Shown here: positions 1-64,000 of the stretch, one piece after another
How positions within the stretch are numbered: the first letter of the stretch is position 1
How the letters are laid out: every line of letters begins with the position of its first letter
NCBI RefSeq assembly: GCF_009184635.1
Contig: NZ_WELI01000007.1
Location: forward strand, 186,001-250,000
Length of the DNA: 64,000 nucleotides
From: Rudanella paleaurantiibacter
Lineage (GTDB): Bacteria; Bacteroidota; Bacteroidia; Cytophagales; Spirosomataceae
Direction of reading: 5' to 3'
Program-made: the position numbers and the translations under genes
The notes under the pieces: generated by a model
Told to the model about the DNA's origin: nothing
Databases searched by the model: none
Seen by the model: only the letters and a program-made list of their open reading frames with translations

Positions 1-1
1 G

Positions 2-724
2 TGGGGTGGGGGTATTCTGGCGGGTAGCTACCTGATTTTGATGCTGCCTATTTTTAAAGAGATTCTGGCGTCGTTGTCGGCTATGCCTACGGTGATGAAG
101 CAGCTGTGGTGGGTGAAGTTTTTTACCTGGTATGGCCTCCCGCTGATGTGGCAGTACCTGTCGCTGTCGGCGGCCCGGTATGCGTTCAACGCGCCCGATG
201 CGTTCTCCAACAAGGCGGGTTTTGAGGAGGGCACCAAATGGGGTGGGCTCTGCTTTGCCATGTTCAGCATATCGTGCGCGGTTATTTCAATTTTTATTCC
301 CCGCATTGCCCGTGCCATCGGGAGTGCCCGCCTGACCCACGCTGTGTTCCTGACTATTGGAGCCACCGGCTTTTTCCTAACGCTCACCTCCAACGATAAA
401 TTTGTGTACCTGATCGGAATGACCATCATTGGTCTGGCCTGGGGCTCAATTATGTCCATGCCCTACCTGATGCTGGCAAGCGCCGTTCCGAAAGAGCGGA
501 TGGGCGTTTATATGGGCATTTTCAACGGATTTATCTGCGTGCCGCAGTTCATCGGTATGCTGACGGTGCCGCTGTATTATAAGCCTATTTTGGGCGACGA
601 TCCGCGCAATGCCCTCGTGTTGGCAGGTGTGTGTCTGTTGCTGGCGGCCGGGTCTTGTTTCCTGGTGAAAGAAGTTAAGCAAAGCCAAGACACTGCCATG
701 CCCGTTGGTGCGGGAGGACATTAA
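2..724 (+). CDS. MFS sugar transporter, C-terminal part (SLC45-like), cut by window start
   Basis: The frame is open from the second base of the window, so the start lies outside and 240 residues are visible. The product has about six hydrophobic helices separated by short basic loops such as PRIARAIG, and ends in a hydrophilic tail. The pattern fits the second half of a major facilitator of the sugar:proton symporter (SLC45/sucrose-type) group in the inner membrane, which is a family-level judgement. The next gene downstream, 90 bases away on the same strand, is a PfkB sugar kinase, which suggests a sugar import and phosphorylation pair. Substrate is not readable from sequence; sucrose, maltose or fructose would fit. 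Confidence 0.75.
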   Translation, partial: WGGGILAGSYLILMLPIFKEILASLSAMPTVMKQLWWVKFFTWYGLPLMWQYLSLSAARYAFNAPDAFSNKAGFEEGTKWGGLCFAMFSISCAVISIFIPRIARAIGSARLTHAVFLTIGATGFFLTLTSNDKFVYLIGMTIIGLAWGSIMSMPYLMLASAVPKERMGVYMGIFNGFICVPQFIGMLTVPLYYKPILGDDPRNALVLAGVCLLLAAGSCFLVKEVKQSQDTAMPVGAGGH

Positions 725-814
725 TCCACCTGATGAATTGGGTGTACAAATGCCATATCGGAGTCGGTATGGCATTTGCATTTGTCCCGTTCTGGATTTC
801 TCTTTGTCGGCATA

Positions 815-1732
815 ATGATGGAAAAAACAATTGATATTCTGGCCGTGGGCGAGTTGCTGGCCGACCTTATTGGGCAGCAAATGCACAACAGCCTGCTCGA
901 TACGCCTACATTTGAGCGGTTTCAGGGAGGCTCGCCCGCCAATATGGCCGCCAACATGGCCCGGTTGGGCAACCGGGCGGCTTTGGTGGCCTGCGTCGGT
1001 AGCGATAATCTGGGTGTGTACCTGGTTGATGAGGTAGGTAGTGCCGGGGTCGATACCGAATACATTGCCCGGTCTACCCACGACCCCACCAGTATCGTGC
1101 TGGTGTCGCGGAGCAAAGGTACCCCCGACTTTATTGCGTACCGGCAAGCCGACCGCCAACTGATGCCGTATCACCTGCCCGATACCTTGCTCACCCAGGC
1201 CCGGCTGTTTCATACTACCTGTTTCGCACTGAGTCAGGAGCCTGCCCAAAGCACACTGGTCGATGCGGCCGCGCGGGCCGGGCGTGTGGGGTGTCAGGTA
1301 AGTATTGATTGCAACTATGCCCCGAGTATTTGGCCCGACCGCGAACAGGCCTGGCAGGTAATTAAAGCCTATTGTTCGGCGGGGGCATTGGTGAAACTGA
1401 GCGAAGACGATGCCGCCCGGCTGTATGGTCAGCCCACCGGAGTGGACCAGATTATCACCGATTTTCACGAGATGGGGGCCACGCTCGTGTGCCTGACACT
1501 GGGTGCGGAGGGTAGCCTGGTTTCGACCAATGGCGGGGCCGATCGGGTGCAGCTCCCCGGTCGTAAAATTGAAGTTATCGACGTGACCGGTGCGGGCGAC
1601 GCCTACTGGGCTGGTTTCCTGACAGCCTGGCTCGACGGTCGCAGCCCGGCAGCCTGCGCCGAAGCGGGCGCCGATGTTGCCGTCATGAAGCTGACCCGCA
1701 AAGGGCCGTTGCCAACGGGTATCAGCATATAG
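815..1732 (+). CDS. PfkB-family carbohydrate kinase (fructokinase-like)
   Basis: A 305-residue ribokinase/PfkB-fold kinase, the usual length for the family. Near the N-terminus it has GGSPANMAANMARLG, the substrate-binding signature, and near the C-terminus DVTGAGDAYWAGF, the PfkB signature 2 with the catalytic Asp in GAGD and the anion hole. It should phosphorylate a sugar, probably fructose, with ATP in the cytosol. An in-frame ATG at 776 would add a hydrophobic, unconserved-looking extension, so I take the double ATG at 815/818. It follows the transporter gene and is closed by a strong hairpin at 1751-1790. Sugar specificity is inferred from the neighbour only. Confidence 0.85.
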   Translation: MMEKTIDILAVGELLADLIGQQMHNSLLDTPTFERFQGGSPANMAANMARLGNRAALVACVGSDNLGVYLVDEVGSAGVDTEYIARSTHDPTSIVLVSRSKGTPDFIAYRQADRQLMPYHLPDTLLTQARLFHTTCFALSQEPAQSTLVDAAARAGRVGCQVSIDCNYAPSIWPDREQAWQVIKAYCSAGALVKLSEDDAARLYGQPTGVDQIITDFHEMGATLVCLTLGAEGSLVSTNGGADRVQLPGRKIEVIDVTGAGDAYWAGFLTAWLDGRSPAACAEAGADVAVMKLTRKGPLPTGISI

Positions 1733-1750
1733 TGCGTTTAGACTAAAACG

Positions 1751-1790
1751 AAACCGGGCCGGGTGCTGACGTCAGTACCCGGCCCGGTTT
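1751..1790. terminator. Bidirectional hairpin terminator between the PfkB kinase and a lipoprotein gene
   Basis: Two 20-base arms (1751-1770 and 1771-1790) are complementary except for one G.T position. A-rich sequence precedes and T-rich follows, so the hairpin can stop transcription from both convergent genes. Confidence 0.85.
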
Positions 1791-1809
1791 TATGTTGGTA
1801 AGTTTCCAA

Positions 1810-2427
1810 TTATTTCATGCCCGCCAGTTTGTCGAGGTCTACATCCTCAAGGGTGGCTTTTAGTTTTTCGGCCGACACGCCATTCCCTTTGATCGTGACC
1901 ACAAACCGGTTTTTCACCAATACGGCAATTTCACCGTCCTTGTTGGCATTGTCGTATTTCTCATACGATTTGTAATCGCCAATTTTGCCCGTGCGCTCGT
2001 ACCCGTTTTCGGTTTCCTTGTCCACGTCAATCATCGACCAGGCAGCCAGGCCCATCAGCGCGCCGGTGCCACCCGCATCCACAATATCGAGGTCGATACG
2101 CTCCGTGCCGTCGGCATTGGCGTACTCACCGCTGGCCGTCGAAATTTTAAAACCCATAGCGCCCGCTTTTTCGCCCGTAGCTTCTTTGCGGGGCAGGCCG
2201 TCGGCATCGGCAGGCAGAAGTTCTTTGAGAGCCCGAAAATCAACCGTTTCGACAGGACCATTTTTCTCGGCTTCTTCGGCCTGTTCGGCCATTTGTTGCA
2301 TAGAGTTAACGGCATCAGAAACGGAGACTTTGGCCTCTTCGGCGGCTTTTTCTTCTTCACTCTTGCCGCCACAACCCGTTAGTAGCGCTACCGCGAGGCA
2401 GCATACGCCTATGTAGTGTAATTTCAT
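1810..2427 (-). CDS. Predicted lipoprotein of unknown function
   Basis: A 205-residue protein starting MKLHYIGVCCLAVALL and a lipobox ending LLTGC, so it should be cut before Cys and lipid-anchored. An Ala/Glu-rich stretch predicted as helical or coiled coil follows (residues about 22-50), then a globular part rich in Gly, Asp and Lys with the segment KELLPADADGLPR. An upstream in-frame start would place 26 polar residues before the signal, so I use the ATG at 2427. I do not recognise a named family. It is convergent with the sugar kinase and has no obvious partner. Confidence 0.75.
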   Translation of the reverse strand: MKLHYIGVCCLAVALLTGCGGKSEEEKAAEEAKVSVSDAVNSMQQMAEQAEEAEKNGPVETVDFRALKELLPADADGLPRKEATGEKAGAMGFKISTASGEYANADGTERIDLDIVDAGGTGALMGLAAWSMIDVDKETENGYERTGKIGDYKSYEKYDNANKDGEIAVLVKNRFVVTIKGNGVSAEKLKATLEDVDLDKLAGMK

Positions 2428-2562
2428 GGTACAATGGTTTAGTACTGGGCTGTAAGGTAAAAATTTCTGGATAACAGGCGGGTAAGTTTTGAGCCAGCGA
2501 TGCATAAAAAAAGTGGTAAAGCCCGGAGCCCTACCACCTTAAAACGGAAAGAAGACCATGAT

Positions 2563-4455
2563 TTAGTAAGCCCGTACCAGCTTACCTTCCATAAAGTTGA
2601 CAAACGATTTGTTGACCACCTTGTTACCGCCGGGGGTGGGGTAGTTGCCCGTAAAGTACCAGTCACCCGAATGATTGGGGCAGGCAACGTGCAGGTTTTC
2701 AACGGTTTGGTAAATAACTGCCACTTCGGCTTTGAGCTCGGGTGGGGTGATTATCTCGGACACTTTACGCGATAGCTCTTCGTGCGTGAAAGGATCAAAA
2801 AGGGCTTTCACGTAGTTGTCGGCGTTGGCGTTGCCTGTTTCGATAGAAGCTACGCATTGGGCGTACACTTCATCGAGCAGATGCTCCAGACCGCGATCTT
2901 TCAGCAGCTCCAAAGCCGCCCGGAAGGCCACAAATTCTTTCGGCTTCGACATGTCGATACCGTAACAATCGGGGAAGCGGATCTGCGGAGCCGACGAAAC
3001 AATCACGATTTTCTTCGGGCCCAACCGGTCAAGCATCCGCAAGATGCTTTTCTCGAGCGTAGTTCCCCGCACAATCGAGTCATCGACCACCACAACGTTG
3101 TCTTTCCCTTTCTTGATAACCTCGAACGTGGTGTCGTAAACGTGCGATACCATATCGTCGCGGTGGGCGTCGTCGGTGATGAACGTCCGCAACTTTACGT
3201 CTTTCGAAACCAGTTTTTCGATGCGCGGCCGGAAGGTAAGCAACCGTTCGAGATCTTGCTCAAACAGAATGCCGTCCATGATGGCCTTCTTGCGTTGCTT
3301 AGCCAGATAGTCTTCCAACCCCTCAACCATGCCGAAGAAAGCCGTTTCGGCCGTGTTCGGAATGTATGAGAAGACGGTATTTTCGAGATCGTAATCGATC
3401 TCCTTCAGAATCTGCGGAATCAGCAATTTGCCCAGGGTCTTCCGCTCGTTGTAAATATCGGGGTCGGTAGCGCGGGAGAAATAGATGCGCTCAAAGCTGC
3501 ACGATTTTTTCTCAACCGGCTTCCTGAACTCATATTCGCCGTACTCGCCGTACTTGTCAATAATCAGGGCATGACCCGGTTGCACTTCCTGAATCTGATT
3601 GTATTCAACATTGAAGGCCGTTTTGATAGCGGGCTTTTCGGAGGCCACTACCACCACCTCATCATCGGCGTAGTAGTAAGCCGGGCGGATACCCGCCGGG
3701 TCGCGGGCCACAAACGAAGCACCATAGCCGGTCATCCCCACCATAGCGTATCCACCGTCGAAATCGCGGCACGAACGGTGCAGAACGCGCTGAAGATCAA
3801 GGTTATCCTCGATAATGTCAGAAAGGTCGGGGTTCTCGTAAATGCCCTTGAACCGGTCGAACACGCGTTGGTTCTCTTCGTCGAGGAAGTGGCCGATTTT
3901 TTCCATGACCGTCACCGTATCGACGTACTCCTTGGGATGCTGTCCGAGCGAAACGAGTTTATCGAACAGTTCATCCACGTTGGTCATGTTGAAGTTACCC
4001 GCTACCACCAGATTCCGGCTGCGCCAGTTGCTTTGGCGGAGCATGGGGTGGCAGTTTTCAATTTCGTTGGCGCCGTGCGTGCCGTACCGCAGGTGGCCCA
4101 TCCAGACCTCGCCCGTGAAGGCTACGTTTTCCTGCAACCAGTGGGCATCATTGGCAAACTCTTTATGGCCTTTGAGTGCTTTCCGAACTTTCTTGTCGAT
4201 TTTCTCGAAGATGTCCGTCACGGGTTGCTGCTCCACCGAACGGTACCGGCTGATATAGCGGTGGCCCGGCGGTACATCGAGCTTGATGTTGGCTACGCCA
4301 GCTCCATCTTGCCCCCGGTTTACCTGCTTGTTCATGAGCAGATACAGTTTGCGGGCTGCATACAGGGGCGTTTTGTACTTGTCGATGTAATACTGATAGG
4401 GCTTGCGAAGGCGGATAAGGGCAATTCCGCACTCGTGTTTGATGGCGTCGCTCAT
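2563..4455 (-). CDS. purF: PurF-type amidophosphoribosyltransferase, long form
   Basis: A 630-residue cytosolic enzyme, longer than the usual PurF of about 500. The N-terminal class II glutamine amidotransferase domain would have Cys9 as nucleophile after an eight-residue propeptide (HEC-GIAL), with HLRYGTHG near 121-128 in the glutamine site. The phosphoribosyltransferase domain carries VVVVDDSIVRGTT at about 454-466, a good PRPP loop. The expected reaction is PRPP plus glutamine to phosphoribosylamine, first step of purine synthesis. The segment usually reading VPDSG is IPNTAETAFFGM here (about 365-376), so it may be a Bacteroidota-specific paralogue rather than the housekeeping copy. It is monocistronic by spacing. 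Confidence 0.75.
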   Translation of the reverse strand: MSDAIKHECGIALIRLRKPYQYYIDKYKTPLYAARKLYLLMNKQVNRGQDGAGVANIKLDVPPGHRYISRYRSVEQQPVTDIFEKIDKKVRKALKGHKEFANDAHWLQENVAFTGEVWMGHLRYGTHGANEIENCHPMLRQSNWRSRNLVVAGNFNMTNVDELFDKLVSLGQHPKEYVDTVTVMEKIGHFLDEENQRVFDRFKGIYENPDLSDIIEDNLDLQRVLHRSCRDFDGGYAMVGMTGYGASFVARDPAGIRPAYYYADDEVVVVASEKPAIKTAFNVEYNQIQEVQPGHALIIDKYGEYGEYEFRKPVEKKSCSFERIYFSRATDPDIYNERKTLGKLLIPQILKEIDYDLENTVFSYIPNTAETAFFGMVEGLEDYLAKQRKKAIMDGILFEQDLERLLTFRPRIEKLVSKDVKLRTFITDDAHRDDMVSHVYDTTFEVIKKGKDNVVVVDDSIVRGTTLEKSILRMLDRLGPKKIVIVSSAPQIRFPDCYGIDMSKPKEFVAFRAALELLKDRGLEHLLDEVYAQCVASIETGNANADNYVKALFDPFTHEELSRKVSEIITPPELKAEVAVIYQTVENLHVACPNHSGDWYFTGNYPTPGGNKVVNKSFVNFMEGKLVRAY

Positions 4456-4549
4456 AGCAGGTTAGCCGGGGCCAGACGTTGGTTGCTTGGTTGATGACTC
4501 GTATAGACCAAACGGCTTCACAATAGGAATCGTTCGGCGGCCACTTGTA

Positions 4550-4557
4550 CAAAGTTA
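4550..4557 (-). promoter_or_regulatory. Candidate -7 element TAACTTTG for the purF-type gene
   Basis: Reads TAACTTTG on the minus strand, an exact TAnnTTTG match about 95 bases before the start codon. No TTG sits at the usual distance upstream, so support is partial. Confidence 0.4.
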
Positions 4558-4610
4558 GGAAAAGTCTGCTGACGGTAGAGACTAAAACGCCAAAGAGATT
4601 ACCCGTATTT

Positions 4611-4655
4611 GTTGCCGAGATGACATCTTGCTTGGAAAGATGTCATCTCGGTAAC
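4611..4655 (-). terminator. Hairpin terminator after the outer-membrane barrel gene
   Basis: Arms 4615-4629 and 4637-4651 are perfectly complementary over 15 bases with a seven-base loop, and pairing extends a few bases outward. It lies just past the stop codon of the minus-strand gene ending at 4668. Confidence 0.75.
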
Positions 4656-4667
4656 CTTATCAGTTCA

Positions 4668-5321
4668 CTAATAAAACCGATACACCAGACCGGCCGACAA
4701 CATGAGCGAAGGACTGTTGTTCAGCTCGTTGTACTTGAAGAAAACGTGCTGGTATTGCGCCTGAATATCGGCACCGAGTCCTTTGCCTTGCCGCCCGAAG
4801 ACTTTCAGCCCCACGGCGGGGGCAACGGCCGCGTTGATGCCATTTTTTCGGTCGGCCAGTACGCCATAAAAGTTGGTGTAATCGACGTAGGCACCGCCCG
4901 CGCCCAGTTGCACGTATGGCCGAAAAGCGGCTCCGGCATTGGTAAAATTGTAGGCCACAGTGGCCAGCGCCGGAATGGTTGTGAGGGTGCGGGTCTGCAC
5001 GGCCGAAACCGTTTCGTCGCCAAACTGCGTCACACTGCGCCCCAGCCGCTGTTGGTTGTACTGGTAGCCCGTTTGAATCCCGACGGAAAGTTTACCGGGC
5101 AAATTCCATTGCCCCTCCAGTACCAGATTCGTAGGGGATATTTTATCGATGTAATTGGCCTGACTACCCATGGGCAAACCCACGCCATACCTGGCTGAAA
5201 CACTGTACGTGACGCCCACACTGTAGGGTGAGTAAGGCCGGAGGTCGCTATCGTCGTATCCCTGCGCATGGGCAGCTCCGCCCAATGCCAGCAAGGCTAT
5301 TGCTATCTGAAAGAGTTTCAT
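4668..5321 (-). CDS. Small outer-membrane beta-barrel protein
   Basis: A 217-residue protein with a signal peptide (MKLFQIAIALLALGGAAHAQ, cut after AQ). The rest shows alternating polar and aromatic or aliphatic residues with turns of Gly/Asn, and ends in an aromatic residue (LVYRFY), which is typical of an eight- to ten-strand porin-like barrel of the OMP_b-brl type. It probably sits in the outer membrane; no ligand can be inferred. It lies 30 bases downstream of the DUF4136-like lipoprotein gene on the same strand, so the two are likely co-transcribed, and a hairpin follows. Confidence 0.75.
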   Translation of the reverse strand: MKLFQIAIALLALGGAAHAQGYDDSDLRPYSPYSVGVTYSVSARYGVGLPMGSQANYIDKISPTNLVLEGQWNLPGKLSVGIQTGYQYNQQRLGRSVTQFGDETVSAVQTRTLTTIPALATVAYNFTNAGAAFRPYVQLGAGGAYVDYTNFYGVLADRKNGINAAVAPAVGLKVFGRQGKGLGADIQAQYQHVFFKYNELNNSPSLMLSAGLVYRFY

Positions 5322-5351
5322 GGTTGATGTGTGTCTGGGTGAGCCGGTCGC

Positions 5352-6020
5352 TTACCGGCCAGCCTGTAAGAAAGAAGATTGGGCAAAAATGGCCTCAAGG
5401 GCCCGGTCAACAGCTCCGTTATCGGTCAGGTTATCTCCCCGAATGTCGGCCTGAAAAATAACGGGTAGTTGGTTCTGCCCGTTGCTGCCTGCGCCGGGCT
5501 GCGCGCGTAGGTTCACAATCTGAATTTGCCAGAATTGCTCCTGTACAGTATAAAACTGGTAGTAATTGGGGTAGTACGGGTAAAACGGGTCAAAGCCGAA
5601 ACCACCTCCGTACCAGTAGTTCGTATAGTAGCCAGCGTAGGGGTTAGATGTGACGCCGGTGTACCGGTTCGAAACCCGGATAACGGCCACGCCCATGTCG
5701 GCCGGTTGGCCAATATTCACTCGCTGATACCCCCGGCTTGTAAGCGTTTCGGCCAGCCGGTCGATAAACCGGCCCTCAACGGGCGAGAGCGACGTTCGAA
5801 CCCGGTCGTTTGATTCAATCACGACCGAGTCGGGCAGGCTAAACGTACGAAACTGACTGAAATTGGCCGACCGGTCGTAGTTGGTGATATACACCCGGCT
5901 ATCGTCGGGGGAGAGGTCGCGGAGGGCCTGATCGCGGCAGGAGACCAGGGTGGTGCTCAAAGCTGCGCAGAGCGCGAGGGCTACCCCCGCGCCAACCGAT
6001 TTTAATTTATGCGTTCTCAT
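5352..6020 (-). CDS. DUF4136-type lipoprotein
   Basis: A 222-residue protein with a basic n-region, a hydrophobic core and the lipobox TLVSC, so lipid-anchored. The mature part has the pattern of DUF4136 (YDRSANFSQFRTFSLPD near the N-terminus, then IDRLAETLTSRGY and a Tyr/Gly/Phe/Pro-rich stretch around the middle, with a C-terminal ALEAIFAQ helix). Function of the family is unknown. An ATG seven codons upstream is possible, but the start at 6020 gives a cleaner signal. It is the first gene of a probable two-gene unit with the barrel protein downstream. Confidence 0.8.
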   Translation of the reverse strand: MRTHKLKSVGAGVALALCAALSTTLVSCRDQALRDLSPDDSRVYITNYDRSANFSQFRTFSLPDSVVIESNDRVRTSLSPVEGRFIDRLAETLTSRGYQRVNIGQPADMGVAVIRVSNRYTGVTSNPYAGYYTNYWYGGGFGFDPFYPYYPNYYQFYTVQEQFWQIQIVNLRAQPGAGSNGQNQLPVIFQADIRGDNLTDNGAVDRALEAIFAQSSFLQAGR

Positions 6021-6348
6021 AGGTAATTGGTGGCTTCTCATTTCAGGTTAAAAGGCATTCAAGCCGTGAAGCCAGCGCCTGTAAACGAGAAAGTCAAAGC
6101 CAGATCGTTGTTGTAAACTGTTATCTATAAAACGAATAGACTACGACTCCTGTTTGGTAGAAGGCCCAGATTTTGCCCTTTTCGCTATGATTAGTTGTGT
6201 CGCCGGTTATCCTGGGAGTTATGCCACTAACCCGCCCAGTGCAGTAAGAGTGAGCATAAGGCCCATTCTGGAGCCGCTGTGGATTCAAAGCATTCCTACA
6301 ACAGGTTGTGCAACTACCACATACCTTTGTGCCATTCGTTTGACGCTC
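6021..6348. other. Divergent intergenic region, 328 bases
   Basis: Separates a minus-strand DUF4136 gene from a plus-strand lipoprotein gene. It holds the -7 element at 6322-6329 for the plus gene. Reading frame upstream of 6349 is open but encodes no credible protein. A weak minus-strand match (TGGCTTTG, 6095-6102) could serve the DUF4136 gene. Nothing else stands out. Confidence 0.5.
6322..6329 (+). promoter_or_regulatory. -7 element TACCTTTG for the lipoprotein gene at 6349
   Basis: Exact TAnnTTTG match. It predicts transcription starting near 6336 and a leader of about 13 bases before the ATG at 6349, which decides that start over longer in-frame options. The nearest TTG (6306-6308) is closer than usual. 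Confidence 0.5.
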
Positions 6349-6912
6349 ATGAAAAAACACCTGTTACAAGTTCTGCTGGCAATGGCTCTGCTGAGTCAGG
6401 CATGTCAGAATACCTCACAATCGGAGAAAACCAATCTGGATAGCACCCTGACGGCCGCTGGTACATCGGCCGTGCCGCCCGCATCTGAAGCCGCCCTGTC
6501 GTCGCGTTTACGCGATATTGGCCTTACCACGGAGAGCGATTGGCGCGGAATCCGGCTGGGCGATGCCGTTGCCACCGTTAAGGAAAAAGAAAAGGCGACC
6601 CTGTTTGAAACGGACGCCAAACATTTGGGCTATACCGTTGAATTTTCCAATCTCGAATCCATTGATATGCTCTATCTGCTGGATACGAACCAAACGGTGA
6701 GCGGTATCGAGGTTGACCTGTACCTAAACGATGCCCAATCGGTAGATGCCTACCAAACTGACCTGAAGCGGTATTTCGATGCCCGCTACAAGGCTACGGC
6801 TACAGCCGGCACCTGGCAGGGCGACCGGGGGCAGACCATCACGCTCAAAAACGTATCGAAGGGTAAAGATTATGGCCTGAAAGTCCGAATTGCGGGCAGT
6901 ACGTCGGCGTAA
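6349..6912 (+). CDS. Predicted lipoprotein of unknown function
   Basis: A 187-residue protein beginning MKKHLLQVLLAMALLSQAC, a classic lipoprotein signal with the lipobox LSQAC. The mature part contains a Thr/Ala/Ser-rich linker and then a compact domain with GIRLGDAVATVKEKE, a motif seen in proteins that define a repeated small alpha/beta fold (LGDs and VK pattern), and a C-terminal VRIAGSTSA. I cannot assign a family. The promoter at 6322 supports this start. It is convergent with ilvE and shares the terminator at 6932-6968. Confidence 0.75.
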   Translation: MKKHLLQVLLAMALLSQACQNTSQSEKTNLDSTLTAAGTSAVPPASEAALSSRLRDIGLTTESDWRGIRLGDAVATVKEKEKATLFETDAKHLGYTVEFSNLESIDMLYLLDTNQTVSGIEVDLYLNDAQSVDAYQTDLKRYFDARYKATATAGTWQGDRGQTITLKNVSKGKDYGLKVRIAGSTSA

Positions 6913-6931
6913 AATTGATCGTTCTAAAATT

Positions 6932-6968
6932 AAAAAGGCCCGGCAACTGAGAGTTACCGGGCCTTTTT
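6932..6968. terminator. Bidirectional terminator between a lipoprotein gene and ilvE
   Basis: Arms 6932-6943 and 6957-6968 match perfectly over 12 bases, with A-tract on the left and T-tract on the right. Confidence 0.9.
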
Positions 6969-6991
6969 GGCTGAGCCGTACGGGGTAGTGA

Positions 6992-8062
6992 TTACACCTT
7001 GTACACCCAGCCGAATGTATCATCTACCTTACCAGTACGGATATCCGTGAGGTAATTTTTGATGCGTACCGCAATGGACTTCTCGGCCGGATGCTCGGCC
7101 AGCATATAGTCTTTACCCTGGTAACCGATAACCGAAAACGGCGAAACCACCACGGCTGTGCCAGCCCCGAAGGCTTCGGTCAGGCGGCCCGATTCGATAC
7201 CGCTAATCACCTCTTCAACCGATACCAGGCGCTCTTCGATCTCGATACCCAGCTGACGGGCAATCTGGAGAATGCTGTCGCGGGTGATGCCTTTCAGAAT
7301 CGTGTCTGAAACGGCGGGTGTTACCAGTTTGCCATCAATCACAAACATAACGTTCATCGTACCCGACTCCTCAAAGTACTTGTGTTCTTTGGCGTCGGTC
7401 CACAGAATCTGGTCGTAACCAGCCTGTTGGGCCAGCATGGTTGGGTACATAGAACCGGCGTAGTTGCCCGCACATTTGGCGTAACCCACACCACCGGCGG
7501 CCGCCCGAATGTACTCAGTTTCTACTTTTACCTTAGGTGGCTTGGCATAATAGGTTCCCACCGGACAGGTGAAAATGCAGAACCGATACGTTTTAGAAGG
7601 GGCTACCCCCAGGAACGTATCGGTAGCAAACAGGTAGGGGCGGATATACAACGAGCTACCGGGCGTCGACGGAACCCAGTCGGCATCAACGCGAAGCAGC
7701 GCTTCCAGACCACCCATAAACACCTCTTCGGTGAGGGGAGCCATGCACATCCGCTTGGCCGATTCGTTCATCCGCTTGAAGTTGTCCAACGGACGGAACA
7801 TGAGTACTTCGCCCTCTTCGTTTTTGTAGGCTTTCATGCCTTCGAAGATCGACTGACCGTAGTGTAGCGACGAAAGGGCTGGGCTTAGCGTAAAATTATC
7901 GAACGGCAGAATTTGCCCATTCTGCCATTGTCCGTCCACAAAGTCGGCCACAAACATGTGATCCGAGAAGTGCTTGCCGAACGGTAAGTTATTGAAGTCA
8001 ACTTCCTGAATACGGGAGCGCTCAGTCTTCCGAAATTCAATCTGCATCACGTCCGTTGTCAT
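6992..8062 (-). CDS. ilvE: Branched-chain amino acid aminotransferase
   Basis: A 356-residue class IV PLP aminotransferase that interconverts Leu, Ile and Val with their 2-oxo acids, in the cytosol. The PLP-binding lysine is about Lys196 within GVGYAKCAGNYAGS, the family hallmark; HYGQSIFEGMKAY (about 67-79) and LYIRPYLFATD (138-148) are also typical of the longer BCAT type shared with eukaryotes. The C-terminal half has ESGTMNVMFV and FGAGTAVVVSP, both conserved substrate or cofactor elements. It stands alone, with a long upstream leader (see 8063-8369). Assignment is secure. Confidence 0.95.
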   Translation of the reverse strand: MTTDVMQIEFRKTERSRIQEVDFNNLPFGKHFSDHMFVADFVDGQWQNGQILPFDNFTLSPALSSLHYGQSIFEGMKAYKNEEGEVLMFRPLDNFKRMNESAKRMCMAPLTEEVFMGGLEALLRVDADWVPSTPGSSLYIRPYLFATDTFLGVAPSKTYRFCIFTCPVGTYYAKPPKVKVETEYIRAAAGGVGYAKCAGNYAGSMYPTMLAQQAGYDQILWTDAKEHKYFEESGTMNVMFVIDGKLVTPAVSDTILKGITRDSILQIARQLGIEIEERLVSVEEVISGIESGRLTEAFGAGTAVVVSPFSVIGYQGKDYMLAEHPAEKSIAVRIKNYLTDIRTGKVDDTFGWVYKV

Positions 8063-8369
8063 AAATAATCAGGTTTTATCCCTTTAATCAGTGGTTTTAA
8101 GTTGTTTGCTCATGGTTTCCCGATAACCGCAAAGCGGGCTGTTGTCAGTATCAGAGAGTTGCCGACAACCGGAGCCGCACTAAGTACGTTACCCGAAACA
8201 ATGAATCGTTTGTTGTGAAGTAGGCAAATGTAAGAATTTTGGCTGAAACGGCCGTTCTAACCCGCCAGAACAGAACTAATATCAATTAGTCGATAGAACC
8301 AAGTGGTATTGGCGTAACAACTCGGCCTTGTCAGTAGTTGGTAGTTTAGTACCACCACGATCACTTTCT
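8063..8369. other. Divergent intergenic region between ilvE and a membrane protein gene
   Basis: About 307 bases. It holds a minus-strand -7 match at 8225-8232, which would give ilvE a leader of roughly 155 bases. That leader contains GTTGTC/GACAAC complementary segments and a nine-codon ATG frame without branched-chain codons, so classical peptide attenuation is not supported. A short inverted repeat ACTAAT/ATTAGT lies at 8275-8290. No gene seen. Confidence 0.45.
8225..8232 (-). promoter_or_regulatory. Candidate -7 element TACATTTG for ilvE
   Basis: Exact TAnnTTTG on the minus strand; no clear -33 TTG. Predicts a long untranslated leader. Confidence 0.35.
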
Positions 8370-9476
8370 ATGTCTAATCAACCCCCGAACGATTCGTCCG
8401 GCTCACTCGACCATCTTTCCCTGCGTTATCTCCGCCGGGTACTCGATGCGTCGCACCCGACCGACGAGCCGTACGTCCTGAATGAGGTTGAAGCGTGGGT
8501 TATCCGGCGGGTACGCCGTCGTACTATCGCGCTGGCGGCTGCGTTGGGTGCCCTGGCGGTTTTGCTGTTATACCTGCCTCAGTATTTCTGGCCCGCTTTT
8601 TTTCAGGAGTTCACATTTACCATTCTGGGCGAGGGATACGATGTGCCGGTCATCTCGATTCTGTACGGCGTCCTGCTCGTATACGTAGAAGTGTACGCGC
8701 TCATGTACGTCAATCTCAACGCTATTCGGACAATTATGGCCATTTGCCAGTTTCCCCGTGCTCATGATGCGCAGTACGATCGGCACTTGAAAGCTATTGC
8801 CAGTGTAGCCTTGAGCTGGAAGTACGGTGGTATCTTTTCGTTGGGTTCCGATCCGCACTTTGGCCGACCCGGCTGGGGGCTCACGTCGTTTTTCTGGTTC
8901 AATACCGCCAAAGCGTTTGCCAGTGACCTGTTGTTGCGCACGCTGATGTTCCGGTTTCTCGGGCGGTTTGCCTTCCGGCAGTTGACCGACCTGATTGGAA
9001 TGCCTGTTTTTGCCTTCTGGAATGCCTTTGCTTCGTTTCAAATTTTGCGCGAGGCACAGATTCGGGTGATGGCCCCGTTGACTATCCGTAGTTTCGTTGA
9101 CGAGCTTCACGAAGAATTGGGGAGCGATGAAGCATTCTGTCAACTCATTCCAGAAGCTCTCCGGTGTATCGGGGTGCAACGTCGACAATACAATTACGCG
9201 CACCTGTTCCTGTTTGAGACTATCGAAGACCGTTTCGGAATCAAACTGGACACCCCCTCTGGTGAATGGTTCGACCGGGTACCTGCCTTGTCGACGGAAG
9301 CACGTAGCGGGCTTGAGCGGCTGATTATTTTTTCTGCACTTGTTGACGGACGCCTGTCATGGGCCGAAAAAAAATGCCTCGGGCGACTGCACGCTCAAGG
9401 CATTGTATCCTACACCATTGCCGATATCCGGCAGATTGGCAAACAGTATAACGATGGTAAGGGCCTTTGGGTATAG
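8370..9476 (+). CDS. Conserved integral membrane protein of unknown function
   Basis: A 368-residue protein. After a polar N-terminus with a basic stretch (VIRRVRRR) come two clear membrane helices, ALAAALGALAVLLLYLPQYF and VISILYGVLLVYVEVYALMY, then a middle region with a further amphipathic or re-entrant part (LLLRTLMFRFLGRFAF). The C-terminal 60 residues (LERLIIFSALVDGRLSWAEK) recall the small helical TerB-like fold. It resembles an uncharacterised family known from Bacteroidota and Leptospira (LBF_2804-like), but I am not sure. I prefer the ATG at 8370, since the longer start adds a Pro/Ser-rich run. It is convergent with gldE. Confidence 0.7.
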   Translation: MSNQPPNDSSGSLDHLSLRYLRRVLDASHPTDEPYVLNEVEAWVIRRVRRRTIALAAALGALAVLLLYLPQYFWPAFFQEFTFTILGEGYDVPVISILYGVLLVYVEVYALMYVNLNAIRTIMAICQFPRAHDAQYDRHLKAIASVALSWKYGGIFSLGSDPHFGRPGWGLTSFFWFNTAKAFASDLLLRTLMFRFLGRFAFRQLTDLIGMPVFAFWNAFASFQILREAQIRVMAPLTIRSFVDELHEELGSDEAFCQLIPEALRCIGVQRRQYNYAHLFLFETIEDRFGIKLDTPSGEWFDRVPALSTEARSGLERLIIFSALVDGRLSWAEKKCLGRLHAQGIVSYTIADIRQIGKQYNDGKGLWV

Positions 9477-9550
9477 CCTGTTTGCGGGTAAACGTTGAGA
9501 GCGTAGTTTATACCGTACGAAGCTATCTGAACGGTAAATTTCAGGCACGT

Positions 9551-10888
9551 TTACGAAAGAGAGAGAGGCATTTCGGTAATGCGAACCTCGTTAATGCGCT
9601 TGTTATCAGCCGATAAGACATGAAAATGAAACTGTCCGTACTGTACCTCTTCGCCAGGTTGAGGTAACCGACTAAACAGTTCGAGCAATAAGCCACCCAG
9701 CGACTCGCTATCTCCCCGAACGTCATCAAACGTAGTGGCATCTACGTCGAGAACCCGACACACATCCGTTAGAGGTAGTTTTCCTTCTACCACAACCGTA
9801 TGGTCGTCAATACGCCGAAAACCAGCCGGAGTATCGTCATCAAACTCGTCGTTGATGTCTCCGAAAATTTCTTCGATGATGTCTTCAAGCGTAACCAGCC
9901 CACGTGTGCCGCCGTATTCGTCAACTACAATGGCCATGTGCACCCGCCGACGCTGAAAGTCCTGCATCAGATCGTCTACTTTCTTTGTCTCAGGGATAAA
10001 AAAAGCGGGACGTAGCAGCGTTTGCCACGCAAAGGAATCATCGCTGTGCAGGTGGGGCAGCAAATCTTTGAGGTACAGAATTCCATCAATCTGATCGATG
10101 GTTTCTTTGAACACCGGCACCCGTGAATAGCCCGATGCATTGATCCGGCTCATGAGTTCGGAGAAAGTCAGGTCGTCTTCAAAGGCCGTAATATCCATGC
10201 GCGAGCGCATCACCTGCCGTGCGGTCAGATTGCTAAAATTGACAATTCCTTTCAGAATCTCGCGCTCTTCAACCGTGGTTTCGGACCCGGTCATTTCAAC
10301 AGCTTGATTCAATTCCTCGACGGATAGTTTGTAGCCTTGCTTGGGGAGTCGTTTGTCAATCTGCGTACTCAGGTTGACTAACATTGACGAAAGCGGCCGG
10401 AACGCCAGCAGTGCCATGCGGGCCAGCGGGGTCGTTCGGCGGGCTACGGCCAGGCTATTTTCGCTGGCAAATACTTTGGGAATAATCTCGCCAAAGAGTA
10501 CAATGACAAGGGTAAGTACAAACGTGATCCCTGATAAAACAACCGCCGACGCGTGAGCCAGCTGGGATAGCTCCCAGGTCAGATACGTCGCCATCACTAC
10601 AATGGCAATGTTCAGCAGGTTGTTGAAAATCACGAGCGAGGCCAGCAATCGACGCGGGCGGTCAAGAAGCATGGCAATGCGTCGGTCGGCCGGTGCGGCA
10701 CTTTCCCGGCACGAAGACCGGTCATCAGCAGAGAGGGTAAAAAAAGCAACTTCTGTTGCCGACACCAGCGAGGCCAGCGTCACTAACAGAAGGATGAGGG
10801 CGGCTACAGGGCCGTATGAAGTAAAATAGGTGCTCCAGACGTCGTCCGTCGGGAGCACCTGTCGAGGAAGTGGATCACCAGGGTCCAT
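9551..10888 (-). CDS. gldE: GldE-type CNNM/CBS membrane protein (gliding-associated)
   Basis: A 445-residue inner-membrane protein with the hemolysin-C/CNNM layout: a DUF21 membrane domain of about four helices (residues about 25-190, including FGEIIPKVFASE), a CBS pair (about 225-345, with MRSRMDITAFE and VVDEYGGTRGLVTLEDIIEEIFGD), and a CorC/HlyC C-terminal domain (about 360-440). Its position directly after mutY and ssb is the known genomic setting of gldE in Flavobacterium-type genomes, hence the name; GldE is needed for gliding and T9SS lipoprotein stability by unknown chemistry. The usual next gene, gldD, is absent here. A general CNNM-type ion transporter is the alternative. Confidence 0.8.
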   Translation of the reverse strand: MDPGDPLPRQVLPTDDVWSTYFTSYGPVAALILLLVTLASLVSATEVAFFTLSADDRSSCRESAAPADRRIAMLLDRPRRLLASLVIFNNLLNIAIVVMATYLTWELSQLAHASAVVLSGITFVLTLVIVLFGEIIPKVFASENSLAVARRTTPLARMALLAFRPLSSMLVNLSTQIDKRLPKQGYKLSVEELNQAVEMTGSETTVEEREILKGIVNFSNLTARQVMRSRMDITAFEDDLTFSELMSRINASGYSRVPVFKETIDQIDGILYLKDLLPHLHSDDSFAWQTLLRPAFFIPETKKVDDLMQDFQRRRVHMAIVVDEYGGTRGLVTLEDIIEEIFGDINDEFDDDTPAGFRRIDDHTVVVEGKLPLTDVCRVLDVDATTFDDVRGDSESLGGLLLELFSRLPQPGEEVQYGQFHFHVLSADNKRINEVRITEMPLSLS

Positions 10889-10919
10889 TCAGGTCAAATT
10901 AAGTAGGACAATAACAGGG

Positions 10920-11429
10920 TTAGAACGGCAAATCGTCGTCACCACTGTTTCCATCAAAAGGAGTCGGTTCGGGCTGACGGGCCTGCCGCTGTGGAGCGGG
11001 CGCTGACGGGGCCGGTGCCGCTTGTTGCTGACGCGGAGCCGGAGCGGCCTGCTGCTGGCGCGGAGCTTCGTATCCACCGTCGTTTTGGTCGCGCTCACCG
11101 GGCGAGCCCAGCAATTGCATGGTATTAGCCCGCACCCGAAGTGAGAACCGTTCTTTTCCTTCTTTATCTACCCAGGTTTCGGTCCGCAGACGGCCCTCGA
11201 TGTAAACTGGGTTTCCTTTTTTCAAATATTTCTCAGCGATCTTGGCCTGATCGTTCCATAACTCGACCCGAAACCACTCGGTTTGCTCAACCTTCTCACC
11301 ATTACGGTTGGTATACTTTTCCGTAGTGGCCACGTTAAACTGGGCAACTACGGCTCCACCGTCGAGGTAGCGGACTTCAGGATCTGCCCCTAAATTGCCA
11401 ATCAACGTGACTTTGTTCAGACTTGCCAT
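10920..11429 (-). CDS. ssb: Single-stranded DNA-binding protein
   Basis: A 169-residue SSB. The OB-fold occupies residues 1 to about 110 (MASLNKVTLIGNLGADPEVR, then EWFRVELWNDQAKIAEKYLKKG split over two conserved strands). A Gln/Ala/Pro-rich disordered linker follows, and the tail ends DDDLPF, the acidic tip that binds RecO, PriA, Pol III chi and similar partners. It protects single-stranded DNA during replication and repair. It lies between mutY and gldE with short gaps on one strand, so probably one transcript. A palindrome sits just upstream at 11454-11470. Confidence 0.95.
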   Translation of the reverse strand: MASLNKVTLIGNLGADPEVRYLDGGAVVAQFNVATTEKYTNRNGEKVEQTEWFRVELWNDQAKIAEKYLKKGNPVYIEGRLRTETWVDKEGKERFSLRVRANTMQLLGSPGERDQNDGGYEAPRQQQAAPAPRQQQAAPAPSAPAPQRQARQPEPTPFDGNSGDDDLPF

Positions 11430-11453
11430 GCTTGGTTTTGCTGGTTAAATGTA

Positions 11454-11470
11454 AAACCCACTGTGGGTTT
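11454..11470. promoter_or_regulatory. Palindrome upstream of ssb
   Basis: AAACCCAC, one T, then GTGGGTTT: a perfect 8-base inverted repeat 25 bases before the ssb start, next to a near-consensus minus-strand -7 (TAACTTTA, 11479-11486). Could be an operator or a small hairpin in the leader. Confidence 0.4.
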
Positions 11471-11497
11471 AAGCGTACTAAAGTTACTCAACGAAGC

Positions 11498-12592
11498 TCA
11501 CTTTTCCAAGTGAGTTTTCAAATAATTTACGATCAAAAGTGGCTTCGGTAAGGCCGCTACCTGATCGACCGAAAACCAGCTTAAACCATCGAATAAGTCG
11601 TCGGTCAGGCGATCGGGGACGACAAACTCATAGAATGTGGCCCGAATTCGTTGGTGTGAAAGCAACTGCGTGGCCTCGGTCGGTGCGGCAGTTTGCGTGC
11701 TGTATAGCACCAGTTTTTGGAGTTTTTCGCTCAACTCCAGTTGGCGAAACCCCGTTTTGGGTTCGTCGGTTTCCACCAGGGCAAAATCGTATAGGTTTTG
11801 CCAGATGTCGCGGTTTGTTCGCTCACGAAGAGCCAGACGATTGCCGTTTCGAAAAACGAAATAATGGAAAAATCGCTCCCGAACAGCGGCTTTTTTTGCT
11901 TTCACGGGCAACACCTGCTGCCGGCCGGTCTGGTAGGCGACACAGGGCTGTTGCAAGGGGCACAACAGGCAGTCGGGCGATGTAGGTGTACACTGAATAG
12001 CACCAAATTCCATGATGGCCTGATTGAAGGTGGCCGGGTCGTCGGCGTGGGCTATCAGCCGGGATGCCAGCGCAGCAAAACGCTTCTTTGCCGACGTGGT
12101 AGTGATGTCATCTTCGATGCCAAAGACACGGGCCAGTACCCGGTACACATTCCCGTCGACCACAGCCACCCGCTCACCAAAAGCAAAGGAAGCAATAGCG
12201 GCTGCTGTGTAGGTGCCAATACCTTTGAGGGTCAAAAGTTTATGGTATGTGCCCGGAAATAGACCTGCGTGCTCGTTAACGACCAGTTTAGCGGTCTGAT
12301 GGAGGTTGCGGGCCCGCGAATAGTACCCCAGTCCTTGCCAAAGTCGGAGGACATCACGCTCATCGGCCGCGGCCATGTGAGCCACGGTTGGGTAGGCTTC
12401 GACGAACCGTTTGTAGTACGGCATTCCCTGCGCAACGCGGGTCTGTTGGAGGATGATTTCGGACAGCCAGATGCGGTAAGGATCACGCGTATGCCGCCAG
12501 GGAAGGTCCCGTTTGTGGTGCTCATACCAATGGGCCAAAACGGGGGCAAAATTGGACTCTTCCGGTTGATTAAAGTCTGATTGTGAAGGCAA
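11498..12592 (-). CDS. mutY: A/G-specific adenine DNA glycosylase
   Basis: A 364-residue MutY that removes adenine mispaired with 8-oxoguanine. The HhH-GPD domain carries the catalytic Glu45 (SEIILQQT), the helix-hairpin-helix LKGIGTYTAAAIASFAFG and the catalytic Asp146 (VVDGNVYRV). The iron-sulfur cluster ligands are Cys201, 208, 211 and 217 in the spacing C-x6-C-x2-C-x5-C. The C-terminal NUDIX-like domain (about 230-360) recognises 8-oxoG. First gene of the mutY-ssb-gldE block. Assignment is secure. Confidence 0.95.
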   Translation of the reverse strand: MPSQSDFNQPEESNFAPVLAHWYEHHKRDLPWRHTRDPYRIWLSEIILQQTRVAQGMPYYKRFVEAYPTVAHMAAADERDVLRLWQGLGYYSRARNLHQTAKLVVNEHAGLFPGTYHKLLTLKGIGTYTAAAIASFAFGERVAVVDGNVYRVLARVFGIEDDITTTSAKKRFAALASRLIAHADDPATFNQAIMEFGAIQCTPTSPDCLLCPLQQPCVAYQTGRQQVLPVKAKKAAVRERFFHYFVFRNGNRLALRERTNRDIWQNLYDFALVETDEPKTGFRQLELSEKLQKLVLYSTQTAAPTEATQLLSHQRIRATFYEFVVPDRLTDDLFDGLSWFSVDQVAALPKPLLIVNYLKTHLEK

Positions 12593-12641
12593 AATATTAA
12601 GAGCAATAAGACGTTAGGTGGAAAAACAGTGAGCAGGACTT

Positions 12642-12671
12642 TTTGATTTTGGGCGGAAAGCTCTACCTTTG
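12642..12671 (+). promoter_or_regulatory. Promoter of the HU-like gene
   Basis: TTTG at 12642-12645 (a second at 12648-12651), 18 bases, then TACCTTTG at 12664-12671. This is the Bacteroidota housekeeping promoter pattern; start predicted near 12678, about 55 bases before the gene. Confidence 0.6.
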
Positions 12672-12733
12672 TACTCCCATTTTTGACACCTGAATTTTCA
12701 ACAACTCAGTAAACGTTAAAGTTTTAATAAGTC

Positions 12734-13033
12734 GTGACGAAAGCAGACGTAATCGCAGAAATCTCCGAGAAAACCGGGATCGACAAGGCGGAAGTAACGC
12801 ACACGTTAGAGACCTTTTTCACGGTGGTGAAGGAGTCGCTGGCCAAAGAGGAGCCGATTTACGTGAGAGGGTTTGGCAGCTTCATCAATAAGAAGAGAGC
12901 TAAGAAGGTCGCCCGGAATATTTCCAAAAATACGGCCATGGTAATCGATGAACATTTTATCCCCAGCTTTAAGCCGGCTAAAATTTTTGTTGAGCAGGTA
13001 AAATCAAGCGTGAAAAACGCCACGGTTGAGTAA
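12734..13033 (+). CDS. HU/IHF-family DNA-binding protein
   Basis: A 99-residue nucleoid protein of the HU/IHF fold: two helices (TKADVIAEISEKTGIDKAEV), then the beta arms with YVRGFGSFINKKRAKK and the C-terminal FKPAKIFVEQV. It bends and compacts DNA. The start must be the GTG at 12734, because the frame is closed by TAA three bases before the preceding GTC codon. It is preceded by a good promoter and followed by a strong terminator, so it is a single-gene unit. The arm lacks the exact R-N-P tip I would expect of canonical HU, so it may be a divergent paralogue. Confidence 0.9.
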   Translation: MTKADVIAEISEKTGIDKAEVTHTLETFFTVVKESLAKEEPIYVRGFGSFINKKRAKKVARNISKNTAMVIDEHFIPSFKPAKIFVEQVKSSVKNATVE

Positions 13034-13043
13034 TCAACCGCAT

Positions 13044-13088
13044 CGTTTCATCCGGCGGACGAATTAATCCGCCGGATGAAACGTTTTT
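13044..13088 (+). terminator. Rho-independent terminator after the HU-like gene
   Basis: Arms 13044-13059 and 13068-13083 pair perfectly over 16 bases, followed by TTTTT. Confidence 0.95.
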
Positions 13089-13155
13089 AATGGAAACGTC
13101 AGAATAGCGATGTTTTTTTGCCAAACGAACATTCATCGTCAGACAATTTCCACCT

Positions 13156-13995
13156 ATGAACAAACCAATTCTGCTTGTTGTCGGTCTTGCTTCGCTGCTC
13201 ACGGTTGGCTTGTATAGCCTGCCGAAAGGGGTTGTGCAAAACACCAATAAGCAGTTGAGTACACAAGAAGGCGGTGGGCGAACTACTACCGCCAAAGCCG
13301 AAAATGCTTCGGCAGCCGGATCGGCGATGGAGCACAACGCTCCGTTATCGCCCGAACAGGAAAAGAAGCGTTCGGCTTTGCTAACGGCTTATGCCTCGGC
13401 AACAGATAAAGCCAAACCTACCGAAACACTCGTCGAGTTTTTCCGCTCGGTAAGCCGTTTTGATAGTGCAGCGTATTACGCTGGTCAGCTTGCTACGGCA
13501 CAGCCGACGGAGCCCAACCTGTTGCGTGCGGGCGATTTATACTTTGAAGCATACGGCTTTGCCGTTGACGATAAAAAATCGGCCGACCTGGGGCAAAAGA
13601 CGAGAGATTTCTATCAGAAAGCTCTTGACAAAAACCCTGACCTGCTGCTGGCGAAAGCCAACATGGCCATGACGTACGTGAGTACGCAAACGCCAATGCA
13701 GGGTATTATGCTGTTGCGCGAAGTACTGCAGCAAGACCCAACCAACGAGGTTGCCTTGTTTAATTTGGGTCTGCTCTCGATGCGCTCAAACCAGTACGAC
13801 CGGGCGATTGAGCGGTTCCGGCAGATTCTGACCGTGAATCCGAACAGCCGCAAGGCTCGTTTCTATCTGGGCGTTAGCCTGGTTGAGAAAGGCGAGAAAG
13901 CAGAAGCGCAGAAAATTCTTGCCGAGGTGAAAGCCACGGAGAAAGACCCGCAGATTCTGGCTGCTGTAAAAGAGCTGGAAGAGCGGATGAAGTAA
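13156..13995 (+). CDS. TPR-repeat protein with N-terminal membrane anchor
   Basis: A 279-residue protein: an N-terminal hydrophobic segment (ILLVVGLASLLTVGLYSL) that is a membrane anchor or uncleaved signal, an Ala/Thr/Ser linker, then about four to five TPR units between residues 75 and 279, with typical spacing such as NEVALFNLGLLSMRSNQYDR and ARFYLGVSLVEKGEKAEAQK. It is likely periplasmic. In Bacteroidota a gene of this kind is usually found between an HU gene and RNase G, as here. The role is unknown; a scaffold is the default reading of TPRs. Confidence 0.8.
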   Translation: MNKPILLVVGLASLLTVGLYSLPKGVVQNTNKQLSTQEGGGRTTTAKAENASAAGSAMEHNAPLSPEQEKKRSALLTAYASATDKAKPTETLVEFFRSVSRFDSAAYYAGQLATAQPTEPNLLRAGDLYFEAYGFAVDDKKSADLGQKTRDFYQKALDKNPDLLLAKANMAMTYVSTQTPMQGIMLLREVLQQDPTNEVALFNLGLLSMRSNQYDRAIERFRQILTVNPNSRKARFYLGVSLVEKGEKAEAQKILAEVKATEKDPQILAAVKELEERMK

Positions 13996-14100
13996 CATTG
14001 TAGTTTGCAGTTTACGGTTTGTAGTTGTTGAAGAAGAACGTGAACGAGTTTCATGGCCTAACTGAAAACAGTGAACTTAAAACTGAAAACATAAATAGGG
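13996..14100. repeat. Degenerate word-repeat hairpin upstream of the mS38-like micro-gene
   Basis: Left part (14000-14027) repeats words like gtagtttgcagtttac; right part (about 14059-14090) repeats the complement, aactgaaaacagtgaac. Together they can form a long imperfect stem. Same style as 14253-14320, 55441-55504 and 56026-56116. Confidence 0.6.
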
Positions 14101-14151
14101 CGCCCGGGTGGGTGGCCGACAAATCAAATAACCATTAAACACGTTTTTACT

Positions 14152-14241
14152 ATGCCTTGCGGTAAAAAAAGAAAACGCCATAAGATCGCTACCCACAAGC
14201 GGAAGAAGCGTCTCCGGAAGAATCGGCACAAGAAAAAGTAA
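14152..14241 (+). CDS. 29-residue basic micro-protein, AURKAIP1/COX24 (mS38-like)
   Basis: ATG at 14152 opens a 29-codon frame whose product starts MPCGKKRKRHKIATHKRKKR and ends in KNRHKKK; about 60 percent of residues are Lys, Arg or His. This matches the short AURKAIP1/COX24 C-terminal domain proteins known from Bacteroidota, relatives of the mitochondrial small-subunit ribosomal protein mS38, so it is probably a ribosome-bound peptide (family knowledge plus inference). It lies between the TPR gene and RNase G and has a word-repeat hairpin on each side. Its length explains why gene finders often miss it. The conserved sequence and sharp codon use make it real. Confidence 0.8.
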   Translation: MPCGKKRKRHKIATHKRKKRLRKNRHKKK

Positions 14242-14252
14242 TTTACAGTGAA

Positions 14253-14320
14253 CAGTGAGCAACGAGCAACTAACAGTAAACAGATTCATCTGCTTACCGT
14301 TGGTTGCTCGCTGTTCACTG
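14253..14320. repeat. Long stem-loop of degenerate words between the micro-gene and rng
   Basis: Arms 14253-14285 and 14288-14320 (33 bases each) are complementary at 28 positions and separated by only two bases. Words such as acagtgaacagt and gagcaac recur, and a further copy (ttagttgttcactgtttac) follows to 14339. No T-run, so not a simple terminator; it lies in the RNase G leader. Confidence 0.75.
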
Positions 14321-14372
14321 TTAGTTGTTCACTGTTTACTTCCATCGCCATCTCTAACCGTGTCTTCATCTG

Positions 14373-15935
14373 GTGAGTAATGAATTAGTTATCAGTTCGA
14401 CTCAGAAAGGTGATCGGATTGCCCTCTTGCAGGACAAGAGGTTGCTCGAATATCACATCGAAGAGTCCGACAGCAGCTTTACGGTTGGCGATTTATACTT
14501 AGGCACAATAAAGAAGCTATCATCGGGTCTGAATGCCGCGTTTGTGGATGTAGGACACGAAAAGGATGGGTTTCTGCATTATCAGGATTTAGGGCCGAAC
14601 ATTAATTCGTTCCTCAAATTTACTAAGGATGCTATCGCCAAACGGGTTGATACCGGCCGGCTCAATGGTTTCAAAATGGAGCCGGAGATCGATAAAATCG
14701 GCAAAATCGATAAGGTATTAACAAAGGGTGCGCCGATCTTGGTGCAAGTTGTAAAAGAGCCTATTTCAACAAAAGGTCCGCGGTTATCGTGCGATATTTC
14801 GATTGCCGGCCGGTACTTGGTACTGGTGCCTTTTGCCAACGGAGTTAATATTTCCAAAAAAATCACCGACCGGGCCGAACGTTCGCGGTTGCTCCGGTTG
14901 ATGTCGTCGCTGAAGCCCCAAAACTTCGGCGTGATTGTCCGGACGGTAGCGGCCGGGCGTGAGGTGGAAGAATTGGATCGAGATCTGCAAACCTCCCTCG
15001 AAAAGTGGGATACTGCCATCAAGACCCTCCGCGATGCCAAACCCCGTGATCGGGTGTTGGGCGAAATGAACCGGGCTTCGTCTATTCTTCGCGATATGCT
15101 GAACGAATCGTTCGACAGCATTACGGTCGATACCCGCGAAGCATTCGACGACATTAAGCACTTTATTCACACGATTGCTCCCGAAAAAGAACGCATTGTC
15201 AAGCTTCATGCGGGAAAAAACAAAGTCTTCGAGGCCCTTGGGTTAGAAAAGCAGTTAAAGTCGCTGTTTGGGCGGTCGGTAAGTTTGCCGGGTGGGGGAT
15301 ACCTTATCATTGAGCATACCGAAGCGCTGCACGTGATTGACGTCAATAGCGGTAATAAGTCTAACTCCGAAGAGGATCAGGAAGCAACGGCCGTGAGCGT
15401 AAACCGTGAGGCCGCTAAAGAAATTGCCCGCCAACTGCGGTTGCGCGATATGGGCGGAATTATTGTGGTGGACTTCATTGACATGAAGCGCGCCGAAAAT
15501 AAGAAGCTGGTGTATGACCTGATGCGCGACGAAATGCGCACTGACCGGTCGAAATACACCATTTTGCCCTTGACCAAGTTTGGTCTGATGCAGATTACCC
15601 GGCAGCGTGTCCGGCCCGAAATGAATGTGACCACCCGCGAGGTGTGCCCCACCTGCAACGGTACCGGTACCATTCAGGCGAGCGTATTGGTGACCGACGT
15701 GATCGAGAATAACCTTGATTATATCCTAACCAAGCAAAACGAGCGCGGTATTAGTATTGTGCTGCACCCGTTCCTGCATGCGTACTTCAGCAAAGGGATT
15801 CTCTCGCGGCAGTGGCAGTGGTACATGAAGTACAAAACCTGGGTGAAACTGGTTAAAGACAGCTCGTTCGGGATTATGGATTTCCGGTTCCTGACTAAGT
15901 CAGGCGAAGAGATTGAAATTACAGCCGGGAGTTAA
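14373..15935 (+). CDS. rng: Ribonuclease E/G family endoribonuclease
   Basis: A 520-residue RNase G-type enzyme that cuts single-stranded AU-rich RNA in rRNA and mRNA maturation. An S1-like domain with VGDLYLGTIKKLSSGLNAAF and VGHEKDGFLH opens the protein (about 35-130). The DNase I-like catalytic domain has VIDVNSGN (about residue 320) and IIVVDFIDM (about 365), supplying the metal-binding aspartates. The Zn-link CPTC is near 425. The start is a GTG at 14373, since no ATG fits the conserved N-terminus. The leader contains the stem-loop at 14253-14320, which could feed autoregulation, as RNase E genes in other phyla do (inference). Confidence 0.95.
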   Translation: MSNELVISSTQKGDRIALLQDKRLLEYHIEESDSSFTVGDLYLGTIKKLSSGLNAAFVDVGHEKDGFLHYQDLGPNINSFLKFTKDAIAKRVDTGRLNGFKMEPEIDKIGKIDKVLTKGAPILVQVVKEPISTKGPRLSCDISIAGRYLVLVPFANGVNISKKITDRAERSRLLRLMSSLKPQNFGVIVRTVAAGREVEELDRDLQTSLEKWDTAIKTLRDAKPRDRVLGEMNRASSILRDMLNESFDSITVDTREAFDDIKHFIHTIAPEKERIVKLHAGKNKVFEALGLEKQLKSLFGRSVSLPGGGYLIIEHTEALHVIDVNSGNKSNSEEDQEATAVSVNREAAKEIARQLRLRDMGGIIVVDFIDMKRAENKKLVYDLMRDEMRTDRSKYTILPLTKFGLMQITRQRVRPEMNVTTREVCPTCNGTGTIQASVLVTDVIENNLDYILTKQNERGISIVLHPFLHAYFSKGILSRQWQWYMKYKTWVKLVKDSSFGIMDFRFLTKSGEEIEITAGS

Positions 15936-15951
15936 CAGGCTCACTGGCTAA

Positions 15952-15987
15952 CCAAAAAAGGCAACCCATCCGGGTTGCCTTTTTTGG
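15952..15987. terminator. Terminator after rng
   Basis: Perfect 16-base arms 15952-15967 and 15972-15987 with a four-base loop and a T-tract. Confidence 0.95.
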
Positions 15988-16093
15988 TTTTTAGATGGCC
16001 AATCGTAGCGACCTGACAAATGATATACTGCTCAACCACTGACATTGAAGCTCGTGAATAGACACCCTTAAATTTATTTAGAAAGATTTTAAA

Positions 16094-16124
16094 TTGGTGC
16101 CAACTACGATTATCTTTGCACCAA
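16094..16124 (+). promoter_or_regulatory. Promoter with flanking inverted repeat, for the gene at 16145
   Basis: The -7 element TATCTTTG lies at 16111-16118. TTGGTGC (16094-16100) and GCACCAA (16118-16124) form a perfect 7-base inverted repeat that brackets it, as an operator would. The predicted start near 16125 supports the ATG at 16145. Confidence 0.5.
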
Positions 16125-16144
16125 CAAAGCGCATCGGTAATCTT

Positions 16145-16501
16145 ATGCACGCTCAGAGCTATCAAACGGAGCTTTACAAAAACGAACGGGGAGTAACTTG
16201 GCAGTGCGATCTCACAAACACGATTGTCATTGATTTTGAACCGTTTCGTATCCGGCTACGCCTACCTGACTTTAATACGTTTCGGCGTAAAGTAAACGGC
16301 ATTGATATCCGGGCCATGCTGTTTGATTTGTCGGACGCGGCCGATTATCAAGTTCTCGAAGCACCCAAAGCGCAATCGGCATACCGCCTGACATTATGCG
16401 AGCTGATTCAGCTACGCGACCTGCTCAATGGAACTCGCTTTGCCCTTGAACTTAGTTCACTCCTGCACGAGACCCTCGGAGAAATAGTAATAACTGACTG
16501 A
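16145..16501 (+). CDS. Small conserved protein of unknown function upstream of ferritin
   Basis: A 118-residue soluble protein without signal or membrane segment. It begins MHAQSYQTELYKNERGVTWQ and has the segments FRIRLRLPDFNTFRRKVNGI and LCELIQLRDLLNGTRFALEL. The order of mixed strands followed by C-terminal helices suggests a small alpha/beta fold. I do not recognise a named family. An in-frame ATG at 16094 lies upstream of the promoter element, so I use 16145. It is followed by a hairpin terminator and then ferritin on the same strand; a role in iron or redox control is only a guess from that neighbour. Confidence 0.7.
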   Translation: MHAQSYQTELYKNERGVTWQCDLTNTIVIDFEPFRIRLRLPDFNTFRRKVNGIDIRAMLFDLSDAADYQVLEAPKAQSAYRLTLCELIQLRDLLNGTRFALELSSLLHETLGEIVITD

Positions 16502-16533
16502 TACAGAACTTGTATTAGACTGTTTCTAAATTT

Positions 16534-16580
16534 AGCGCAGACCCGAAAGCTGAAAAACTTTCGAGGCCTGCGCTTCGTTT
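16534..16580 (+). terminator. Terminator between the unknown gene and ferritin
   Basis: AGCGCAG (16534-16540) pairs with CTGCGCT (16568-16574), and CGAAAG/CTTTCG pair inside; followed by a T-rich run. Confidence 0.8.
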
Positions 16581-16611
16581 TTCCAGCAGTAACAGCTATA
16601 ACCTATCAGTC

Positions 16612-17139
16612 ATGAAGAATCTACTTCGTTTACATACATCGCTCAAAGAAGAAATTGAAATCGCCCTTAATGCACAGGTGAAAATGGAGGCTGAAGCTTC
16701 GCATAAATACCAGGCTATGGCTTCGTGGCTGGAGCAGAACGGTTACGAACACTCAGCTAATTATTTATACCGGCAGGCAGATGAGGAGCGCGCGCATAGC
16801 CTGAAAATTTTCCGTTACATCAACGAGATGGGCGGCAGCGCTATTACCCCGGCCGTGGGTGAAGTGACGCTCGACTTTACCAGTTTCCGGTCGGTGTTTG
16901 AAGCGGCTCTCCAAAGCGAAATAGCCGTGACACACGCCATCAACCGGATTGTGGGTAAATGCCGGCAGGTAGATGATTATGCGACCGAAAGCTTCATGAT
17001 GTGGTTTGTGAACGAGCAGCGTGAAGAAGAGCGTAACGCTCGTCGGGCGCTTGAGCTTTGTGATTTGATTGAAGAAACCGGAACCGGTAAATATACCTTA
17101 GATAAGGAGATTGCTAAGATTAGCGCGGAAGAGGAGTAA
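16612..17139 (+). CDS. ftnA: Non-haem ferritin
   Basis: A 175-residue four-helix-bundle ferritin, the normal length. It stores iron by oxidising Fe(II) at a ferroxidase centre inside a 24-subunit cytosolic shell. Visible centre residues include Glu in the first helix (EIEIALNAQVKMEAEASHKY), the DEERAH motif of helix B (about 57-62) and QSEIAVT and EQREEERNA in helices C and D. It has its own terminator (17162-17194). No clear promoter is visible in the 37 bases between it and the preceding terminator, so transcription may start in that region at a non-standard promoter or read through. Confidence 0.95.
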   Translation: MKNLLRLHTSLKEEIEIALNAQVKMEAEASHKYQAMASWLEQNGYEHSANYLYRQADEERAHSLKIFRYINEMGGSAITPAVGEVTLDFTSFRSVFEAALQSEIAVTHAINRIVGKCRQVDDYATESFMMWFVNEQREEERNARRALELCDLIEETGTGKYTLDKEIAKISAEEE

Positions 17140-17161
17140 TAAAGTACCTTGTCTGGGCAAC

Positions 17162-17194
17162 AAAAAGCGAGTGTGAAAGTCACACTCGCTTTTT
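17162..17194. terminator. Bidirectional terminator after ferritin
   Basis: Perfect 15-base arms 17162-17176 and 17180-17194 with A- and T-tracts. Confidence 0.95.
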
Positions 17195-17274
17195 GTTTTA
17201 TGTATCCTGTAGCTTTACCCTAACCTGGGAGGTCAGGTAAAACAAACAGATTCAATGAAAAGAAAGCTGGTGTC

Positions 17275-17766
17275 CTACTCTAGTCGTTTGGCGGTGATCC
17301 GTCGCCATTTGTAGGGCAGCTGATTCTGAAGATCAACTTTGTCGTTTTGAATAATCAGTATCTCCTCCGAAAGCGTCCTGATGGTGTAGTTGCCGAATAA
17401 TTGTCGGCTTACGTCGGAGTACCGTGGGGATCCGTCTGGAGTAGCTTTAAGGTCTATTTCTAGTCCTGTGTCCACGGTACCATCATCCGCGGTGATCCGA
17501 TACCTGAACTCTTCTTGGTTGTAGTACAACGGACAGGTGTTTACTCGCCGGTTGTTGCCACTGCCGCATTTTTCGAACGACAACGTCAGGTTGGTAGGTA
17601 TGATTATTGAATCGGCTTTAGCTATCTGATTCCCATACTCAATACTTTCGATACGCCATAAGCCATCAATCTGGCGAACGGCCTGTAAACGGTCTGAGCA
17701 AGCTGTGGAGAGTATACTCAATAAAAGTACTACAAAAGCTTTAGGTGTAACACGGCTTGGTTTCAT
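17275..17766 (-). CDS. Predicted lipoprotein, lipocalin-like N-terminus
   Basis: A 163-residue protein with a signal ending in the lipobox LSTAC, so lipid-anchored in the envelope. The mature part begins with a DGLWRIESIEYGNQ segment, the Gly-x-Trp pattern of lipocalin-like proteins, and contains two cysteines (FEKCGSGNNRR and VNTCPLYY) that could form a disulfide. The C-terminal strands (LFGNYTIRTLSEEILIIQND) fit a small beta-barrel. Function unknown. It is convergent with ferritin and downstream of dnaG on the same strand but 170 bases away. Confidence 0.7.
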   Translation of the reverse strand: MKPSRVTPKAFVVLLLSILSTACSDRLQAVRQIDGLWRIESIEYGNQIAKADSIIIPTNLTLSFEKCGSGNNRRVNTCPLYYNQEEFRYRITADDGTVDTGLEIDLKATPDGSPRYSDVSRQLFGNYTIRTLSEEILIIQNDKVDLQNQLPYKWRRITAKRLE

Positions 17767-17938
17767 GAAGAGTTGCGGTTGAGTACTTATCGTTTCAACT
17801 TTGTAATAGGTCGATACTAACCTCTCTTATGTAACTGATGTCTGAAAATATTCTCTTGCCGATGAGAAACAGCATACCCTACTTTAAATAGTTGGTTGCC
17901 TAAAACAGTATTGCCAGAAGTTGCAAAGGGTTTTGGCA

Positions 17939-20026
17939 TTACCCGCTGATCACCGTCCCCAGCAACTTGGCAATTTCCACGTCGACCCGTTTGTAGTGCA
18001 TGTATTCGGCCATCAGGCGGTCGCTTTCGTCGGGGTCGGTTGTTTCGACGATACCCCGCCGAATTTCGAGCATCTTTTGTTCGGCCAGCATTTTCTTAAT
18101 CCGCAAAATGTTGCCGTAAGCGGCATCGGCCAGAATAGACACATCTTCTTCAGATGGGACAATAATCTCGTGTTTGAGCCAGCCATCGCTGATTTCGTGG
18201 CGGGGTGTAGTCAGATTGATGGCCTCCCGGTGGGTTTCAATCTGTTCGGGTTTCCGCAAAAAATCGTCGGCGGTCAGAATATCACCGTGCAGGTAAGCCT
18301 CCCGAAACAGGGTAAGCATGAGATTGTAGGGAGACGTCTGAAAATCAATACCATCCAGCTCCGACAGCACGTACTGGCACAGCGTAATGCCCGGTTCCAG
18401 TTCGCGCGTGCCGTAATTAACCAGGAGCCGGATGCACTCTTCCTCCTGAAACGACAGGCCCGAGCGCTCCGGTTTGGGGGCTGTGCGGGCCTCGGGCGTG
18501 GGTGCAGGAGGGGCAATGCCCGCCGGGATGTCGTCCAGAAAAAAGTCGTCGGGTGGGCCGTCGATGCCAGCCTCCGAGAGCAGGGCGTTGATGTCGGCGA
18601 GCGATGCATCGGGAGCTGAACCCCGGTTGACCGGGCCGTTTTGGGGGCGGTTCTGATCGCGGTCGCGCTGCCGTTGCTGATCGCGGCTTTGTTGCTCCTG
18701 CTGTTTGCGCATCAGGCGGTTTCCTTCGCTGATGAGGGTTTGCTCATCAACCCGCAATTGAGCGGCCGTTGTGCGGAAGAAAACCTGCCGTTGCAGGGCG
18801 TCGGGAATCCGAATAATGCTGCTGACCACCTCGCCGATGACCTCGGCCCGCTTAAACGGATTGTCGCCCGCGTCGCGTAGCAACACATCGGTTTTGAACC
18901 GGATAAAGTCGCTCGTATGGCTTTTGATATAGGCTTTGAACGCTTCGGCCCCCACACGCCGGACGTAGCTGTCGGGGTCTTCACCATCCGGGAACGTAAC
19001 AATGCTCACATTGAGGCCCTCTTCGAGTACCATATCGAGCCCGCGCAGGGCGGCCTTGATACCGGCCGCGTCGCCATCGTACAGGATGGTTACGTTTTGG
19101 GTGAATCGCCCGATGAGCCGAATCTGCTCGATCGTGAGCGACGTGCCCGACGAAGCCACTACGTTTTTGATGCCAGCCTGGTGCAGGGAAATTACATCCG
19201 TATAGCCCTCCGTTAGGTAACAAACGTCTTCCTGCCGAATCGTTTGTTTAGCCTGATATATACCGTACAGAACGGCACTTTTATGGTAGACCTCGGTTTC
19301 AGGTGAGTTAAGGTACTTGGGCTGGTTCTTGTCATTGACCAGAATCCGGGCCCCAAACGCGATAACCCGCCCCGAGACGTTGTGGATCGGGAACATGACC
19401 CGCCCCCGAAACCGGTCGAAAACCCGGTCGCGTTTAGACCCACCGTCATCGGTTTTGTTCAGAATCAGACCCGCCTTTTCGAGCAGGTCGCGACTATAAC
19501 CACGTCGTTCAGCTTCCTGCAACAGTCCGTCCCAGCTGTTGAGGCTGTAGCCGAGTTCAAAAGCCTGAATAGTGGGTGTGGTAAACCCCCGTTCGCGGAA
19601 GTAGCTCAGGCCGATACTTTGGCCTTCATCGTGATTAGTGAGCAGCTCGGCAAAGTACGTCTTGGCAAAGTTTAGTACGATGAACAGGCTCTCGCGTTCG
19701 TTTTGCTTGAGCAGGTCTTCGGGCGTGGGGGCCTGTTCCTCAATTTCAATGCCATATTTTTTGGCTAGAAAACGTAGTGCTTCCCCGTAACCGATGTTCT
19801 CGATGTCCATCACAAACCGCACGGGATCACCGGCTTTGCCACAACCAAAGCACTTGTAGATCTGCCGGGCCGGATTGACGTTGAACGACGGCGTTTTTTC
19901 GTTGTGAAACGGGCAACAGGCAATATAATTACTACCCCGTTTTTTGAGCGAGACAAAATCGCCGACAACTTCTACAATGTCGGCGGCTTGTTTGATTCGT
20001 TCGATGGTATCGTCGGGGATGCGCAT
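17939..20026 (-). CDS. dnaG: DNA primase
   Basis: A 695-residue DnaG, which makes RNA primers at the replication fork. The CHC2 zinc-binding domain has Cys38, His41, Cys59 and Cys62 (CPFHNEKTPSF to CFGCG). The RNA polymerase domain runs from about 120 to 330 with LTEGYTDVISLHQ and the Toprim element ILYDGDAAGIKAA. A Gln/Arg-rich, disordered linker (about 430-470) precedes the C-terminal DnaB-binding helical domain. Longer than E. coli DnaG (581) because of the linker. Divergent from the haloperoxidase-like gene, with its own -7 element at 20055-20062. Confidence 0.97.
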   Translation of the reverse strand: MRIPDDTIERIKQAADIVEVVGDFVSLKKRGSNYIACCPFHNEKTPSFNVNPARQIYKCFGCGKAGDPVRFVMDIENIGYGEALRFLAKKYGIEIEEQAPTPEDLLKQNERESLFIVLNFAKTYFAELLTNHDEGQSIGLSYFRERGFTTPTIQAFELGYSLNSWDGLLQEAERRGYSRDLLEKAGLILNKTDDGGSKRDRVFDRFRGRVMFPIHNVSGRVIAFGARILVNDKNQPKYLNSPETEVYHKSAVLYGIYQAKQTIRQEDVCYLTEGYTDVISLHQAGIKNVVASSGTSLTIEQIRLIGRFTQNVTILYDGDAAGIKAALRGLDMVLEEGLNVSIVTFPDGEDPDSYVRRVGAEAFKAYIKSHTSDFIRFKTDVLLRDAGDNPFKRAEVIGEVVSSIIRIPDALQRQVFFRTTAAQLRVDEQTLISEGNRLMRKQQEQQSRDQQRQRDRDQNRPQNGPVNRGSAPDASLADINALLSEAGIDGPPDDFFLDDIPAGIAPPAPTPEARTAPKPERSGLSFQEEECIRLLVNYGTRELEPGITLCQYVLSELDGIDFQTSPYNLMLTLFREAYLHGDILTADDFLRKPEQIETHREAINLTTPRHEISDGWLKHEIIVPSEEDVSILADAAYGNILRIKKMLAEQKMLEIRRGIVETTDPDESDRLMAEYMHYKRVDVEIAKLLGTVISG

Positions 20027-20054
20027 GGTGATAAAAGCAGAGTCAATCGGTAGT

Positions 20055-20062
20055 CAAAGATA
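20055..20062 (-). promoter_or_regulatory. -7 element TATCTTTG for dnaG
   Basis: Exact TAnnTTTG on the minus strand, about 30 bases before the dnaG start; no clear -33 TTG. Confidence 0.45.
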
Positions 20063-20141
20063 CGACAAGAATCAGCTTTGGAGATGACACCTATTAGGCC
20101 CTCCGCCATCATAGGTACAGGTTCTCTTAACTGGCATCACT

Positions 20142-20171
20142 TTTGCTTTAAATTGGGTGAGGCTAAATTTG
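20142..20171 (+). promoter_or_regulatory. Promoter of the PAP2/haloperoxidase gene
   Basis: TTTG at 20142-20145, 18 bases, TAAATTTG at 20164-20171. The predicted start near 20178 gives a leader of about 23 bases to the ATG at 20201. Confidence 0.55.
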
Positions 20172-20200
20172 TGTAACCAAACTCGGTTGCATGTGTGCGC

Positions 20201-21616
20201 ATGGAAAAAAATCTACAAACCATAGTATCGGCGCCAAAGGCTGGGGTCGTCGCTAAATTCCGGAACAGATCGTCTTTTCTTTTCCTGTTCGTTGCCGTCC
20301 TGTTTCTGGAATCGTGCCGACAGCAAACGGAAGAAAACAACGTAACCCCACAGCCTAACGGTAATACAGCCGATCAGATCGACAATACCGTGGCTCTGAG
20401 CTGGTCGGATATGACCCTCCGGCTCGTCAGGAATAGCCCTGGTTTTTCGCCCCCTGTGGCCGCCCGGGCCATTGGCTATGCCGGGGTAACTATGTATGAA
20501 TCCGTAGTTGCCGGTATCCCGACGAAGCGGTCGTTGGTAGGGCAGTTGCAAGGCCTTACTACCTTGCCTGCAGCAGAAGCGAATAAGGCATATAACTGGG
20601 CTCTGTCGGCCAATGCTGCGCAGGCTGTTGTTTTGAAAGGCCTGTTTGCCAATACAAACGACGCTTACAAAGCCAAAATTGACTCGGTCGAAACGGCGTT
20701 GCTCAATCAGTACAAATCGGGTGACGTGGCTGTGAATGAACGTTCGATAGCGTACGGGAAAAGTATTGGGCAGGCCATTTTTGAGTGGTCGAAAACAGAC
20801 GGCGGACACGAAGGGTACACGCGCAATTTCCCGGCCGACTACAAAGTACTGACAGGAGCTGGTTTTTGGGAGCCCACCGACGCCCGTAAAGTTCCCCTAC
20901 AACCGTATTGGGGGCAGGTTCGTACCATGTTGGCCCGCAATGCAGCGTTGCCAGTACCGTCTATCATTCCGTATTCAACCCAGATTACTTCATCGTTTTT
21001 TGCCCAGAATCTGGAAGTGTACACCAAAGGGAAGTCATTAACGCAGGAGGAAAAAGAGATTGCTGTTTGGTGGGCCGATGATCCGAGCGATACATTCACG
21101 CCCCCAGGGCACTCGTATAACCTGGCCCGGATTGCTATCCGAACAGCCAAGGTAGATTTAGCGAAATCAGCCGAAGCGCTGGCGCGGGTAGGAATTGCGG
21201 TTAATGATGCGTTTATCTGTTGCTGGAAGTGCAAGTTTACCTACAACAATATTCGTCCGCAGAGCTACGTACGGTACTTTATTGATCCAAACTGGATGCC
21301 GTTGCTGTCTACTCCGCCTTTCCCCGGCTTTATGTCAGGACATGCCACTCAGTCGGGCGCTGCGGCCATTGTACTGTCTGAAGTGTTTGGCAGCAATTTC
21401 TCCTTTACCGATGATTCGCATGTGAACCGTGTCCGGGACACCAAGCGGAACGCCGATTTTAAAGCCCGTTCTTTTAAGTCGTTCTGGGAAACGGCCGAAG
21501 AGTCGTCGTACTCTCGCTTCCTGGGTGGTATTCATACCCGTCAGGACAATGACACTGGCTTGCGCGAAGGCCGTAAGGTGGGGCAGAACATTAATGCCTT
21601 AGCCTGGAATAAATAA
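20201..21616 (+). CDS. PAP2/vanadium-dependent haloperoxidase superfamily lipoprotein
   Basis: A 471-residue protein with a lipoprotein-like signal ending LFLESC. The C-terminal half has all three parts of the PAP2/haloperoxidase active site in order: K-x6-RP (KFTYNNIRP, about 345-353), SGH (FMSGHAT, about 379-381) and SR-x5-H-x3-D (SRFLGGIHTRQD, about 438-449). These residues bind phosphate or vanadate. The protein is thus an acid phosphatase or a vanadium haloperoxidase in the periplasm or outer membrane; the length and the N-terminal helical domain favour the haloperoxidase-like branch. I use the ATG at 20201, not the GTG two codons earlier. Single-gene unit. Confidence 0.85.
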   Translation: MEKNLQTIVSAPKAGVVAKFRNRSSFLFLFVAVLFLESCRQQTEENNVTPQPNGNTADQIDNTVALSWSDMTLRLVRNSPGFSPPVAARAIGYAGVTMYESVVAGIPTKRSLVGQLQGLTTLPAAEANKAYNWALSANAAQAVVLKGLFANTNDAYKAKIDSVETALLNQYKSGDVAVNERSIAYGKSIGQAIFEWSKTDGGHEGYTRNFPADYKVLTGAGFWEPTDARKVPLQPYWGQVRTMLARNAALPVPSIIPYSTQITSSFFAQNLEVYTKGKSLTQEEKEIAVWWADDPSDTFTPPGHSYNLARIAIRTAKVDLAKSAEALARVGIAVNDAFICCWKCKFTYNNIRPQSYVRYFIDPNWMPLLSTPPFPGFMSGHATQSGAAAIVLSEVFGSNFSFTDDSHVNRVRDTKRNADFKARSFKSFWETAEESSYSRFLGGIHTRQDNDTGLREGRKVGQNINALAWNK

Positions 21617-21631
21617 GCCTTAAAGGGTAAA

Positions 21632-21683
21632 GCAGAAAGGGAGAAGGGAAACGGATAAAACCGTCTGCCTTCTCCCTTTCTGC
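21632..21683. terminator. Terminator between the haloperoxidase-like gene and radC
   Basis: Perfect 16-base arms 21632-21647 and 21668-21683; the loop has a second small hairpin (ACGG/CCGT). The arms consist of the word gagaaaggg and its complement, in the style of the word-repeat hairpins elsewhere in the window. Confidence 0.85.
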
Positions 21684-21694
21684 GTTTTGCTCTG

Positions 21695-22390
21695 TTACAA
21701 CAACCCTTCGTCGGCGAAGCTGAGGTACGCCCGATCGGTAAAGATCAGATGGTCGAGGACCGGAATATCCAGGAGTTTACCACCTTCCCGTAGTTTGCGG
21801 GTGAGGTCTTTATCGGCCTGCGAGGGGGTTAGGTTTCCTGAAGGGTGGTTGTGCACCAAAATGATCGAACTGGCCAAGTTTTCGACGGCCTGTTTGAAAA
21901 TCAGCTTTGGATCAGCAACCGTACCCGAAACGCCCCCGGCGCTGATCTGAACAGGACGCAGTACCTCATTGGCCCGGTTGAGTAATAAAATCCAGAATTC
22001 TTCGTGTGGTTTGTCGAGCAGATGCGGCCTGATTTCCTCGTAGGCATCCCGTGAGCAGGTGATACGAGTGCGTTGGGGCCGGTCTTGTTCGCGCCGACGC
22101 CGACCCAGTTCAAGGGCGGCTACAATGCTAATGCCCTTGGCCTCGCCAATCCCCCTGAACTTCGACAAGTCTTTTACGCTCAGCTTCGCCAGCTCGTTGA
22201 GGTTGTTACCTACGCTTTGTAAGATGATTTTGGAAACATCAACGGCCGTGAGGTCGGTAGTTCCCGACCCGATCAGAATGGCGATCAACTCGGCGTCGGA
22301 GAGAGCAGCCCGGCCTTTGAGCATCAGTTTCTCACGGGGGCGGTCTTCCTCGGCCCAGCTGAGAATTTTGCGGGGATTATCGTAGTTCAT
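21695..22390 (-). CDS. radC: RadC/JAB-domain protein
   Basis: A 231-residue protein: an N-terminal UPF0758/HhH part with LSKFRGIGEAKGISIVAALELG (about 76-97) and a C-terminal JAB1/MPN metal-binding domain with HNHPSGNLTPSQAD (about 181-194), the H-x-H...S-x2-D zinc-binding motif. The historic link to DNA repair is disputed; the family is best called RadC or MPN-type. It is preceded by the rpsT terminator, so it has its own transcription or some read-through. Confidence 0.93.
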   Translation of the reverse strand: MNYDNPRKILSWAEEDRPREKLMLKGRAALSDAELIAILIGSGTTDLTAVDVSKIILQSVGNNLNELAKLSVKDLSKFRGIGEAKGISIVAALELGRRRREQDRPQRTRITCSRDAYEEIRPHLLDKPHEEFWILLLNRANEVLRPVQISAGGVSGTVADPKLIFKQAVENLASSIILVHNHPSGNLTPSQADKDLTRKLREGGKLLDIPVLDHLIFTDRAYLSFADEGLL

Positions 22391-22401
22391 GACGGTAGGG
22401 C

Positions 22402-22436
22402 AAAAAAAAACCTCACACGGGTACGTGTAAGGTTTT
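22402..22436 (-). terminator. Terminator of rpsT
   Basis: On the minus strand 22436-22424 pairs with 22419-22407 over 13 bases (one wobble) and is followed by a run of T; it sits 12 bases before the radC start. Confidence 0.85.
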
Positions 22437-22489
22437 CATAAATCGTTGGTAGGTAATGGCTGATCGGGATCAGCAAATCACAACAACAA

Positions 22490-22756
22490 TTAGGCAGCTG
22501 CCTGAGCTAGCTTGTTTACAAAACGAGCCAGTTTCGACTTGTTGTTTGAGGCTTTATTCTTGTGAATAACATTGCGCTTCGCCAGTTTGTCGAGCGCAGA
22601 TGCTACTTTCTTGTACAGTTCAACAGCCATTGCGTGATCGTGTGTCTCACGGAGAGACTTGACCAAATTCCGGGTTGTTTTGTGCTGGTAACGGTTCAGT
22701 AAACGCTTCTTGGCACTCGACCGGATGGCTTTCTTCGCAGATTTGTGATTTGCCAT
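22490..22756 (-). CDS. rpsT: 30S ribosomal protein S20 (bS20)
   Basis: An 88-residue very basic protein starting MANHKSAKKAIRSSAKKR, as in all S20 proteins; normal length. It binds 16S rRNA near the foot of the 30S subunit. An in-frame ATG 14 codons upstream exists but overlaps the transcription start region; the conserved N-terminus and the promoter at 22796 decide for 22756. It ends in a hairpin terminator at 22402-22436. Confidence 0.97.
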   Translation of the reverse strand: MANHKSAKKAIRSSAKKRLLNRYQHKTTRNLVKSLRETHDHAMAVELYKKVASALDKLAKRNVIHKNKASNNKSKLARFVNKLAQAAA

Positions 22757-22795
22757 TTTGTATGTAAACGAATTTCTTGTTTCGCAAAAGAGTTG

Positions 22796-22826
22796 CAAAA
22801 GTACGGCTTCTTTCTCAGAACATCAA
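22796..22826 (-). promoter_or_regulatory. Promoter of rpsT
   Basis: On the minus strand TTG (22826-22824), 20 bases, TACTTTTG (22803-22796): full consensus match. Start predicted near 22790, leader about 34 bases. Confidence 0.65.
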
Positions 22827-22851
22827 CACTTTGTACTGAAATTTAAGAAGT

Positions 22852-23013
22852 TGCCCTGTATGCACTCAGAACCAACCTGGTCGGACAAAATGTACCATTG
22901 GGTGGTGCTGGTACGCCAGCCCGGTGGTGCGCCACCCCGGTCGGGCTATTAAGCCGAATTTAGCCTTGCGGCTCAGCGAAGTACCACTTCGCTGTACAAA
23001 ATGCCCTGTATGC
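22852..23013. repeat. Direct repeat pair bounding a hairpin-rich element
   Basis: TGCCCTGTATGC occurs at 22852-22863 and 23002-23013. Between them lie two adjacent imperfect copies of a 16-base unit, each partly palindromic (TGG...CCA), and a stem-loop at 22975-22993. Could be a small degenerate mobile element or a structured RNA; no transposase nearby. Confidence 0.45.
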
Positions 23014-23086
23014 CCTTAATGACCAACATTTAAAACGGTGTCGGCCCGGTTCAGCGCGATCTACCTAATGGTGGCCATCGATTGGG

Positions 23087-23485
23087 TTACTGCTGAATAT
23101 CGGCGTTGATGACCAGGATATTTTCCCAGGCGGCTTCGTTCTCAGCTTTAAACGTTTTGAAGGGAGCGCTCTGTTGAAAATTTTTCATGTCCTCTTCGCT
23201 CTGAAACGTCAGATAGTGGACTACGTCATACGAATTTGACCGGCCTGCGGGCTCAATGGTCCGTCCTGCACTGTAATTTACGATGGCTTTGGTTTCACGC
23301 TTCAACGCAGCAAATGCATGCATATGGCGCTCAACAGCTTCTTTCTCAGTGCTGTTTTTGAACTTCACGCAAAAAATTTGCTGTTTTAATGCTTTTCTTG
23401 CAGGAGAGTAAGCTCCGTAGATGAAAAGCCCGAAGGCACAGAATACAGCGACAATTAGCAGGTAACCTTTTGATTTGCGATTCAT
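23087..23485 (-). CDS. Dabb-domain (stress-responsive A/B barrel) protein with N-terminal anchor
   Basis: A 132-residue protein. Residues about 7-25 (YLLIVAVFCAFGLFIYGAY) form a membrane anchor. The remainder fits a single Dabb domain: FCVKFKNSTEKEAVERH, then YDVVHYLTFQSEEDMKNFQQ and the short helix before the last strand. Dabb proteins are dimeric ferredoxin-like barrels with varied or unknown roles. The anchored form would sit on the periplasmic side. It is divergent from the phospholipase-like gene. Confidence 0.8.
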   Translation of the reverse strand: MNRKSKGYLLIVAVFCAFGLFIYGAYSPARKALKQQIFCVKFKNSTEKEAVERHMHAFAALKRETKAIVNYSAGRTIEPAGRSNSYDVVHYLTFQSEEDMKNFQQSAPFKTFKAENEAAWENILVINADIQQ

Positions 23486-24581
23486 TGTTATGTTCTTTTG
23501 CGTTTCAGCAAAATATTGTTCTGTTAAAATAGCTCCTTGCTTTAAAAGTTTAATATTTTCTTTGCAAAGTACTATATTCGTTCAAAGGTATCTATTTTTG
23601 CTCTGGTTGTATGCGTTCAGCCCACTTTTTTTTGTGGCAGAAACACAAGCCGGTGCTGCAATGAATAAGCCAAATTGGGGTTTCCACTCGCATCGGCAGA
23701 TCAATCGGTTAGCGGTTTTCACGCTGCCCGCCGAGATGATGCCTTTTTTCAAACGTCATATTGATTACCTGACCGATAATGCAGTGAATCCGGACCGTCG
23801 GCGGGTGGCCGTAGTGGGCGAGGCTCCCCGGCATTTTATTGACCTCGACGATTACCCCGATACCACAAGCGCAACCCTACCTCGCTACTACAAGGATGCA
23901 GTTAACCGATACGGAGAGGATACACTGGCTGCTCATGGCATAGTGCCCTGGCACATTCAGTTGGCCAAATACCAATTGACCGAGGCTTTCCGAACGCGTA
24001 ATGTTCGTCAGATCCTCCGATTGGCCGCCGATTTAGGGCATTATATTGCTGATGCTAACGTGCCTTTACATACTACCCGGAACTACAATGGGCAGCTGAC
24101 CAATCAGCAGGGGATTCATGGTTTTTGGGAATCGCGTTTACCGGAGTTGTTCAGCCATCAGTTCGATTTTGTTGTAGGGCCTGCCGACTACGTTGAGTCG
24201 CCCCAGAAAGCAGCCTGGCGGGCCGTTTTCCGGGCTCACGCTGCTCTTGATTCTGTATTGCGTACCGAGCAGGAGCTCACGGCCGAAGTAGGTGATACCC
24301 GTAAGTTTGGATTTGAGGACCGCAATGGAGTAACGACGAAGGTTTATTCCGAAGTGTTTTCGGCGCAGTACCACGAGCGCCTGAAAGGGCAGGTAGAGCG
24401 ACAGATGCGCGCGTCGGTGAAAATGGTCGGTGATTTCTGGTACACCTGTTGGGTAGACGCGGGGCAGCCTGACCTACGCCAACTGGCCCGGCAGGAGCTA
24501 ACCGAAGTGGATAAAAATGAAGAAGCCGCCGAGCAAAAAAGTTGGCTCAGGCGGCTCTTTATGGTTCGTTCAGAAGATTAG
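23475..24581 (+). CDS. Zinc-dependent phospholipase C-like / S1-P1 nuclease-fold protein
   Basis: The mature domain begins at Trp about residue 68 (NWGFHSHRQINRLAVF) and carries the metal ligands of the PLC/P1 nuclease fold: H-x-H near the start, HFIDLDDY (about 115), DLGHYIADANVPLHTT (about 185-200) and HGFWESRLPEL (about 215-225). In this family a Trp near the mature N-terminus binds zinc, so a signal peptide is needed; FLLWLYAFSPLFFVAE (about 41-56) would serve. The start is unsettled: ATG at 23475 overlaps the divergent gene, ATG at 23661 removes the signal, and TTG at 23598 would just include its core. It probably hydrolyses phosphate esters outside the cytosol. Confidence 0.75.
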   Translation: MRFIVMFFCVSAKYCSVKIAPCFKSLIFSLQSTIFVQRYLFLLWLYAFSPLFFVAETQAGAAMNKPNWGFHSHRQINRLAVFTLPAEMMPFFKRHIDYLTDNAVNPDRRRVAVVGEAPRHFIDLDDYPDTTSATLPRYYKDAVNRYGEDTLAAHGIVPWHIQLAKYQLTEAFRTRNVRQILRLAADLGHYIADANVPLHTTRNYNGQLTNQQGIHGFWESRLPELFSHQFDFVVGPADYVESPQKAAWRAVFRAHAALDSVLRTEQELTAEVGDTRKFGFEDRNGVTTKVYSEVFSAQYHERLKGQVERQMRASVKMVGDFWYTCWVDAGQPDLRQLARQELTEVDKNEEAAEQKSWLRRLFMVRSED

Positions 24582-24591
24582 TGAGCAGCGG

Positions 24592-24620
24592 CAGTGGGCA
24601 GTACGTTAGACTGCCTACTG
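24592..24620. terminator. Bidirectional hairpin between the phospholipase-like and M23 genes
   Basis: Arms 24592-24602 and 24610-24620 (CAGTGGGCAGT and ACTGCCTACTG) pair with one mismatch. The word cagtaggcagt is the same one that builds the hairpin at 29006-29104. Confidence 0.7.
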
Positions 24621-24624
24621 GAAT

Positions 24625-25698
24625 TTAATTCACCCGTAGCTTTTGACCAGGCCGAATCTTGGTACGCTGCGACATGTGATTTTTCCGGGCCAGTGTAGAC
24701 GCCGACATTCCGTACCGACCGGCAATTGACGAGAGTGTTTCGCCGGAGCGTACCCGGTGGAGTACTGTCCGCTTAAACTTGGGCTTAAAACTCAAATCAG
24801 AGCCCGAACTGGCGTTGCGACCTCCGCGTAGGTAGTCCCACACCTTGCTCGTGAGCAGAAAATGGTCCGAGGTAACCACGTTTTCAGGAAAAGCGTAAAT
24901 ATTGAGCGGGCTGAAGGGGTTACCCTCGTAGCGGGTTTCGTAATGGAGGTGAGCACCATAACTCCGGCCTGTGTTGCCACCAAGCCCGATTTGATCTCCC
25001 GCTTTCACCAACTGGCCCGATTCAACCAGTTGCTTCGACATGTGGCCGTAGAGTGTTTCGAGGCCGTTGTAGTGCCGAATCAGCACATACCGCCCGTACC
25101 CGTTTCCATCCCAGCCAACTATCCGCACAATACCATCGAAAGCTGCGTAAACAGGGTCACCGGTTTCGCAGTCGAGATCGGCACCGGTATGCCAACGCCC
25201 CCAGCGATAGCCGAAGTTTGAGGTGAGTTTACCCTGTTGGAGCGGGGCCGACCAGAACCGGTTGGCCGGTGGGTCGTAGAGCTTAATATCGATTACCTCG
25301 TCGAAATCAAGCGGGTTAATATTGTAAGGGTCAATATGACGGGAGTCCCAAACGGCGTAGTAATCCGCAATTTTCACCCACTCGTCGCCCACCTGAACAG
25401 AGTCAATCACTTCAACTACGCTCGTTTCGCCCTGATCGATCATGCTGGTATCTTCAGCCACAACCGGGTTCACTTCTTTTTTTGGCTCAAATTGGTTGTT
25501 GAAACGCAGGCTGGTTGTTTCCTGCTCAAATACATCGGCTTGCTTTTTCTCTTCAGTCGCCGGGAAATTGGGATTGTAGGTGGTTTTGGGCTTGATGCGT
25601 GAGTTTTTGAACAAACCCCGCTCCTGCGCCTGTGCATTCAGGGAGCTTAGGGTGAGGCATCCAAAGGCAATCAGCCAGGTAATCCGGTTTTTTATCAT
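24625..25698 (-). CDS. M23 peptidase with C-terminal LysM
   Basis: A 357-residue exported peptidoglycan hydrolase or scaffold. Signal peptide at 1-25 (ending NAQAQ). A linker with Glu/Thr/Val repeats leads to the M23 domain (about 180-285): GRWHTGADLD gives the first His/Asp zinc ligands and GAHLHYE the H-x-H. A LysM domain closes the protein (about 312-357, LHRVRSGETLSSIAGRYGMS). Both metal motifs look intact, so an active D,D-endopeptidase is likely, acting in the periplasm on cell-wall crosslinks. Its gene is 240 bases after trxB but separated by that gene's terminator. Confidence 0.93.
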   Translation of the reverse strand: MIKNRITWLIAFGCLTLSSLNAQAQERGLFKNSRIKPKTTYNPNFPATEEKKQADVFEQETTSLRFNNQFEPKKEVNPVVAEDTSMIDQGETSVVEVIDSVQVGDEWVKIADYYAVWDSRHIDPYNINPLDFDEVIDIKLYDPPANRFWSAPLQQGKLTSNFGYRWGRWHTGADLDCETGDPVYAAFDGIVRIVGWDGNGYGRYVLIRHYNGLETLYGHMSKQLVESGQLVKAGDQIGLGGNTGRSYGAHLHYETRYEGNPFSPLNIYAFPENVVTSDHFLLTSKVWDYLRGGRNASSGSDLSFKPKFKRTVLHRVRSGETLSSIAGRYGMSASTLARKNHMSQRTKIRPGQKLRVN

Positions 25699-25883
25699 CG
25701 GTTCATTCCAGTAGGCAGTTGGTCTGTAAGCCGTGTACCAGAACGAAAAAATGAACCAGGATGGGCAGTTGGCTTCGGTAGGGGAGGCCAGCTGCTCATC
25801 GGGCGTTGTTCATGAAGTGTCGTTCGGCAGGCGGGCGATCAAGATCAACCACCAGAGTTAAGTTAAGTACTGTGATATACCCG

Positions 25884-25921
25884 ATTTCAGGCCGGATAAG
25901 CGAACCTATCCGGCCTGAAAT
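25884..25921 (-). terminator. Hairpin after trxB
   Basis: Perfect 15-base arms 25884-25898 and 25907-25921, right behind the trxB stop. No long T-run on the minus strand. Confidence 0.7.
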
Positions 25922-25935
25922 GTAAAATCCGTAAA

Positions 25936-26910
25936 CTAAGCGACCATGTGCTCCTGCATTTCGAGCGTTACCAGATAACGCTCGGCGTCGAGAGCTGCCA
26001 TACAACCGGTGCCAGCCGCCGTAATGGCTTGCCGGTACACGTTGTCCTGGGCATCCCCGCAGGCAAATACGCCGGGAATGTTGGTCCGTGTGCTGCCTTT
26101 CTCGGTCAGAATGTAGCCATTGCTGTCCATGTCGAGGTAGTCTTTGAAAATATCAGTATTGGGTTTGTGACCGATAGCCACAAAAAAGCCCGTCACGTCG
26201 AGGGTGCGCTGCTCGCCCGTTACGGTATCCTGAATCAGAATGCCGTTTACTTCCTCATCGCCGAGTACTTCGAGGGTCTCGGTATTCCAGAGCACTTCGA
26301 TATTGTCTTTTGACAGAACCCGCTGCTGCATAAACCGTGAGGCCCGCATCTGATCGCGCCGAACCAGCATATACACTTTCCGGCAGATGTTAGAGAGGTA
26401 GCTGGCTTCTTCGGCAGCGGTGTCGCCCGCGCCTACAATGGCTACGTCCTGATTACGGAAGAAAAACCCGTCGCAGACAGCACAGGCCGAGACACCCCGA
26501 CCGTTCAGGCGCATTTCGGAGGGGAGGCCGAGCCATTTGGCTGAGGCTCCGGTTGAAATAATGATACTGTCGGCTGTGATTTCGTGTTTCTCGTCGACAA
26601 TAGCCCGGTGCGGACGTCCGGGGCCCGGATTGGCCTCAAACTCAACGGAGGTTACCACACCGTAGCGTACGTCAGAGCCAAACCGGCGAGCCTGCGCTTC
26701 AAGGTCCTGCATCATCTGCGGGCCATTAACGCCCTGCGGATAACCCGGAAAATTGTCGACTTCAGTGGTGATGGTCAATTGGCCACCGGGTTGGGCACCC
26801 TGGTACAAAACAGGTTGCATGTTGGCCCGTGCGGCATAAATAGCTGCTGTATATCCGGCGGGTCCGGAGCCAATAATAAGGCACTTTACGTGTTCGGGAG
26901 TCATCGTCAC
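25936..26910 (-). CDS. trxB: Thioredoxin reductase
   Basis: A 324-residue flavoenzyme of normal length that reduces thioredoxin with NADPH. FAD site GSGPAGYTAAIYAAR (about 14-28), the redox pair in ACAVCDG (about 140-146), NADPH site GAGDTAAEEASYL (about 158-170), and the closing FAD motif GVFACGDAQD (about 286-295). Monocistronic: a hairpin follows and 230 bases of non-coding sequence precede it. On the minus strand a near-consensus -7 (GAACTTTG) lies at about 27009. Confidence 0.96.
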   Translation of the reverse strand: MTMTPEHVKCLIIGSGPAGYTAAIYAARANMQPVLYQGAQPGGQLTITTEVDNFPGYPQGVNGPQMMQDLEAQARRFGSDVRYGVVTSVEFEANPGPGRPHRAIVDEKHEITADSIIISTGASAKWLGLPSEMRLNGRGVSACAVCDGFFFRNQDVAIVGAGDTAAEEASYLSNICRKVYMLVRRDQMRASRFMQQRVLSKDNIEVLWNTETLEVLGDEEVNGILIQDTVTGEQRTLDVTGFFVAIGHKPNTDIFKDYLDMDSNGYILTEKGSTRTNIPGVFACGDAQDNVYRQAITAAGTGCMAALDAERYLVTLEMQEHMVA

Positions 26911-27142
26911 TCAGAAAAGAATGTTGTCAGAATCAATCAGAACAGCCGCTTTTAGTACAAGGCAATAGATGTCACAAGCTACCGTTCGTAACGACAACAT
27001 TGGCAAAGTTCAAAAAAATTCCTCGTGAAACCAAGCAGATTAGTAGACCAAACCAATGTCTTAACCTTATTTTAGCCTCATTATGGGCAAGTTACCCTCC
27101 ATTGCAGAGAGTCGCTGATCGTAGGTGTATACCGAAAATATG

Positions 27143-29107
27143 CTACAGGATACGCCACTCGATACGCCGGTTCTGACGCCGATTTTCGTCGCTGGTATTG
27201 GGCACCAAAGGGCGGGTTTTACCAAATCCAGCCGATTTGATCCGGGTGGGTTCGATACCGGCTTCGGTCAGGTAGGTGACCACGGTCTGAGCCCGTTTTT
27301 TCGACAACGTTAGGTTGGCCGCAGCATCGCCCTGATCATCGGTATGCCCCGACACTTCGATAGTTACCGAGGGGTTCAACTTCAGAAAATCGGCTAACCG
27401 ATTTAATTCAGTCCGTGACTTATCGGCGAGGTCGTACCGCCCCGATTCGAAAAACAGGTTGTTGAGCGTCTCTTTGCTCGTAGGGCCAATCGGTTCGAGG
27501 GCTACCGGAAGGGCTACACCACTGCTCGTTTCTTTGGTTTTCTGGCTAAAATCGAACGAAAGACTTTTGAACAGGTAGCCGGGGCTACTCACGTACAGGG
27601 CGTACTCGCCTTCGGTGGGGAGCACAATGGCGTACTGCCCGGTTTGTGCATCGGACTTAACTCGCGAGATGGTCTGTTTGGTGGCCAGGTCGATTAGTTC
27701 AACGGTGGCCGCAACGGGTTTCTGGCTTTTGCCGTTGGCTATTATCCCTTTGAGGTAACTAACCGGCTTTACCCGCTCGCGTAGCGACTCAGGCATATCG
27801 AATACGTAAATCCGTGACCGTTGCGAAATGCCCTCTTTCTGTTCCTCGAATGAATAATAAGCCCGTGCACCGTTGGCCGACACAAACAGCGATGCCTGAT
27901 CCTCAGCCGTATTGATCGGATACCCCAGATTGGTGGGTTGGTTCCAGCGTACCGGGGCCGTTGTGACCAGACTGTCGCTCACAAAAAGGTCGTAGCCCCC
28001 CATGCCGATGTGCCCCTCCGACGCAAAAAACAGGGTTTGGCCGTTGGCATGAATAAACGGTGATGCCTCGTTGAAGGTGGTATTGATGGGCGTCCCCATA
28101 TTGACGGGGGCCAGCCAGTTGCCTTGTTCATCGGCATCGGTACGCCAGATATCGCGTTTGCCCTGACCACCGGGCCGGTCCGACACAAAATATAACCGCC
28201 GACCATCGGCCGACAGGGCGGGTTGCGATTCGTAATAGCGGCTGTTTACCGTGGGGCCGAGGTTCTGGGGTTCAGACCATTCATTGCCGGTGCGTCGGGT
28301 AATGTACAGGTCGCAGCTACCCATTCCTTTACGGCCCTGGCAGGCGGCAAACACCAGGGTGCGTCCATCGGCCGAAAGGCTGGGCGTACCTTCGTTATCG
28401 ACCGTGTTTATATTGGGTGATAGCGAAACGGGAGGCTGCCAGGTTTCACCGTTGAAGGTGGTGGTAAACAGGTCTTCGTCGCCCTCAGGCTTCAAAACCG
28501 TAAACACCAGGGTTTGCTCGTCGGCAGTAAGTACAGGAAAATATTGCGAGGGGGTAGTTTGCAATGCCGACGAGAGTGGGCGGGGCGTTACGGCCTGTGG
28601 GCGTTGGGTAGCTTCCTGCCCGAAGCGGGCGGTGGCCAGCAGCCGCTCTACGCGCAATGCCTGTGCCGACTGCGGGGCAAACAAGGTTACGTATTTTTCT
28701 AAATAGGGGATCGCTTCGGTGTAGCGGCCGAGCCGGAGCAGCAGATTACTTAACGATTGGTAGGCCGGTGCCGTTGTGGGGGCATCGGGCTGAAGCCGCA
28801 CCGCTTCGCGGTAGGCCAGCAGGGCGGGCTCTACCCGTTTGGTAAACTCGTACAGCTGCCCGAGTTTCAGGTGAGCATCGGCAAAGGTAGGCTCCCGTTT
28901 TATGGCTTCCTGCATAAACGCGATGGCTTCAGTGGCTTTACGTTCGCCAAAGAGCTTCATCGATTGCTCGTAGAGCTGTTTGGTGCGGGAATCCTGAGAG
29001 AAAGAGTAGGCAGTAGGCAGCAGGCAGTAGGCAAAAAAGAGGAGCCAGAATTTATACTGTCTGGTTTTTTCTGCCCACTGCTTACTGACTACGGCCCACT
29101 GCTTCAT
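27143..29107 (-). CDS. OmpA-family protein with TPR and PD40 (WD40-like) propeller
   Basis: A 654-residue envelope protein: signal peptide about 1-36 (ending AYSFSQ), TPR units about 40-145, a PD40 beta-propeller about 165-440 with repeated D-G-R-xL-xF/Y-xS motifs (SADGRTLVFAACQG, SADGRRLYFVSDRPG), a carboxypeptidase-like sandwich about 445-540, and an OmpA-type peptidoglycan-binding domain about 545-654 (VTIEVSGHTDDQGD, NLTLSKKRAQTV). This layout is common in T9SS- and porin-associated Bacteroidota proteins. The ATG overlaps the queE stop by four bases (ATGA), so translation is likely coupled. The signal peptide is encoded by a word-repeat hairpin (29006-29104). Confidence 0.9.
   Translation of the reverse strand: MKQWAVVSKQWAEKTRQYKFWLLFFAYCLLPTAYSFSQDSRTKQLYEQSMKLFGERKATEAIAFMQEAIKREPTFADAHLKLGQLYEFTKRVEPALLAYREAVRLQPDAPTTAPAYQSLSNLLLRLGRYTEAIPYLEKYVTLFAPQSAQALRVERLLATARFGQEATQRPQAVTPRPLSSALQTTPSQYFPVLTADEQTLVFTVLKPEGDEDLFTTTFNGETWQPPVSLSPNINTVDNEGTPSLSADGRTLVFAACQGRKGMGSCDLYITRRTGNEWSEPQNLGPTVNSRYYESQPALSADGRRLYFVSDRPGGQGKRDIWRTDADEQGNWLAPVNMGTPINTTFNEASPFIHANGQTLFFASEGHIGMGGYDLFVSDSLVTTAPVRWNQPTNLGYPINTAEDQASLFVSANGARAYYSFEEQKEGISQRSRIYVFDMPESLRERVKPVSYLKGIIANGKSQKPVAATVELIDLATKQTISRVKSDAQTGQYAIVLPTEGEYALYVSSPGYLFKSLSFDFSQKTKETSSGVALPVALEPIGPTSKETLNNLFFESGRYDLADKSRTELNRLADFLKLNPSVTIEVSGHTDDQGDAAANLTLSKKRAQTVVTYLTEAGIEPTRIKSAGFGKTRPLVPNTSDENRRQNRRIEWRIL
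29006..29104. repeat. Word-repeat hairpin inside the OmpA-family gene's signal-peptide region
   Basis: Words gtaggca and cagtaggcag repeat from 29006 to 29038; the complementary words (ttttttctgcccactg, cttactgactacgg, cccactgct) run from 29065 to 29104. The best-paired section joins 29021-29037 with 29065-29083, and a CCAGA/TCTGG pair lies in the loop. Confidence 0.7.
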
Positions 29108-29739
29108 GGAATATCCATGTACTTGTGGGTTTGCAACGATACCTGCCATTGCGGATTACTTTTTACGTACTCAACGATGAGCGGCAGCATTTCTTTTGTT
29201 CGACTCCATTCGGTTTGCAGAAACAGCCGACAATCGGGGCGCAGATAGGGCACAAATGACTCTGCAAAGGCAAAATCCGACCGGTTATAAATAATTACTT
29301 TTAATTCGTGGGCCTGCTCGTAAATGGCAGGGTTGGGCTTTTTAAACTTCTTTGGTGAGAAGCAAATCCAGTCCCAGCTACCGGTTACGGCCTCGCATAC
29401 GCCCGATGTTTCGATGTTTGTTTTGAACCCGGCTGCCTGCAAGGCCTGCGTAAGGTGGGTAAGGTCATGCATGAGGGGTTCGCCCCCCGTCACAACGGCC
29501 ATGCGGCCGGGATGAGCAGCCGCTTCGGTCACAATCTGATCAATAGACAGGTGCGGGTGAGCGTTTACATCCCACGACTCCTTCACATCGCACCAGTGGC
29601 AACCCACGTCGCAGCCCCCCAGCCGGATGAAGTAAGCCGCCCGGCCGCTGTGTGCCCCTTCGCCCTGTAGGGTGTAAAAGGCTTCCATTACGGGTAGGGT
29701 GGCAGTGGGTATAACGGGTTGATTTAGTGTCGTATTCAT
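29104..29739 (-). CDS. queE: 7-carboxy-7-deazaguanine synthase
   Basis: A 211-residue radical SAM enzyme that turns 6-carboxytetrahydropterin into 7-carboxy-7-deazaguanine for queuosine synthesis. The cluster motif is C-x3-C-x2-C (GGCDVGCHWCD, about 42-52), preceded by FYTLQGEGAHSGRAAYFIRL, the QueE substrate and SAM region. The KKFKKPNP stretch and the C-terminal EVVK-like end match Bacteroidota QueE. I use the ATG at 29739, since the -7 element lies at 29744-29751; a longer start at 29793 would be upstream of the promoter. It overlaps the OmpA-family gene by four bases. Confidence 0.93.
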   Translation of the reverse strand: MNTTLNQPVIPTATLPVMEAFYTLQGEGAHSGRAAYFIRLGGCDVGCHWCDVKESWDVNAHPHLSIDQIVTEAAAHPGRMAVVTGGEPLMHDLTHLTQALQAAGFKTNIETSGVCEAVTGSWDWICFSPKKFKKPNPAIYEQAHELKVIIYNRSDFAFAESFVPYLRPDCRLFLQTEWSRTKEMLPLIVEYVKSNPQWQVSLQTHKYMDIP

Positions 29740-29743
29740 TGGA

Positions 29744-29751
29744 CAAAGATA
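29744..29751 (-). promoter_or_regulatory. -7 element TATCTTTG directly before queE
   Basis: Exact TAnnTTTG whose last base is five bases before the ATG. It would give an almost leaderless mRNA. No -33 TTG at the usual distance. Confidence 0.4.
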
Positions 29752-29834
29752 CGGATTATAGGCAAGCTGGTAGAAGTAGGGTAGAGCCGTCAACGCACTT
29801 CGGTCGGTTTTTCAGACCATCTATCCAATTCCGA

Positions 29835-29865
29835 TTGACTATCTGGGTCGCCCTCTTTAGCTTTG
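29835..29865 (+). promoter_or_regulatory. Promoter of the lipoprotein gene at 29914
   Basis: TTG at 29835-29837, 20 bases, TAGCTTTG at 29858-29865. Predicts a start near 29872 and a leader of about 42 bases. Confidence 0.6.
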
Positions 29866-29913
29866 GTTAGTACAACCAATACCAACGAAACAATAGCCAC
29901 AACAAATACGGTC

Positions 29914-30705
29914 ATGAAACGAAAAGCCTGGGTACTATATACGGCTCTGGGGGTAGGCAGTGCGCTGAGTCTGAGTGGGTGTGCGTCGGGCAAATATCTG
30001 CAACTTACGCCCGTTACGGGCGATGTAGCGCATGTTGAGGGGCGTATGGTAACGAAAGCCGAAGCGGATAGCCTGGTGGTAGTAGCTTCGTTTGAGCGCG
30101 AAGACATGGAATACCTGGCGATGGATATTGAAATCAAAAACCGATCGAGCCGACCGATGCGTATTGACCCGACTCGCTTTCGGTACGTGGCCCTTACCGC
30201 AAACGAAGATACCCTCCGCGAGTCGCACAACCCGGCATTGGCAGTGGCTCGTACAGCCGCCGACCCAACTGCCGAGAGTGAGCGGGTGAAGACCAAAGTA
30301 GCCCGCGAAGAACGACGCCTGAAAACGGCCCGTATCATCAATACGGTGTTGCTGGTGGCCGCTGTAGCCAGTGATGTTTCGTCGTCTACGCGCCGACAGT
30401 CGGTCGAGAGTCGATTCCGTAACCGCGTGGCCCACAACAACGCCTACCAACTGATTCAAGCCAAACGGGTTATTGACCACGGGGTATTTGCCGACCGGAT
30501 GCAGCAGTACGGTTTTGAAGCTTACCGCTGGAACGAACTGGCCCTGCAACGAACGTACATTGAGCCGGGCGAATCGGTGCGGGGGTTCGTTTATCTGCCC
30601 AAAGCCAATGCCGCGCAGTTTATTCGGCTGAATTACCCGGTGTCGGAGCAGGGCGAGGTTTCGCTCGTGTTCAGTCAGGAAATGGTGGCTCGAAAAAGAA
30701 AGTAG
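29914..30705 (+). CDS. Predicted lipoprotein of unknown function
   Basis: A 263-residue protein with a basic n-region (MKRKAWVLY), hydrophobic core and lipobox LSLSGC. The mature protein has a beta-rich first half with the segment DMEYLAMDIEIKNRSSRPMR, a helical Arg/Glu-rich middle (about 120-150) followed by a short hydrophobic stretch (IINTVLLVAAVASDV), and a C-terminal beta part IEPGESVRGFVYLPK. The last motif is typical of DUF4352-like immunoglobulin-fold proteins, but I would not name a family. Promoter and terminator make it a single-gene unit. A longer in-frame start at 29863 overlaps the promoter. Confidence 0.75.
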   Translation: MKRKAWVLYTALGVGSALSLSGCASGKYLQLTPVTGDVAHVEGRMVTKAEADSLVVVASFEREDMEYLAMDIEIKNRSSRPMRIDPTRFRYVALTANEDTLRESHNPALAVARTAADPTAESERVKTKVAREERRLKTARIINTVLLVAAVASDVSSSTRRQSVESRFRNRVAHNNAYQLIQAKRVIDHGVFADRMQQYGFEAYRWNELALQRTYIEPGESVRGFVYLPKANAAQFIRLNYPVSEQGEVSLVFSQEMVARKRK

Positions 30706-30712
30706 CAGAAGC

Positions 30713-30770
30713 CTAAATGGGCAGCGGGCGCGTTGGGAATTAGCTCCCGACGCGCCCGCTGCCCATTTAG
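30713..30770. terminator. Long bidirectional terminator
   Basis: Arms 30713-30738 and 30745-30770 are 26 bases each with one wobble, the longest simple stem in the window. It serves the lipoprotein gene and the convergent amidohydrolase. Confidence 0.95.
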
Positions 30771-30779
30771 GGGTAATTT

Positions 30780-32438
30780 TTAGAATACGCGCTCACCACC
30801 CACCCAGGTCTGTAGCACTTTGGTTTGGCGCAATTCGGGCGCGGGGGCTTTCATAATGTCTTTGTTGAGGACCACAAAGTCGGCCTGTTTGCCGGGGGCG
30901 ATGCTGCCGCGCATATGGTCTTCAAAGTTAGCGTAGGCCGCCCAGCGGGTCATAGCGAGCAGAGCCGATTGCCGGTCAACAGCGTTTTCGGGCTGGTAGC
31001 CCCCTGCCGGGAAATTTTTGGCATCTTGCCGGGCAGTGGCCGAGTGGAAGCCAAACAAGGGGTTAACAGCCTCGACCGGGAAGTCGCTGCCAAACGCAAT
31101 CACATTGTTCTGCTTCATCAGGTCTTTAAACGCGTAGGCACCTTTTACCCGCACAGACCCGAGCCGTTCGGCGGCCCAATACATATCGGAGGTGGCATGG
31201 GTGGGTTGCACCGATGGAATCACCGAGTACCGATTGAATTTCCAGACATCGTCGGGCGAAACCACCTGCGCGTGCTCGATGCGCCAGCGACGGTCGTTCT
31301 TGGTTTTCAGGAGCTTACCGTACAGGTCCAGAATAAGATGATTGGCCGAGTCGCCAATGCAGTGGGTATTGGCCTGAAATCCGCTCCCGGCGAGTTGGGT
31401 CAGAATCCGCTCCAGCTCAGTGGGGCTGAGGAGCAGAAAACCGGTTGTTTCGGGGCGGTCGCTGTAGGGCTTGCGCAGGCAGGCACCCCGTGAGCCGAGG
31501 GCTCCGTCGGCATAGAGCTTAAACGACCGAACGGTGAGCCGGTCGGTTTGGTACGGTCCTTTTTTGAGGTAATAGTCAATGTTGGGCAGGCCGAGCGAGA
31601 TCATGGCGTAATCGCGGATCTTCAGTTTGCCTTCTTTCTGCAATCGCTCAATCAGCTCAATATCGTTGCGGTTCAGGCCCGCATCTGATACCGACGTAAG
31701 CCCGTATGAGAAACACATTTTCTGGGCCGCCAGCAACATTCGTTCTTTATCCTGATCGTCGGGTTGCGGAATGACCCGCCGAACCATCTGCATGGCGTTG
31801 TCAACCAACACCCCCGTGGGTTGCCCTTGGGCATCGAGCACCACTTCGCCCCCGGCGAGTTTGCTGCCGCCCGTGATCTGGGCTAGCCGAAGGGCCTTGC
31901 TGTTGACGAGCAGGGCGTGCCCATCAACCCGGGTCAGAGCTACCGGAATGTTCGGAAAGGCGGCATCGAGCAGGGCTTTAGTTGGGAACCCCCGCACGGG
32001 TGAGTCGGTGGCGGGCCAGTCGTTCTGATCCCAGCCCCGGCCGATGATCCACATGGCCTGCGGGTTTTTCTGGCCAAATGCTTTCAGGCGTTGCACGACT
32101 TCGGTGTATGACTCGGCTCCGACGAGGTCGGCCTGATCGAGCATTTGACCCAGGCCCATAAAGTGCGAATGCGGGTCGAAGAAGCCGGGGTACACCGGTT
32201 GGCCGCCCAGGTCGGCGGTGCTGTCGGCGTCATATTGTTTGGTTAGTTCGTCGGCAGACCCAACGGCCAGAAATTTGCCGTCTTTGACAACAAAGGCGTT
32301 GGCGGTCGAAAACGCCGAGTCGGCGGTGTATACGGTGGCATTCGTGACCAGTAAATCGGCTGATTGCCGTTGCTGACAGCCGACCAGCAGAAGGCCGGCA
32401 AATGCCGATGCGAGAGATACGGAAGAGCGTACGCGCAT
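30780..32438 (-). CDS. Amidohydrolase-3 family lipoprotein (YtcJ-like)
   Basis: A 552-residue metal-dependent hydrolase with a lipoprotein signal (lipobox LLVGC), so outside the cytosol. The YtcJ-type layout is clear: a small beta-sandwich at both ends (NATVYTADSAF...; PGKQADFVVLNKDI), the metal site DPHSHFMG (about 88-95), then YADGALGSRGA, ANTHCIGDSANHL, WRIEHAQVV and FGSDFPVEAVNP. The segment FDPHSH gives the HxH ligands. Substrate unknown; family members act on amides such as formamides or on hydantoin-like rings. I take the ATG at 32438 because the longer frame has no signal. Confidence 0.9.
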   Translation of the reverse strand: MRVRSSVSLASAFAGLLLVGCQQRQSADLLVTNATVYTADSAFSTANAFVVKDGKFLAVGSADELTKQYDADSTADLGGQPVYPGFFDPHSHFMGLGQMLDQADLVGAESYTEVVQRLKAFGQKNPQAMWIIGRGWDQNDWPATDSPVRGFPTKALLDAAFPNIPVALTRVDGHALLVNSKALRLAQITGGSKLAGGEVVLDAQGQPTGVLVDNAMQMVRRVIPQPDDQDKERMLLAAQKMCFSYGLTSVSDAGLNRNDIELIERLQKEGKLKIRDYAMISLGLPNIDYYLKKGPYQTDRLTVRSFKLYADGALGSRGACLRKPYSDRPETTGFLLLSPTELERILTQLAGSGFQANTHCIGDSANHLILDLYGKLLKTKNDRRWRIEHAQVVSPDDVWKFNRYSVIPSVQPTHATSDMYWAAERLGSVRVKGAYAFKDLMKQNNVIAFGSDFPVEAVNPLFGFHSATARQDAKNFPAGGYQPENAVDRQSALLAMTRWAAYANFEDHMRGSIAPGKQADFVVLNKDIMKAPAPELRQTKVLQTWVGGERVF

Positions 32439-32591
32439 GATGTTGATTAAGTAGGTCGCAATTATACGGCACTTTTCGAGAACGGAGCGACTTATAGTCG
32501 TTAGGTTTGTGAATCTTGCTTTCGTCGGTGTATTAGGGCAGTTTGTCGATTGGTATCTATACGCAGTAGAGGAGTAAACCTGTCTAAACAC

Positions 32592-32599
32592 TAATTTTG
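32592..32599 (+). promoter_or_regulatory. -7 element TAATTTTG for the TolC-like gene
   Basis: Exact TAnnTTTG; start predicted near 32606, about 20 bases before ATG 32627, which excludes the earlier TTG start at 32597. No good -33. Confidence 0.4.
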
Positions 32600-32626
32600 G
32601 CTTTTATACGCGCATTCCCCCTTTTT

Positions 32627-34045
32627 ATGAGATACTGCTCTTTTCTGGTTTGTTTTTTTCTCTCGTTCCAGGTACTTGCCCAGCAGCCCACCCGCCCCAC
32701 AACTACTACGCAACCACAAACCGACACGCCCACTTCGCCTGTGCAACGTGCCTTACAGCGCACGGTAACACTGGACAATTTACCGCAGAAAGGCAGTTTA
32801 CTTTCTTTATCGGAGGTGGTCTCAACGGCCGTTGCCAATAATTACCAAATTCGGGTGAATCGCTCCCAGGAGCTGATTGCGCAGAACAACAACACGAAAG
32901 GGTTTGCTGGTTTTTACCCGACGGTCAATTTTACGTTTCAGAATAACCTCCTGGTGCAAAACCTCCGGCAGGATTTTTTCAACTTCAACGTACCTCCGCA
33001 GCGGCTTTATGGTGTTGTAAACCGAAATGCAACCGTTGGACCAGCGGCTACGTACACGCTTTTTAACGGGTTCGGTCGCGAGGCTACCCTCGCCCGGTTG
33101 GGGCAGCTGGTACGGGTGGCTGAAGTAAATACCCGCGCCAATATTGAACTGACTATTGCCGATGCCACCACTGCGTACTATGATGTGGTGCGGCAGCTCC
33201 AGCGGCTGATTGCGTTTCAGCAGGCGTTGGACATCTCCCGCGAACGACTCGAACTGGCGCGGGCAACCTATGAGGTAGGGACACGTTCGAAGGTTGATTT
33301 TCTGAGCGCTCAGGTCGACTATAACGCCGACAGTGCGGCCCTGATGACGCAGCAACTGAACCTGCGCAATGCAAAAGTGGTGCTGAACACGTTGTTGGTA
33401 CGTGAATTAGATACGGAGTTTGCCGTGCGCGATACAATCCTGGTCCGCTCTGATCTGTCGTTGCCCGACCTGCGCGAGTCGCTCAAACTGCAAAACCCAC
33501 AGTTGGCAGCTGCCGTGCTGAACCAGCGTTTGGCGGCTATCGATGTGCGTTTGGCTCGTTCTCAGCAGTACCCGCAGGTCGATTTGCTGGGCGGGTATAG
33601 TTTTTTACCCACCGATAACCAGGCTGGATTCGGAACGCGCCGGGGCCGTAACGAAACGTATTCGTTGGGTGTTCGGATGGTGCTGCCGTTGTACAACGGT
33701 GGGAATCTGAAACGTCAGCTTGCCAATGCCCGTATCAACGAGCGAATCACCGCCGATCAGACCGCCAATCAGCAATTACAACTGATGTCGGCCCTGGAGC
33801 AGTCGTACCAACAATACCGCAATAGTTTGGCTCAGCTTGCTCTGGAAGTTCAGAACTATCAGATTGCCCTTCAGAACGTAGATATTGCCTACGACCGCTA
33901 CCGGATTGGTAACTCTACGTTTGTGGAGTTCAGAGATGTGCAGCGGAATGCCCTGACGGCTCAGACGCGCCTGATCGACGCTTCTTTCAATGCCAAATCG
34001 GCCGAAATTGAACTGCTCCGCCTGAGCAGCAACATAACCAAGTAA
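32627..34045 (+). CDS. TolC-family outer-membrane efflux protein
   Basis: A 472-residue TolC/OEP protein with a signal peptide (MRYCSFLVCFFLSFQVLAQ). It has two OEP halves of long helices with hairpin strands: RVNRSQELIAQNNNTKGFAG and IELTIADATTAYYDV in the first; VLNQRLAAIDVRLARSQQYPQ and ALEQSYQQYRNSLAQLAL in the second. It forms the trimeric outer-membrane channel for tripartite efflux or type I export. No membrane fusion protein or pump gene is adjacent, so its partners lie elsewhere. A hairpin terminator follows. Confidence 0.93.
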   Translation: MRYCSFLVCFFLSFQVLAQQPTRPTTTTQPQTDTPTSPVQRALQRTVTLDNLPQKGSLLSLSEVVSTAVANNYQIRVNRSQELIAQNNNTKGFAGFYPTVNFTFQNNLLVQNLRQDFFNFNVPPQRLYGVVNRNATVGPAATYTLFNGFGREATLARLGQLVRVAEVNTRANIELTIADATTAYYDVVRQLQRLIAFQQALDISRERLELARATYEVGTRSKVDFLSAQVDYNADSAALMTQQLNLRNAKVVLNTLLVRELDTEFAVRDTILVRSDLSLPDLRESLKLQNPQLAAAVLNQRLAAIDVRLARSQQYPQVDLLGGYSFLPTDNQAGFGTRRGRNETYSLGVRMVLPLYNGGNLKRQLANARINERITADQTANQQLQLMSALEQSYQQYRNSLAQLALEVQNYQIALQNVDIAYDRYRIGNSTFVEFRDVQRNALTAQTRLIDASFNAKSAEIELLRLSSNITK

Positions 34046-34061
34046 TCGTTTCTGCGTTTAT

Positions 34062-34140
34062 AAAATCGTAACCAGACTGAGGGAGCGGATGGGGCTGTGA
34101 AGCCGCTATTTCTGATTCCTGTAGTCCGGTTACGATTTTT
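34062..34140 (+). terminator. Branched terminator after the TolC-like gene
   Basis: Arms 34062-34078 and 34123-34139 pair with one mismatch over 17 bases and end in a T-run; an inner hairpin (AGCGG/CCGCT) fills the long loop. Confidence 0.75.
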
Positions 34141-34180
34141 CGTTTAGCCCCGGCACCGGAGCTAACCTATCGCAGATACC

Positions 34181-34873
34181 ATGAAAGAGCCTGTACAACC
34201 CTTCGACTGGCACCGGATTCTTATCCATGATTTTCCGTGGATGTACCTGGGCGAAGTGGCTCTCCGTACCGCCATTATGTTTACGGTGGTGTTGCTGGCG
34301 CTGACCATATCGGGTAAGCGGTCGGTGAAACAATTGTCGGTGTATGAGCTGGTGTTGCTGATTGGGTTGGGCTCAGCTGCGGGCGATCCTATGTTTTACG
34401 ATGATGTCCCGCTGAGTACGCCTATCGTTGTGTTTGTGGTCATGATGGGCTGCTACAAAATCATCACCCGCCTGAGCGATAAGAACCGGCGGCTTCGCGA
34501 AAGTCTTGAAGGCAAGCCCGTGTACGTGATCCAGAACGGATGTATCGAAACCCGCAACTTCGACGAAGAAGACCTCGGGCAAGACGAACTCTTCTCTGAA
34601 CTGCGGCAGGGTGGTATTGAGCATTTGGGGCAGGTTCGGCTGGCTATTCTGGAGCCGAATGGCCAATTAAGCGTTTTTCGGTCGACGGACGATGTGGGTA
34701 AACCGGGGTTGCCTATTTTGCCCCATCTGCTACGGCTCGAAACAGATACGCTGGTGGTGCCTGGTCAATATGCCTGCACAACCTGTGGGCACGTACAGCC
34801 GTTTGAAGGGACTGAAACCCAACCTGCCTGCCGTCAGTGTGGCCACCACCATTGGGTAAAAGCTATGGGCTGA
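34181..34873 (+). CDS. DUF421 (YetF-like) membrane protein with C-terminal zinc ribbon
   Basis: A 230-residue protein. Two to three membrane helices (residues about 25-100, including AIMFTVVLLALTISGK and SVYELVLLIGLGSAAGD) precede the YetF domain proper (about 105-180, RESLEGKPVYVIQNG and EELFSELRQGGIEHLGQVR). An added tail has two CxxC pairs (YACTTCG and ACRQCG), so a rubredoxin-like or zinc-ribbon element fused to the YetF domain. YetF proteins are poorly understood. The gene overlaps the convergent topoisomerase IB gene by 11 bases at the stops. Confidence 0.85.
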   Translation: MKEPVQPFDWHRILIHDFPWMYLGEVALRTAIMFTVVLLALTISGKRSVKQLSVYELVLLIGLGSAAGDPMFYDDVPLSTPIVVFVVMMGCYKIITRLSDKNRRLRESLEGKPVYVIQNGCIETRNFDEEDLGQDELFSELRQGGIEHLGQVRLAILEPNGQLSVFRSTDDVGKPGLPILPHLLRLETDTLVVPGQYACTTCGHVQPFEGTETQPACRQCGHHHWVKAMG

Positions 34874-35993
34874 CGGTGTTGGGCCGGGCGCGCGTAGTGG
34901 GGGCCGCCGAACGCGTATTGGTTTGTTTGACAACCGTTTTGGCCTGATCGGTCAGGAACTTCAACAGTAATTTTTCGACGCCATCCAGCCCGTACGGACT
35001 CGTTTGCCGAAACCGGTTGCGGTGTTCAATGTACGGGTTGAGGTCCTGACACTCGTAGGCTTCCAGAATCTGCGGATGTACGTAATGTTTCCGGCAAACG
35101 GTGCGGGTGTTGCCCAGCCGGTGCGATACCTCATCGAGTACAGTGTTTACATTCTTCTTGGCTTCCTTTTCCGTTGTGCAGGGCTCCAGCTCAACCAGTA
35201 ACCGAAGCGCATTGACGGTGCCGGCCCAGGTGCGGAAGTCTTTTGCCGAAAAGCTATCGCCCATGACGTCCTGCAAGTACTCGTTGACCATACCCGAATC
35301 AATACTGCGTCGTTCACCGGTTTCGTCGAAGTACTGAAAAAGCTCTTTACCGGGAATATCACGGCAGGCTTTCACCAATCGCGACAGTCGTCGGTCGTGC
35401 AGCGTAATGTCGTGGTAAATGCCTTTTTTGCCTTTAAAGCTGAAACGAAGTTGGGCACCCTGCATTTTCACGTGCCGGTCTTTCAGCGTGGTAAGGCCAT
35501 ACGAACCGTATTCTTTCTCGTACGCTGCGTTGCCGATTCGAATCAGGGTATGCTCCATGACGCTCAGAGCGATGGCAATCACTTTGTCGCGCGGAAGCCC
35601 CGTTTTTTTGAGGTCCTGCTCAATTTGCTGACGTAACAGCGGCAGTTTCTGGCCAAACGAGATCATGCGAAAAAACTTGGTTTCGCTCCGAATGGCGTTC
35701 CAATTGGCGTGGTAGCGGTATTGTTTACGGTTTTTAGTATCAATGCCCGTTGCCTGTAGGTGACCATTAGGCTTGGCGCAAATCCATACCTTCTCCCAGG
35801 CCGGGGGAAGGGCCATGTTGCTGATTCGGGTCAGTGTGGCGTCATCATCAATGGGTTGGCCATCCGGTGCCAGGTACGTGAATCGGTCACCTTGCCGTTG
35901 CCGCGAAATGCCCGGCATGGTATCAGAAGTGTACTGAAGTTTGGCGGCTTTAGCGGCTTTGACCGGGTCTTCGGCCAGTTCCAATAAATTCAT
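34863..35993 (-). CDS. Type IB DNA topoisomerase (poxvirus-like)
   Basis: A 376-residue type IB topoisomerase. The N-terminal domain (about 1-95) is followed by the catalytic domain with all five key positions: Arg152 (LIRIGNAAY), Lys171 (TLKDRHV), Arg254 (DFRTWAG), a His in VSHRLGNT (about 291), and the nucleophile Tyr304 (CRKHY). Such bacterial enzymes relax positive and negative supercoils without ATP. They occur in scattered bacteria, including many Bacteroidota. The C-terminal 60 residues are basic and low-complexity. I use ATG 35993; the longer frame has no extra conserved part. Confidence 0.92.
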   Translation of the reverse strand: MNLLELAEDPVKAAKAAKLQYTSDTMPGISRQRQGDRFTYLAPDGQPIDDDATLTRISNMALPPAWEKVWICAKPNGHLQATGIDTKNRKQYRYHANWNAIRSETKFFRMISFGQKLPLLRQQIEQDLKKTGLPRDKVIAIALSVMEHTLIRIGNAAYEKEYGSYGLTTLKDRHVKMQGAQLRFSFKGKKGIYHDITLHDRRLSRLVKACRDIPGKELFQYFDETGERRSIDSGMVNEYLQDVMGDSFSAKDFRTWAGTVNALRLLVELEPCTTEKEAKKNVNTVLDEVSHRLGNTRTVCRKHYVHPQILEAYECQDLNPYIEHRNRFRQTSPYGLDGVEKLLLKFLTDQAKTVVKQTNTRSAAPTTRARPNTVSP

Positions 35994-36082
35994 TCGCGTG
36001 TAGTTGTTGAGTATAACAACTAAACCCACGCAGGGGCGTGACGGTTTATTTGGCTAATATGATTTCCGGGGGCGTGGCCAAC

Positions 36083-36658
36083 CTATCGCTGCACCGCCTT
36101 ACCGAACCCAAGCAACGAGAGCGCCAGCATGTAATGATAAAAATCGGTGGGGTGCATTAGTTGTGAAAACGACTCCGCCTTGGTGGCAATGGCCGCCAGC
36201 ATGACGGCAATTACAATCCAGAGTGCGTTGGGTACCCGGCGCATGAGGCCAAACACGCCCAGCAGCATCACGAGCAAAATACCGAGCGAAGAAGACACCG
36301 GCCGAAATACGCGTACATCGGGTAGTAACAGCACCACAAACAGAAACAGGCCCATTACCAGGGTCATCACAAACGGGATAAGCGTTACCGTTCGGCGCAT
36401 TACCAGGGCCCAGGTGGCCATTACGACACAGACAATTCCGAGCGTGCTGGCCAACGTTTGCAACGATTCGTGCAGGGCCTCCAGATTTTCGACACCGGCA
36501 AAGCGGGCAGTACCGGCGATGGCCGCCAGCGAAATGGTCAGTAAAAAAAAGCCCCAAAGCAACCGATTATAGAAAGGCAGGTGACCAAAAAAATGCCAGA
36601 AAACACCAACGCCCGTGATGGCCAAAGCCGCGTCGGAAATGACGTGCGAAAGAATCAT
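36083..36658 (-). CDS. Multi-pass membrane protein of unknown function
   Basis: A 191-residue protein made almost wholly of membrane helices, about six or seven (for example LLWGFFLLTISLAAIAG, TLGIVCVVMATWALVM, LIPFVMTLVMGLFLFVVLLL, ALWIVIAVMLAAIATKA). A few charged residues lie at the ends and in the loop VSDAALAITGVG, where conserved His residues could sit (VISDA, WHFFGHL). Resembles DUF6962-like proteins, but I am not certain. Divergent from sucD: its start lies in the sucD promoter area. Confidence 0.65.
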   Translation of the reverse strand: MILSHVISDAALAITGVGVFWHFFGHLPFYNRLLWGFFLLTISLAAIAGTARFAGVENLEALHESLQTLASTLGIVCVVMATWALVMRRTVTLIPFVMTLVMGLFLFVVLLLPDVRVFRPVSSSLGILLVMLLGVFGLMRRVPNALWIVIAVMLAAIATKAESFSQLMHPTDFYHYMLALSLLGFGKAVQR

Positions 36659-36682
36659 GCCGAAATGTACAGAAAATAGTCA

Positions 36683-36712
36683 TTGGTCTTTCCGGCTTTC
36701 CCTCTACTTTTG
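36683..36712 (+). promoter_or_regulatory. Promoter of sucD
   Basis: TTG at 36683-36685, 19 bases, TACTTTTG at 36705-36712: full Bacteroidota housekeeping consensus, about 75 bases before the start codon. Confidence 0.65.
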
Positions 36713-36786
36713 CGAGGCTTTTTATTGGTGCTGTTTGAGGTTACGGTCAACGATTCGGCATCTAAAATCAACGATTTACGAGCAAC

Positions 36787-37665
36787 ATGAGCGTATTAGT
36801 CAACAAGAACTCAAAAGTTATCGTCCAGGGCTTTACTGGTTCGGAGGGTAGTTTCCATGCCCAGCAGATGATGGAATACGGCACCAACGTGGTTGGCGGT
36901 GTCACACCCGGCAAAGGAGGACAAACGCACCTCGACCGCCCGGTGTTCAATACCGTACGGGATGCTGTGGAGCAGACCGGCGCCGATGTGTCGATTATTT
37001 TTGTGCCCCCCGCTTTCGCGGCCGACGCCATAATGGAAGCTGCCGATGCAGGTATTCAGGTGATTGTATGTATCACCGAGGGTATTCCGACCGAAGATAT
37101 GGTGATGGCCAAAAATTATCTGGCCGGCAAAACCTGCCGCCTGATCGGGCCTAACTGCCCCGGTGTGATGACGGCCGAAGAGTGCAAGGTTGGGATTATG
37201 CCCGGCTTCATTTTCAAGAAAGGTACGGTTGGTATCGTTTCTAAGTCAGGTACGCTTACGTACGAAGCTGTTGACCAATTGACCAAAGCGGGTCTGGGCC
37301 AAACAACGGCGATCGGTATCGGTGGTGATCCCATTATCGGTACGACCACTAAAGAAGCCGTTGAACTCCTGATGAACGACCCCGAAACGGAAGCCATCGT
37401 GATGATTGGTGAAATTGGTGGGGGTATGGAGGCTGAGGCCGCCCGTTGGATCAAAGCCGACGGCAACCGGAAACCGGTAGTTGGCTTTATTGCTGGTCAA
37501 ACCGCGCCCAAGGGCCGCCGTATGGGCCATGCCGGTGCTATTGTTGGTGGGGCTGACGATACAGCAGCTGCCAAAATGGCTATCATGCGTGAGTGCGGTA
37601 TTCACGTAGTGGAGTCGCCAGCCCTTATCGGCGAAACCATGCTGAAGGCCCTCGGTAAAAATTAA
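36787..37665 (+). CDS. sucD: Succinyl-CoA synthetase (ADP/GDP-forming) alpha subunit
   Basis: A 292-residue alpha subunit. It has the CoA-binding Rossmann domain ([19 protein letters not shown] and [10 protein letters not shown]) and the second domain with the phospho-His loop [12 protein letters not shown] (about residue 240-251, His active). The complex makes or uses succinyl-CoA in the TCA cycle. sucC is not nearby, so the two subunits are encoded apart, as in many Bacteroidota. It is followed closely by the DUF4271 gene. Confidence 0.96.
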
Positions 37666-37667
37666 TG

Positions 37668-37801
37668 AACGAGTGAAAGAGCAGAAGAGCGATGGCCCAA
37701 TGGGCCGTGTGGTGAAAGAGCAAACACAGAAGACGAACGGATGGATACGACGGGGTCTTGCTGTACTCGCTCTTTCACTTCTTCACTCGTTTGCTCTTTC
37801 G
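37668..37801. repeat. Word-repeat hairpin at the 5' end of the DUF4271 gene
   Basis: GTGAAAGAGC (37673-37682) and GTGAAAGAGCAAAC (37712-37725) match the complementary GCTCTTTCAC (37769-37778) and GTTTGCTCTTTC (37789-37800); AACGAGTGAA (37668-37677) matches TTCACTCGTT (37782-37791). The words allow several alternative long stems. Confidence 0.7.
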
Positions 37802-38917
37802 CTTTTTGCACAAACTACCCGCAATGGCGTTGGCCCCGAACAGCGCTACTATGCCGTACACAGCTTTGCCGACGACTGGCTTGTGTACGATGAGGCTGCC
37901 AAAGCCTACGTTCCTTACCTCCCCGAAATTCATGCCGATGCCCCCGCGGTAAGTGCTTCCATTGATCTGGAAAGTAACCGGCATTATCAGCTCCTCCTGT
38001 ACACCGATACCGATACGTATGTGTTTATCAATGCCGCCCTGAAAAAGCAGCTGTTGGGTGGCCGGTGGTACACATTTTCGATTGATAGCCTGTATAATGC
38101 CTACCGACAACCGAGAGTGCTGCTTTCCATCTACGGGTCGGCGGGTGTAGCTGGCAAGCAGATGATTATGGGGTATCCCAAATCGATTTTGCAGAAGCCT
38201 GTCGTATTGAGCGACGACAATCTGAGCGTACGGCCCCGGACTTTTTCGGTGTATCAAAATTTTTTCGGGCTTGGCCTGCTCTTCCTGCTGGCTATTCATG
38301 CCCTGTTGTTTAGCCTGTACCGGCGGGCGTTTCTGGTCCTGTACGACCCCCGCGATTTATTTGCGCTGCGCGTTCGGGATGAGTCATTCCTCATTAACCG
38401 CCCCCTTAGCCGCACGGTACTCTTGTTTTTGCTCAGCCTCAGTTTTGTGATGGGCTATCTGTTCCTGTTTGTGCAGAGCCGCAACGTCAATGTGTTCTCG
38501 TCGCGTACCTTACTGCTTGATCAACAGAATTTTGGGGCTTTGTTACTCTATTACCTGTTGGTCAGCGTACTGGTGTTTCTGTCGTTTCTGGGCAAATATT
38601 TGATGTTGCAGGTTGTCGGGAGCCTGTACCGATTCGAGAGCGTGGTCAATATTCACTTCTTCAAAGTTGTTCAGTCATCGCTACTGTTCTTTACAGCCAT
38701 TGGCTTTCTGGCGACCATTGTGATTTTCAATGGCCCTACTATCGAAAACCTCACTAATTACCTGTTAATCCCGTTTACGGTCTTCTATCTGGTGCGGTTA
38801 GTCCTTTTGTATTTGGTTATACGAGCTCAGGCACCTATCAAAAGTCTTTATTTAATTTCGTACCTTTGCATCGTTGAATTAGTGCCCTTGCTAATTGGTG
38901 TGCGGTTTGCACTGTAA
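37700..38917 (+). CDS. DUF4271-type membrane protein
   Basis: A 405-residue protein (432 bases shorter start options exist: GTG at 37673 gives 414). N-terminal signal LAVLALSLLHSFALSLFAQ, a beta-rich periplasmic part (about 40-180), then about six membrane helices (for example LGLLFLLAIHALLFSLY, VLLFLLSLSFVMGYLFLF, LYYLLVSVLVFLSFLG). This is the layout of DUF4271 proteins, which sit next to hemD in many Bacteroidota; their role is unknown. The signal region is encoded by a word-repeat hairpin. hemD's likely promoter lies in its last 60 bases. Confidence 0.75.
   Translation: MGRVVKEQTQKTNGWIRRGLAVLALSLLHSFALSLFAQTTRNGVGPEQRYYAVHSFADDWLVYDEAAKAYVPYLPEIHADAPAVSASIDLESNRHYQLLLYTDTDTYVFINAALKKQLLGGRWYTFSIDSLYNAYRQPRVLLSIYGSAGVAGKQMIMGYPKSILQKPVVLSDDNLSVRPRTFSVYQNFFGLGLLFLLAIHALLFSLYRRAFLVLYDPRDLFALRVRDESFLINRPLSRTVLLFLLSLSFVMGYLFLFVQSRNVNVFSSRTLLLDQQNFGALLLYYLLVSVLVFLSFLGKYLMLQVVGSLYRFESVVNIHFFKVVQSSLLFFTAIGFLATIVIFNGPTIENLTNYLLIPFTVFYLVRLVLLYLVIRAQAPIKSLYLISYLCIVELVPLLIGVRFAL
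38861..38868 (+). promoter_or_regulatory. -7 element TACCTTTG for hemD, inside the DUF4271 gene
   Basis: Exact TAnnTTTG, about 140 bases before the chosen hemD start and within the upstream coding region; -33 unclear. Confidence 0.45.
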
Positions 38918-39004
38918 GGTTCTCCTTCTTTTATCAAGTCAACCGCAATGCATCAGGAGGCTTGCTGGCATCTAAGCTTCGAATCGTATAACGAGGTTTA
39001 TTCA

Positions 39005-39787
39005 ATGAACGAAACAAGCACCCAGCAATCAGAAAATCGGTTAACGAAGGTTTCGAGCGTCTTAGTTACTCAATCCAGACCTGACGAAAAATCTCCTTAT
39101 TTCGACTTAGCCAGCAAGTACAATCTTACCATAGACTTCCGACCATTTATTCAAATCCAGGGCGTATCGTACAAAGATTTCCGTAAACAAAAGATCAACA
39201 TTCTTGATCACACGGCCATTATTTTCACGAGCCGTAACGCGATTGATCACTTTTTCCGTATCTGCCAGGAAGGTCGGGTAGAGGTGCCTGCCGATATGAA
39301 GTACTTCTGTATTTCGGAGCAGACCGCCAACTACCTCCAGAAGTACATTGTGATTCGGAAGCGGAAAATCTTCACCGGCACCAAAACGGCGGCCGAACTG
39401 ATGGAAATCATCAAGAAGCACAAAACCGAGAAGTTTTTGTTTCCGTGTTCCAACATTCGCCGAAATGATATTCCGGAGTTTATGGATACAAGTGCGTTGC
39501 ACTTTACCGAAGCGGTCATGTACGAAACAGTACCCACCGATCTGTCGGACCTGGATATTAAGTCGTTTGACATCATTGCCTTCTTTAGCCCGTCGGGTGT
39601 AACTTCACTGTTTAGCAACTTTCCTGATTTTCAGCAGAATGGAACCCGGATGGCGGCTTTCGGACCTACTACTGCCAAGGCAATTAAAGAAGCGGGCCTG
39701 ACGCTCGACATCGAAGCTCCGCTACCCAATGCACCCTCTATGAACGGTGCGCTCGAATTGTATATCAAAAAAGCCAACAATCTGTAG
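39005..39787 (+). CDS. hemD: Uroporphyrinogen-III synthase-like protein
   Basis: A 260-residue HemD-fold protein: two alpha/beta domains with the typical sequence sparsity. LVTQSRPDEKSPYFDLASKY begins domain 1; IIFTSRNAIDHFF (about 74-86), SEQTANYLQKY, and AFFSPSGVTSLFSNF (about 198-212) plus AAFGPTTAKAIKEAGL (about 217-232) are the usual conserved HemD elements. It would close hydroxymethylbilane to uroporphyrinogen III in haem synthesis; some Bacteroidota homologues have been seen as moonlighting or divergent. An in-frame ATG at 38948 adds 19 residues. Terminator follows. Confidence 0.85.
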   Translation: MNETSTQQSENRLTKVSSVLVTQSRPDEKSPYFDLASKYNLTIDFRPFIQIQGVSYKDFRKQKINILDHTAIIFTSRNAIDHFFRICQEGRVEVPADMKYFCISEQTANYLQKYIVIRKRKIFTGTKTAAELMEIIKKHKTEKFLFPCSNIRRNDIPEFMDTSALHFTEAVMYETVPTDLSDLDIKSFDIIAFFSPSGVTSLFSNFPDFQQNGTRMAAFGPTTAKAIKEAGLTLDIEAPLPNAPSMNGALELYIKKANNL

Positions 39788-39805
39788 GCTCAGTAAGTTA
39801 GCATA

Positions 39806-39838
39806 GGAGGTCAGGCGTTTGCGTCTGACCTCTTTTTT
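39806..39838 (+). terminator. Terminator after hemD
   Basis: Arms 39807-39817 and 39822-39832 pair (one wobble) with a TTTG loop and T-run. Confidence 0.9.
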
Positions 39839-39984
39839 GTTTCAATATTTTCTGTCTATACTGCGTTTAGATTTAAAGTCATTTATTGACAATGGCCCGT
39901 GGTCTGGGTTCGTAACCCATCAGCTACGGGCAACCGGGAATAACCAGTGATCAATTGACCTAGAAACTTTACACGGCCAGCTTT

Positions 39985-40947
39985 ATGGGGCGCATTGTTT
40001 ACGCATTACTATCACTGCTTTTGTTGGGCGCAAGCGGGTTTGTGCACGCCCAAAACGACCCTCAGTTTAGCATGTACATGTTTAATCCGCTGTATTACAA
40101 CCCAGCGGGGGCAGGGTCGGAGGGAGTGCCGCGCTTTCAGTTGGTGCACCGTACCCAGTGGGCCGGGTATCAGCCAACCGTTACCGACAATGGCGGAGGC
40201 CCAAGTACGCAACTCTTCTCGTTCAACATGCCTCTGGATAAAATTAAGGGCGGGGTCGGCATTTATGCCATGAACGACCGGCTTGGGCCGGCCATTAATC
40301 AGGCGGTGCAGGTTTCGTATGCGTACCGGATGGCGTTGAAAAATGGTACACTGGCCATAGGCGTACAGGGTGGCATGTACAACCGGGGTTTTGATTTTGG
40401 TCAGTTTCGCCCTAACGAGCCTGACCCGCTACTCCAGCAGGGCCGTATTACGCAGGCCCGACCCGACCTGGGGGCTGGCGTTTATTACAATACGGTCGAC
40501 TACTGGGTGGGGGTAAGTGTCTTGCACATCAACCAACCAGCTTTCCGGCTTGGTACCGACCGTCTGGTAGTGCCTCAGGAGCGAACTGCTTACCTGACGG
40601 CTGGTTATCGGCTTGGTTTTGGCTATGACTTGGATCTGCAGCCGTCGGTCTTAGTAGCAATGGCTACACCGACTACCAAAACGGCCATCTCGGCCAATAT
40701 TCTGGCTACGTATCAGCAACGGTACTGGGCTGGGCTGGGGTACCGAGTAGGCGATGCGCTAATGGCTACGGTAGGGGTAAGCCTGCTACGGAATAATGCC
40801 TTACGCTTTGGGTATGCGTTCGATTTTACCACGAATACTTTTGCCAATAAAGCACCCACCTCCCACGAAATTTTGCTTAGTTACTCATTACCGCCTATTG
40901 ATGCCCGCAAAAAGCCCATTATTCGTACCCCGCGTTTCCGGTATTGA
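39985..40947 (+). CDS. Type IX secretion system PorP/SprF family protein
   Basis: A 320-residue outer-membrane beta-barrel with signal peptide (ending GFVHAQ). The mature N-terminus NDPQFSMYMFNPLYYNPAGAG is the PorP/SprF hallmark, followed by alternating strands and an aromatic end (PRFRY). PorP/SprF proteins sit at the T9SS core and bind or guide cargo, often encoded beside SprB-like adhesins or with gldK. Here it lies directly before gldK-gldL-gldM-gldN, 260 bases upstream on the same strand, as in many Bacteroidota. The exact paralogue cannot be set from sequence. Confidence 0.9.
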   Translation: MGRIVYALLSLLLLGASGFVHAQNDPQFSMYMFNPLYYNPAGAGSEGVPRFQLVHRTQWAGYQPTVTDNGGGPSTQLFSFNMPLDKIKGGVGIYAMNDRLGPAINQAVQVSYAYRMALKNGTLAIGVQGGMYNRGFDFGQFRPNEPDPLLQQGRITQARPDLGAGVYYNTVDYWVGVSVLHINQPAFRLGTDRLVVPQERTAYLTAGYRLGFGYDLDLQPSVLVAMATPTTKTAISANILATYQQRYWAGLGYRVGDALMATVGVSLLRNNALRFGYAFDFTTNTFANKAPTSHEILLSYSLPPIDARKKPIIRTPRFRY

Positions 40948-41038
40948 AAATACGGCTAATAGGTAAGTAGACTTGCTTAAATCGGCTCAGATAGACAAAT
41001 TGGCCCTATTATTGTTAGGCTGTTTGCAGGTAGGGTAG

Positions 41039-41046
41039 TAATTTTG
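41039..41046 (+). promoter_or_regulatory. Possible -7 element TAATTTTG before gldK
   Basis: Exact TAnnTTTG, about 165 bases before gldK; -33 does not fit well. The leader carries a small stem ACCGAAC/GTTCGGT (41148-41176). Confidence 0.3.
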
Positions 41047-41209
41047 AGGGATTGACCCTTGATAATGACCTTGTTTTCACCTGTTTTTAATTGGTAAATA
41101 GTACCCGAAGTCTAATTTTTTCGCCTGTACGGCATAACAATACAATAACCGAACGGATTTTCGTTTTTAGTTCGGTCTTGCACAAGAAGAAAATAAGTAC
41201 GCTACTGAC

Positions 41210-42391
41210 ATGAAGTACACCTGGTTTACAGTAAACGCAACCCGAGGGGCAATGGTCGCGGCTGTGGTTCTGCTAATGCAGAGTTGCGGTTTTGTTAAGT
41301 CTAAATTTGGCGGAAGAGGGGGAAAAGACGGTGGTGACGTTGGTGTAATCAATGGTGAGATTACTGCTGACAAAGGCCGTAAAGGTTGGAAGCAAACTAC
41401 GCCCTACGGCATGGTGCTCGTTCCCTCAGGCTCGTTCATTATGGGTCAGGCCGACGAAGACGTGGCCGCTACCCAGATTAACATGAACCGCCGGGTAACC
41501 ATCAGCTCGTTCTACATGGACGATACCGAGGTTACCAACCATGAGTACCGCCAGTACGTCAACGCACTCCTGACCGATTCGGTATCGACTATCGGCGAGG
41601 AGGAAATCATGGCAAAGTTCTACCCGGATACGGCCGTTTGGAAAAACGACTTTACGTATCACAATGGCGACCCGATGCTGGAATATTATTATGGTCACCC
41701 AGCCTTTGATACCTACCCGGTGGTAGGGGTGAGCTGGCAGGCGGCTCAACATTTCTGCTCGTGGCGCACCAACGTGTACAATGACTTCCGGACTAAAGAA
41801 GGTCAGTTTGTGTCGCCCCGTTTCCGGTTGCCTTCTGAGGCCGAATGGGAGTGGGCCGCACGGGGTGGTAAGCAGGGAGCCAAATACCCATGGGGTAATC
41901 CCTACGTTGCCAATGGAAAAGGTTGCTACTTAGCCAACTTTAAACCACAACGCGGTAATTTCGACGCCGATGGTTATCCGTACACGGCCCCGGCCAATGC
42001 CTACAACGCCAATGATTACGGTCTGTATAACATGGCCGGTAACGTAGCCGAGTGGTGCCGCGATGCCTACGCTGACAACTCAAACGCCATTGTTTGGGAT
42101 ATGAACCCTGATAACCAGAATGCCGACGAGCCACGTAAAGTAGTTCGGGGTGGTTCATGGAAAGATATTGCCTACTACCTGGAAACCGGTACACGGTATT
42201 ACGAGTACGAGAACGCCAAGCGGTCGTATATCGGATTCCGTTGCGTGATGGACAACCTCGAAGGCCGGACCGCGTCGATGCGGGGTGGTCGGAGCGGTGG
42301 CTCACGTAGCAAGGCAACCAAAGCCAGCAGCAGCAGCAGCCGGGGTAGCAAAAGCAGCCGGGGTGGCCGTGGCAACAACAGCAAAGCTTAA
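41210..42391 (+). CDS. gldK: GldK/PorK, T9SS outer-membrane ring lipoprotein
   Basis: A 393-residue lipoprotein (lipobox LMQSC) built on the formylglycine-generating-enzyme (sulfatase-modifying factor) fold: MVLVPSGSFIMGQAD (about 68-82), DDTEVTNHEYRQYVNAL, PVVGVSWQAAQHFCSWR, RFRLPSEAEWEWAARGG, NMAGNVAEWCRDAY, RGGSWKDIAYYLETG and GFRCVMD. GldK forms the periplasmic ring with GldN under the outer membrane. A Ser/Gly/Arg-rich tail (about 355-393) is added. First gene of gldKLMN. Sulfatase activation is not expected, since this branch lacks FGE's cysteine pair. Confidence 0.95.
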   Translation: MKYTWFTVNATRGAMVAAVVLLMQSCGFVKSKFGGRGGKDGGDVGVINGEITADKGRKGWKQTTPYGMVLVPSGSFIMGQADEDVAATQINMNRRVTISSFYMDDTEVTNHEYRQYVNALLTDSVSTIGEEEIMAKFYPDTAVWKNDFTYHNGDPMLEYYYGHPAFDTYPVVGVSWQAAQHFCSWRTNVYNDFRTKEGQFVSPRFRLPSEAEWEWAARGGKQGAKYPWGNPYVANGKGCYLANFKPQRGNFDADGYPYTAPANAYNANDYGLYNMAGNVAEWCRDAYADNSNAIVWDMNPDNQNADEPRKVVRGGSWKDIAYYLETGTRYYEYENAKRSYIGFRCVMDNLEGRTASMRGGRSGGSRSKATKASSSSSRGSKSSRGGRGNNSKA

Positions 42392-42439
42392 TTCGTAATC
42401 ACAAAAACAGTTCACCATACGCTTTAATTAGCCCATCTT

Positions 42440-43261
42440 ATGGCAGCAGGAAAGAGAGTCAATTTTTTCTGGGATCGTCTCGTACCAACCATTTATAGTG
42501 CCGGAGCCGCAGTCGTAGTACTTGGGGCCATGGCCAAGATTCAACACATTACCTCGCTGGGCTGGCTCCTGACGGCCGGTCTGATTATCGAGGCTGTTAT
42601 CTTCGCTTTGTATGCTATGCAAAGCTTCCTGTTTCCTGCCGCCGGTGTCGACTATGAGTGGGAGCGGGTGTACCCCGAGCTGGCCGATGACTACAAGGGT
42701 GAGCCCCGTAAGGCCGCTGTTGCTGTTCCTCAGGCCAATGGTCTGACGGCCAACATGGACCAAATGCTGGCGCAGGCTAAGGTAACTCCCGATATTTTTG
42801 AAAAACTCGGCTCGGGCTTCCGCACGCTGTCTGATTCAGTTTCAAAAATGAAGGATCTGACGGATGCTACCGTAGCGACTAACGAGTACGCTCGGAACGT
42901 GAAAACGGCCTCGCAGTCAATCGGTGAAATGAACAAGTCATACGGCACGGCTATCACAGCTATGAACTCGATGGCTGATGCAACCACCGATGCGAAAGAC
43001 TACCGCGATCAGTTCCAGAAGGTAACCAAGAACATGGGTGCCCTGAACGCGGTGTACGAACTGGAGTTGCAGGATACAAACAAACACCTGAAGGCAATGA
43101 ACGCCTTCTATGGCAGCCTGACCTCCGCTATGGAGAACATGGCCGATGCCAGCCGCGATACGCAACAGTTCAAAAACGAACTGGCTAAACTGACGGGCAA
43201 CCTGTCGTCACTGAATAATGTGTACGGCAGCATGCTGACAGCTATGCGCGGTAATCAATAA
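42440..43261 (+). CDS. gldL: GldL/PorL, T9SS motor stator-like protein
   Basis: A 273-residue inner-membrane protein: two N-terminal helices (VPTIYSAGAAVVVLGAMAKI and GWLLTAGLIIEAVIFALYAM; the glutamate in the second is conserved), then a cytoplasmic region with repeated helix motifs, NAVYELELQDTNKHLKAMNA and SSLNNVYGSML, that form long coiled coils. GldL pentamers surround GldM dimers and convert proton flow to rotation or torque (family knowledge). It starts 48 bases after gldK and is followed by a hairpin before gldM. Confidence 0.95.
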   Translation: MAAGKRVNFFWDRLVPTIYSAGAAVVVLGAMAKIQHITSLGWLLTAGLIIEAVIFALYAMQSFLFPAAGVDYEWERVYPELADDYKGEPRKAAVAVPQANGLTANMDQMLAQAKVTPDIFEKLGSGFRTLSDSVSKMKDLTDATVATNEYARNVKTASQSIGEMNKSYGTAITAMNSMADATTDAKDYRDQFQKVTKNMGALNAVYELELQDTNKHLKAMNAFYGSLTSAMENMADASRDTQQFKNELAKLTGNLSSLNNVYGSMLTAMRGNQ

Positions 43262-43272
43262 AAGGATGCATG

Positions 43273-43327
43273 TGTCAGGTTGGGGTGTTGGCACGGTCGC
43301 TGACCGGTACGATTCGCCAACCTGACA
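43273..43327 (+). promoter_or_regulatory. Intercistronic hairpin between gldL and gldM
   Basis: TGTCAGGTTGG (43273-43283) and CCAACCTGACA (43317-43327) are perfectly complementary over 11 bases. No T-run, so likely a stability or processing element rather than a full stop. Confidence 0.55.
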
Positions 43328-43381
43328 ACACGGCAACTTTGTACTAACTCTACAACTCTTTAATTATCACTACCCCACATT

Positions 43382-44974
43382 ATGGCAGGTGGCAAAGAAA
43401 CACCCCGTCAGAAGATGATCGGGATGATGTACCTGGTTTTGACCGCGTTGCTTGCCCTGCAGGTGACATCGGCCATTCTGGAGAAATTCATCCTGATCAA
43501 TAACAGTCTGGAGCAATCGACGGGGGCTATTAATCAGGTTAACGACGCTACAATCAAAAATATCCGGGCTACGGTTGAGAAGTCTGGAAATCGCCCCGCC
43601 GATGTAGCGGTCATCCGGCAGGCCGAAGAAGTCCGTAAGATGGCATCAGAAATGATCAGCCAGATCGACGGTCTCAAGCAACGTCTGATCGAAGAAGCAG
43701 GCGGTGGTCTTGATGAAACGGGCAATATCAAAAATGCCAGTGAAGAAGAAAAAGTAGCTCAGATCATGGTGGGCCCCAACCGGAACGGTGAAGCCTATGC
43801 CCTGAAAAACCAACTGAACGGCTTTGTTACGAATCTGAGCAAGTACACTAATGCGAAGTTTGCGCCCCTGGCGGTTGATGGTAAAGAGGATGCCATTGCC
43901 AGCCGATCAGCCGAACAGCGCCGGAAAGATTTTGCTGAACTGAACTTCGCCCAGACGCCCGTGCCGGCAGCTTTGGCCGTTTTGAGCCAGAAACAGTCGG
44001 AAGTACGTCGTATTGAAGGCGAAACACTGGAAGTACTGGCTTCGAAAGTTGGTGCAGCCGATGTGAAGTTCGATAAGATTATGGCCATGCTCAGCATGGA
44101 ATCGAAGGTGGTGGTTGCAGGTACGAAGTTCAAAGGTGAGATGTTCCTGGCGGCTTCGTCGTCGGGTATTCAGCCTCGGATGAGTCTCAGTGGCGCACCT
44201 GTTCGGATGGACAATGGCCGTGGGGTAATCGAGTTTACGGCACAGGGTGGTGCGTATGACAAGAATGGTTTGGCCCGCCGGGTACTGACTGGTTCGATCT
44301 CGTACAATGCACCCGATGGAACTTCGAAAACTGTACCGCTGCAAGCCGAATACTTTGTAGCCAAACCAACGTATCAGGTTGAGACAGGTACGCTGCCTCC
44401 GCTCTATCTGGGTTGTGCTAATAAACTGAGTATTCAGAGTCCGCAGTTGGGCGCACTTTGGAACCCAAGCATTACAGCTTCGGGCGCCGACGTAATCAAC
44501 AGTGGTGAGAAAGGTAAAGTAACGGTGGTGCCAAGTGCACAAAGTGTAGCCATCAACATCAGCAACGGAGGTAACCTGTTGGGCACTGAGAAGTTCCGGG
44601 TTAACCGGGTTCCGAAACCGACGCTGGAGTATTATGTCGGTAATTCGAAAGTCGATGAGCGCCGGGGTATGTCGGCTTCCGCTGTGCGGAGCATCCGGGT
44701 AGTAGCTGTTCCTGACGAAAGCTTCAAGAACTTCAACCCCGAAGATGCCCGGTTCCGGGTAACTGGCTTCACGGTGAACCTGGCTCGCGGTAACCGTCGG
44801 GTAGGTGCTGTTACGTTGGGTTCCGGTGGTGGGTCAATTGGTAGCCTGGCTGCCGAAGCGCAACCCGGTGACCGATATGTGATAGAGGTAGAAGGGGTAC
44901 AGCGTCAGAACTTCCGGGGTGAAGTAAGTGATGTAAACATGGGTCGTCCGATTTACAACATTCCGTTGAACTAA
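43382..44974 (+). CDS. gldM: GldM/PorM, T9SS periplasmic shaft protein
   Basis: A 530-residue protein with one N-terminal membrane helix (MIGMMYLVLTALLALQVTSAILEKF, about 11-35) and a long periplasmic part of four domains: a helical D1 with NRNGEAYALKNQLNGFVTNL, then beta-sandwich domains D2-D4 up to the end, with KFRVNRVPKPTLEYYVG in D4. GldM dimers link the GldL motor to the GldK/GldN ring across the periplasm. Length matches other GldM. Third gene of gldKLMN; a hairpin follows before gldN. Confidence 0.96.
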   Translation: MAGGKETPRQKMIGMMYLVLTALLALQVTSAILEKFILINNSLEQSTGAINQVNDATIKNIRATVEKSGNRPADVAVIRQAEEVRKMASEMISQIDGLKQRLIEEAGGGLDETGNIKNASEEEKVAQIMVGPNRNGEAYALKNQLNGFVTNLSKYTNAKFAPLAVDGKEDAIASRSAEQRRKDFAELNFAQTPVPAALAVLSQKQSEVRRIEGETLEVLASKVGAADVKFDKIMAMLSMESKVVVAGTKFKGEMFLAASSSGIQPRMSLSGAPVRMDNGRGVIEFTAQGGAYDKNGLARRVLTGSISYNAPDGTSKTVPLQAEYFVAKPTYQVETGTLPPLYLGCANKLSIQSPQLGALWNPSITASGADVINSGEKGKVTVVPSAQSVAINISNGGNLLGTEKFRVNRVPKPTLEYYVGNSKVDERRGMSASAVRSIRVVAVPDESFKNFNPEDARFRVTGFTVNLARGNRRVGAVTLGSGGGSIGSLAAEAQPGDRYVIEVEGVQRQNFRGEVSDVNMGRPIYNIPLN

Positions 44975-45015
44975 ATAATCTGGCCCATTAAGCGTTATAT
45001 AGTTAGAATAAGCCG

Positions 45016-45060
45016 ATAATGGCACGGTTTTGTTAGTCAGACAGATAGCCGTGCCATTAT
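45016..45060 (+). promoter_or_regulatory. Intercistronic hairpin between gldM and gldN
   Basis: ATAATGGCACGG (45016-45027) and CCGTGCCATTAT (45049-45060) pair perfectly over 12 bases around a 21-base loop, with no T-run after it. Confidence 0.55.
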
Positions 45061-45087
45061 TGTGAAAAGTAAACCTTAGAAGCAGAC

Positions 45088-46161
45088 ATGAATCAACCGA
45101 AAAACATGCGGTTCGGCGTGGGCGCAGTAGCCATCTTGCTGCTGGCTGGTGGGAGTGCGGTAGCGCAGGAGAAGGCCAGTACGGGCGCGAATCCAATGTC
45201 GGTTCGACCCATCAACGACAATGACATCATGATGAAGAAGACCCTTTGGCGTCGGATCGACCTGAAGGAGAAGCAGAATCAATCGATGTTCTCGAAGAAT
45301 AACGAGATTTCTAAGTACCTGATGGAAGCCGTTAAGTCGGGTTTGCTGGTGGCTTATGAAAACGATTCGACACGTACGCCCATGACACCCGATAAGTTTC
45401 AGCAGAAGATTCTGATGCCGAACTCCGGGGGCGGATTGTCGAAAGAAGAAATTGAGGCCGGTTTCGGTCAGGAGGGTGCTGCCAATGCCAACGATGGCTG
45501 GGGGGCACCTGCTAAAAAAGATGCGCCGAAGGCAGCTGCTAAAACAACTGACGACGGTTGGGGCGCTCCGGCACCCAAGAAGAAAGCAGAACCCGTCGAC
45601 GATGGCTGGGGGGCTCCGGCACCCAAGAAGAAGGCAGTAGCCTCGTCGAAGAAAGGTGCTAAAGGCAAAGCAACCAAACCGGCTCCGGCTACGGTGGTGG
45701 CTGCGGCTCCGGTTGATACGGTAAAAGCAGCGCCGGCTTTTCAGGGCGACGAGTACTTTGCCCGTGACCTGAATATTCTGGAGATCAAAGAAGACTGGAT
45801 TTTTGACCGCAAGCGCTCACGTTTGTACTACGATATCCAGACTGTGACGCTTTACTTGCCTGCTGATAAGAACCCGGCTGGTTTGGAAGTGCCCGTGGCA
45901 TCGTTCAAATATGCTGATCTGGACAAACTGTTCCGGTCAGATCCGAAGAAATTTGTGTGGTACAACCCGCAAAACCAGGCTCAGCATAAAAACCTGGCCG
46001 ACGCCTTTGATCTTCGTTTGTTCTACGGTCGTATTACCAAAGTATCAAACCCCGAAGATAAAGATCTTGTGGGCGTTTACGGCGACCGTGAAGGCTTGTT
46101 GAAGTCAATTCAGACCGAACATGAGCTGATGGAGATGGAGCACGGCTTGTGGGAATACTAA
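45088..46161 (+). CDS. gldN: GldN/PorN, T9SS ring protein with WGAP repeats
   Basis: A 357-residue protein with a signal peptide (ending GGSAVAQ). The conserved GldN regions are NDNDIMMKKTLWRRIDLKEKQ (about 45-65, split by me from a longer motif), the central YLMEAVKSGLLVAYENDS, and EDWIFDRKRSRLYYDIQ to KFVWYNPQN in the C-terminal half. GldN joins GldK in the periplasmic ring. Unusual: between about 135 and 215 there is an inserted segment with three copies of DGWGAPA plus lysines and a following Lys/Ala/Pro stretch. Last gene of the cluster; terminator follows. Confidence 0.95.
   Translation: MNQPKNMRFGVGAVAILLLAGGSAVAQEKASTGANPMSVRPINDNDIMMKKTLWRRIDLKEKQNQSMFSKNNEISKYLMEAVKSGLLVAYENDSTRTPMTPDKFQQKILMPNSGGGLSKEEIEAGFGQEGAANANDGWGAPAKKDAPKAAAKTTDDGWGAPAPKKKAEPVDDGWGAPAPKKKAVASSKKGAKGKATKPAPATVVAAAPVDTVKAAPAFQGDEYFARDLNILEIKEDWIFDRKRSRLYYDIQTVTLYLPADKNPAGLEVPVASFKYADLDKLFRSDPKKFVWYNPQNQAQHKNLADAFDLRLFYGRITKVSNPEDKDLVGVYGDREGLLKSIQTEHELMEMEHGLWEY
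45490..45618 (+). repeat. Three imperfect copies of the D-G-W-G-A-P repeat in gldN
   Basis: 21-base copies at 45490-45510, 45550-45570 and 45598-45618; the second and third continue with the same APKKKA codons. Period 60 then 48 bases, always in frame. Confidence 0.8.
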
Positions 46162-46176
46162 GCTAAAAGACTATTA

Positions 46177-46210
46177 CGACAAAAGCCCGGTTGAACCGGG
46201 CTTTTGTCGT
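46177..46210. terminator. Bidirectional terminator between gldN and uvrC
   Basis: Arms 46177-46190 and 46196-46209 pair perfectly over 14 bases. Confidence 0.9.
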
Positions 46211-46234
46211 TTAAACAGAATGCTGTTTGCGTTG

Positions 46235-48052
46235 CTACGTATTTTCAATTCCGGCAAAGTACTCCTTCACTTTCCGCGCTTTATCGGTCCCCACAACCTC
46301 GGCAATTTGCTCAACCGGGGCCTCCCGAATCTTTTTGACGCCTTTGAAGTAGGTCAGCAAGCGGGCGGCTGTTTTCTTGCCTATTCCTTCGATGTTTTCC
46401 AACTCGCTAATCAGGCTGTTTCGGCTCCGTTTATCGCGGTGGTAGGTAATAGCAAACCGGTGCGCTTCGTCGCGGATACGTTGAATTAGTTTGAGCGATT
46501 CTGACTTTTTATCGATGTACAGCGGCAGGCTATCTTCTGGGAAATAGATCTCTTCGAGCCGCTTGGCGATGCCAATAATCGGTACTTTGCCGTACAGGTC
46601 GAGCGCTTTGAGGGCGTCGCAGGCGGCACTGAGCTGCCCTTTGCCACCGTCAATCACAATCAGATCAGGTAGACCCGTTTGCTCGTCCAGCACCCGGCTG
46701 TACCGGCGGGTAACTACCTCGTGCATACTGGCAAAGTCGTTGGGACCTACCACGGTTTTAATTGAAAAATGGCGATACTCTTTATTCGCTGGCTTGCCAT
46801 CGATGAAACAAACCATAGCCGATACCGGGTTTGTGCCCTGAATATTGGAGTTATCAAAACACTCGATACGTCGGGGTAATGATTTCAATTGAAGGTCTTG
46901 CTTCAACTTAATCAGAACCCGGTCTTTCTTACTCGCACTCGCTGTAGCCTCGGCCGCTGCCCGGTCCTGACGCTCACGTCGGAAATACAGCACGTTTTTG
47001 AGCGACATGTCGAGCAGTTTCTTCTTATCGCCAATCTGCGGAATCGTAATTTCAGCCTTCAGGTCTACATCGAGCGGAATATTGGTCATGATTTCCTTCG
47101 CCGTGCTACCGTATTGCCCACGAAATTCGACAATCATCATGGCCAGAATATCGGCATCGGTTTCATCAAGCTTCTTCTTGACCTCCACTGTGTGCGTTTG
47201 GATAATAGTCCCGTTGACGACCTTCATGAAGTTCACGTACGCGCAGCTTTCGTCGGAGGCAATGGTAAACACGTCGGCATCGGCAATTTTGGGGTTTACC
47301 ACCGTCGATTTGCTCTGGAACCGCTGCAACACATCCATTTTGTCTTTGTACTGCTGCGCCTGCTCAAATGCCAGGGTTTCGGCCGCTTCGACCATTCGGT
47401 TGCGGAAATACTCCTGCGCGGGCTTTAGTTGCCCTTTCAGAATCGAGTGCACCTGCTCAATATCGCGGTCGTAATCGGGCTCCGATTGCTTGCCTTCACA
47501 AGGCCCTTTGCAGTTGCCAATATGGTATTCCAGGCAGACCTTAAACTTGCCAGCCTCGATATTTTCCTGCGTCAGGTTGTAGTTGCAGGTGCGGATGGTA
47601 AACAACTGGCTGAACATTTCCAGCACGGTGTACATCGGCTTCAGATTGGCGTAGGGGCCGTAAAAGGTTCCGAGTTTCCGGTCGATGCGCCGGGTGGTAA
47701 TTACGCGCGGAAATGGCTCGTTGGTTACGCAAATGAACGGGTACGTTTTATCGTCACGAAGCAAAATGTTGTACTTCGGCAGGTACCGTTTTATCAGCTG
47801 GTTTTCGAGCAGGAGGGCGTCAAATTCGGTGTGTACAATCGTGAACTCGATTTTCCGAATCTGGCTGACAAGTCGCAACGTTTTCCGGTCGTGTTGCCGT
47901 GAGTTGGTAAAATAGCTGCTAACCCGGTTACGCAGGTCTTTGGCCTTACCCACATAAATTACCTCGCCTGTAGCGTCGAAATACCGATACACACCCGGCT
48001 CGTGCGGAATCCGGGCCAGCTCAGTTTTGTAATCGAATTGAGGATTAGCCAT
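46235..48052 (-). CDS. uvrC: Excinuclease ABC subunit C
   Basis: A 605-residue UvrC, which makes both incisions in nucleotide excision repair. The GIY-YIG nuclease domain lies at about 12-95 (PGVYRYFDATGEVIYVGKAKDLRNR), the UvrB-binding UVR region around 200-240, the RNase H-like nuclease about 370-520 (IECFDNSNIQGTNPVSA, DLIVIDGGKGQLSA), and the tandem HhH at the end (LENIEGIGKKTAARLLTYF). In this strand order uvrC follows the penicillin-binding protein gene with a hairpin in the 140-base gap. Confidence 0.97.
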   Translation of the reverse strand: MANPQFDYKTELARIPHEPGVYRYFDATGEVIYVGKAKDLRNRVSSYFTNSRQHDRKTLRLVSQIRKIEFTIVHTEFDALLLENQLIKRYLPKYNILLRDDKTYPFICVTNEPFPRVITTRRIDRKLGTFYGPYANLKPMYTVLEMFSQLFTIRTCNYNLTQENIEAGKFKVCLEYHIGNCKGPCEGKQSEPDYDRDIEQVHSILKGQLKPAQEYFRNRMVEAAETLAFEQAQQYKDKMDVLQRFQSKSTVVNPKIADADVFTIASDESCAYVNFMKVVNGTIIQTHTVEVKKKLDETDADILAMMIVEFRGQYGSTAKEIMTNIPLDVDLKAEITIPQIGDKKKLLDMSLKNVLYFRRERQDRAAAEATASASKKDRVLIKLKQDLQLKSLPRRIECFDNSNIQGTNPVSAMVCFIDGKPANKEYRHFSIKTVVGPNDFASMHEVVTRRYSRVLDEQTGLPDLIVIDGGKGQLSAACDALKALDLYGKVPIIGIAKRLEEIYFPEDSLPLYIDKKSESLKLIQRIRDEAHRFAITYHRDKRSRNSLISELENIEGIGKKTAARLLTYFKGVKKIREAPVEQIAEVVGTDKARKVKEYFAGIENT

Positions 48053-48078
48053 TGCTTATCAACAAAAAGTAAAACAGA

Positions 48079-48161
48079 ACGCGGATGACGCAGATTGAGC
48101 AGATTCGCACAGGTTTCTAAAGAAAAGCCGTGTAAATCTCCGCTATCCGCGTTATCCGCGT
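48079..48161. repeat. Word-repeat hairpin between the penicillin-binding protein gene and uvrC
   Basis: Arms 48079-48110 and 48130-48161 (32 bases) are complementary at about 25 positions; the unit is ACGCGGATGACGC and its variants, a word seen in intergenic repeats of several bacterial phyla. Loop of 19 bases. Confidence 0.7.
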
Positions 48162-48193
48162 GCCATTGTTTAACGACCCTCAGGTCAAAAAAG

Positions 48194-50536
48194 TTACTGC
48201 AAAATGCCCTCCTCTTCCTGGGTGGTTACCTTGGGCGGAATGTACCGTTGCGTGGAGTCAATGTAGTAACCACCGCAGTCGATTTTGTACTTGTCGGGCT
48301 TGCGGAACCGTTCGGGTTTATAGCGGGTCAGAGCAGGGTCTTTGTACACGCGCTGCATGTATAAGGCCCAGGCGGGCATAGCCACACGGGCTCCCTGACC
48401 GTATTCGATATTGCGGAAGTGAATACTCCGGTCGTCGCCCCCCACCCACAGGCCCGAAACTAGATTCTGGGTCATACCCATAAACCAGCCGTCAGAGTAG
48501 TTGGAGGTTGTACCGGTTTTGGCCGCAATCTCATTGCCACCGTCGAGGAGCTTGTACTGGCTCCGTAGCCGGGCCGAGGTTCCGTTGGGCTCCTCCACGG
48601 CCCCACGCATCAGGTACAGCATGTCGTACGCCCGCGACGCATTGATTTCCTGATTTGCTAATGGGCCAAAGCTGGCCAAGACGTTGCCGTCTTTATCCCG
48701 AATATCCAGAATGAGCAGAGGTTTAACCCGGTAGCCGCCGTTAGCAAACGCACAATAGGCCCCTACCATTTCAAACACCGTGACATCGCTCGTACCCAGG
48801 CAAAGTGTGGGATTGGCCGTGAGTGGACTCTGAATGCCCAGCCGTTTGGCATAATCCACTACGGTTTCAGATTTGGTTTTCTTGATCAACTGGGCGCTTA
48901 CCGTATTGATCGACTGACCCAGTGCTTCGCGCAGCGACAGGCTCCGGTAGCTGTATTTGCCGTTCGAGTTTTTGGGTGTCCAGGCCGGGCCGCCGTTGTT
49001 GTCTTCGCCCCGCGCAAACGTGGTGGGCTGATCGGTAAACTGGTCGCAAGGGGTTATGAATGCTTTGTCGATGGCTGCCAGGTACACAAACGGTTTGAAC
49101 GTTGAGCCCGGTTGCCGACGGCTTTGCCGCACGTGATCAAACTTCATGTACTTGAAGTTGATACCGCCCACCCAGGCTTTTACCTGTCCGGTATTGGGGT
49201 CCATCGACATGAAACCCACGTTGAGCAATCGCTTGTAATAGCGAATCGAGTCGAGCGGGCTGAGGGTGGTATCTTTTTCGTTTTTCTTGCCCCCGTACGT
49301 GAAAACCTTCATTTTTACCGGCTTCCGCATTTCACGCCAGATAGCCTCTTTGTCGTCGCCGTATTCTTTCACGAGGCTTTTGTACCGGGCCGTACGTTTA
49401 GCCACCTGCTCAATGAAGCCCGGTATTTCGACAAACTTGTCTGTCCGCTCATCTTTCTTAACCCAGGGATTCCGGCCGCGCCAGTGTTCGTAAAATTTGC
49501 GTTGCTGATCGCGCATATGCTCCATCACACTCGCTTCGGCATAAGCCTGCATCCGCGAATCAATCGATGTGCGGATTTTAAGACCGCTACTGTACAGGTC
49601 AAGCTCGGTGCCGTTGTTTTCGTTGTATTCTTTGATCCATCGTTGCAGGTCGTCTTTGATAACCGCCCGGAAATAAGCTGCCATACCCGTGTTCTGGTTC
49701 TCAACGCTAAAATCCAGTTTTAGAGGTTTCTCGCGGTAGGTCGCAAACTGCGCGTCGGTCAGAAAACCGTATTTTTTCATCTGCCCCAGTACCACATTTC
49801 GCCGTTGAATGGCCCGTTCCTCGTGGGTACGGGGGTTATACAACGATGGGTTCTGAAGCATACCGACCAGCAGCGCACCTTCTTCCACATTCAGTTGCCA
49901 CGGCTCTTTACCAAAATACGTTTTGGTCGCAGTTTTGATCCCGTAGGTATTGTTCCCAAACGAAACGGTGTTCAGGTACATCATCAGAATTTCCTGCTTC
50001 GTATAGTTTCGTTCGAGCCGCACGGCCAGAATCCACTCCTTTGTTTTTGAGATGACCGTGCTCACCAGCGGAATATGCCCCAGCCAGCCCCGGTACTTTT
50101 CGGCCCGGGTTTCAAACAGGTTCTTGGCGGTTTGCTGCGTCAGCGTACTGCCGCCCCCTTTTCCGCCAAAAGGCAAAATACCCGAAACGGCCCGGAACAA
50201 AGAGCGCGGGTCGATACCCGAATGCCGGGTAAACCGGGCGTCCTCGGTGGCAATGAGTGCCGAAATCACATTGGGCGATACCTGTGTAATTTCGATGGGT
50301 GTTCGGTTTTCGGTATAATACTTACCCAGAATGACGCCGTCTTCGGAGTAGAGTTCTGAAGCAACTTCGCTCTGTGGATTTTCGAGGGCTTTGAGGCTGG
50401 GCATACCGCCAAACAGCCAGAGAAAGTTGTAGCTGACGGCAAAAATGTAGAAAACGAGTAACGCCAGACCAAGTAAGGCATAGCGCCAGAGTCGTTTGAT
50501 GATGGTTCGGTACGGGCCAGAAGCAAGTTCGAGCAT
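48194..50536 (-). CDS. mrcA: Class A penicillin-binding protein 1A
   Basis: A 780-residue bifunctional peptidoglycan synthase with one N-terminal membrane helix (LWRYALLGLALLVFYIFAV). The GT51 transglycosylase domain (about 55-235) has Glu98 in ALIATEDARF and GGSTLTQQTAKNL. The transpeptidase domain carries Ser478-x-x-Lys481 (GSTFKPF), the SxN motif (QSINTVS) and KTG (AAKTGTTSN). It builds and crosslinks glycan strands. Oriented toward uvrC downstream. Assignment is secure. Confidence 0.95.
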   Translation of the reverse strand: MLELASGPYRTIIKRLWRYALLGLALLVFYIFAVSYNFLWLFGGMPSLKALENPQSEVASELYSEDGVILGKYYTENRTPIEITQVSPNVISALIATEDARFTRHSGIDPRSLFRAVSGILPFGGKGGGSTLTQQTAKNLFETRAEKYRGWLGHIPLVSTVISKTKEWILAVRLERNYTKQEILMMYLNTVSFGNNTYGIKTATKTYFGKEPWQLNVEEGALLVGMLQNPSLYNPRTHEERAIQRRNVVLGQMKKYGFLTDAQFATYREKPLKLDFSVENQNTGMAAYFRAVIKDDLQRWIKEYNENNGTELDLYSSGLKIRTSIDSRMQAYAEASVMEHMRDQQRKFYEHWRGRNPWVKKDERTDKFVEIPGFIEQVAKRTARYKSLVKEYGDDKEAIWREMRKPVKMKVFTYGGKKNEKDTTLSPLDSIRYYKRLLNVGFMSMDPNTGQVKAWVGGINFKYMKFDHVRQSRRQPGSTFKPFVYLAAIDKAFITPCDQFTDQPTTFARGEDNNGGPAWTPKNSNGKYSYRSLSLREALGQSINTVSAQLIKKTKSETVVDYAKRLGIQSPLTANPTLCLGTSDVTVFEMVGAYCAFANGGYRVKPLLILDIRDKDGNVLASFGPLANQEINASRAYDMLYLMRGAVEEPNGTSARLRSQYKLLDGGNEIAAKTGTTSNYSDGWFMGMTQNLVSGLWVGGDDRSIHFRNIEYGQGARVAMPAWALYMQRVYKDPALTRYKPERFRKPDKYKIDCGGYYIDSTQRYIPPKVTTQEEEGILQ

Positions 50537-50603
50537 TGAATGTTGGGTCGTTAGATCTTGGATGGCAGACTATGGATTGGGTTCTATCCAGCCATTAAAC
50601 TCA

Positions 50604-52898
50604 TTATTTCCGCTTGGCCGTAGCCTGGTCAGCGGCTGTTTGCAACTCCTTCACGTGCGGAATGAGCGTACTGGCCGGGTAGTCGCGGATAAAATCGGCT
50701 AACGCCTGACGGTAGGGCTCCGTTCCCTGCACCCGACCAATGAGCATGGCCCGCAGTAGAGCAAACTTATCTTCAATTTGCGAACCAGCAAACTGATTCA
50801 GGGCCGTTTCGGCACGGGCGAGGCCTTCGGTCAGGTTGCCGGTCTGGTACAGATAGTACACGTCGGCGTATAGTTTCTGCGCCTGGGCTTCTGCCCCGGA
50901 GCTTACGGCCGCGCCGTTGCCTGCGGCTATTTTACCGGCTAGCCGCGCGTACGACGTATTCGGGAATTCGGCCAGTAGTTTGTCTTTCCAGGTCGAGGTG
51001 CGCCCCAGCTGATCGTTGGAAACCGACAGGAGGTAGTAGACTTCGGGTTTCTGGAGAGTGTTGGGGTAGCGGGTCAGCAACTGCTCAAATGTCGAGATGG
51101 CATCGGTAGGCTGATTGAACTGGAACTTGTACAGTTTACCCAGCCGGTATAGGGCGTTTTCGATGCGCCCATTCGACTGGGCCAGGGCTGCGGGTGTCAG
51201 CGGCAACTGCGCTTTCATAGCTTCCAGCCGACTACCTACGCCATTAGCGCGGCTACCCACGGCTGTACCGCCTACCGTTGGATTCCCGGCGGCAGCGTTC
51301 AGCGCATCAGCCCGGGTAGGCAGGGGCGCATTGGGGTTGATTTCGTTGGCCGGTGTGCCCCCATTTACCGGGCTGTTTTCGGCTGCCATAGCCCGCGAGG
51401 CATCCTTGTTGCTCCGACGCCAGTCGTCTTCGAGCGGGCGGTTTCCCCAGGTGCTCGTAAAATCCTGAAGGCCCTGCGTAATCCGAACAGGGTTGTACAA
51501 GTACCAACGGTCGTTGGGGGAGAGGTTGGAGTTGGTAGCCCCCGGCTGCGATACCCCGGCCACGGTAGGGGTACCGGTCGCCTTTTCAATCACCTGCCGG
51601 GCCAGCTCGGCCTGTTGGGCGTCGCGTTTGTCCTGCTCCTGCATCGCCTTGTTGAGGGCCTGCGTGAGCGCTTCGGGCGAGAGTCGGGCCAGTTGTTGCA
51701 GGCTGTCTTCGGTCCGTATGGTGTTTCGGTAGCTTACGTATTCGTCCAGCGATTTTTTGCGGGTCTGAATACTCGCGTAATCGGCCGACTGCTGGGGAAG
51801 CAACGCCAGTGCACTATCATAGTACATCTGCGCATTCACAAAATCTCCTTTCTTCTCAAAATAGAGTTTGCCCATTTCGAGGTACGTGTACGGAACTTGC
51901 GCGGTATTGGTGGTGGTAGCCGCCACCGACTGACGGTACAGACTAATTGCCTCATCGTAGCGGCCCCGGCGGGCTTCGAGCAGGCCCATAGTGTAGTAGA
52001 CTTTGTCTTTCAGGTCGGCATTTTTACGATCGCTCAGCATCTGTTCAAACGACTGCCCCAACCTGTTTTTGCCCCCGCTGCCCTGAATCAGGTAGATGTT
52101 GGCGTAAAATTCCTGTTCGTAGGCCGGGCGGTTCCGAAGCACATCGGCATAGTGCTCATAGGCCTTGGCTGTTTGACCGGCAAGGTCGTACAGCTGCCCG
52201 GCAATCAGATGCAAACGGGCCGTTGATTCTTCTTTTTTGAGCAACGGAAACGTAGCATCCAGAATAGCAGCTGCCACGGCGGGTTCGCCTTTGCGCTGAT
52301 GCAAATACGCCTTGGTCAGGTAGTAATCACGGGTGTTGTCTTTACTAAGAGGTTGCACCCGCAGGTATTCGGCTACATTAAGGCCGTTGTTGTAGTCGCC
52401 GGCCTCCACATAGGCCCGCATCAGGTTAACGAGTGCCGTGTGCTTGTCGTCTTCATTGGTGCCTTTGGTGTTCACATACTTGAACACCTCAATGGCATTA
52501 GGAAGATCCTGCTTTAACAAACGGGCTTTGCCAATGACGATATACGCATCGTCGAGCCATTTACTGTTCTGATGCCGCTCGGCAACCAGCGATGCTTTTT
52601 TGATCGCTTCGTCGAGAAAGGGCTTGACCGGCTCGTTCGTGATCGAATCAACCGGCAGCAAAACGGGGAGAATCTGGTTATAATTTTCCTTACGGTTTTT
52701 GTAGAGCGTTATTTCGGCTTGCCGAAGCTGATCTTGTGCAATAAAATACGCGTTATAATGAGCCGTAAGGTTGTGATAAGCCTTACTCATGGGCCGGTTG
52801 CTGTATTGTGAACAGGCACTCAGGCCAGCCACCAGCCCTAAACAGGTGGCCCAGCCCAGCAGGCTATTGGTAGAGTCTGTGCGACGGAATAGAAACAT
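50604..52898 (-). CDS. porW: PorW/SprE, T9SS-associated TPR lipoprotein
   Basis: A 764-residue lipoprotein (lipobox GLSAC after LLGWATCLGLVAG). The N-terminal mature part NRPMSKAYHNLTAHYNAYF and the following TPR array (about 60-420) are the hallmarks of PorW/SprE, a periplasmic lipoprotein needed for T9SS function and linked to PorN and the ring. A less ordered Ala/Asn/Gly/Pro stretch (about 470-570) splits the protein, and a second TPR set ends it. I use the ATG at 52898, since the earlier start at 52925 is TTG. Divergent from the ATP synthase genes; 67 bases upstream of the penicillin-binding protein gene. Confidence 0.9.
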   Translation of the reverse strand: MFLFRRTDSTNSLLGWATCLGLVAGLSACSQYSNRPMSKAYHNLTAHYNAYFIAQDQLRQAEITLYKNRKENYNQILPVLLPVDSITNEPVKPFLDEAIKKASLVAERHQNSKWLDDAYIVIGKARLLKQDLPNAIEVFKYVNTKGTNEDDKHTALVNLMRAYVEAGDYNNGLNVAEYLRVQPLSKDNTRDYYLTKAYLHQRKGEPAVAAAILDATFPLLKKEESTARLHLIAGQLYDLAGQTAKAYEHYADVLRNRPAYEQEFYANIYLIQGSGGKNRLGQSFEQMLSDRKNADLKDKVYYTMGLLEARRGRYDEAISLYRQSVAATTTNTAQVPYTYLEMGKLYFEKKGDFVNAQMYYDSALALLPQQSADYASIQTRKKSLDEYVSYRNTIRTEDSLQQLARLSPEALTQALNKAMQEQDKRDAQQAELARQVIEKATGTPTVAGVSQPGATNSNLSPNDRWYLYNPVRITQGLQDFTSTWGNRPLEDDWRRSNKDASRAMAAENSPVNGGTPANEINPNAPLPTRADALNAAAGNPTVGGTAVGSRANGVGSRLEAMKAQLPLTPAALAQSNGRIENALYRLGKLYKFQFNQPTDAISTFEQLLTRYPNTLQKPEVYYLLSVSNDQLGRTSTWKDKLLAEFPNTSYARLAGKIAAGNGAAVSSGAEAQAQKLYADVYYLYQTGNLTEGLARAETALNQFAGSQIEDKFALLRAMLIGRVQGTEPYRQALADFIRDYPASTLIPHVKELQTAADQATAKRK

Positions 52899-53113
52899 TG
52901 TCGATAATGAACCGATGAATAGCAAATAACCAGCAGGAAGCTTCCTTACAGGAAACTATGCATCCTTTATTTTGCATTATACATCTTACATGACGCTTGC
53001 CCCCTGTGGGGTACGGCAAACTAATCTTCTAACGCTGACGGGGTAGGTGGCATTATTTAATATGGGCCAAATTACAAAAAAGAGACCAAACCCCCAGTTG
53101 GCACCCGTTCATC

Positions 53114-53362
53114 ATGGAAAATAAGCCCGGCTCAACCGACCCCAAATCTCGCTTCGATAAGGCCAACCGCAAGGTTACGTCGTACACGCAGTATAGCAGC
53201 ATTGCGTTTCAGATGCTCGGCACCATCGGACTGGGGGTGTGGGGAGGTATGAAACTCGACGAATGGCAGGGCAACCGACTCCCGGTCTGGACTATTGTTC
53301 TGGCATTGACGGCCATCGGTGCGTCGCTGTATCTGTTTATTAAAGGCTTACCAAAAGAATAA
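53114..53362 (+). CDS. AtpZ/AtpI-type small membrane protein of the ATP synthase operon
   Basis: An 82-residue protein with a polar N-terminus and two helices, IAFQMLGTIGLGVWGGMKL and VWTIVLALTAIGASLYLFI. This is the AtpZ/AtpI (uncI) type found at the start of atp operons, where such proteins help c-ring assembly or magnesium transport. It is the first gene of the unit atpZ-like, AtpI-like, atpB, atpE, atpF, atpH. No promoter match seen in the 215 bases before it. Confidence 0.8.
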   Translation: MENKPGSTDPKSRFDKANRKVTSYTQYSSIAFQMLGTIGLGVWGGMKLDEWQGNRLPVWTIVLALTAIGASLYLFIKGLPKE

Positions 53363-53448
53363 GTGGTAGGAGAGTGGTAACGGTGGACGGTTGTACACAG
53401 GTCCGTTCTCCCTCTTTCGTTCTCCTTTTCCTGCCTGTCTACCCCGAT

Positions 53449-53823
53449 ATGATTCGATCGATACTGTTTACGTTCATTCTGGCTTTTGTATTTTTCATAG
53501 CTGAACGGTTTGGCTATACCAGTTTTATTCATCCACTTTGGAAGGTTATTCTGCTCTTTTACCTCAGTTTGTCGTTTCTAATGCACCGTTTAGTAGAACT
53601 TGGAAATCAGGAAAAAGGCGAACGATTCATTCCTTTTTACATGGGTTTTACGGTGGCCCGGCTGGTGCTGAGCGTAGCCTTCGTTGGTTTTTTCGTGTAT
53701 CAGGGCGTTGAGAACAAGCGCATCTTCATCTTCGACTTTCTTGTACTATATATATTTTACACCGCTTTTGAAATCTACGGATTGAGTCGTAAATTGCGAC
53801 GCGATTTGAAAGACCGCCTTTGA
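53449..53823 (+). CDS. AtpI-like membrane protein, second gene of the ATP synthase operon
   Basis: A 124-residue protein with four membrane helices (SILFTFILAFVFFIA, KVILLFYLSLSFLM, RLVLSVAFVGFFVYQ, FLVLYIFYTAFEIYG) and a basic C-terminus (KLRRDLKDR). The helix pattern fits AtpI-like proteins that precede atpB in Bacteroidota, but similarity is weak by nature. An in-frame start at 53374 would include a poor extension. Between it and the first gene lies a weak word-repeat region (53366-53440). Confidence 0.7.
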   Translation: MIRSILFTFILAFVFFIAERFGYTSFIHPLWKVILLFYLSLSFLMHRLVELGNQEKGERFIPFYMGFTVARLVLSVAFVGFFVYQGVENKRIFIFDFLVLYIFYTAFEIYGLSRKLRRDLKDRL

Positions 53824-53829
53824 TTTCAT

Positions 53830-54927
53830 ATGATGCGTCGCTTATTTAATAGATTTTTCGTTGTTACTTCTCTGTTTCTGAGCTCGTTTGGTTTAGCTAC
53901 GGCTCAGGAGCACACGCTCGACGGTCAGGAGACACACCAGGAGCAAAAAGAAAAATTCAATGTGGGCGAAATGATTATGCACCACATTCGCGACGACCGG
54001 GGCTGGGAATTCGCTCACGGCGTTACGCTCCCCCTGCCTGTTATTCTGTACACTGCCGACCGCGGCCTGGAGGTTTTCTCGTCGTCGCACCTGAATCATG
54101 GTGAGGTGTACAACAATTACAAGTCAGAGCACGGTCACCTCTATCGTGTAAACGAAGCGGGCGAGCCTCTCAAAGACGTGAAGGTGTACGATTTCTCGAT
54201 CACCAAAAACGTAGCCTCATTGATGTTGAGTGCCATTCTGCTGATTCTGATTTTCCGGTCAGTGGCAAGTGGGTACGCGAAAAACAAAGGCAAGGCTCCC
54301 AAAGGTCTGCAATCGTTTCTGGAGCCTATCGTGATGTTCGTGCGTGACGAAATCGCCAAGCCGAACCTGGGCCCACAATACGAGAAATACCTTCCTTACC
54401 TGCTCACGCTGTTCTTCTTCATCCTGATCAACAACCTGCTGGGTCTGCTGCCGGGTGGGGCCAACCTGACGGGTAACATCGCCGTAACGCTCGTACTGGC
54501 TGTTATTACCTTCTTTGTGGTAAACCTGAACGGTAACAAGCACTACTGGGCTCACCTTGTGAAACCAACGGGTGTACCGGTAGCCCTGCTGCCGATCATG
54601 ATTCCGGTCGAGATTGTGGGTGTATTTATGAAGCCGTTCTCGTTGATGGTCCGGTTGTTTGCCAACATCACGGCGGGTCACATCATCATCCTGAGCTTGA
54701 TTTCGCTTATTTTCATTGCCAATAATCTGGGTGGCTCGGCAACGGGTTGGGGTATCAGCTTGATCGTGGCTCCGTTTACGATCTTCATGAACTTGATCGA
54801 ATTGCTGGTTGCCTTCCTGCAAGCCTTTATCTTCACCCTGCTCACGTCAATGTACATCGGCAGCGCGATTGAAGATCACCACGAAGCCGATCATGGTATC
54901 GGGTACGAAGGCCCGGAAGCCCACTAA
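53830..54927 (+). CDS. atpB: ATP synthase F0 subunit a
   Basis: A 365-residue subunit a with an N-terminal signal-like segment (RLFNRFFVVTSLFLSSFGLATAQ), typical of the long Bacteroidota form. Five to six helices follow, with the conserved ion-channel Arg in SLMVRLFANITAGHI (about 275) and LPYLLTLFFFILINNLLGLL. It forms the proton path beside the c-ring. Starts six bases after the previous gene. Assignment is secure. Confidence 0.95.
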   Translation: MMRRLFNRFFVVTSLFLSSFGLATAQEHTLDGQETHQEQKEKFNVGEMIMHHIRDDRGWEFAHGVTLPLPVILYTADRGLEVFSSSHLNHGEVYNNYKSEHGHLYRVNEAGEPLKDVKVYDFSITKNVASLMLSAILLILIFRSVASGYAKNKGKAPKGLQSFLEPIVMFVRDEIAKPNLGPQYEKYLPYLLTLFFFILINNLLGLLPGGANLTGNIAVTLVLAVITFFVVNLNGNKHYWAHLVKPTGVPVALLPIMIPVEIVGVFMKPFSLMVRLFANITAGHIIILSLISLIFIANNLGGSATGWGISLIVAPFTIFMNLIELLVAFLQAFIFTLLTSMYIGSAIEDHHEADHGIGYEGPEAH

Positions 54928-55015
54928 TTTACAGGTAGCAAGAGCCGCACGTGACTGAATCGTTTGACGGCCCGCTGCTTATTCAGTTTTGCATTCTTTT
55001 GTTTATTTTTCATAA

Positions 55016-55288
<273 letters not shown>

Positions 55289-55440
55289 TCGCTGAGCAGC
55301 AGCACGCGCGTAAGCGCAGCTTTTCGCTCACGTATTAGGCAAGAGCACACGAAAAGCAACCCGTTTTCTGGAAAGTCCCCGTAGTTTGAGGTTGTCGGCT
55401 GCGGGGGCTTCCTAACAAAAGAATGTCCCTTAGAAGTTTA

Positions 55441-55504
55441 CAGTTTGCTGTTTACAGTCTTTGGTTTATCTGTAAGACAGCCCCCAACTGTAGACCGTAA
55501 ACTG
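55441..55504. repeat. Word-repeat hairpin between atpE and atpF
   Basis: cagtttgctgtttacagtc (55441-55459) faces ctgtagaccgtaaactg (55488-55504); 14 or more of 17 positions pair, and further copies of agtttac lie just before. Same words as at 56026-56116 and 14000-14090. Confidence 0.65.
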
Positions 55505-55526
55505 AAAAACATAAAAACGTCCGAAA

Positions 55527-56021
55527 ATGGATTTACTTACCCCCGATATCGGCCTGTTGTTTTGGCAGATTATCATCTTCGGTGCCCTGTTCTTTATCCT
55601 GTCTAAGTTTGCGTGGAAGCCAATCACGCAGAGCCTCAAAGAGCGCGAAACCAATATTCAGAGTGCCCTCGATCTGGCGGAGAAAACCCGTCAGGAAATG
55701 GCGCTTCTGAAGGCTGACAACGAGAAGCTGCTGGCCGAAGCTCGTTCAGAGCGCGAAAGCATTCTTCGGGGTGCTAAAGAAGCCGCTGACCGTCTGGTTG
55801 CCGATGCGCAGCAGAAAGCTCAGGTAGAAGCTAACCGGATTCTGGAGCAGGCTCGTGAGTCAATGCAGAACGAGCGTCAGGCGCTGGTAACGTCGATGAA
55901 GAAAGAGGTAGTTACCCTCTCGCTCGACATTGCCGAGAAAGTACTGCGTCGTGAACTGGCTGACCAATCAGCACAGGAGAAACTGGTTCAGGATTTAGTA
56001 GCAAACTCACGGCTCAATTAA
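55527..56021 (+). CDS. atpF: ATP synthase F0 subunit b
   Basis: A 164-residue stalk protein: one N-terminal membrane helix (FWQIIIFGALFFILSKFAW) and a long charged helix with heptad character (ALDLAEKTRQEMALLKADNEK, split here, through ANRILEQARESMQNERQAL). It links the F0 a subunit to delta. Between two word-repeat hairpins. Confidence 0.95.
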   Translation: MDLLTPDIGLLFWQIIIFGALFFILSKFAWKPITQSLKERETNIQSALDLAEKTRQEMALLKADNEKLLAEARSERESILRGAKEAADRLVADAQQKAQVEANRILEQARESMQNERQALVTSMKKEVVTLSLDIAEKVLRRELADQSAQEKLVQDLVANSRLN

Positions 56022-56025
56022 AAAA

Positions 56026-56116
56026 GTTTACAGTGTAGAGTTTACAGTTCTCAGTTTGCTGATGCCTAACGTATTAGCTTTAACTGTCGACCGGAAACTG
56101 AAAGCTGAAAACTGCT
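56026..56116. repeat. Word-repeat hairpin between atpF and atpH
   Basis: Left half 56026-56060 repeats gtttacagt; right half 56078-56116 repeats the complements (ggaaactgaaagctg, aaactgc). An imperfect long stem is possible. Confidence 0.6.
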
Positions 56117-56122
56117 AAAGAT

Positions 56123-56662
56123 ATGGCAGTAGCAACCGTTGCATACCGATACGCTAAGTCCTTGTTGGATTTGGCACGGGAAAAAGACCTTGTAGCAGAC
56201 ATCCACAGGGATATGTTGTTCTTCAAGAAGACTGTAGACGATAGCCGTCCGCTGGCTCTGATGCTGAAGAATCCGATTATCCGCGTGAGCAAGAAAGACA
56301 CTGTTCTGCGCACCATCTTCAAGGATAAGCTGAACCCAATGACAATGAGCTTTATCGACATTGTTGTTCGGAAAAACCGCGAGGGTATCCTGGAGAATAT
56401 AGCCGACGAGTTTATCCGTTTGTACGACGGTATGAAAGGAATTGAGCGGGCCACGGTGATTACCACCACGCCCCTTACCGACGAACTGCGGACGAAGTTT
56501 AAAGAGATGGTAGCCAAAACAACCGGCGGCCAACTGATTGAACTGACCGAAAAGATTAATCCGAAGCTGATTGGGGGGTATGTTCTCCAACTCGGCGACC
56601 GGCAGGTAGATGCCTCGGTTCGAAGCCAACTGAACGATTTGAAACTTTCGTTTCTGAATTAA
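56123..56662 (+). CDS. atpH: ATP synthase F1 subunit delta
   Basis: A 179-residue OSCP/delta subunit: the N-terminal six-helix domain (VAYRYAKSLLDLAREKDL near the start) and the C-terminal strands (GIERATVITTTPLTDELR, LIGGYVLQLGDRQVDASVR). It caps the F1 head and holds subunit b. Usually atpA and atpG follow, but here a strong terminator does. Confidence 0.95.
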   Translation: MAVATVAYRYAKSLLDLAREKDLVADIHRDMLFFKKTVDDSRPLALMLKNPIIRVSKKDTVLRTIFKDKLNPMTMSFIDIVVRKNREGILENIADEFIRLYDGMKGIERATVITTTPLTDELRTKFKEMVAKTTGGQLIELTEKINPKLIGGYVLQLGDRQVDASVRSQLNDLKLSFLN

Positions 56663-56665
56663 TAG

Positions 56666-56697
56666 AAAAGCCCCGGTCATCACGTCCGGGGCTTTTT
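56666..56697 (+). terminator. Terminator after atpH
   Basis: AAAAGCCCCGG (56666-56676) pairs with CCGGGGCTTTT (56686-56696), T-run next. Confidence 0.95.
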
Positions 56698-56757
56698 ATT
56701 GGTAGTTCACCTATTCAAAGCTAACTTGAGCCTTGCCTTCACCCGGCCGCTCAGGTT

Positions 56758-59295
56758 ATGGTATCGCTTTACACAACCCTCTGTTTACTGGCTGTTCCTA
56801 CCGACACGGTACCCGCGCTCGATTCAATGCGGGCCCGCCAGTTAAACGAGGTGGTGGTGTCGGCTTCGCGAGTGCCTGAAAACGTGCTTCGCTCGCCAGT
56901 AAGCGTTGAGGTGCTCGATGAACGAGCCATTCGTAAATCGGCCCAACTGTCGTATTACGACGCTATTGAGAACCTCAAAGGGGTTCAGTTACTCACCCCC
57001 AGCTTAGGGTTCAAGGTTTACAACACCCGCGGGTTTGCCAACACAACCAACGTACGATTTGTACAGCTTGTCGACGGCCGCGACAACCAGGCTCCGCATA
57101 TTGGGGCACCCATTGCGGGCGCGTTAGCCCCCTCGGACCTCGACATCAGCCGGGTCGAAATTATGGCCGGAACCGCTTCGGCTTTATATGGCCTTAATGC
57201 CCTGAATGGCCTCGTCAATCTCATTACCAAAGACCCCTTTGAATCGCCGGGCTTGACTGTGAGCCAGAAAACAGGCGTAAACCACGTGGGTAACGCGAGT
57301 ATCGGGCCTAAACTTTACAGCGAAAGCAGCATCCGGTACGCAAAGGTGTTGGGTAGCCGACTCGCTTTCAAGGCTAATCTGGTGTACCAGACGGGCTACG
57401 ATTGGGTAGCCAATAACCGTACCGACCTGAACCCCACCGCCAACCAATCGCTGGGGTTAGTCGGCTCCGAACAACCCGCTCAGGACCCTGTAAATTCGTA
57501 CGGAAACGAATCGCCTAACCGGCGCACGCTCCGGCTCGATGGACGTAACGTGGTGGTAGCCCGTACAGGATATTACGAAAGCGAAGTGACTGATTATCGG
57601 TTGCGGAACCTCCGGGGCGACCTGACCGTGCAATACCGGTTTAAGCCGCAAACCAGCCTAAGCTATACCTATCAGGGGGCCCTGCTCGATAATGTGTACC
57701 AGCGCACCAACCGGTTTCGCCTGAACGACTACGGATTGGGTCAGCATAGCCTGACGTTTGCCTCGCCCACGCTCCAGATTCGGGCGTACCGCACGAGTGA
57801 GAATACCGGAAACTCGTACAATATTCGCTCGATGGCGGAGAATATCGACCGGGCTTTCCGGTCGGATAACGCTTGGTTCGGGCAGTTTTCGGCTCAGTTT
57901 GCTGGCAGTCGACAGCAGGGAGCGTCGTTGCCGGTTGCGCTGGCACAGGCTCGTGCACAAGCCGACGCCGGCCGACCGCAGCCCGGTACAGCGCGCTTTG
58001 AGGCTTTGCTCGATTCGCTGGCCAATATCAATAACTGGGACATTGGGGCGGCTTTGCGGGTGCGGTCGTGGTTGTACCATGCCGAAGCGCAGTTTGAACC
58101 TACGCGTGGCCCGTGGGCGGCCTTTCAAAAACAGACCGGTATCGACCTCCTGCTGGGCATGGAGTATCGGCAGTTTGTTCTGTTTCCCGATGGCAACTAT
58201 TTCATCAATCCTGAAGCGCCCGGTCAAAATCTGACATACTCGAAAATAGGCGGCTTTGTGCAGGCTACCCGCCTGTTTCTCGATAATCGGCTCAAACTGA
58301 CAGGCTCCGTTCGGCTCGATAAAAACAAGTATTTTGAACCCCGGCTAAACCCCCGCGTGGCCGTTGTTTTCTCCCCATCCGATAAGCATCATGTGCGGTT
58401 GTCGTACCAGAACGGCTACCGGTTTCCGTCGTTGTTCGAAGCCTTCTCAAATGTTAACTCGGGTGGTGTAAAGCGGGTGGGTGGGCTGCCGTTACTTTCG
58501 GCGGGTGTGTTTGAGCGGTCTTACTTCCGAACGTCGATCGATGCCTTCGGGGCTGCTATCAACACCGATGTGAACACCAATAGGCTGACCACCGCGCAGG
58601 CTATTGCCCGTAACAAGGGGCTGCTGAAAACCAACACTTATACGTACATCAAACCGGAGCAGGTAAATAGTATTGAGAGTGGGTACAAAGGTCTTTGGTT
58701 GGATGGTCGTTTACAGCTCGACGTGGATTTGTACTACACCCGATACCGTAATTTCATGGCGCAGGTCGAAGCCAATATCCCGAAAGGTAACAACCCTGAC
58801 TCGGTAGCGTATTACCTCGCCGACCGAACCAAACAGGATCGGTATCGGCTCTGGACCAACTCGCGTTCGGTGGTGCATACCTACGGGGGGAGCGTGGGTG
58901 TGCGTTATGCACTGGCGGGTGGCCGCACAGGTTGGGCCGTAGCGGGCAATGCGGCTTACGCCCAACTGAATCGCACCGAACAGGGCGACGGCCTCGAAGA
59001 GGGCTTCAATACGCCCCGTTGGATTGCCAACCTGAGCCTGTCGAAAGTGGGGCCGGTGGGGTTTGCGGTGAACTACAAGTACCAGACCGCTTTCCTGTGG
59101 CAGTCGGCGCTGGCAACGGGCCGAGTACCGGCTATCCACACTGTAGATGCGCAGATCAACGCACGGCTCAAAGGGCTTGTGCTAAAGTTGGGCGCGACCA
59201 ATTTGCTCAACCGGCCGTATTATTCCTTCCTGGCTGGCCCGGCGGTAGGTGGTTTTTATTACCTGTCGCTGACGTACGATGCACTCACCCGTTGA
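56758..59295 (+). CDS. TonB-dependent outer-membrane receptor
   Basis: An 845-residue receptor: a short signal (VSLYTTLCLLAVPT), the plug domain (about 28-160: NEVVVSASRVPENVLRSPVSVEVLDE split in conserved parts; RGFANTTNVRFVQLVDGRDNQ; VEIMAGTASALYG), and a C-terminal 22-strand barrel ending LSLTYDALTR. It lacks the carboxypeptidase-like domain that marks SusC-type receptors, so it is more like a vitamin, siderophore or free-sugar receptor. The frame is closed upstream of ATG 56758, so the start is fixed. It ends seven bases from the convergent SGNH gene. Confidence 0.93.
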   Translation: MVSLYTTLCLLAVPTDTVPALDSMRARQLNEVVVSASRVPENVLRSPVSVEVLDERAIRKSAQLSYYDAIENLKGVQLLTPSLGFKVYNTRGFANTTNVRFVQLVDGRDNQAPHIGAPIAGALAPSDLDISRVEIMAGTASALYGLNALNGLVNLITKDPFESPGLTVSQKTGVNHVGNASIGPKLYSESSIRYAKVLGSRLAFKANLVYQTGYDWVANNRTDLNPTANQSLGLVGSEQPAQDPVNSYGNESPNRRTLRLDGRNVVVARTGYYESEVTDYRLRNLRGDLTVQYRFKPQTSLSYTYQGALLDNVYQRTNRFRLNDYGLGQHSLTFASPTLQIRAYRTSENTGNSYNIRSMAENIDRAFRSDNAWFGQFSAQFAGSRQQGASLPVALAQARAQADAGRPQPGTARFEALLDSLANINNWDIGAALRVRSWLYHAEAQFEPTRGPWAAFQKQTGIDLLLGMEYRQFVLFPDGNYFINPEAPGQNLTYSKIGGFVQATRLFLDNRLKLTGSVRLDKNKYFEPRLNPRVAVVFSPSDKHHVRLSYQNGYRFPSLFEAFSNVNSGGVKRVGGLPLLSAGVFERSYFRTSIDAFGAAINTDVNTNRLTTAQAIARNKGLLKTNTYTYIKPEQVNSIESGYKGLWLDGRLQLDVDLYYTRYRNFMAQVEANIPKGNNPDSVAYYLADRTKQDRYRLWTNSRSVVHTYGGSVGVRYALAGGRTGWAVAGNAAYAQLNRTEQGDGLEEGFNTPRWIANLSLSKVGPVGFAVNYKYQTAFLWQSALATGRVPAIHTVDAQINARLKGLVLKLGATNLLNRPYYSFLAGPAVGGFYYLSLTYDALTR

Positions 59296-59301
59296 GCCGT
59301 C

Positions 59302-61158
59302 TTACTTTTTGCGGGTTTTACGGGGTTGCTCCTGCACAACCGGCTGAACGATTGGTTTGAGGTATGGGCGCATTTTGTCAGCCAGAAGCCGGTACCCCTG
59401 CGCATTTGGGTGAAGCCCGTCGGTAAAGAGCGATTCGTCTATTTTGCCATCCGGCCCCAGAAAAACCGTGCCGGGCTGGGCAAAGGTAGCATTCAGTTCA
59501 CCGGCAATCCGGGCGATGTCTTCGTTCAGGCGGGCAATGCGTTTTTCTTCGTTTCGGCGGGGCAGAATCCCGATCAGCAGGAGTTGAGCCGTAGGCTGCC
59601 GGGTTTTGATCGCCTGTCCCAGAAACTTCAGACCCGCCACAATGTCGTCGTTGGTGTTTAGGCCAATGTTGTTTGTACCAACCATCAAAACAACCTGTTC
59701 GGCTGTGTAGCCATCCAGCTCACCATGATACACGCGCCAGAGTACGTTTTCGATTCGGTCCCAGCCGAACCCCATGTTTTGTACCCCAAGCGGCTCCATC
59801 ATCGCATTCCATGAATCGGTACCCCGTGCAATGGGGGCTTGTGGCTCGCCCGCCCAGTAGTGCGTGATTGAGTTGCCAAAGAAGACAATCCGGGGCGGCT
59901 TCGCTTTCAACCGCGCCAGAATGGCCCGGTGGCGGGTTTCCCAGTCGTAAATACTCGCATCGCGCGATTGAGTGCGGGCGCGGGTGGTTGACAAAGTGCC
60001 TGCTGGTTCGTTCAGAATGGGCCGCAGCACCCGCTCGTAAGCCTCAGCGTACTGGAGCATACCAAAATCGCTGGGGTGCGTTCCGTCGACCATCGATTCA
60101 GCGTCGAGGTTCAGGGCTGAGTAGGGGAGCAGGTATAAGTCCTGAATACCCTCGGCTTTTAGCTGAGTGAAAATCTGATGCTGTAAATTGTTGATTTCCT
60201 CGTATAACTGCCGCCGACCGGGGTTGGTGCCGCCATCAGTATAGCCCGCATGGTCGACGAGCAGAATGGGCGTGTTGGGTCGTTTCTGCTTCAGAAGCCG
60301 AACCGCCTGTAGTGTGCGGGCGCGGGTGGTGTCGAGCGGAATCCCGGTCGACGAAATGAGGTTGGGCAGGCAGTCGAGCACATACACGCGGGCGTCGAGT
60401 TCGGGCAGGAGTTCATACACCTCTTTTTCCATACGGCCATTTCCCGAAAACGCCAGATTAATCATGGGTTGGTCGAGCTTGCGGCCCAGAATATTCACCC
60501 ACGACATACCCGCCCGCGAGGCCGAATACCCGTGCGCAATGGAGGTGCCGTACACCACAATCGGTTTGTAGGGGCGCACCGGTAGCGGGGTAAACGCACT
60601 ACCGGTTGGCACGCCAATTTCGAGCCATTTGAGCGAATTGCCCAGCGGGAGGTAAAGCTGGTATTCGCGGCCTTTCTGGTGCTGGGGTTCGGAGGGCTGA
60701 AGCCCCGTGTAGGTGAACCGGATGGTATCACCATAGGTCGGTCGGCCGTTGCACCAGAGCCATTCGCCATCGCTGTTGCGGGCATACAGGTCAACGCCAC
60801 TGGCCCCCGTTGTCGACATGTTTGTCAATGACAGATTTCCATTGACGGCGTAGCGCACGCTGATCTGGTTGGTATTGGCCCGAAACCGAATGAGCAGCCC
60901 GGTTGCATGGCGCGACAGGTTCCAGACCGCCGGGCGTACCGTTTTCTGGGCTACCGCCGGGAGCCGGTCGTAGGGGCTCAAAAGGGCCTTGCCCGTCCAG
61001 CCTTGCCCTTCAATTACGGGCCCATCCGACTGGGCAGGGTTCCACCACGTAAGCTGAACGGCAGTTTGGGCTGCCGGAGCCGTTGTTTGGGGTGTTTGGG
61101 CGAACGAAAGAGAACTCAGGCAGAGCCCGATTCCGAAAAGGGCAACGATACGTTTCAT
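59302..61158 (-). CDS. Twin-domain SGNH/GDSL hydrolase
   Basis: A 618-residue exported protein (signal MKRIVALFGIGLCLSSLSFAQ). After an N-terminal beta domain (about 35-175) comes one SGNH domain (about 180-370) with YGTSIAHGYSASR, NLAFSGNGRMEKE and HPSDFGMLQYAEAY, and then a second (about 400-610) with FFGNSITHYWAGE, NMGFGWDRIENVLWR, MVGTNNIG and DGLHPNAQGY, all four catalytic blocks. The enzyme would remove ester groups such as acetyl from glycans or lipids. Its neighbours are a TonB receptor and a sulfatase, consistent with trimming decorated polysaccharide. Confidence 0.9.
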   Translation of the reverse strand: MKRIVALFGIGLCLSSLSFAQTPQTTAPAAQTAVQLTWWNPAQSDGPVIEGQGWTGKALLSPYDRLPAVAQKTVRPAVWNLSRHATGLLIRFRANTNQISVRYAVNGNLSLTNMSTTGASGVDLYARNSDGEWLWCNGRPTYGDTIRFTYTGLQPSEPQHQKGREYQLYLPLGNSLKWLEIGVPTGSAFTPLPVRPYKPIVVYGTSIAHGYSASRAGMSWVNILGRKLDQPMINLAFSGNGRMEKEVYELLPELDARVYVLDCLPNLISSTGIPLDTTRARTLQAVRLLKQKRPNTPILLVDHAGYTDGGTNPGRRQLYEEINNLQHQIFTQLKAEGIQDLYLLPYSALNLDAESMVDGTHPSDFGMLQYAEAYERVLRPILNEPAGTLSTTRARTQSRDASIYDWETRHRAILARLKAKPPRIVFFGNSITHYWAGEPQAPIARGTDSWNAMMEPLGVQNMGFGWDRIENVLWRVYHGELDGYTAEQVVLMVGTNNIGLNTNDDIVAGLKFLGQAIKTRQPTAQLLLIGILPRRNEEKRIARLNEDIARIAGELNATFAQPGTVFLGPDGKIDESLFTDGLHPNAQGYRLLADKMRPYLKPIVQPVVQEQPRKTRKK

Positions 61159-61263
61159 ACGAGGGATAGCGGCCGGCTGTTGGGTTTGGCGTTGCCACGC
61201 CCCCGGCCTTGTGTATCAGAAGCAACTCATACGCCCGATTATACCCAATGCGCCCGTCGGTTC

Positions 61264-61328
61264 GGGTGTCTGCATGGGTAAATTACCTGTTCAGACACCC
61301 TTACGTGTACAAATTGACTTCTGTACAC
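61264..61328. promoter_or_regulatory. Nested inverted repeats between the SGNH and sulfatase genes
   Basis: GGGTGTCTG (61264-61272) and CAGACACCC (61292-61300) enclose the palindrome GGTAAATTACC (61277-61287). Beside them GTGTAC (61305-61310) and GTACAC (61323-61328) form another inverted repeat. The set lies in the divergent promoter region, 20 bases before the sulfatase start, and looks like operators or leader stems. Confidence 0.5.
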
Positions 61329-61346
61329 CCAAAACCATACAGCGTG

Positions 61347-62760
61347 ATGCACCCCATAAATCGGCTTTTCTGCCTTTTGCTGCTCGTTTGGCTGACGGCC
61401 TTTACGACAGTGACCGTAGCCCAGCAGTCGCGGCCTAATATCATCTATATCATGGCCGACGATTTGGGCTATGGCGATTTGGGCTGTTACGGACAGCAAA
61501 AAGTAAAAACGCCTAACCTCGACCGCATGGCCCGGCAGGGGACCCGCTTTACCCGATTCTACGCGGGCAGCACCGTGTGTGCACCCTCGCGTTGTGCCCT
61601 CATGACGGGTAAGCACATGGGCCATGCCTACGTGCGGGGCAATGGCGAAATACCCTTGCGCGATACCGATACCACCCTGGCACAGCGGTTACAGGCCAAT
61701 GGCTATAAAACCGGTATGTTTGGTAAATGGGGCCTTGGCCTGAACACAAATTCGGGGGCACCGCAGCGTAAAGGATGGGACGAGTTTACGGGCTATCTGC
61801 ACCACCGACACGCGCACAATTACCATACAGATTCGCTCTGGCAGGTGCGAAACGGCCAACTGTCGGTGTTGCGGCTTTCGCCAACCCAGTACACGCACGA
61901 CGTGATTATGGACCGTGCTTTCGAGTTTTTGCAGAACCGGCAGGCCGACAAGCAACCGTTTTTTCTGTACCTGCCCATCACGCTTGTGCACGCCGAAATG
62001 GCAACGACCGATGAAGACGTACGCCCGATTCTGACCGCCGACGGCCGAAGCCCGTTCCCCGAAACGCCGTTTGTGAAACGCCCCGGCACGTCGTATTCGA
62101 GCCAGAAAAACCCCAAAGCTACGTTTGCGGCCATGTTGAGTCGGCTGGATAAGGATGTGGGGAAACTCCTGGACTTGCTCAAACAGTACGGCATGGACGA
62201 GAACACCTACGTGTTTTTCACGTCGGACAACGGCCCGCATCGGGAGGGTGGGGCCGACCCGGAGTTTTTCGACAGCAACGGCCCGTTGCGCGGCATCAAG
62301 CGTGATTTGTACGAAGGGGGCATTCGGGTGCCTATGATTGCCTGGGGGGGGGCGCGTCAGGCCAGGCAAGGTGAGCAATGCTGTTTGGGCTAATTGGGAC
62401 ATCAGCCCGACCGTATGTGCCCTGACCCAGACTGCCCCGCCCCGCAACATTGATGGACTGGATATGAGCCGGGTCTTGATGCGCGGAGCCCCGGCCCCCG
62501 CCAACCGTTCGCTGTTCTGGCAGTTCGATGAGGGCGAGTTGCGGCAGGTGTTGTTACAGGATAACTGGAAACTGGTCCGGCTGAAGAAAAAAGGGGAGCC
62601 CGAACGGCTGGAACTCTACGACCTGCGACAGGATGAGGGCGAAACCACCAATCTGGCGGCCAGTAAACCTGATAAAGTGGCGGCCCTGCTGACTCTCTTG
62701 AAAGGGGCCCAAACGCCTGCAGAGCATCCGCAATTTGACTGGAGTAAAAGTGAGTTGTAA
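61347..62760 (+). pseudogene. Sulfatase interrupted by one frameshift in a G9 tract (possibly phase-variable)
   Basis: Two overlapping frames together make a typical 470-residue arylsulfatase: signal peptide (VWLTAFTTVTVAQ), metal site MADDLGYGDLG (about 36-46), the sulfatase signature C78-A-P-S-R82 in STVCAPSRCALMTG whose Cys becomes formylglycine, and FTSDNGPHREGG. The first frame ends at 62393 after GGARQARQGEQCC; the second starts in RVRPGKVSNAVWANWDIS and runs to 62760. Deleting one G from the nine-G run at 62344-62352 joins both as MIAWGGRVRPGKVSN. Either slippage, a real pseudogene or a sequencing error. The CDS at 61347 uses the only ATG before the signal. It would remove sulfate from glycans in the periplasm. 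Confidence 0.85.
62344..62352 (+). repeat. Nine-G homopolymer at the sulfatase frameshift
   Basis: Run of nine G within codons for W-G-G. Removing one G restores the frame; adding two would too. Confidence 0.95.
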
Positions 62761-62800
62761 TCAAAAGGGGCGGGTCATTATGTGACCCGCCCCTTTTGAT
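62760..62800. terminator. Bidirectional terminator that overlaps both stop codons
   Basis: Perfect 18-base arms 62760-62777 and 62783-62800 with loop TTATG. The left arm begins at the last base of the sulfatase stop, and the right arm ends on the first base of the ankyrin gene's stop. Confidence 0.95.
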
Positions 62801-63279
62801 TACAGCCACTGAAGGGCTTCCTCGTTGCCTTGCTGAATGGCTATGTCGCGGGCCGAGAGCCCCCGTGCATCGCGTAGGCTGGTGTCGGCACCTGCATCAA
62901 GCAGGAGTTTCACCATCGGGTTACGGCCAAACATCGTGGCAAACATCAGGGCGGTGCCCCCGTTACCGTTTTGCAGGTCGAGGTCGGCACCGTGTTGAAT
63001 AAGGAGGTCGGCAATTTCGGGATAGCCTTTAAACGAAATGCCCATGAGGGCCGTGTTGCCGCTCGCATCCTGAATATTGGGGTCGGCTCCAGCATCGAGC
63101 AGGAGCTGGGTGGCTTCCTGTTGCCCGTCGTAGGCGGCCACAATCAGGGGGGTAAAACCCTTACCGTTCTGAATATTGATATCGACCTGATTGTCGATCA
63201 GTTGCTTGAGGTAGGCTGTATCGCCCCGGCGGGCGGCATCGAAGAGTAAATCTTCGGGATGGTCGGAGTAAAACGCCAT
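62800..63279 (-). CDS. Ankyrin-repeat protein
   Basis: A 159-residue soluble protein with four ankyrin repeats: KGFTPLIVAAYDGQQEATQL, SGNTALMGISFKGYPEIADL, GGTALMFATMFGRNPMVKL and a final partial one ending ARDIAIQQGNEEALQWL. Each has the T/GxTALxxA and LL-x-GAD-N pattern, with the first helix preceded by LLFDAARRGDTAYLKQL. It probably mediates protein binding in the cytosol; partners unknown. Small ankyrin proteins often stand next to catalase or redox genes, but none is here. Confidence 0.9.
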   Translation of the reverse strand: MAFYSDHPEDLLFDAARRGDTAYLKQLIDNQVDINIQNGKGFTPLIVAAYDGQQEATQLLLDAGADPNIQDASGNTALMGISFKGYPEIADLLIQHGADLDLQNGNGGTALMFATMFGRNPMVKLLLDAGADTSLRDARGLSARDIAIQQGNEEALQWL

Positions 63280-63409
63280 GAATGCTCGTTGGTTTTGATC
63301 GTTCGGTACAAGTATAAACCCGAAACGGGTGAGTATGTCTTTTGTGGATGGGCAAACCCATGCTACGGGCTCATTTTGACGACAAATGACTAATTCGCCC
63401 GCCGTTCAT

Positions 63410-63450
63410 CCGATTGTGTAGCAACGCAATCGGCAAAATCAGTACCTTTA
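63410..63450 (+). promoter_or_regulatory. Inverted repeat and near-consensus -7 before the thioredoxin-like gene
   Basis: CCGATTG (63410-63416) and CAATCGG (63427-63433) form a 7-base inverted repeat; TACCTTTA (63443-63450) is one base off TAnnTTTG. Confidence 0.35.
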
Positions 63451-63474
63451 ATCGTCTACAAAATACATTCGAAC

Positions 63475-64000
63475 ATGAAAAAGCTGGCTACCATGGCCTT
63501 GCTGCTCGTTCCCTCGATGCTCTGGGCACAGGGAGGAGCGTACACCATTAAAGGTAAACTGGGCAATTCATCGGCAACAAAAGCCTTTTTGCGGTACCGC
63601 GCCGGGGCTGCCATCAAAATGGATACGGCGCTGATTCAGCAGGGCGCGTTTGAGTTTAAGGGGTCCGTTGAGAACCCCATGCAGGCTTCGCTTGCCGTTG
63701 AGAAACAGGGCCGGGTAAACCCTGCGTCGGTGATGGGCGTGTATCTGGAGCCCGGTACCATCACGGTCATCAGCCCCGACTCTATGCAGAATGCCGTAGT
63801 GGCCGGCACTCCCCTCAACGTTGATAATAACAAGCTACGGATGGCACTCAAACCGGCTTCGCAGAAAATGGAGCTGTTTATGAAAGAGTACCAGTCGGCG
63901 TCGGCAGAGCAGCGTAAGTCGAAGGAGTTCAACGAGTCGTCGGAGAAGCGGTACGAGGCTATTCAGGCTGAGCAGAAGCAGGTTTGGGCCGATTTTATTA
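63475..64000 (+). CDS. Thiol-disulfide oxidoreductase with DUF4369, cut by window end
   Basis: ATG at 63475 opens a frame that runs off the window after 175 codons. The product starts with a signal peptide (MKKLATMALLLVPSMLWAQ) and then the N-terminal DUF4369 domain (YTIKGKLGNSSATKAFLRYR, GVYLEPGTITVISP). This pattern precedes an AhpC/TSA-TlpA domain in the many Bacteroidota TlpA-like proteins; that part lies beyond the window, so the redox role is inferred. A helical linker rich in Glu/Lys/Gln follows at the visible end. Confidence 0.75.
   Translation, partial: MKKLATMALLLVPSMLWAQGGAYTIKGKLGNSSATKAFLRYRAGAAIKMDTALIQQGAFEFKGSVENPMQASLAVEKQGRVNPASVMGVYLEPGTITVISPDSMQNAVVAGTPLNVDNNKLRMALKPASQKMELFMKEYQSASAEQRKSKEFNESSEKRYEAIQAEQKQVWADFI

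Follow-up and report, generated by a model that had tools for sequence, protein, structure and literature searches.

From which DNA does the OmpA-family envelope protein encoded downstream of queE obtain its signal peptide, and can a repeat hairpin of the intergenic type itself be the coding sequence? Both questions are raised by one locus of the window, i.e., the whole stretch of 64,000 nucleotides which was analyzed. Very probably, a dispersed word hairpin that follows the queE stop codon is translated as the signal peptide of the OmpA-family protein, and this cassette has been swapped between species.

The junction between queE and the OmpA-family gene

The following features of the window are used below; the basis of each assignment is given in brackets.

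27143 to 29149, minus strand: gene of a TPR-PD40-OmpA family envelope protein of 668 aa (ORF, Pfam, NCBIfam)
29104 to 29793, minus strand: queE (7-carboxy-7-deazaguanine synthase), the gene directly upstream (ORF; NCBIfam TIGR04322 with 2.6e-36, under the cut-off)
29147 to 29149, minus strand: probable start codon ATG, located in the 3'-terminal part of queE with 43 nt to the queE stop codon (ortholog conservation and codon bias)
29105 to 29107, minus strand: alternative start codon ATG, overlapping the queE stop codon as ATGA (sequence)
29000 to 29105, minus strand: heptamer-word hairpin, in frame, putative signal peptide (fold z -7.2; inverted-repeat score 20.4, best lag 7)
29067 to 29105, minus strand: 5' arm (mRNA sense), charged lead-in KQWAVVSKQWAEK (fold and codon table)
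29045 to 29064, minus strand: small inner stem-loop, head of the hairpin (fold)
29000 to 29038, minus strand: 3' arm of the hairpin, most of the hydrophobic core FAYCLLPTAYSF (fold and codon table)
28994 to 28999, minus strand: putative signal peptidase I site AYSFS/Q (by eye, from the translation and the endings ...AQ or ...SQ in orthologs)
24591 to 24621, no strand assigned: second copy of the word; forms a small hairpin, located between convergent genes and away from gene starts (sequence and ORFs)

Most of the stretch from the queE stop codon to the mature start of the TPR-PD40-OmpA gene is occupied by the hairpin. On the minus strand, which corresponds to the mRNA of the OmpA-family gene, folding yields -52.9 kcal/mol, and an equal fold was reached in none of 200 shuffles; as plus-strand DNA, the same segment gives -23.2 kcal/mol (z -4.3). 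Both arms are made of the degenerate 7-nt word GCAGTAG/GCAGTGG, repeated directly at spacings of 14 and 21, and a lag of 7 scored best when lags 3-12 were compared. The preliminary description had reported a word-repeat hairpin whose arms encode the charged n-region and the hydrophobic core, and this was confirmed by the fold and by the codon table. The word match which it had placed at 24592-24620 was found again as the small hairpin listed last above. The word is dispersed, since the 12-mer GGCAGTAGGCAG has 127 matches in the genome at ≤ 1 mismatch compared to 16 for a reversed control. Within the window, GCAGTAGGCAG was matched 34 times at ≤ 2 mismatches, compared to 13.7 expected matches.

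The label 'signal peptide' stands here for position, hydropathy, cleavage-site look and protein family taken together. By eye, the pattern in the window comprises a charged n-region, a hydrophobic core and a putative cleavage site, and the protein family fits. The protein is nearest to the NCBIfam PorE and CHU_0125 OmpA models, with scores under their cut-offs. We infer from these sequence features that the hairpin-encoded peptide directs export.

The preliminary description had implied a start at the ATG 29107-29105, which is probably wrong; stronger support exists for the in-frame ATG 29149-29147 within queE, and the simplest reading is that the OmpA-family gene probably starts there. A possible start codon in the frame of the gene and at this distance from the queE stop codon was found in 59/59 queE-linked orthologs (ATG in 53, GTG in 6; 58 of the 70 junctions described below plus the named record L091). 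As a Trp codon of QueE forces ATG or GTG at this position, its mere presence proves nothing, and the support consists only of codon bias, fixed phase and lack of alternatives. The codon which decides between ATG and GTG was CAA in 53 cases, CAG in 4 and AAG in 2, whereas the remaining Gln codons of the same queE genes were distributed as 379 CAA versus 354 CAG, with ratios of 34:23 and 27:32 for two neighboring ones. The distance from the queE stop codon to the mature start varied between 65 and 137 nt, but was 2 modulo 3 in all 59 queE-linked orthologs, and the same phase was found for a 60th ortholog, L178, whose queE stop codon lies outside the range covered for the 59. Other ATG, GTG or TTG codons between the queE stop codon and 54 nt before the mature start were absent from 27/59 orthologs. 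In the window, the next in-frame ATG comes after the mature start and would yield an envelope protein without signal. With a start within queE, everything 3' of the queE stop codon would be translated. The suggestion that hairpins are turned into signals by 'start-codon choice' is not supported: the candidate start stays at its place, and the sequence 3' of the stop codon turns over.

Turnover of the signal stretch among orthologs

Orthologs with E ≤ 1e-180 were present in 89 of 222 genomes of the family, and 70 junctions, including that of the window gene (L171), were examined. The counts below are not independent trials, as the 70 species are related. Nineteen orthologs were left out of the counts; six of those were viewed (G008, G010, G015, G017, G018 and G022), and a clear hairpin was seen at the junction of G010. 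Inverted repeats with a gapped score ≥ 14 were detected in the signal stretch of 22/70 orthologs and in 0/70 for each of five control stretches from the same loci. A lag of 7 was best in 32/70 signal stretches compared to 0-5 of 70 in the controls. An RNA z below -3, based on 40 shuffles for each ortholog fold, was obtained for 22/70 signal stretches, whereas three control stretches gave 0, 2 and 3 of 70; the lowest value was -13.3. Both measures, inverted repeat and RNA z, were passed by 16 orthologs and at least one of them by 28. All 22 inverted repeats belong to the 58 queE-linked orthologs and none to the other 12. Thus, 48/70 orthologs have no inverted repeat ≥ 14 at this site, including G001, which is the nearest relative, as well as the 12 without recognized queE linkage.

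The frame of the gene was open through 22/22 of these repeats, whereas the two other sense frames were open in 9/44 and the antisense frames in 20/66 cases. Many of the ortholog signals are mutually unrelated, and many are word repeats, e.g., LLTFHFSLLTFHSSL, FILIFHFSFLIIHFSF, LLITLLLAPCSLLF and LFSLLPFLLPPFL; long, near-perfect arms occur with words that differ by species. On a quick tree of 58 orthologs, computed from QueE and the mature N-terminus with the signal excluded, the presence of a hairpin changed by at least 14 gains or losses; this count is approximate because 15 forks of the tree are open, and word changes among the hairpin bearers are not included in it.

The edge of the variable stretch is the queE stop codon, as is evident from the comparison with G001. 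The mature proteins of the window genome and G001 are 96% identical. At the DNA level, no difference is seen over the last 60 nt of queE, and 265/300 positions agree at the beginning of the mature part. The spacers of 104 and 134 nt align with 60/102 identical positions, which equals the level of shuffled sequences (mean 0.602), and the divergence starts at the queE stop codon. At the junction of G001, no strong inverted repeat was found (score 8.0, z -1.6). This comparison, which is the alignment of close relatives proposed earlier, supports a replacement of the predicted signal between species beside a nearly unchanged mature protein. The relatives seen have different signals; an identical signal kept in relatives that have no repeat, which the preliminary description had named as contrary evidence, was not among them. 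Its other contrary case, a true start downstream of the hairpin, is at odds with the open frames and the constant phase.

Hairpins at LptE, other envelope genes and across genomes

For LptE, matches were obtained in 28 genomes, of which 20 loci were read. The signal stretch reached a score ≥ 14 in 5/20 orthologs compared to 0/40 control stretches (maximum 10.3), and LptE of G001 and G003 have strong period-7 repeats in addition to those five. In the seven repeat-bearing LptE genes, the repeats occupy most of the interval which separates the upstream stop codon from the lipobox Cys, an in-frame ATG lies within the end of the upstream gene, and the spacer is 1 modulo 3 in 7/7, the seven having been picked for this check. 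The upstream gene presumably encodes a protein with a C-terminus like that of sigma-54 regulators. Judged from sequence, the lipoprotein LptE shares the architecture of the queE-ompA junction. Between the ompA and LptE signal stretches, a mean of 6.5 7-mers was shared within a genome versus 1.76 between genomes (permutation p 0.0003, 14 genomes), a result to which G000 and G010 contributed most. This points to the words being a property of the genome and not of the gene.

To cover further genes, the 222 family genomes were searched with three idealized repeat peptides; the shape of these queries is signal-like, hence, the resulting count is biased. Among the matches listed, 14 loci were read, all but one (138 aa) of which had been chosen for stop-free frames ≥ 190 aa. 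At least six carry putative hairpin-type signals on exported-looking proteins, namely:

PorZ (NF052228, 2.6e-140)
a protein with an STN domain
an M23 protein, EnvC-like
a PIG-L protein
a pectate-lyase-like protein (NF041900, under the cut-off)
a putative lipoprotein with no family match

In some of these six, the second, hydrophobic arm alone is evident. One further locus is an internal insertion, namely a hairpin in an internal loop of the CrtD desaturase of G208, the length of which varies among relatives. The remaining seven loci were dropped, as frames entered upstream of the real start, ran antisense, consisted of low-complexity arrays or encoded no clear protein. The earlier expectation that repeat hairpins of intergenic type also serve as signals elsewhere thus appears to be borne out, with other words in orthologs of relatives and with LptE, PorZ and further proteins as candidates.

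About 2 Mb (G000, G006, G001, G002, G218 and the window) were scanned for hairpins in frame with genes. Five new hairpins were internal and one was a signal, that of LptE in G001; three more signal hairpins (window, G006 and G002) had been known beforehand, and one short palindrome in a signal region of G001 was ambiguous. Fifteen hairpins were classed as 'N-terminal open', of which 4 were judged to be signals and 1 ambiguous, and the others were assigned a position upstream of the start. Outside of genes, six samples with 1.66 Mb in total contained 83 hairpins between convergent genes (216 junctions) versus 10 between divergent genes (214 junctions), and 120 hairpins were located between co-directional genes (903 junctions). 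Many hairpins span the gap between a stop codon and the next start to within a few bases.

The first arm of the hairpins tends to be rich in purines, with > 60% purine in 94/185 hairpins and < 40% in 15/185. As the order of the arms is identical on both strands of a palindrome, codons rich in purines (Lys, Glu, Arg, Gly) then tend to precede those rich in pyrimidines (Leu, Phe, Ser, Pro) on either strand. Furthermore, 7 is not a multiple of 3, and an array of 7-nt words consequently gives an identical 7-residue repeat in every frame. For 41 purine-first heptamer hairpins, 246 frames were evaluated, most of which contain stop codons. Open frames numbered 47, and 14 of these (30%) were signal-like according to a crude hydropathy rule. 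The corresponding values were 14% for intergenic DNA, 10% for shuffled hairpins and 9% after the arms had been swapped. Counted by element, 22% of the purine-first heptamer hairpins have any signal-like frame versus 20% for intergenic DNA, and hairpins as a whole do not surpass intergenic DNA in signal-like character. Taken together, the arm order contributes, but a large share has to come from selection for open frames. The notion of such a hairpin as a 'natural ready-made export signal' is therefore weak: it is favored by the proportion among open frames and disfavored by the proportion among elements.

Explanations and known repeat systems

According to the explanation preferred here, the hairpin belongs to the many dispersed word hairpins of these genomes, which are mainly extragenic and often packed between a stop codon and the next start. 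At this junction, the downstream gene would begin within queE, and sequence placed 3' of the queE stop codon would be translated as the N-terminal part of the OmpA-family protein. The first arm, usually purine-rich, would provide the charged lead-in and its pyrimidine-rich complement the hydrophobic stretch, which jointly might form a signal peptide. The cassette from the stop codon to the mature start is renewed wholesale between species, often with a word current in the respective genome, while the open frame, the charged-then-hydrophobic order and the putative cleavage site (in LptE the lipobox Cys) are kept. The survivors would be those hairpins which read as an open, charged-then-hydrophobic segment. 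The hairpins presumably originated by insertion or by local repeat growth 3' of the stop codon, and selection would then have filtered them. A wider proposal, about evenly balanced in our judgment, is that the family possesses a self-renewing supply of signal peptides: hairpins would arise or insert after the stop codons of junctions and become Sec or lipoprotein signals wherever a gene begins within its predecessor, a stop-free palindromic 7-nt element would work in any frame and direction, and the signals of conserved, probably essential envelope proteins would be replaced wholesale over short times.

Two other explanations concern the hairpin's existence or its translation, and both are highly improbable. 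If Leu- and Phe-rich signal DNA were repetitive by chance, the hairpins would be merely compositional; for some purine/pyrimidine hairpins, the z against dinucleotide shuffles is indeed modest (e.g., -1.3 for L174). However, scores ≥ 14 were found in 22/70 signal stretches versus 0/350 control stretches, z extends to -13.3, the arms are long and near-perfect with words differing by species, and a period of 7 is not produced by codon structure. Similarly, the hairpin could be an untranslated spacer with the true start 3' of it, just as such hairpins at other junctions are usually untranslated and have closed frames. Here, the frame is open in 22/22 cases, the phase is fixed in 59/59, 27/59 orthologs lack any further start codon ahead of the core, and the next in-frame ATG of the window follows the mature start, which would leave an envelope protein signal-less; accordingly, the reading as an untranslated spacer is largely refuted.

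The two alternatives of greater weight address why the hairpin is there. One is that it is kept for a task at the RNA level of the operon junction, such as translation uncoupling or mRNA processing and stability, with the signal peptide as a by-product of the intragenic position. The predominance of extragenic hairpins, their tendency to follow genes (83 convergent versus 10 divergent) and the many co-directional gaps filled almost completely from stop to start agree with such a role. On the other side, the sense strand was the more stable one in 17/28 ortholog signal stretches with z below -2.5, which is no consistent preference, and among 28 close-packed junction hairpins 15 favored the sense and 11 the antisense strand; in addition, many orthologs have no hairpin at the queE-ompA junction. 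We consider this role less likely than not. Ordinary tolerance is a stronger contender and falls just short of an even chance: neutral or selfish hairpins might insert, with the signal region and some loops merely surviving the insertion. The five internal in-frame hairpins in about 2 Mb and the length-variable CrtD loop with its hairpin in G208 speak for this, whereas tolerance alone leaves the charged-arm-first order and the open frame in every case unexplained. Tolerance is compatible with the preferred explanation, i.e., translation of a swapped word hairpin as the signal, as it is about the cause and not about the fact.

Repeats in predicted signal peptides of enterobacteria and heptamers near start codons are already known. 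The enterobacterial RU-1 and the Yersinia RU-2/YPAL mobile repeats have been described as components of predicted signal peptides or of membrane segments, with RU-2 in YPO1552 as the foremost case (Delihas 2007, PMC2759123; PMC2229807), and similar sequences of other genera as carrying unrelated signals (Delihas; PMC2759123, PMC2229807). RU-2/YPAL is a defined repeat of ~168 bp which forms part of the signal of mostly small or putative proteins (PMC2759123, PMC2229807). In contrast, the system of the window uses many short words, affects conserved envelope proteins (LptE, PorZ, OmpA-like) and comprises most of the signal, with repeated turnover at one site and a probable start inside the upstream gene. 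The Rickettsia RPE, according to PMC2229807 (citing Ogata et al. 2000), are likewise in-frame palindromic repeats tolerated in conserved proteins, but constitute a recognized family found in many kinds of genes (PMC2229807), whereas the elements here are putative signal peptides with no shared sequence beyond the word plan. The TAACTGA heptamers of marine Beggiatoaceae and some Cyanobacteria and Bacteroidetes resemble our words as 7-nt units which are mostly intergenic and near starts (PMC4679880). They differ as direct repeats of one word, proposed to be regulator binding sites, and the term 'signal peptide' is absent from the main text of that paper (PMC4679880). PARCEL is also protein-coding palindromic DNA in membrane proteins of some taxa, but consists of tandem 25-residue repeats and not of signal peptides (PMC2996958). 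The IS605 stem loops of Borrelia are dispersed and attached to lipoprotein genes as well, but sit at the 3' gene ends and do not encode signals (PMC2775950). In the open-access literature, which leaves most subscription papers and all bioRxiv preprints outside the search, no report was found of heptamer-word hairpins that make up signal peptides, nor of a turnover of such signals among conserved envelope proteins.

Rapid divergence of signal peptides is usually ascribed to point mutation under weak constraint. Here, the putative signals of conserved envelope proteins appear to be replaced en bloc and more than once, with repeats which the genome itself supplies, and both flanks stay intact. 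One mature protein thus occurs in nature with a whole series of unrelated signals, which would make minimal rules of export testable on natural replicates. For genome annotation, genes starting inside their upstream neighbor run the risk of a mis-annotated N-terminus, and repeat hairpins assumed to be intergenic may be coding.

As to known classes of elements, the Rfam search of positions 24000-30500 of the window gave no match up to E 1. An intrinsic terminator was rejected, as by eye no long U run follows the stem in the mRNA, while translation in frame could continue for 618 codons. The common consensus typical of MITEs is not present: the words vary between species and between copies, and the recurring part is a short unit, mostly of 7 nt. 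A REP element of a RAYT was dismissed, since six typed words are absent from both Y1 transposase loci (~3.3 kb). These are the two Y1 transposase genes of the genome, one of which has copies of a different palindrome alongside.

Probable start codon of the OmpA-family gene, and an ortholog of its protein

The start codon of the OmpA-family gene was probably located at 29147-29149 on the minus strand, within queE and 43 nt upstream of the queE stop codon. If so, any annotation beginning at the ATG at 29107 would be too short. For the lipoprotein LptE in relatives, an in-frame ATG was likewise found within the upstream gene.

An ortholog in the record titled Flavobacterium sp. SUN052 (L091) is 84% identical to the OmpA-family protein of the window and, among the matches listed, is nearer to it than those of the named Spirosoma records. 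The title may be a misidentification.

Placement and polarity of the hairpins

In samples of five genomes (G000, G001, G002, G006 and G218) and the window, hairpins were common at convergent gene junctions (83) and rare at divergent ones (10), and tended to have a purine-rich first arm. Two further word hairpins lie outside genes in the window:

14251-14322, word hairpin of the AACAGTGAGCAACGAGCAAC type
21629-21686, word hairpin of the AGAAAGGGAGAAGGG type

Both types are built from words other than that of the hairpin at the OmpA-family gene.

Repeats at other loci

The following repeats were recorded at further loci:

L321 (genome G208), heptamer hairpin, in frame, in a length-variable loop of a CrtD-like desaturase
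L316 (G084:C335:8410 onward), very long heptamer array with FIIHYSL repeats in an open frame of 281 aa
L405, 1877-2054, several inverted copies of another palindrome, CTACCGATGTTGTGTCCCTACGGGACG type, adjoining a Y1 (RAYT-type) transposase gene

In the relative G219 (L412), the insert at the same CrtD loop is a different one, with many Arg, Lys and Glu residues.
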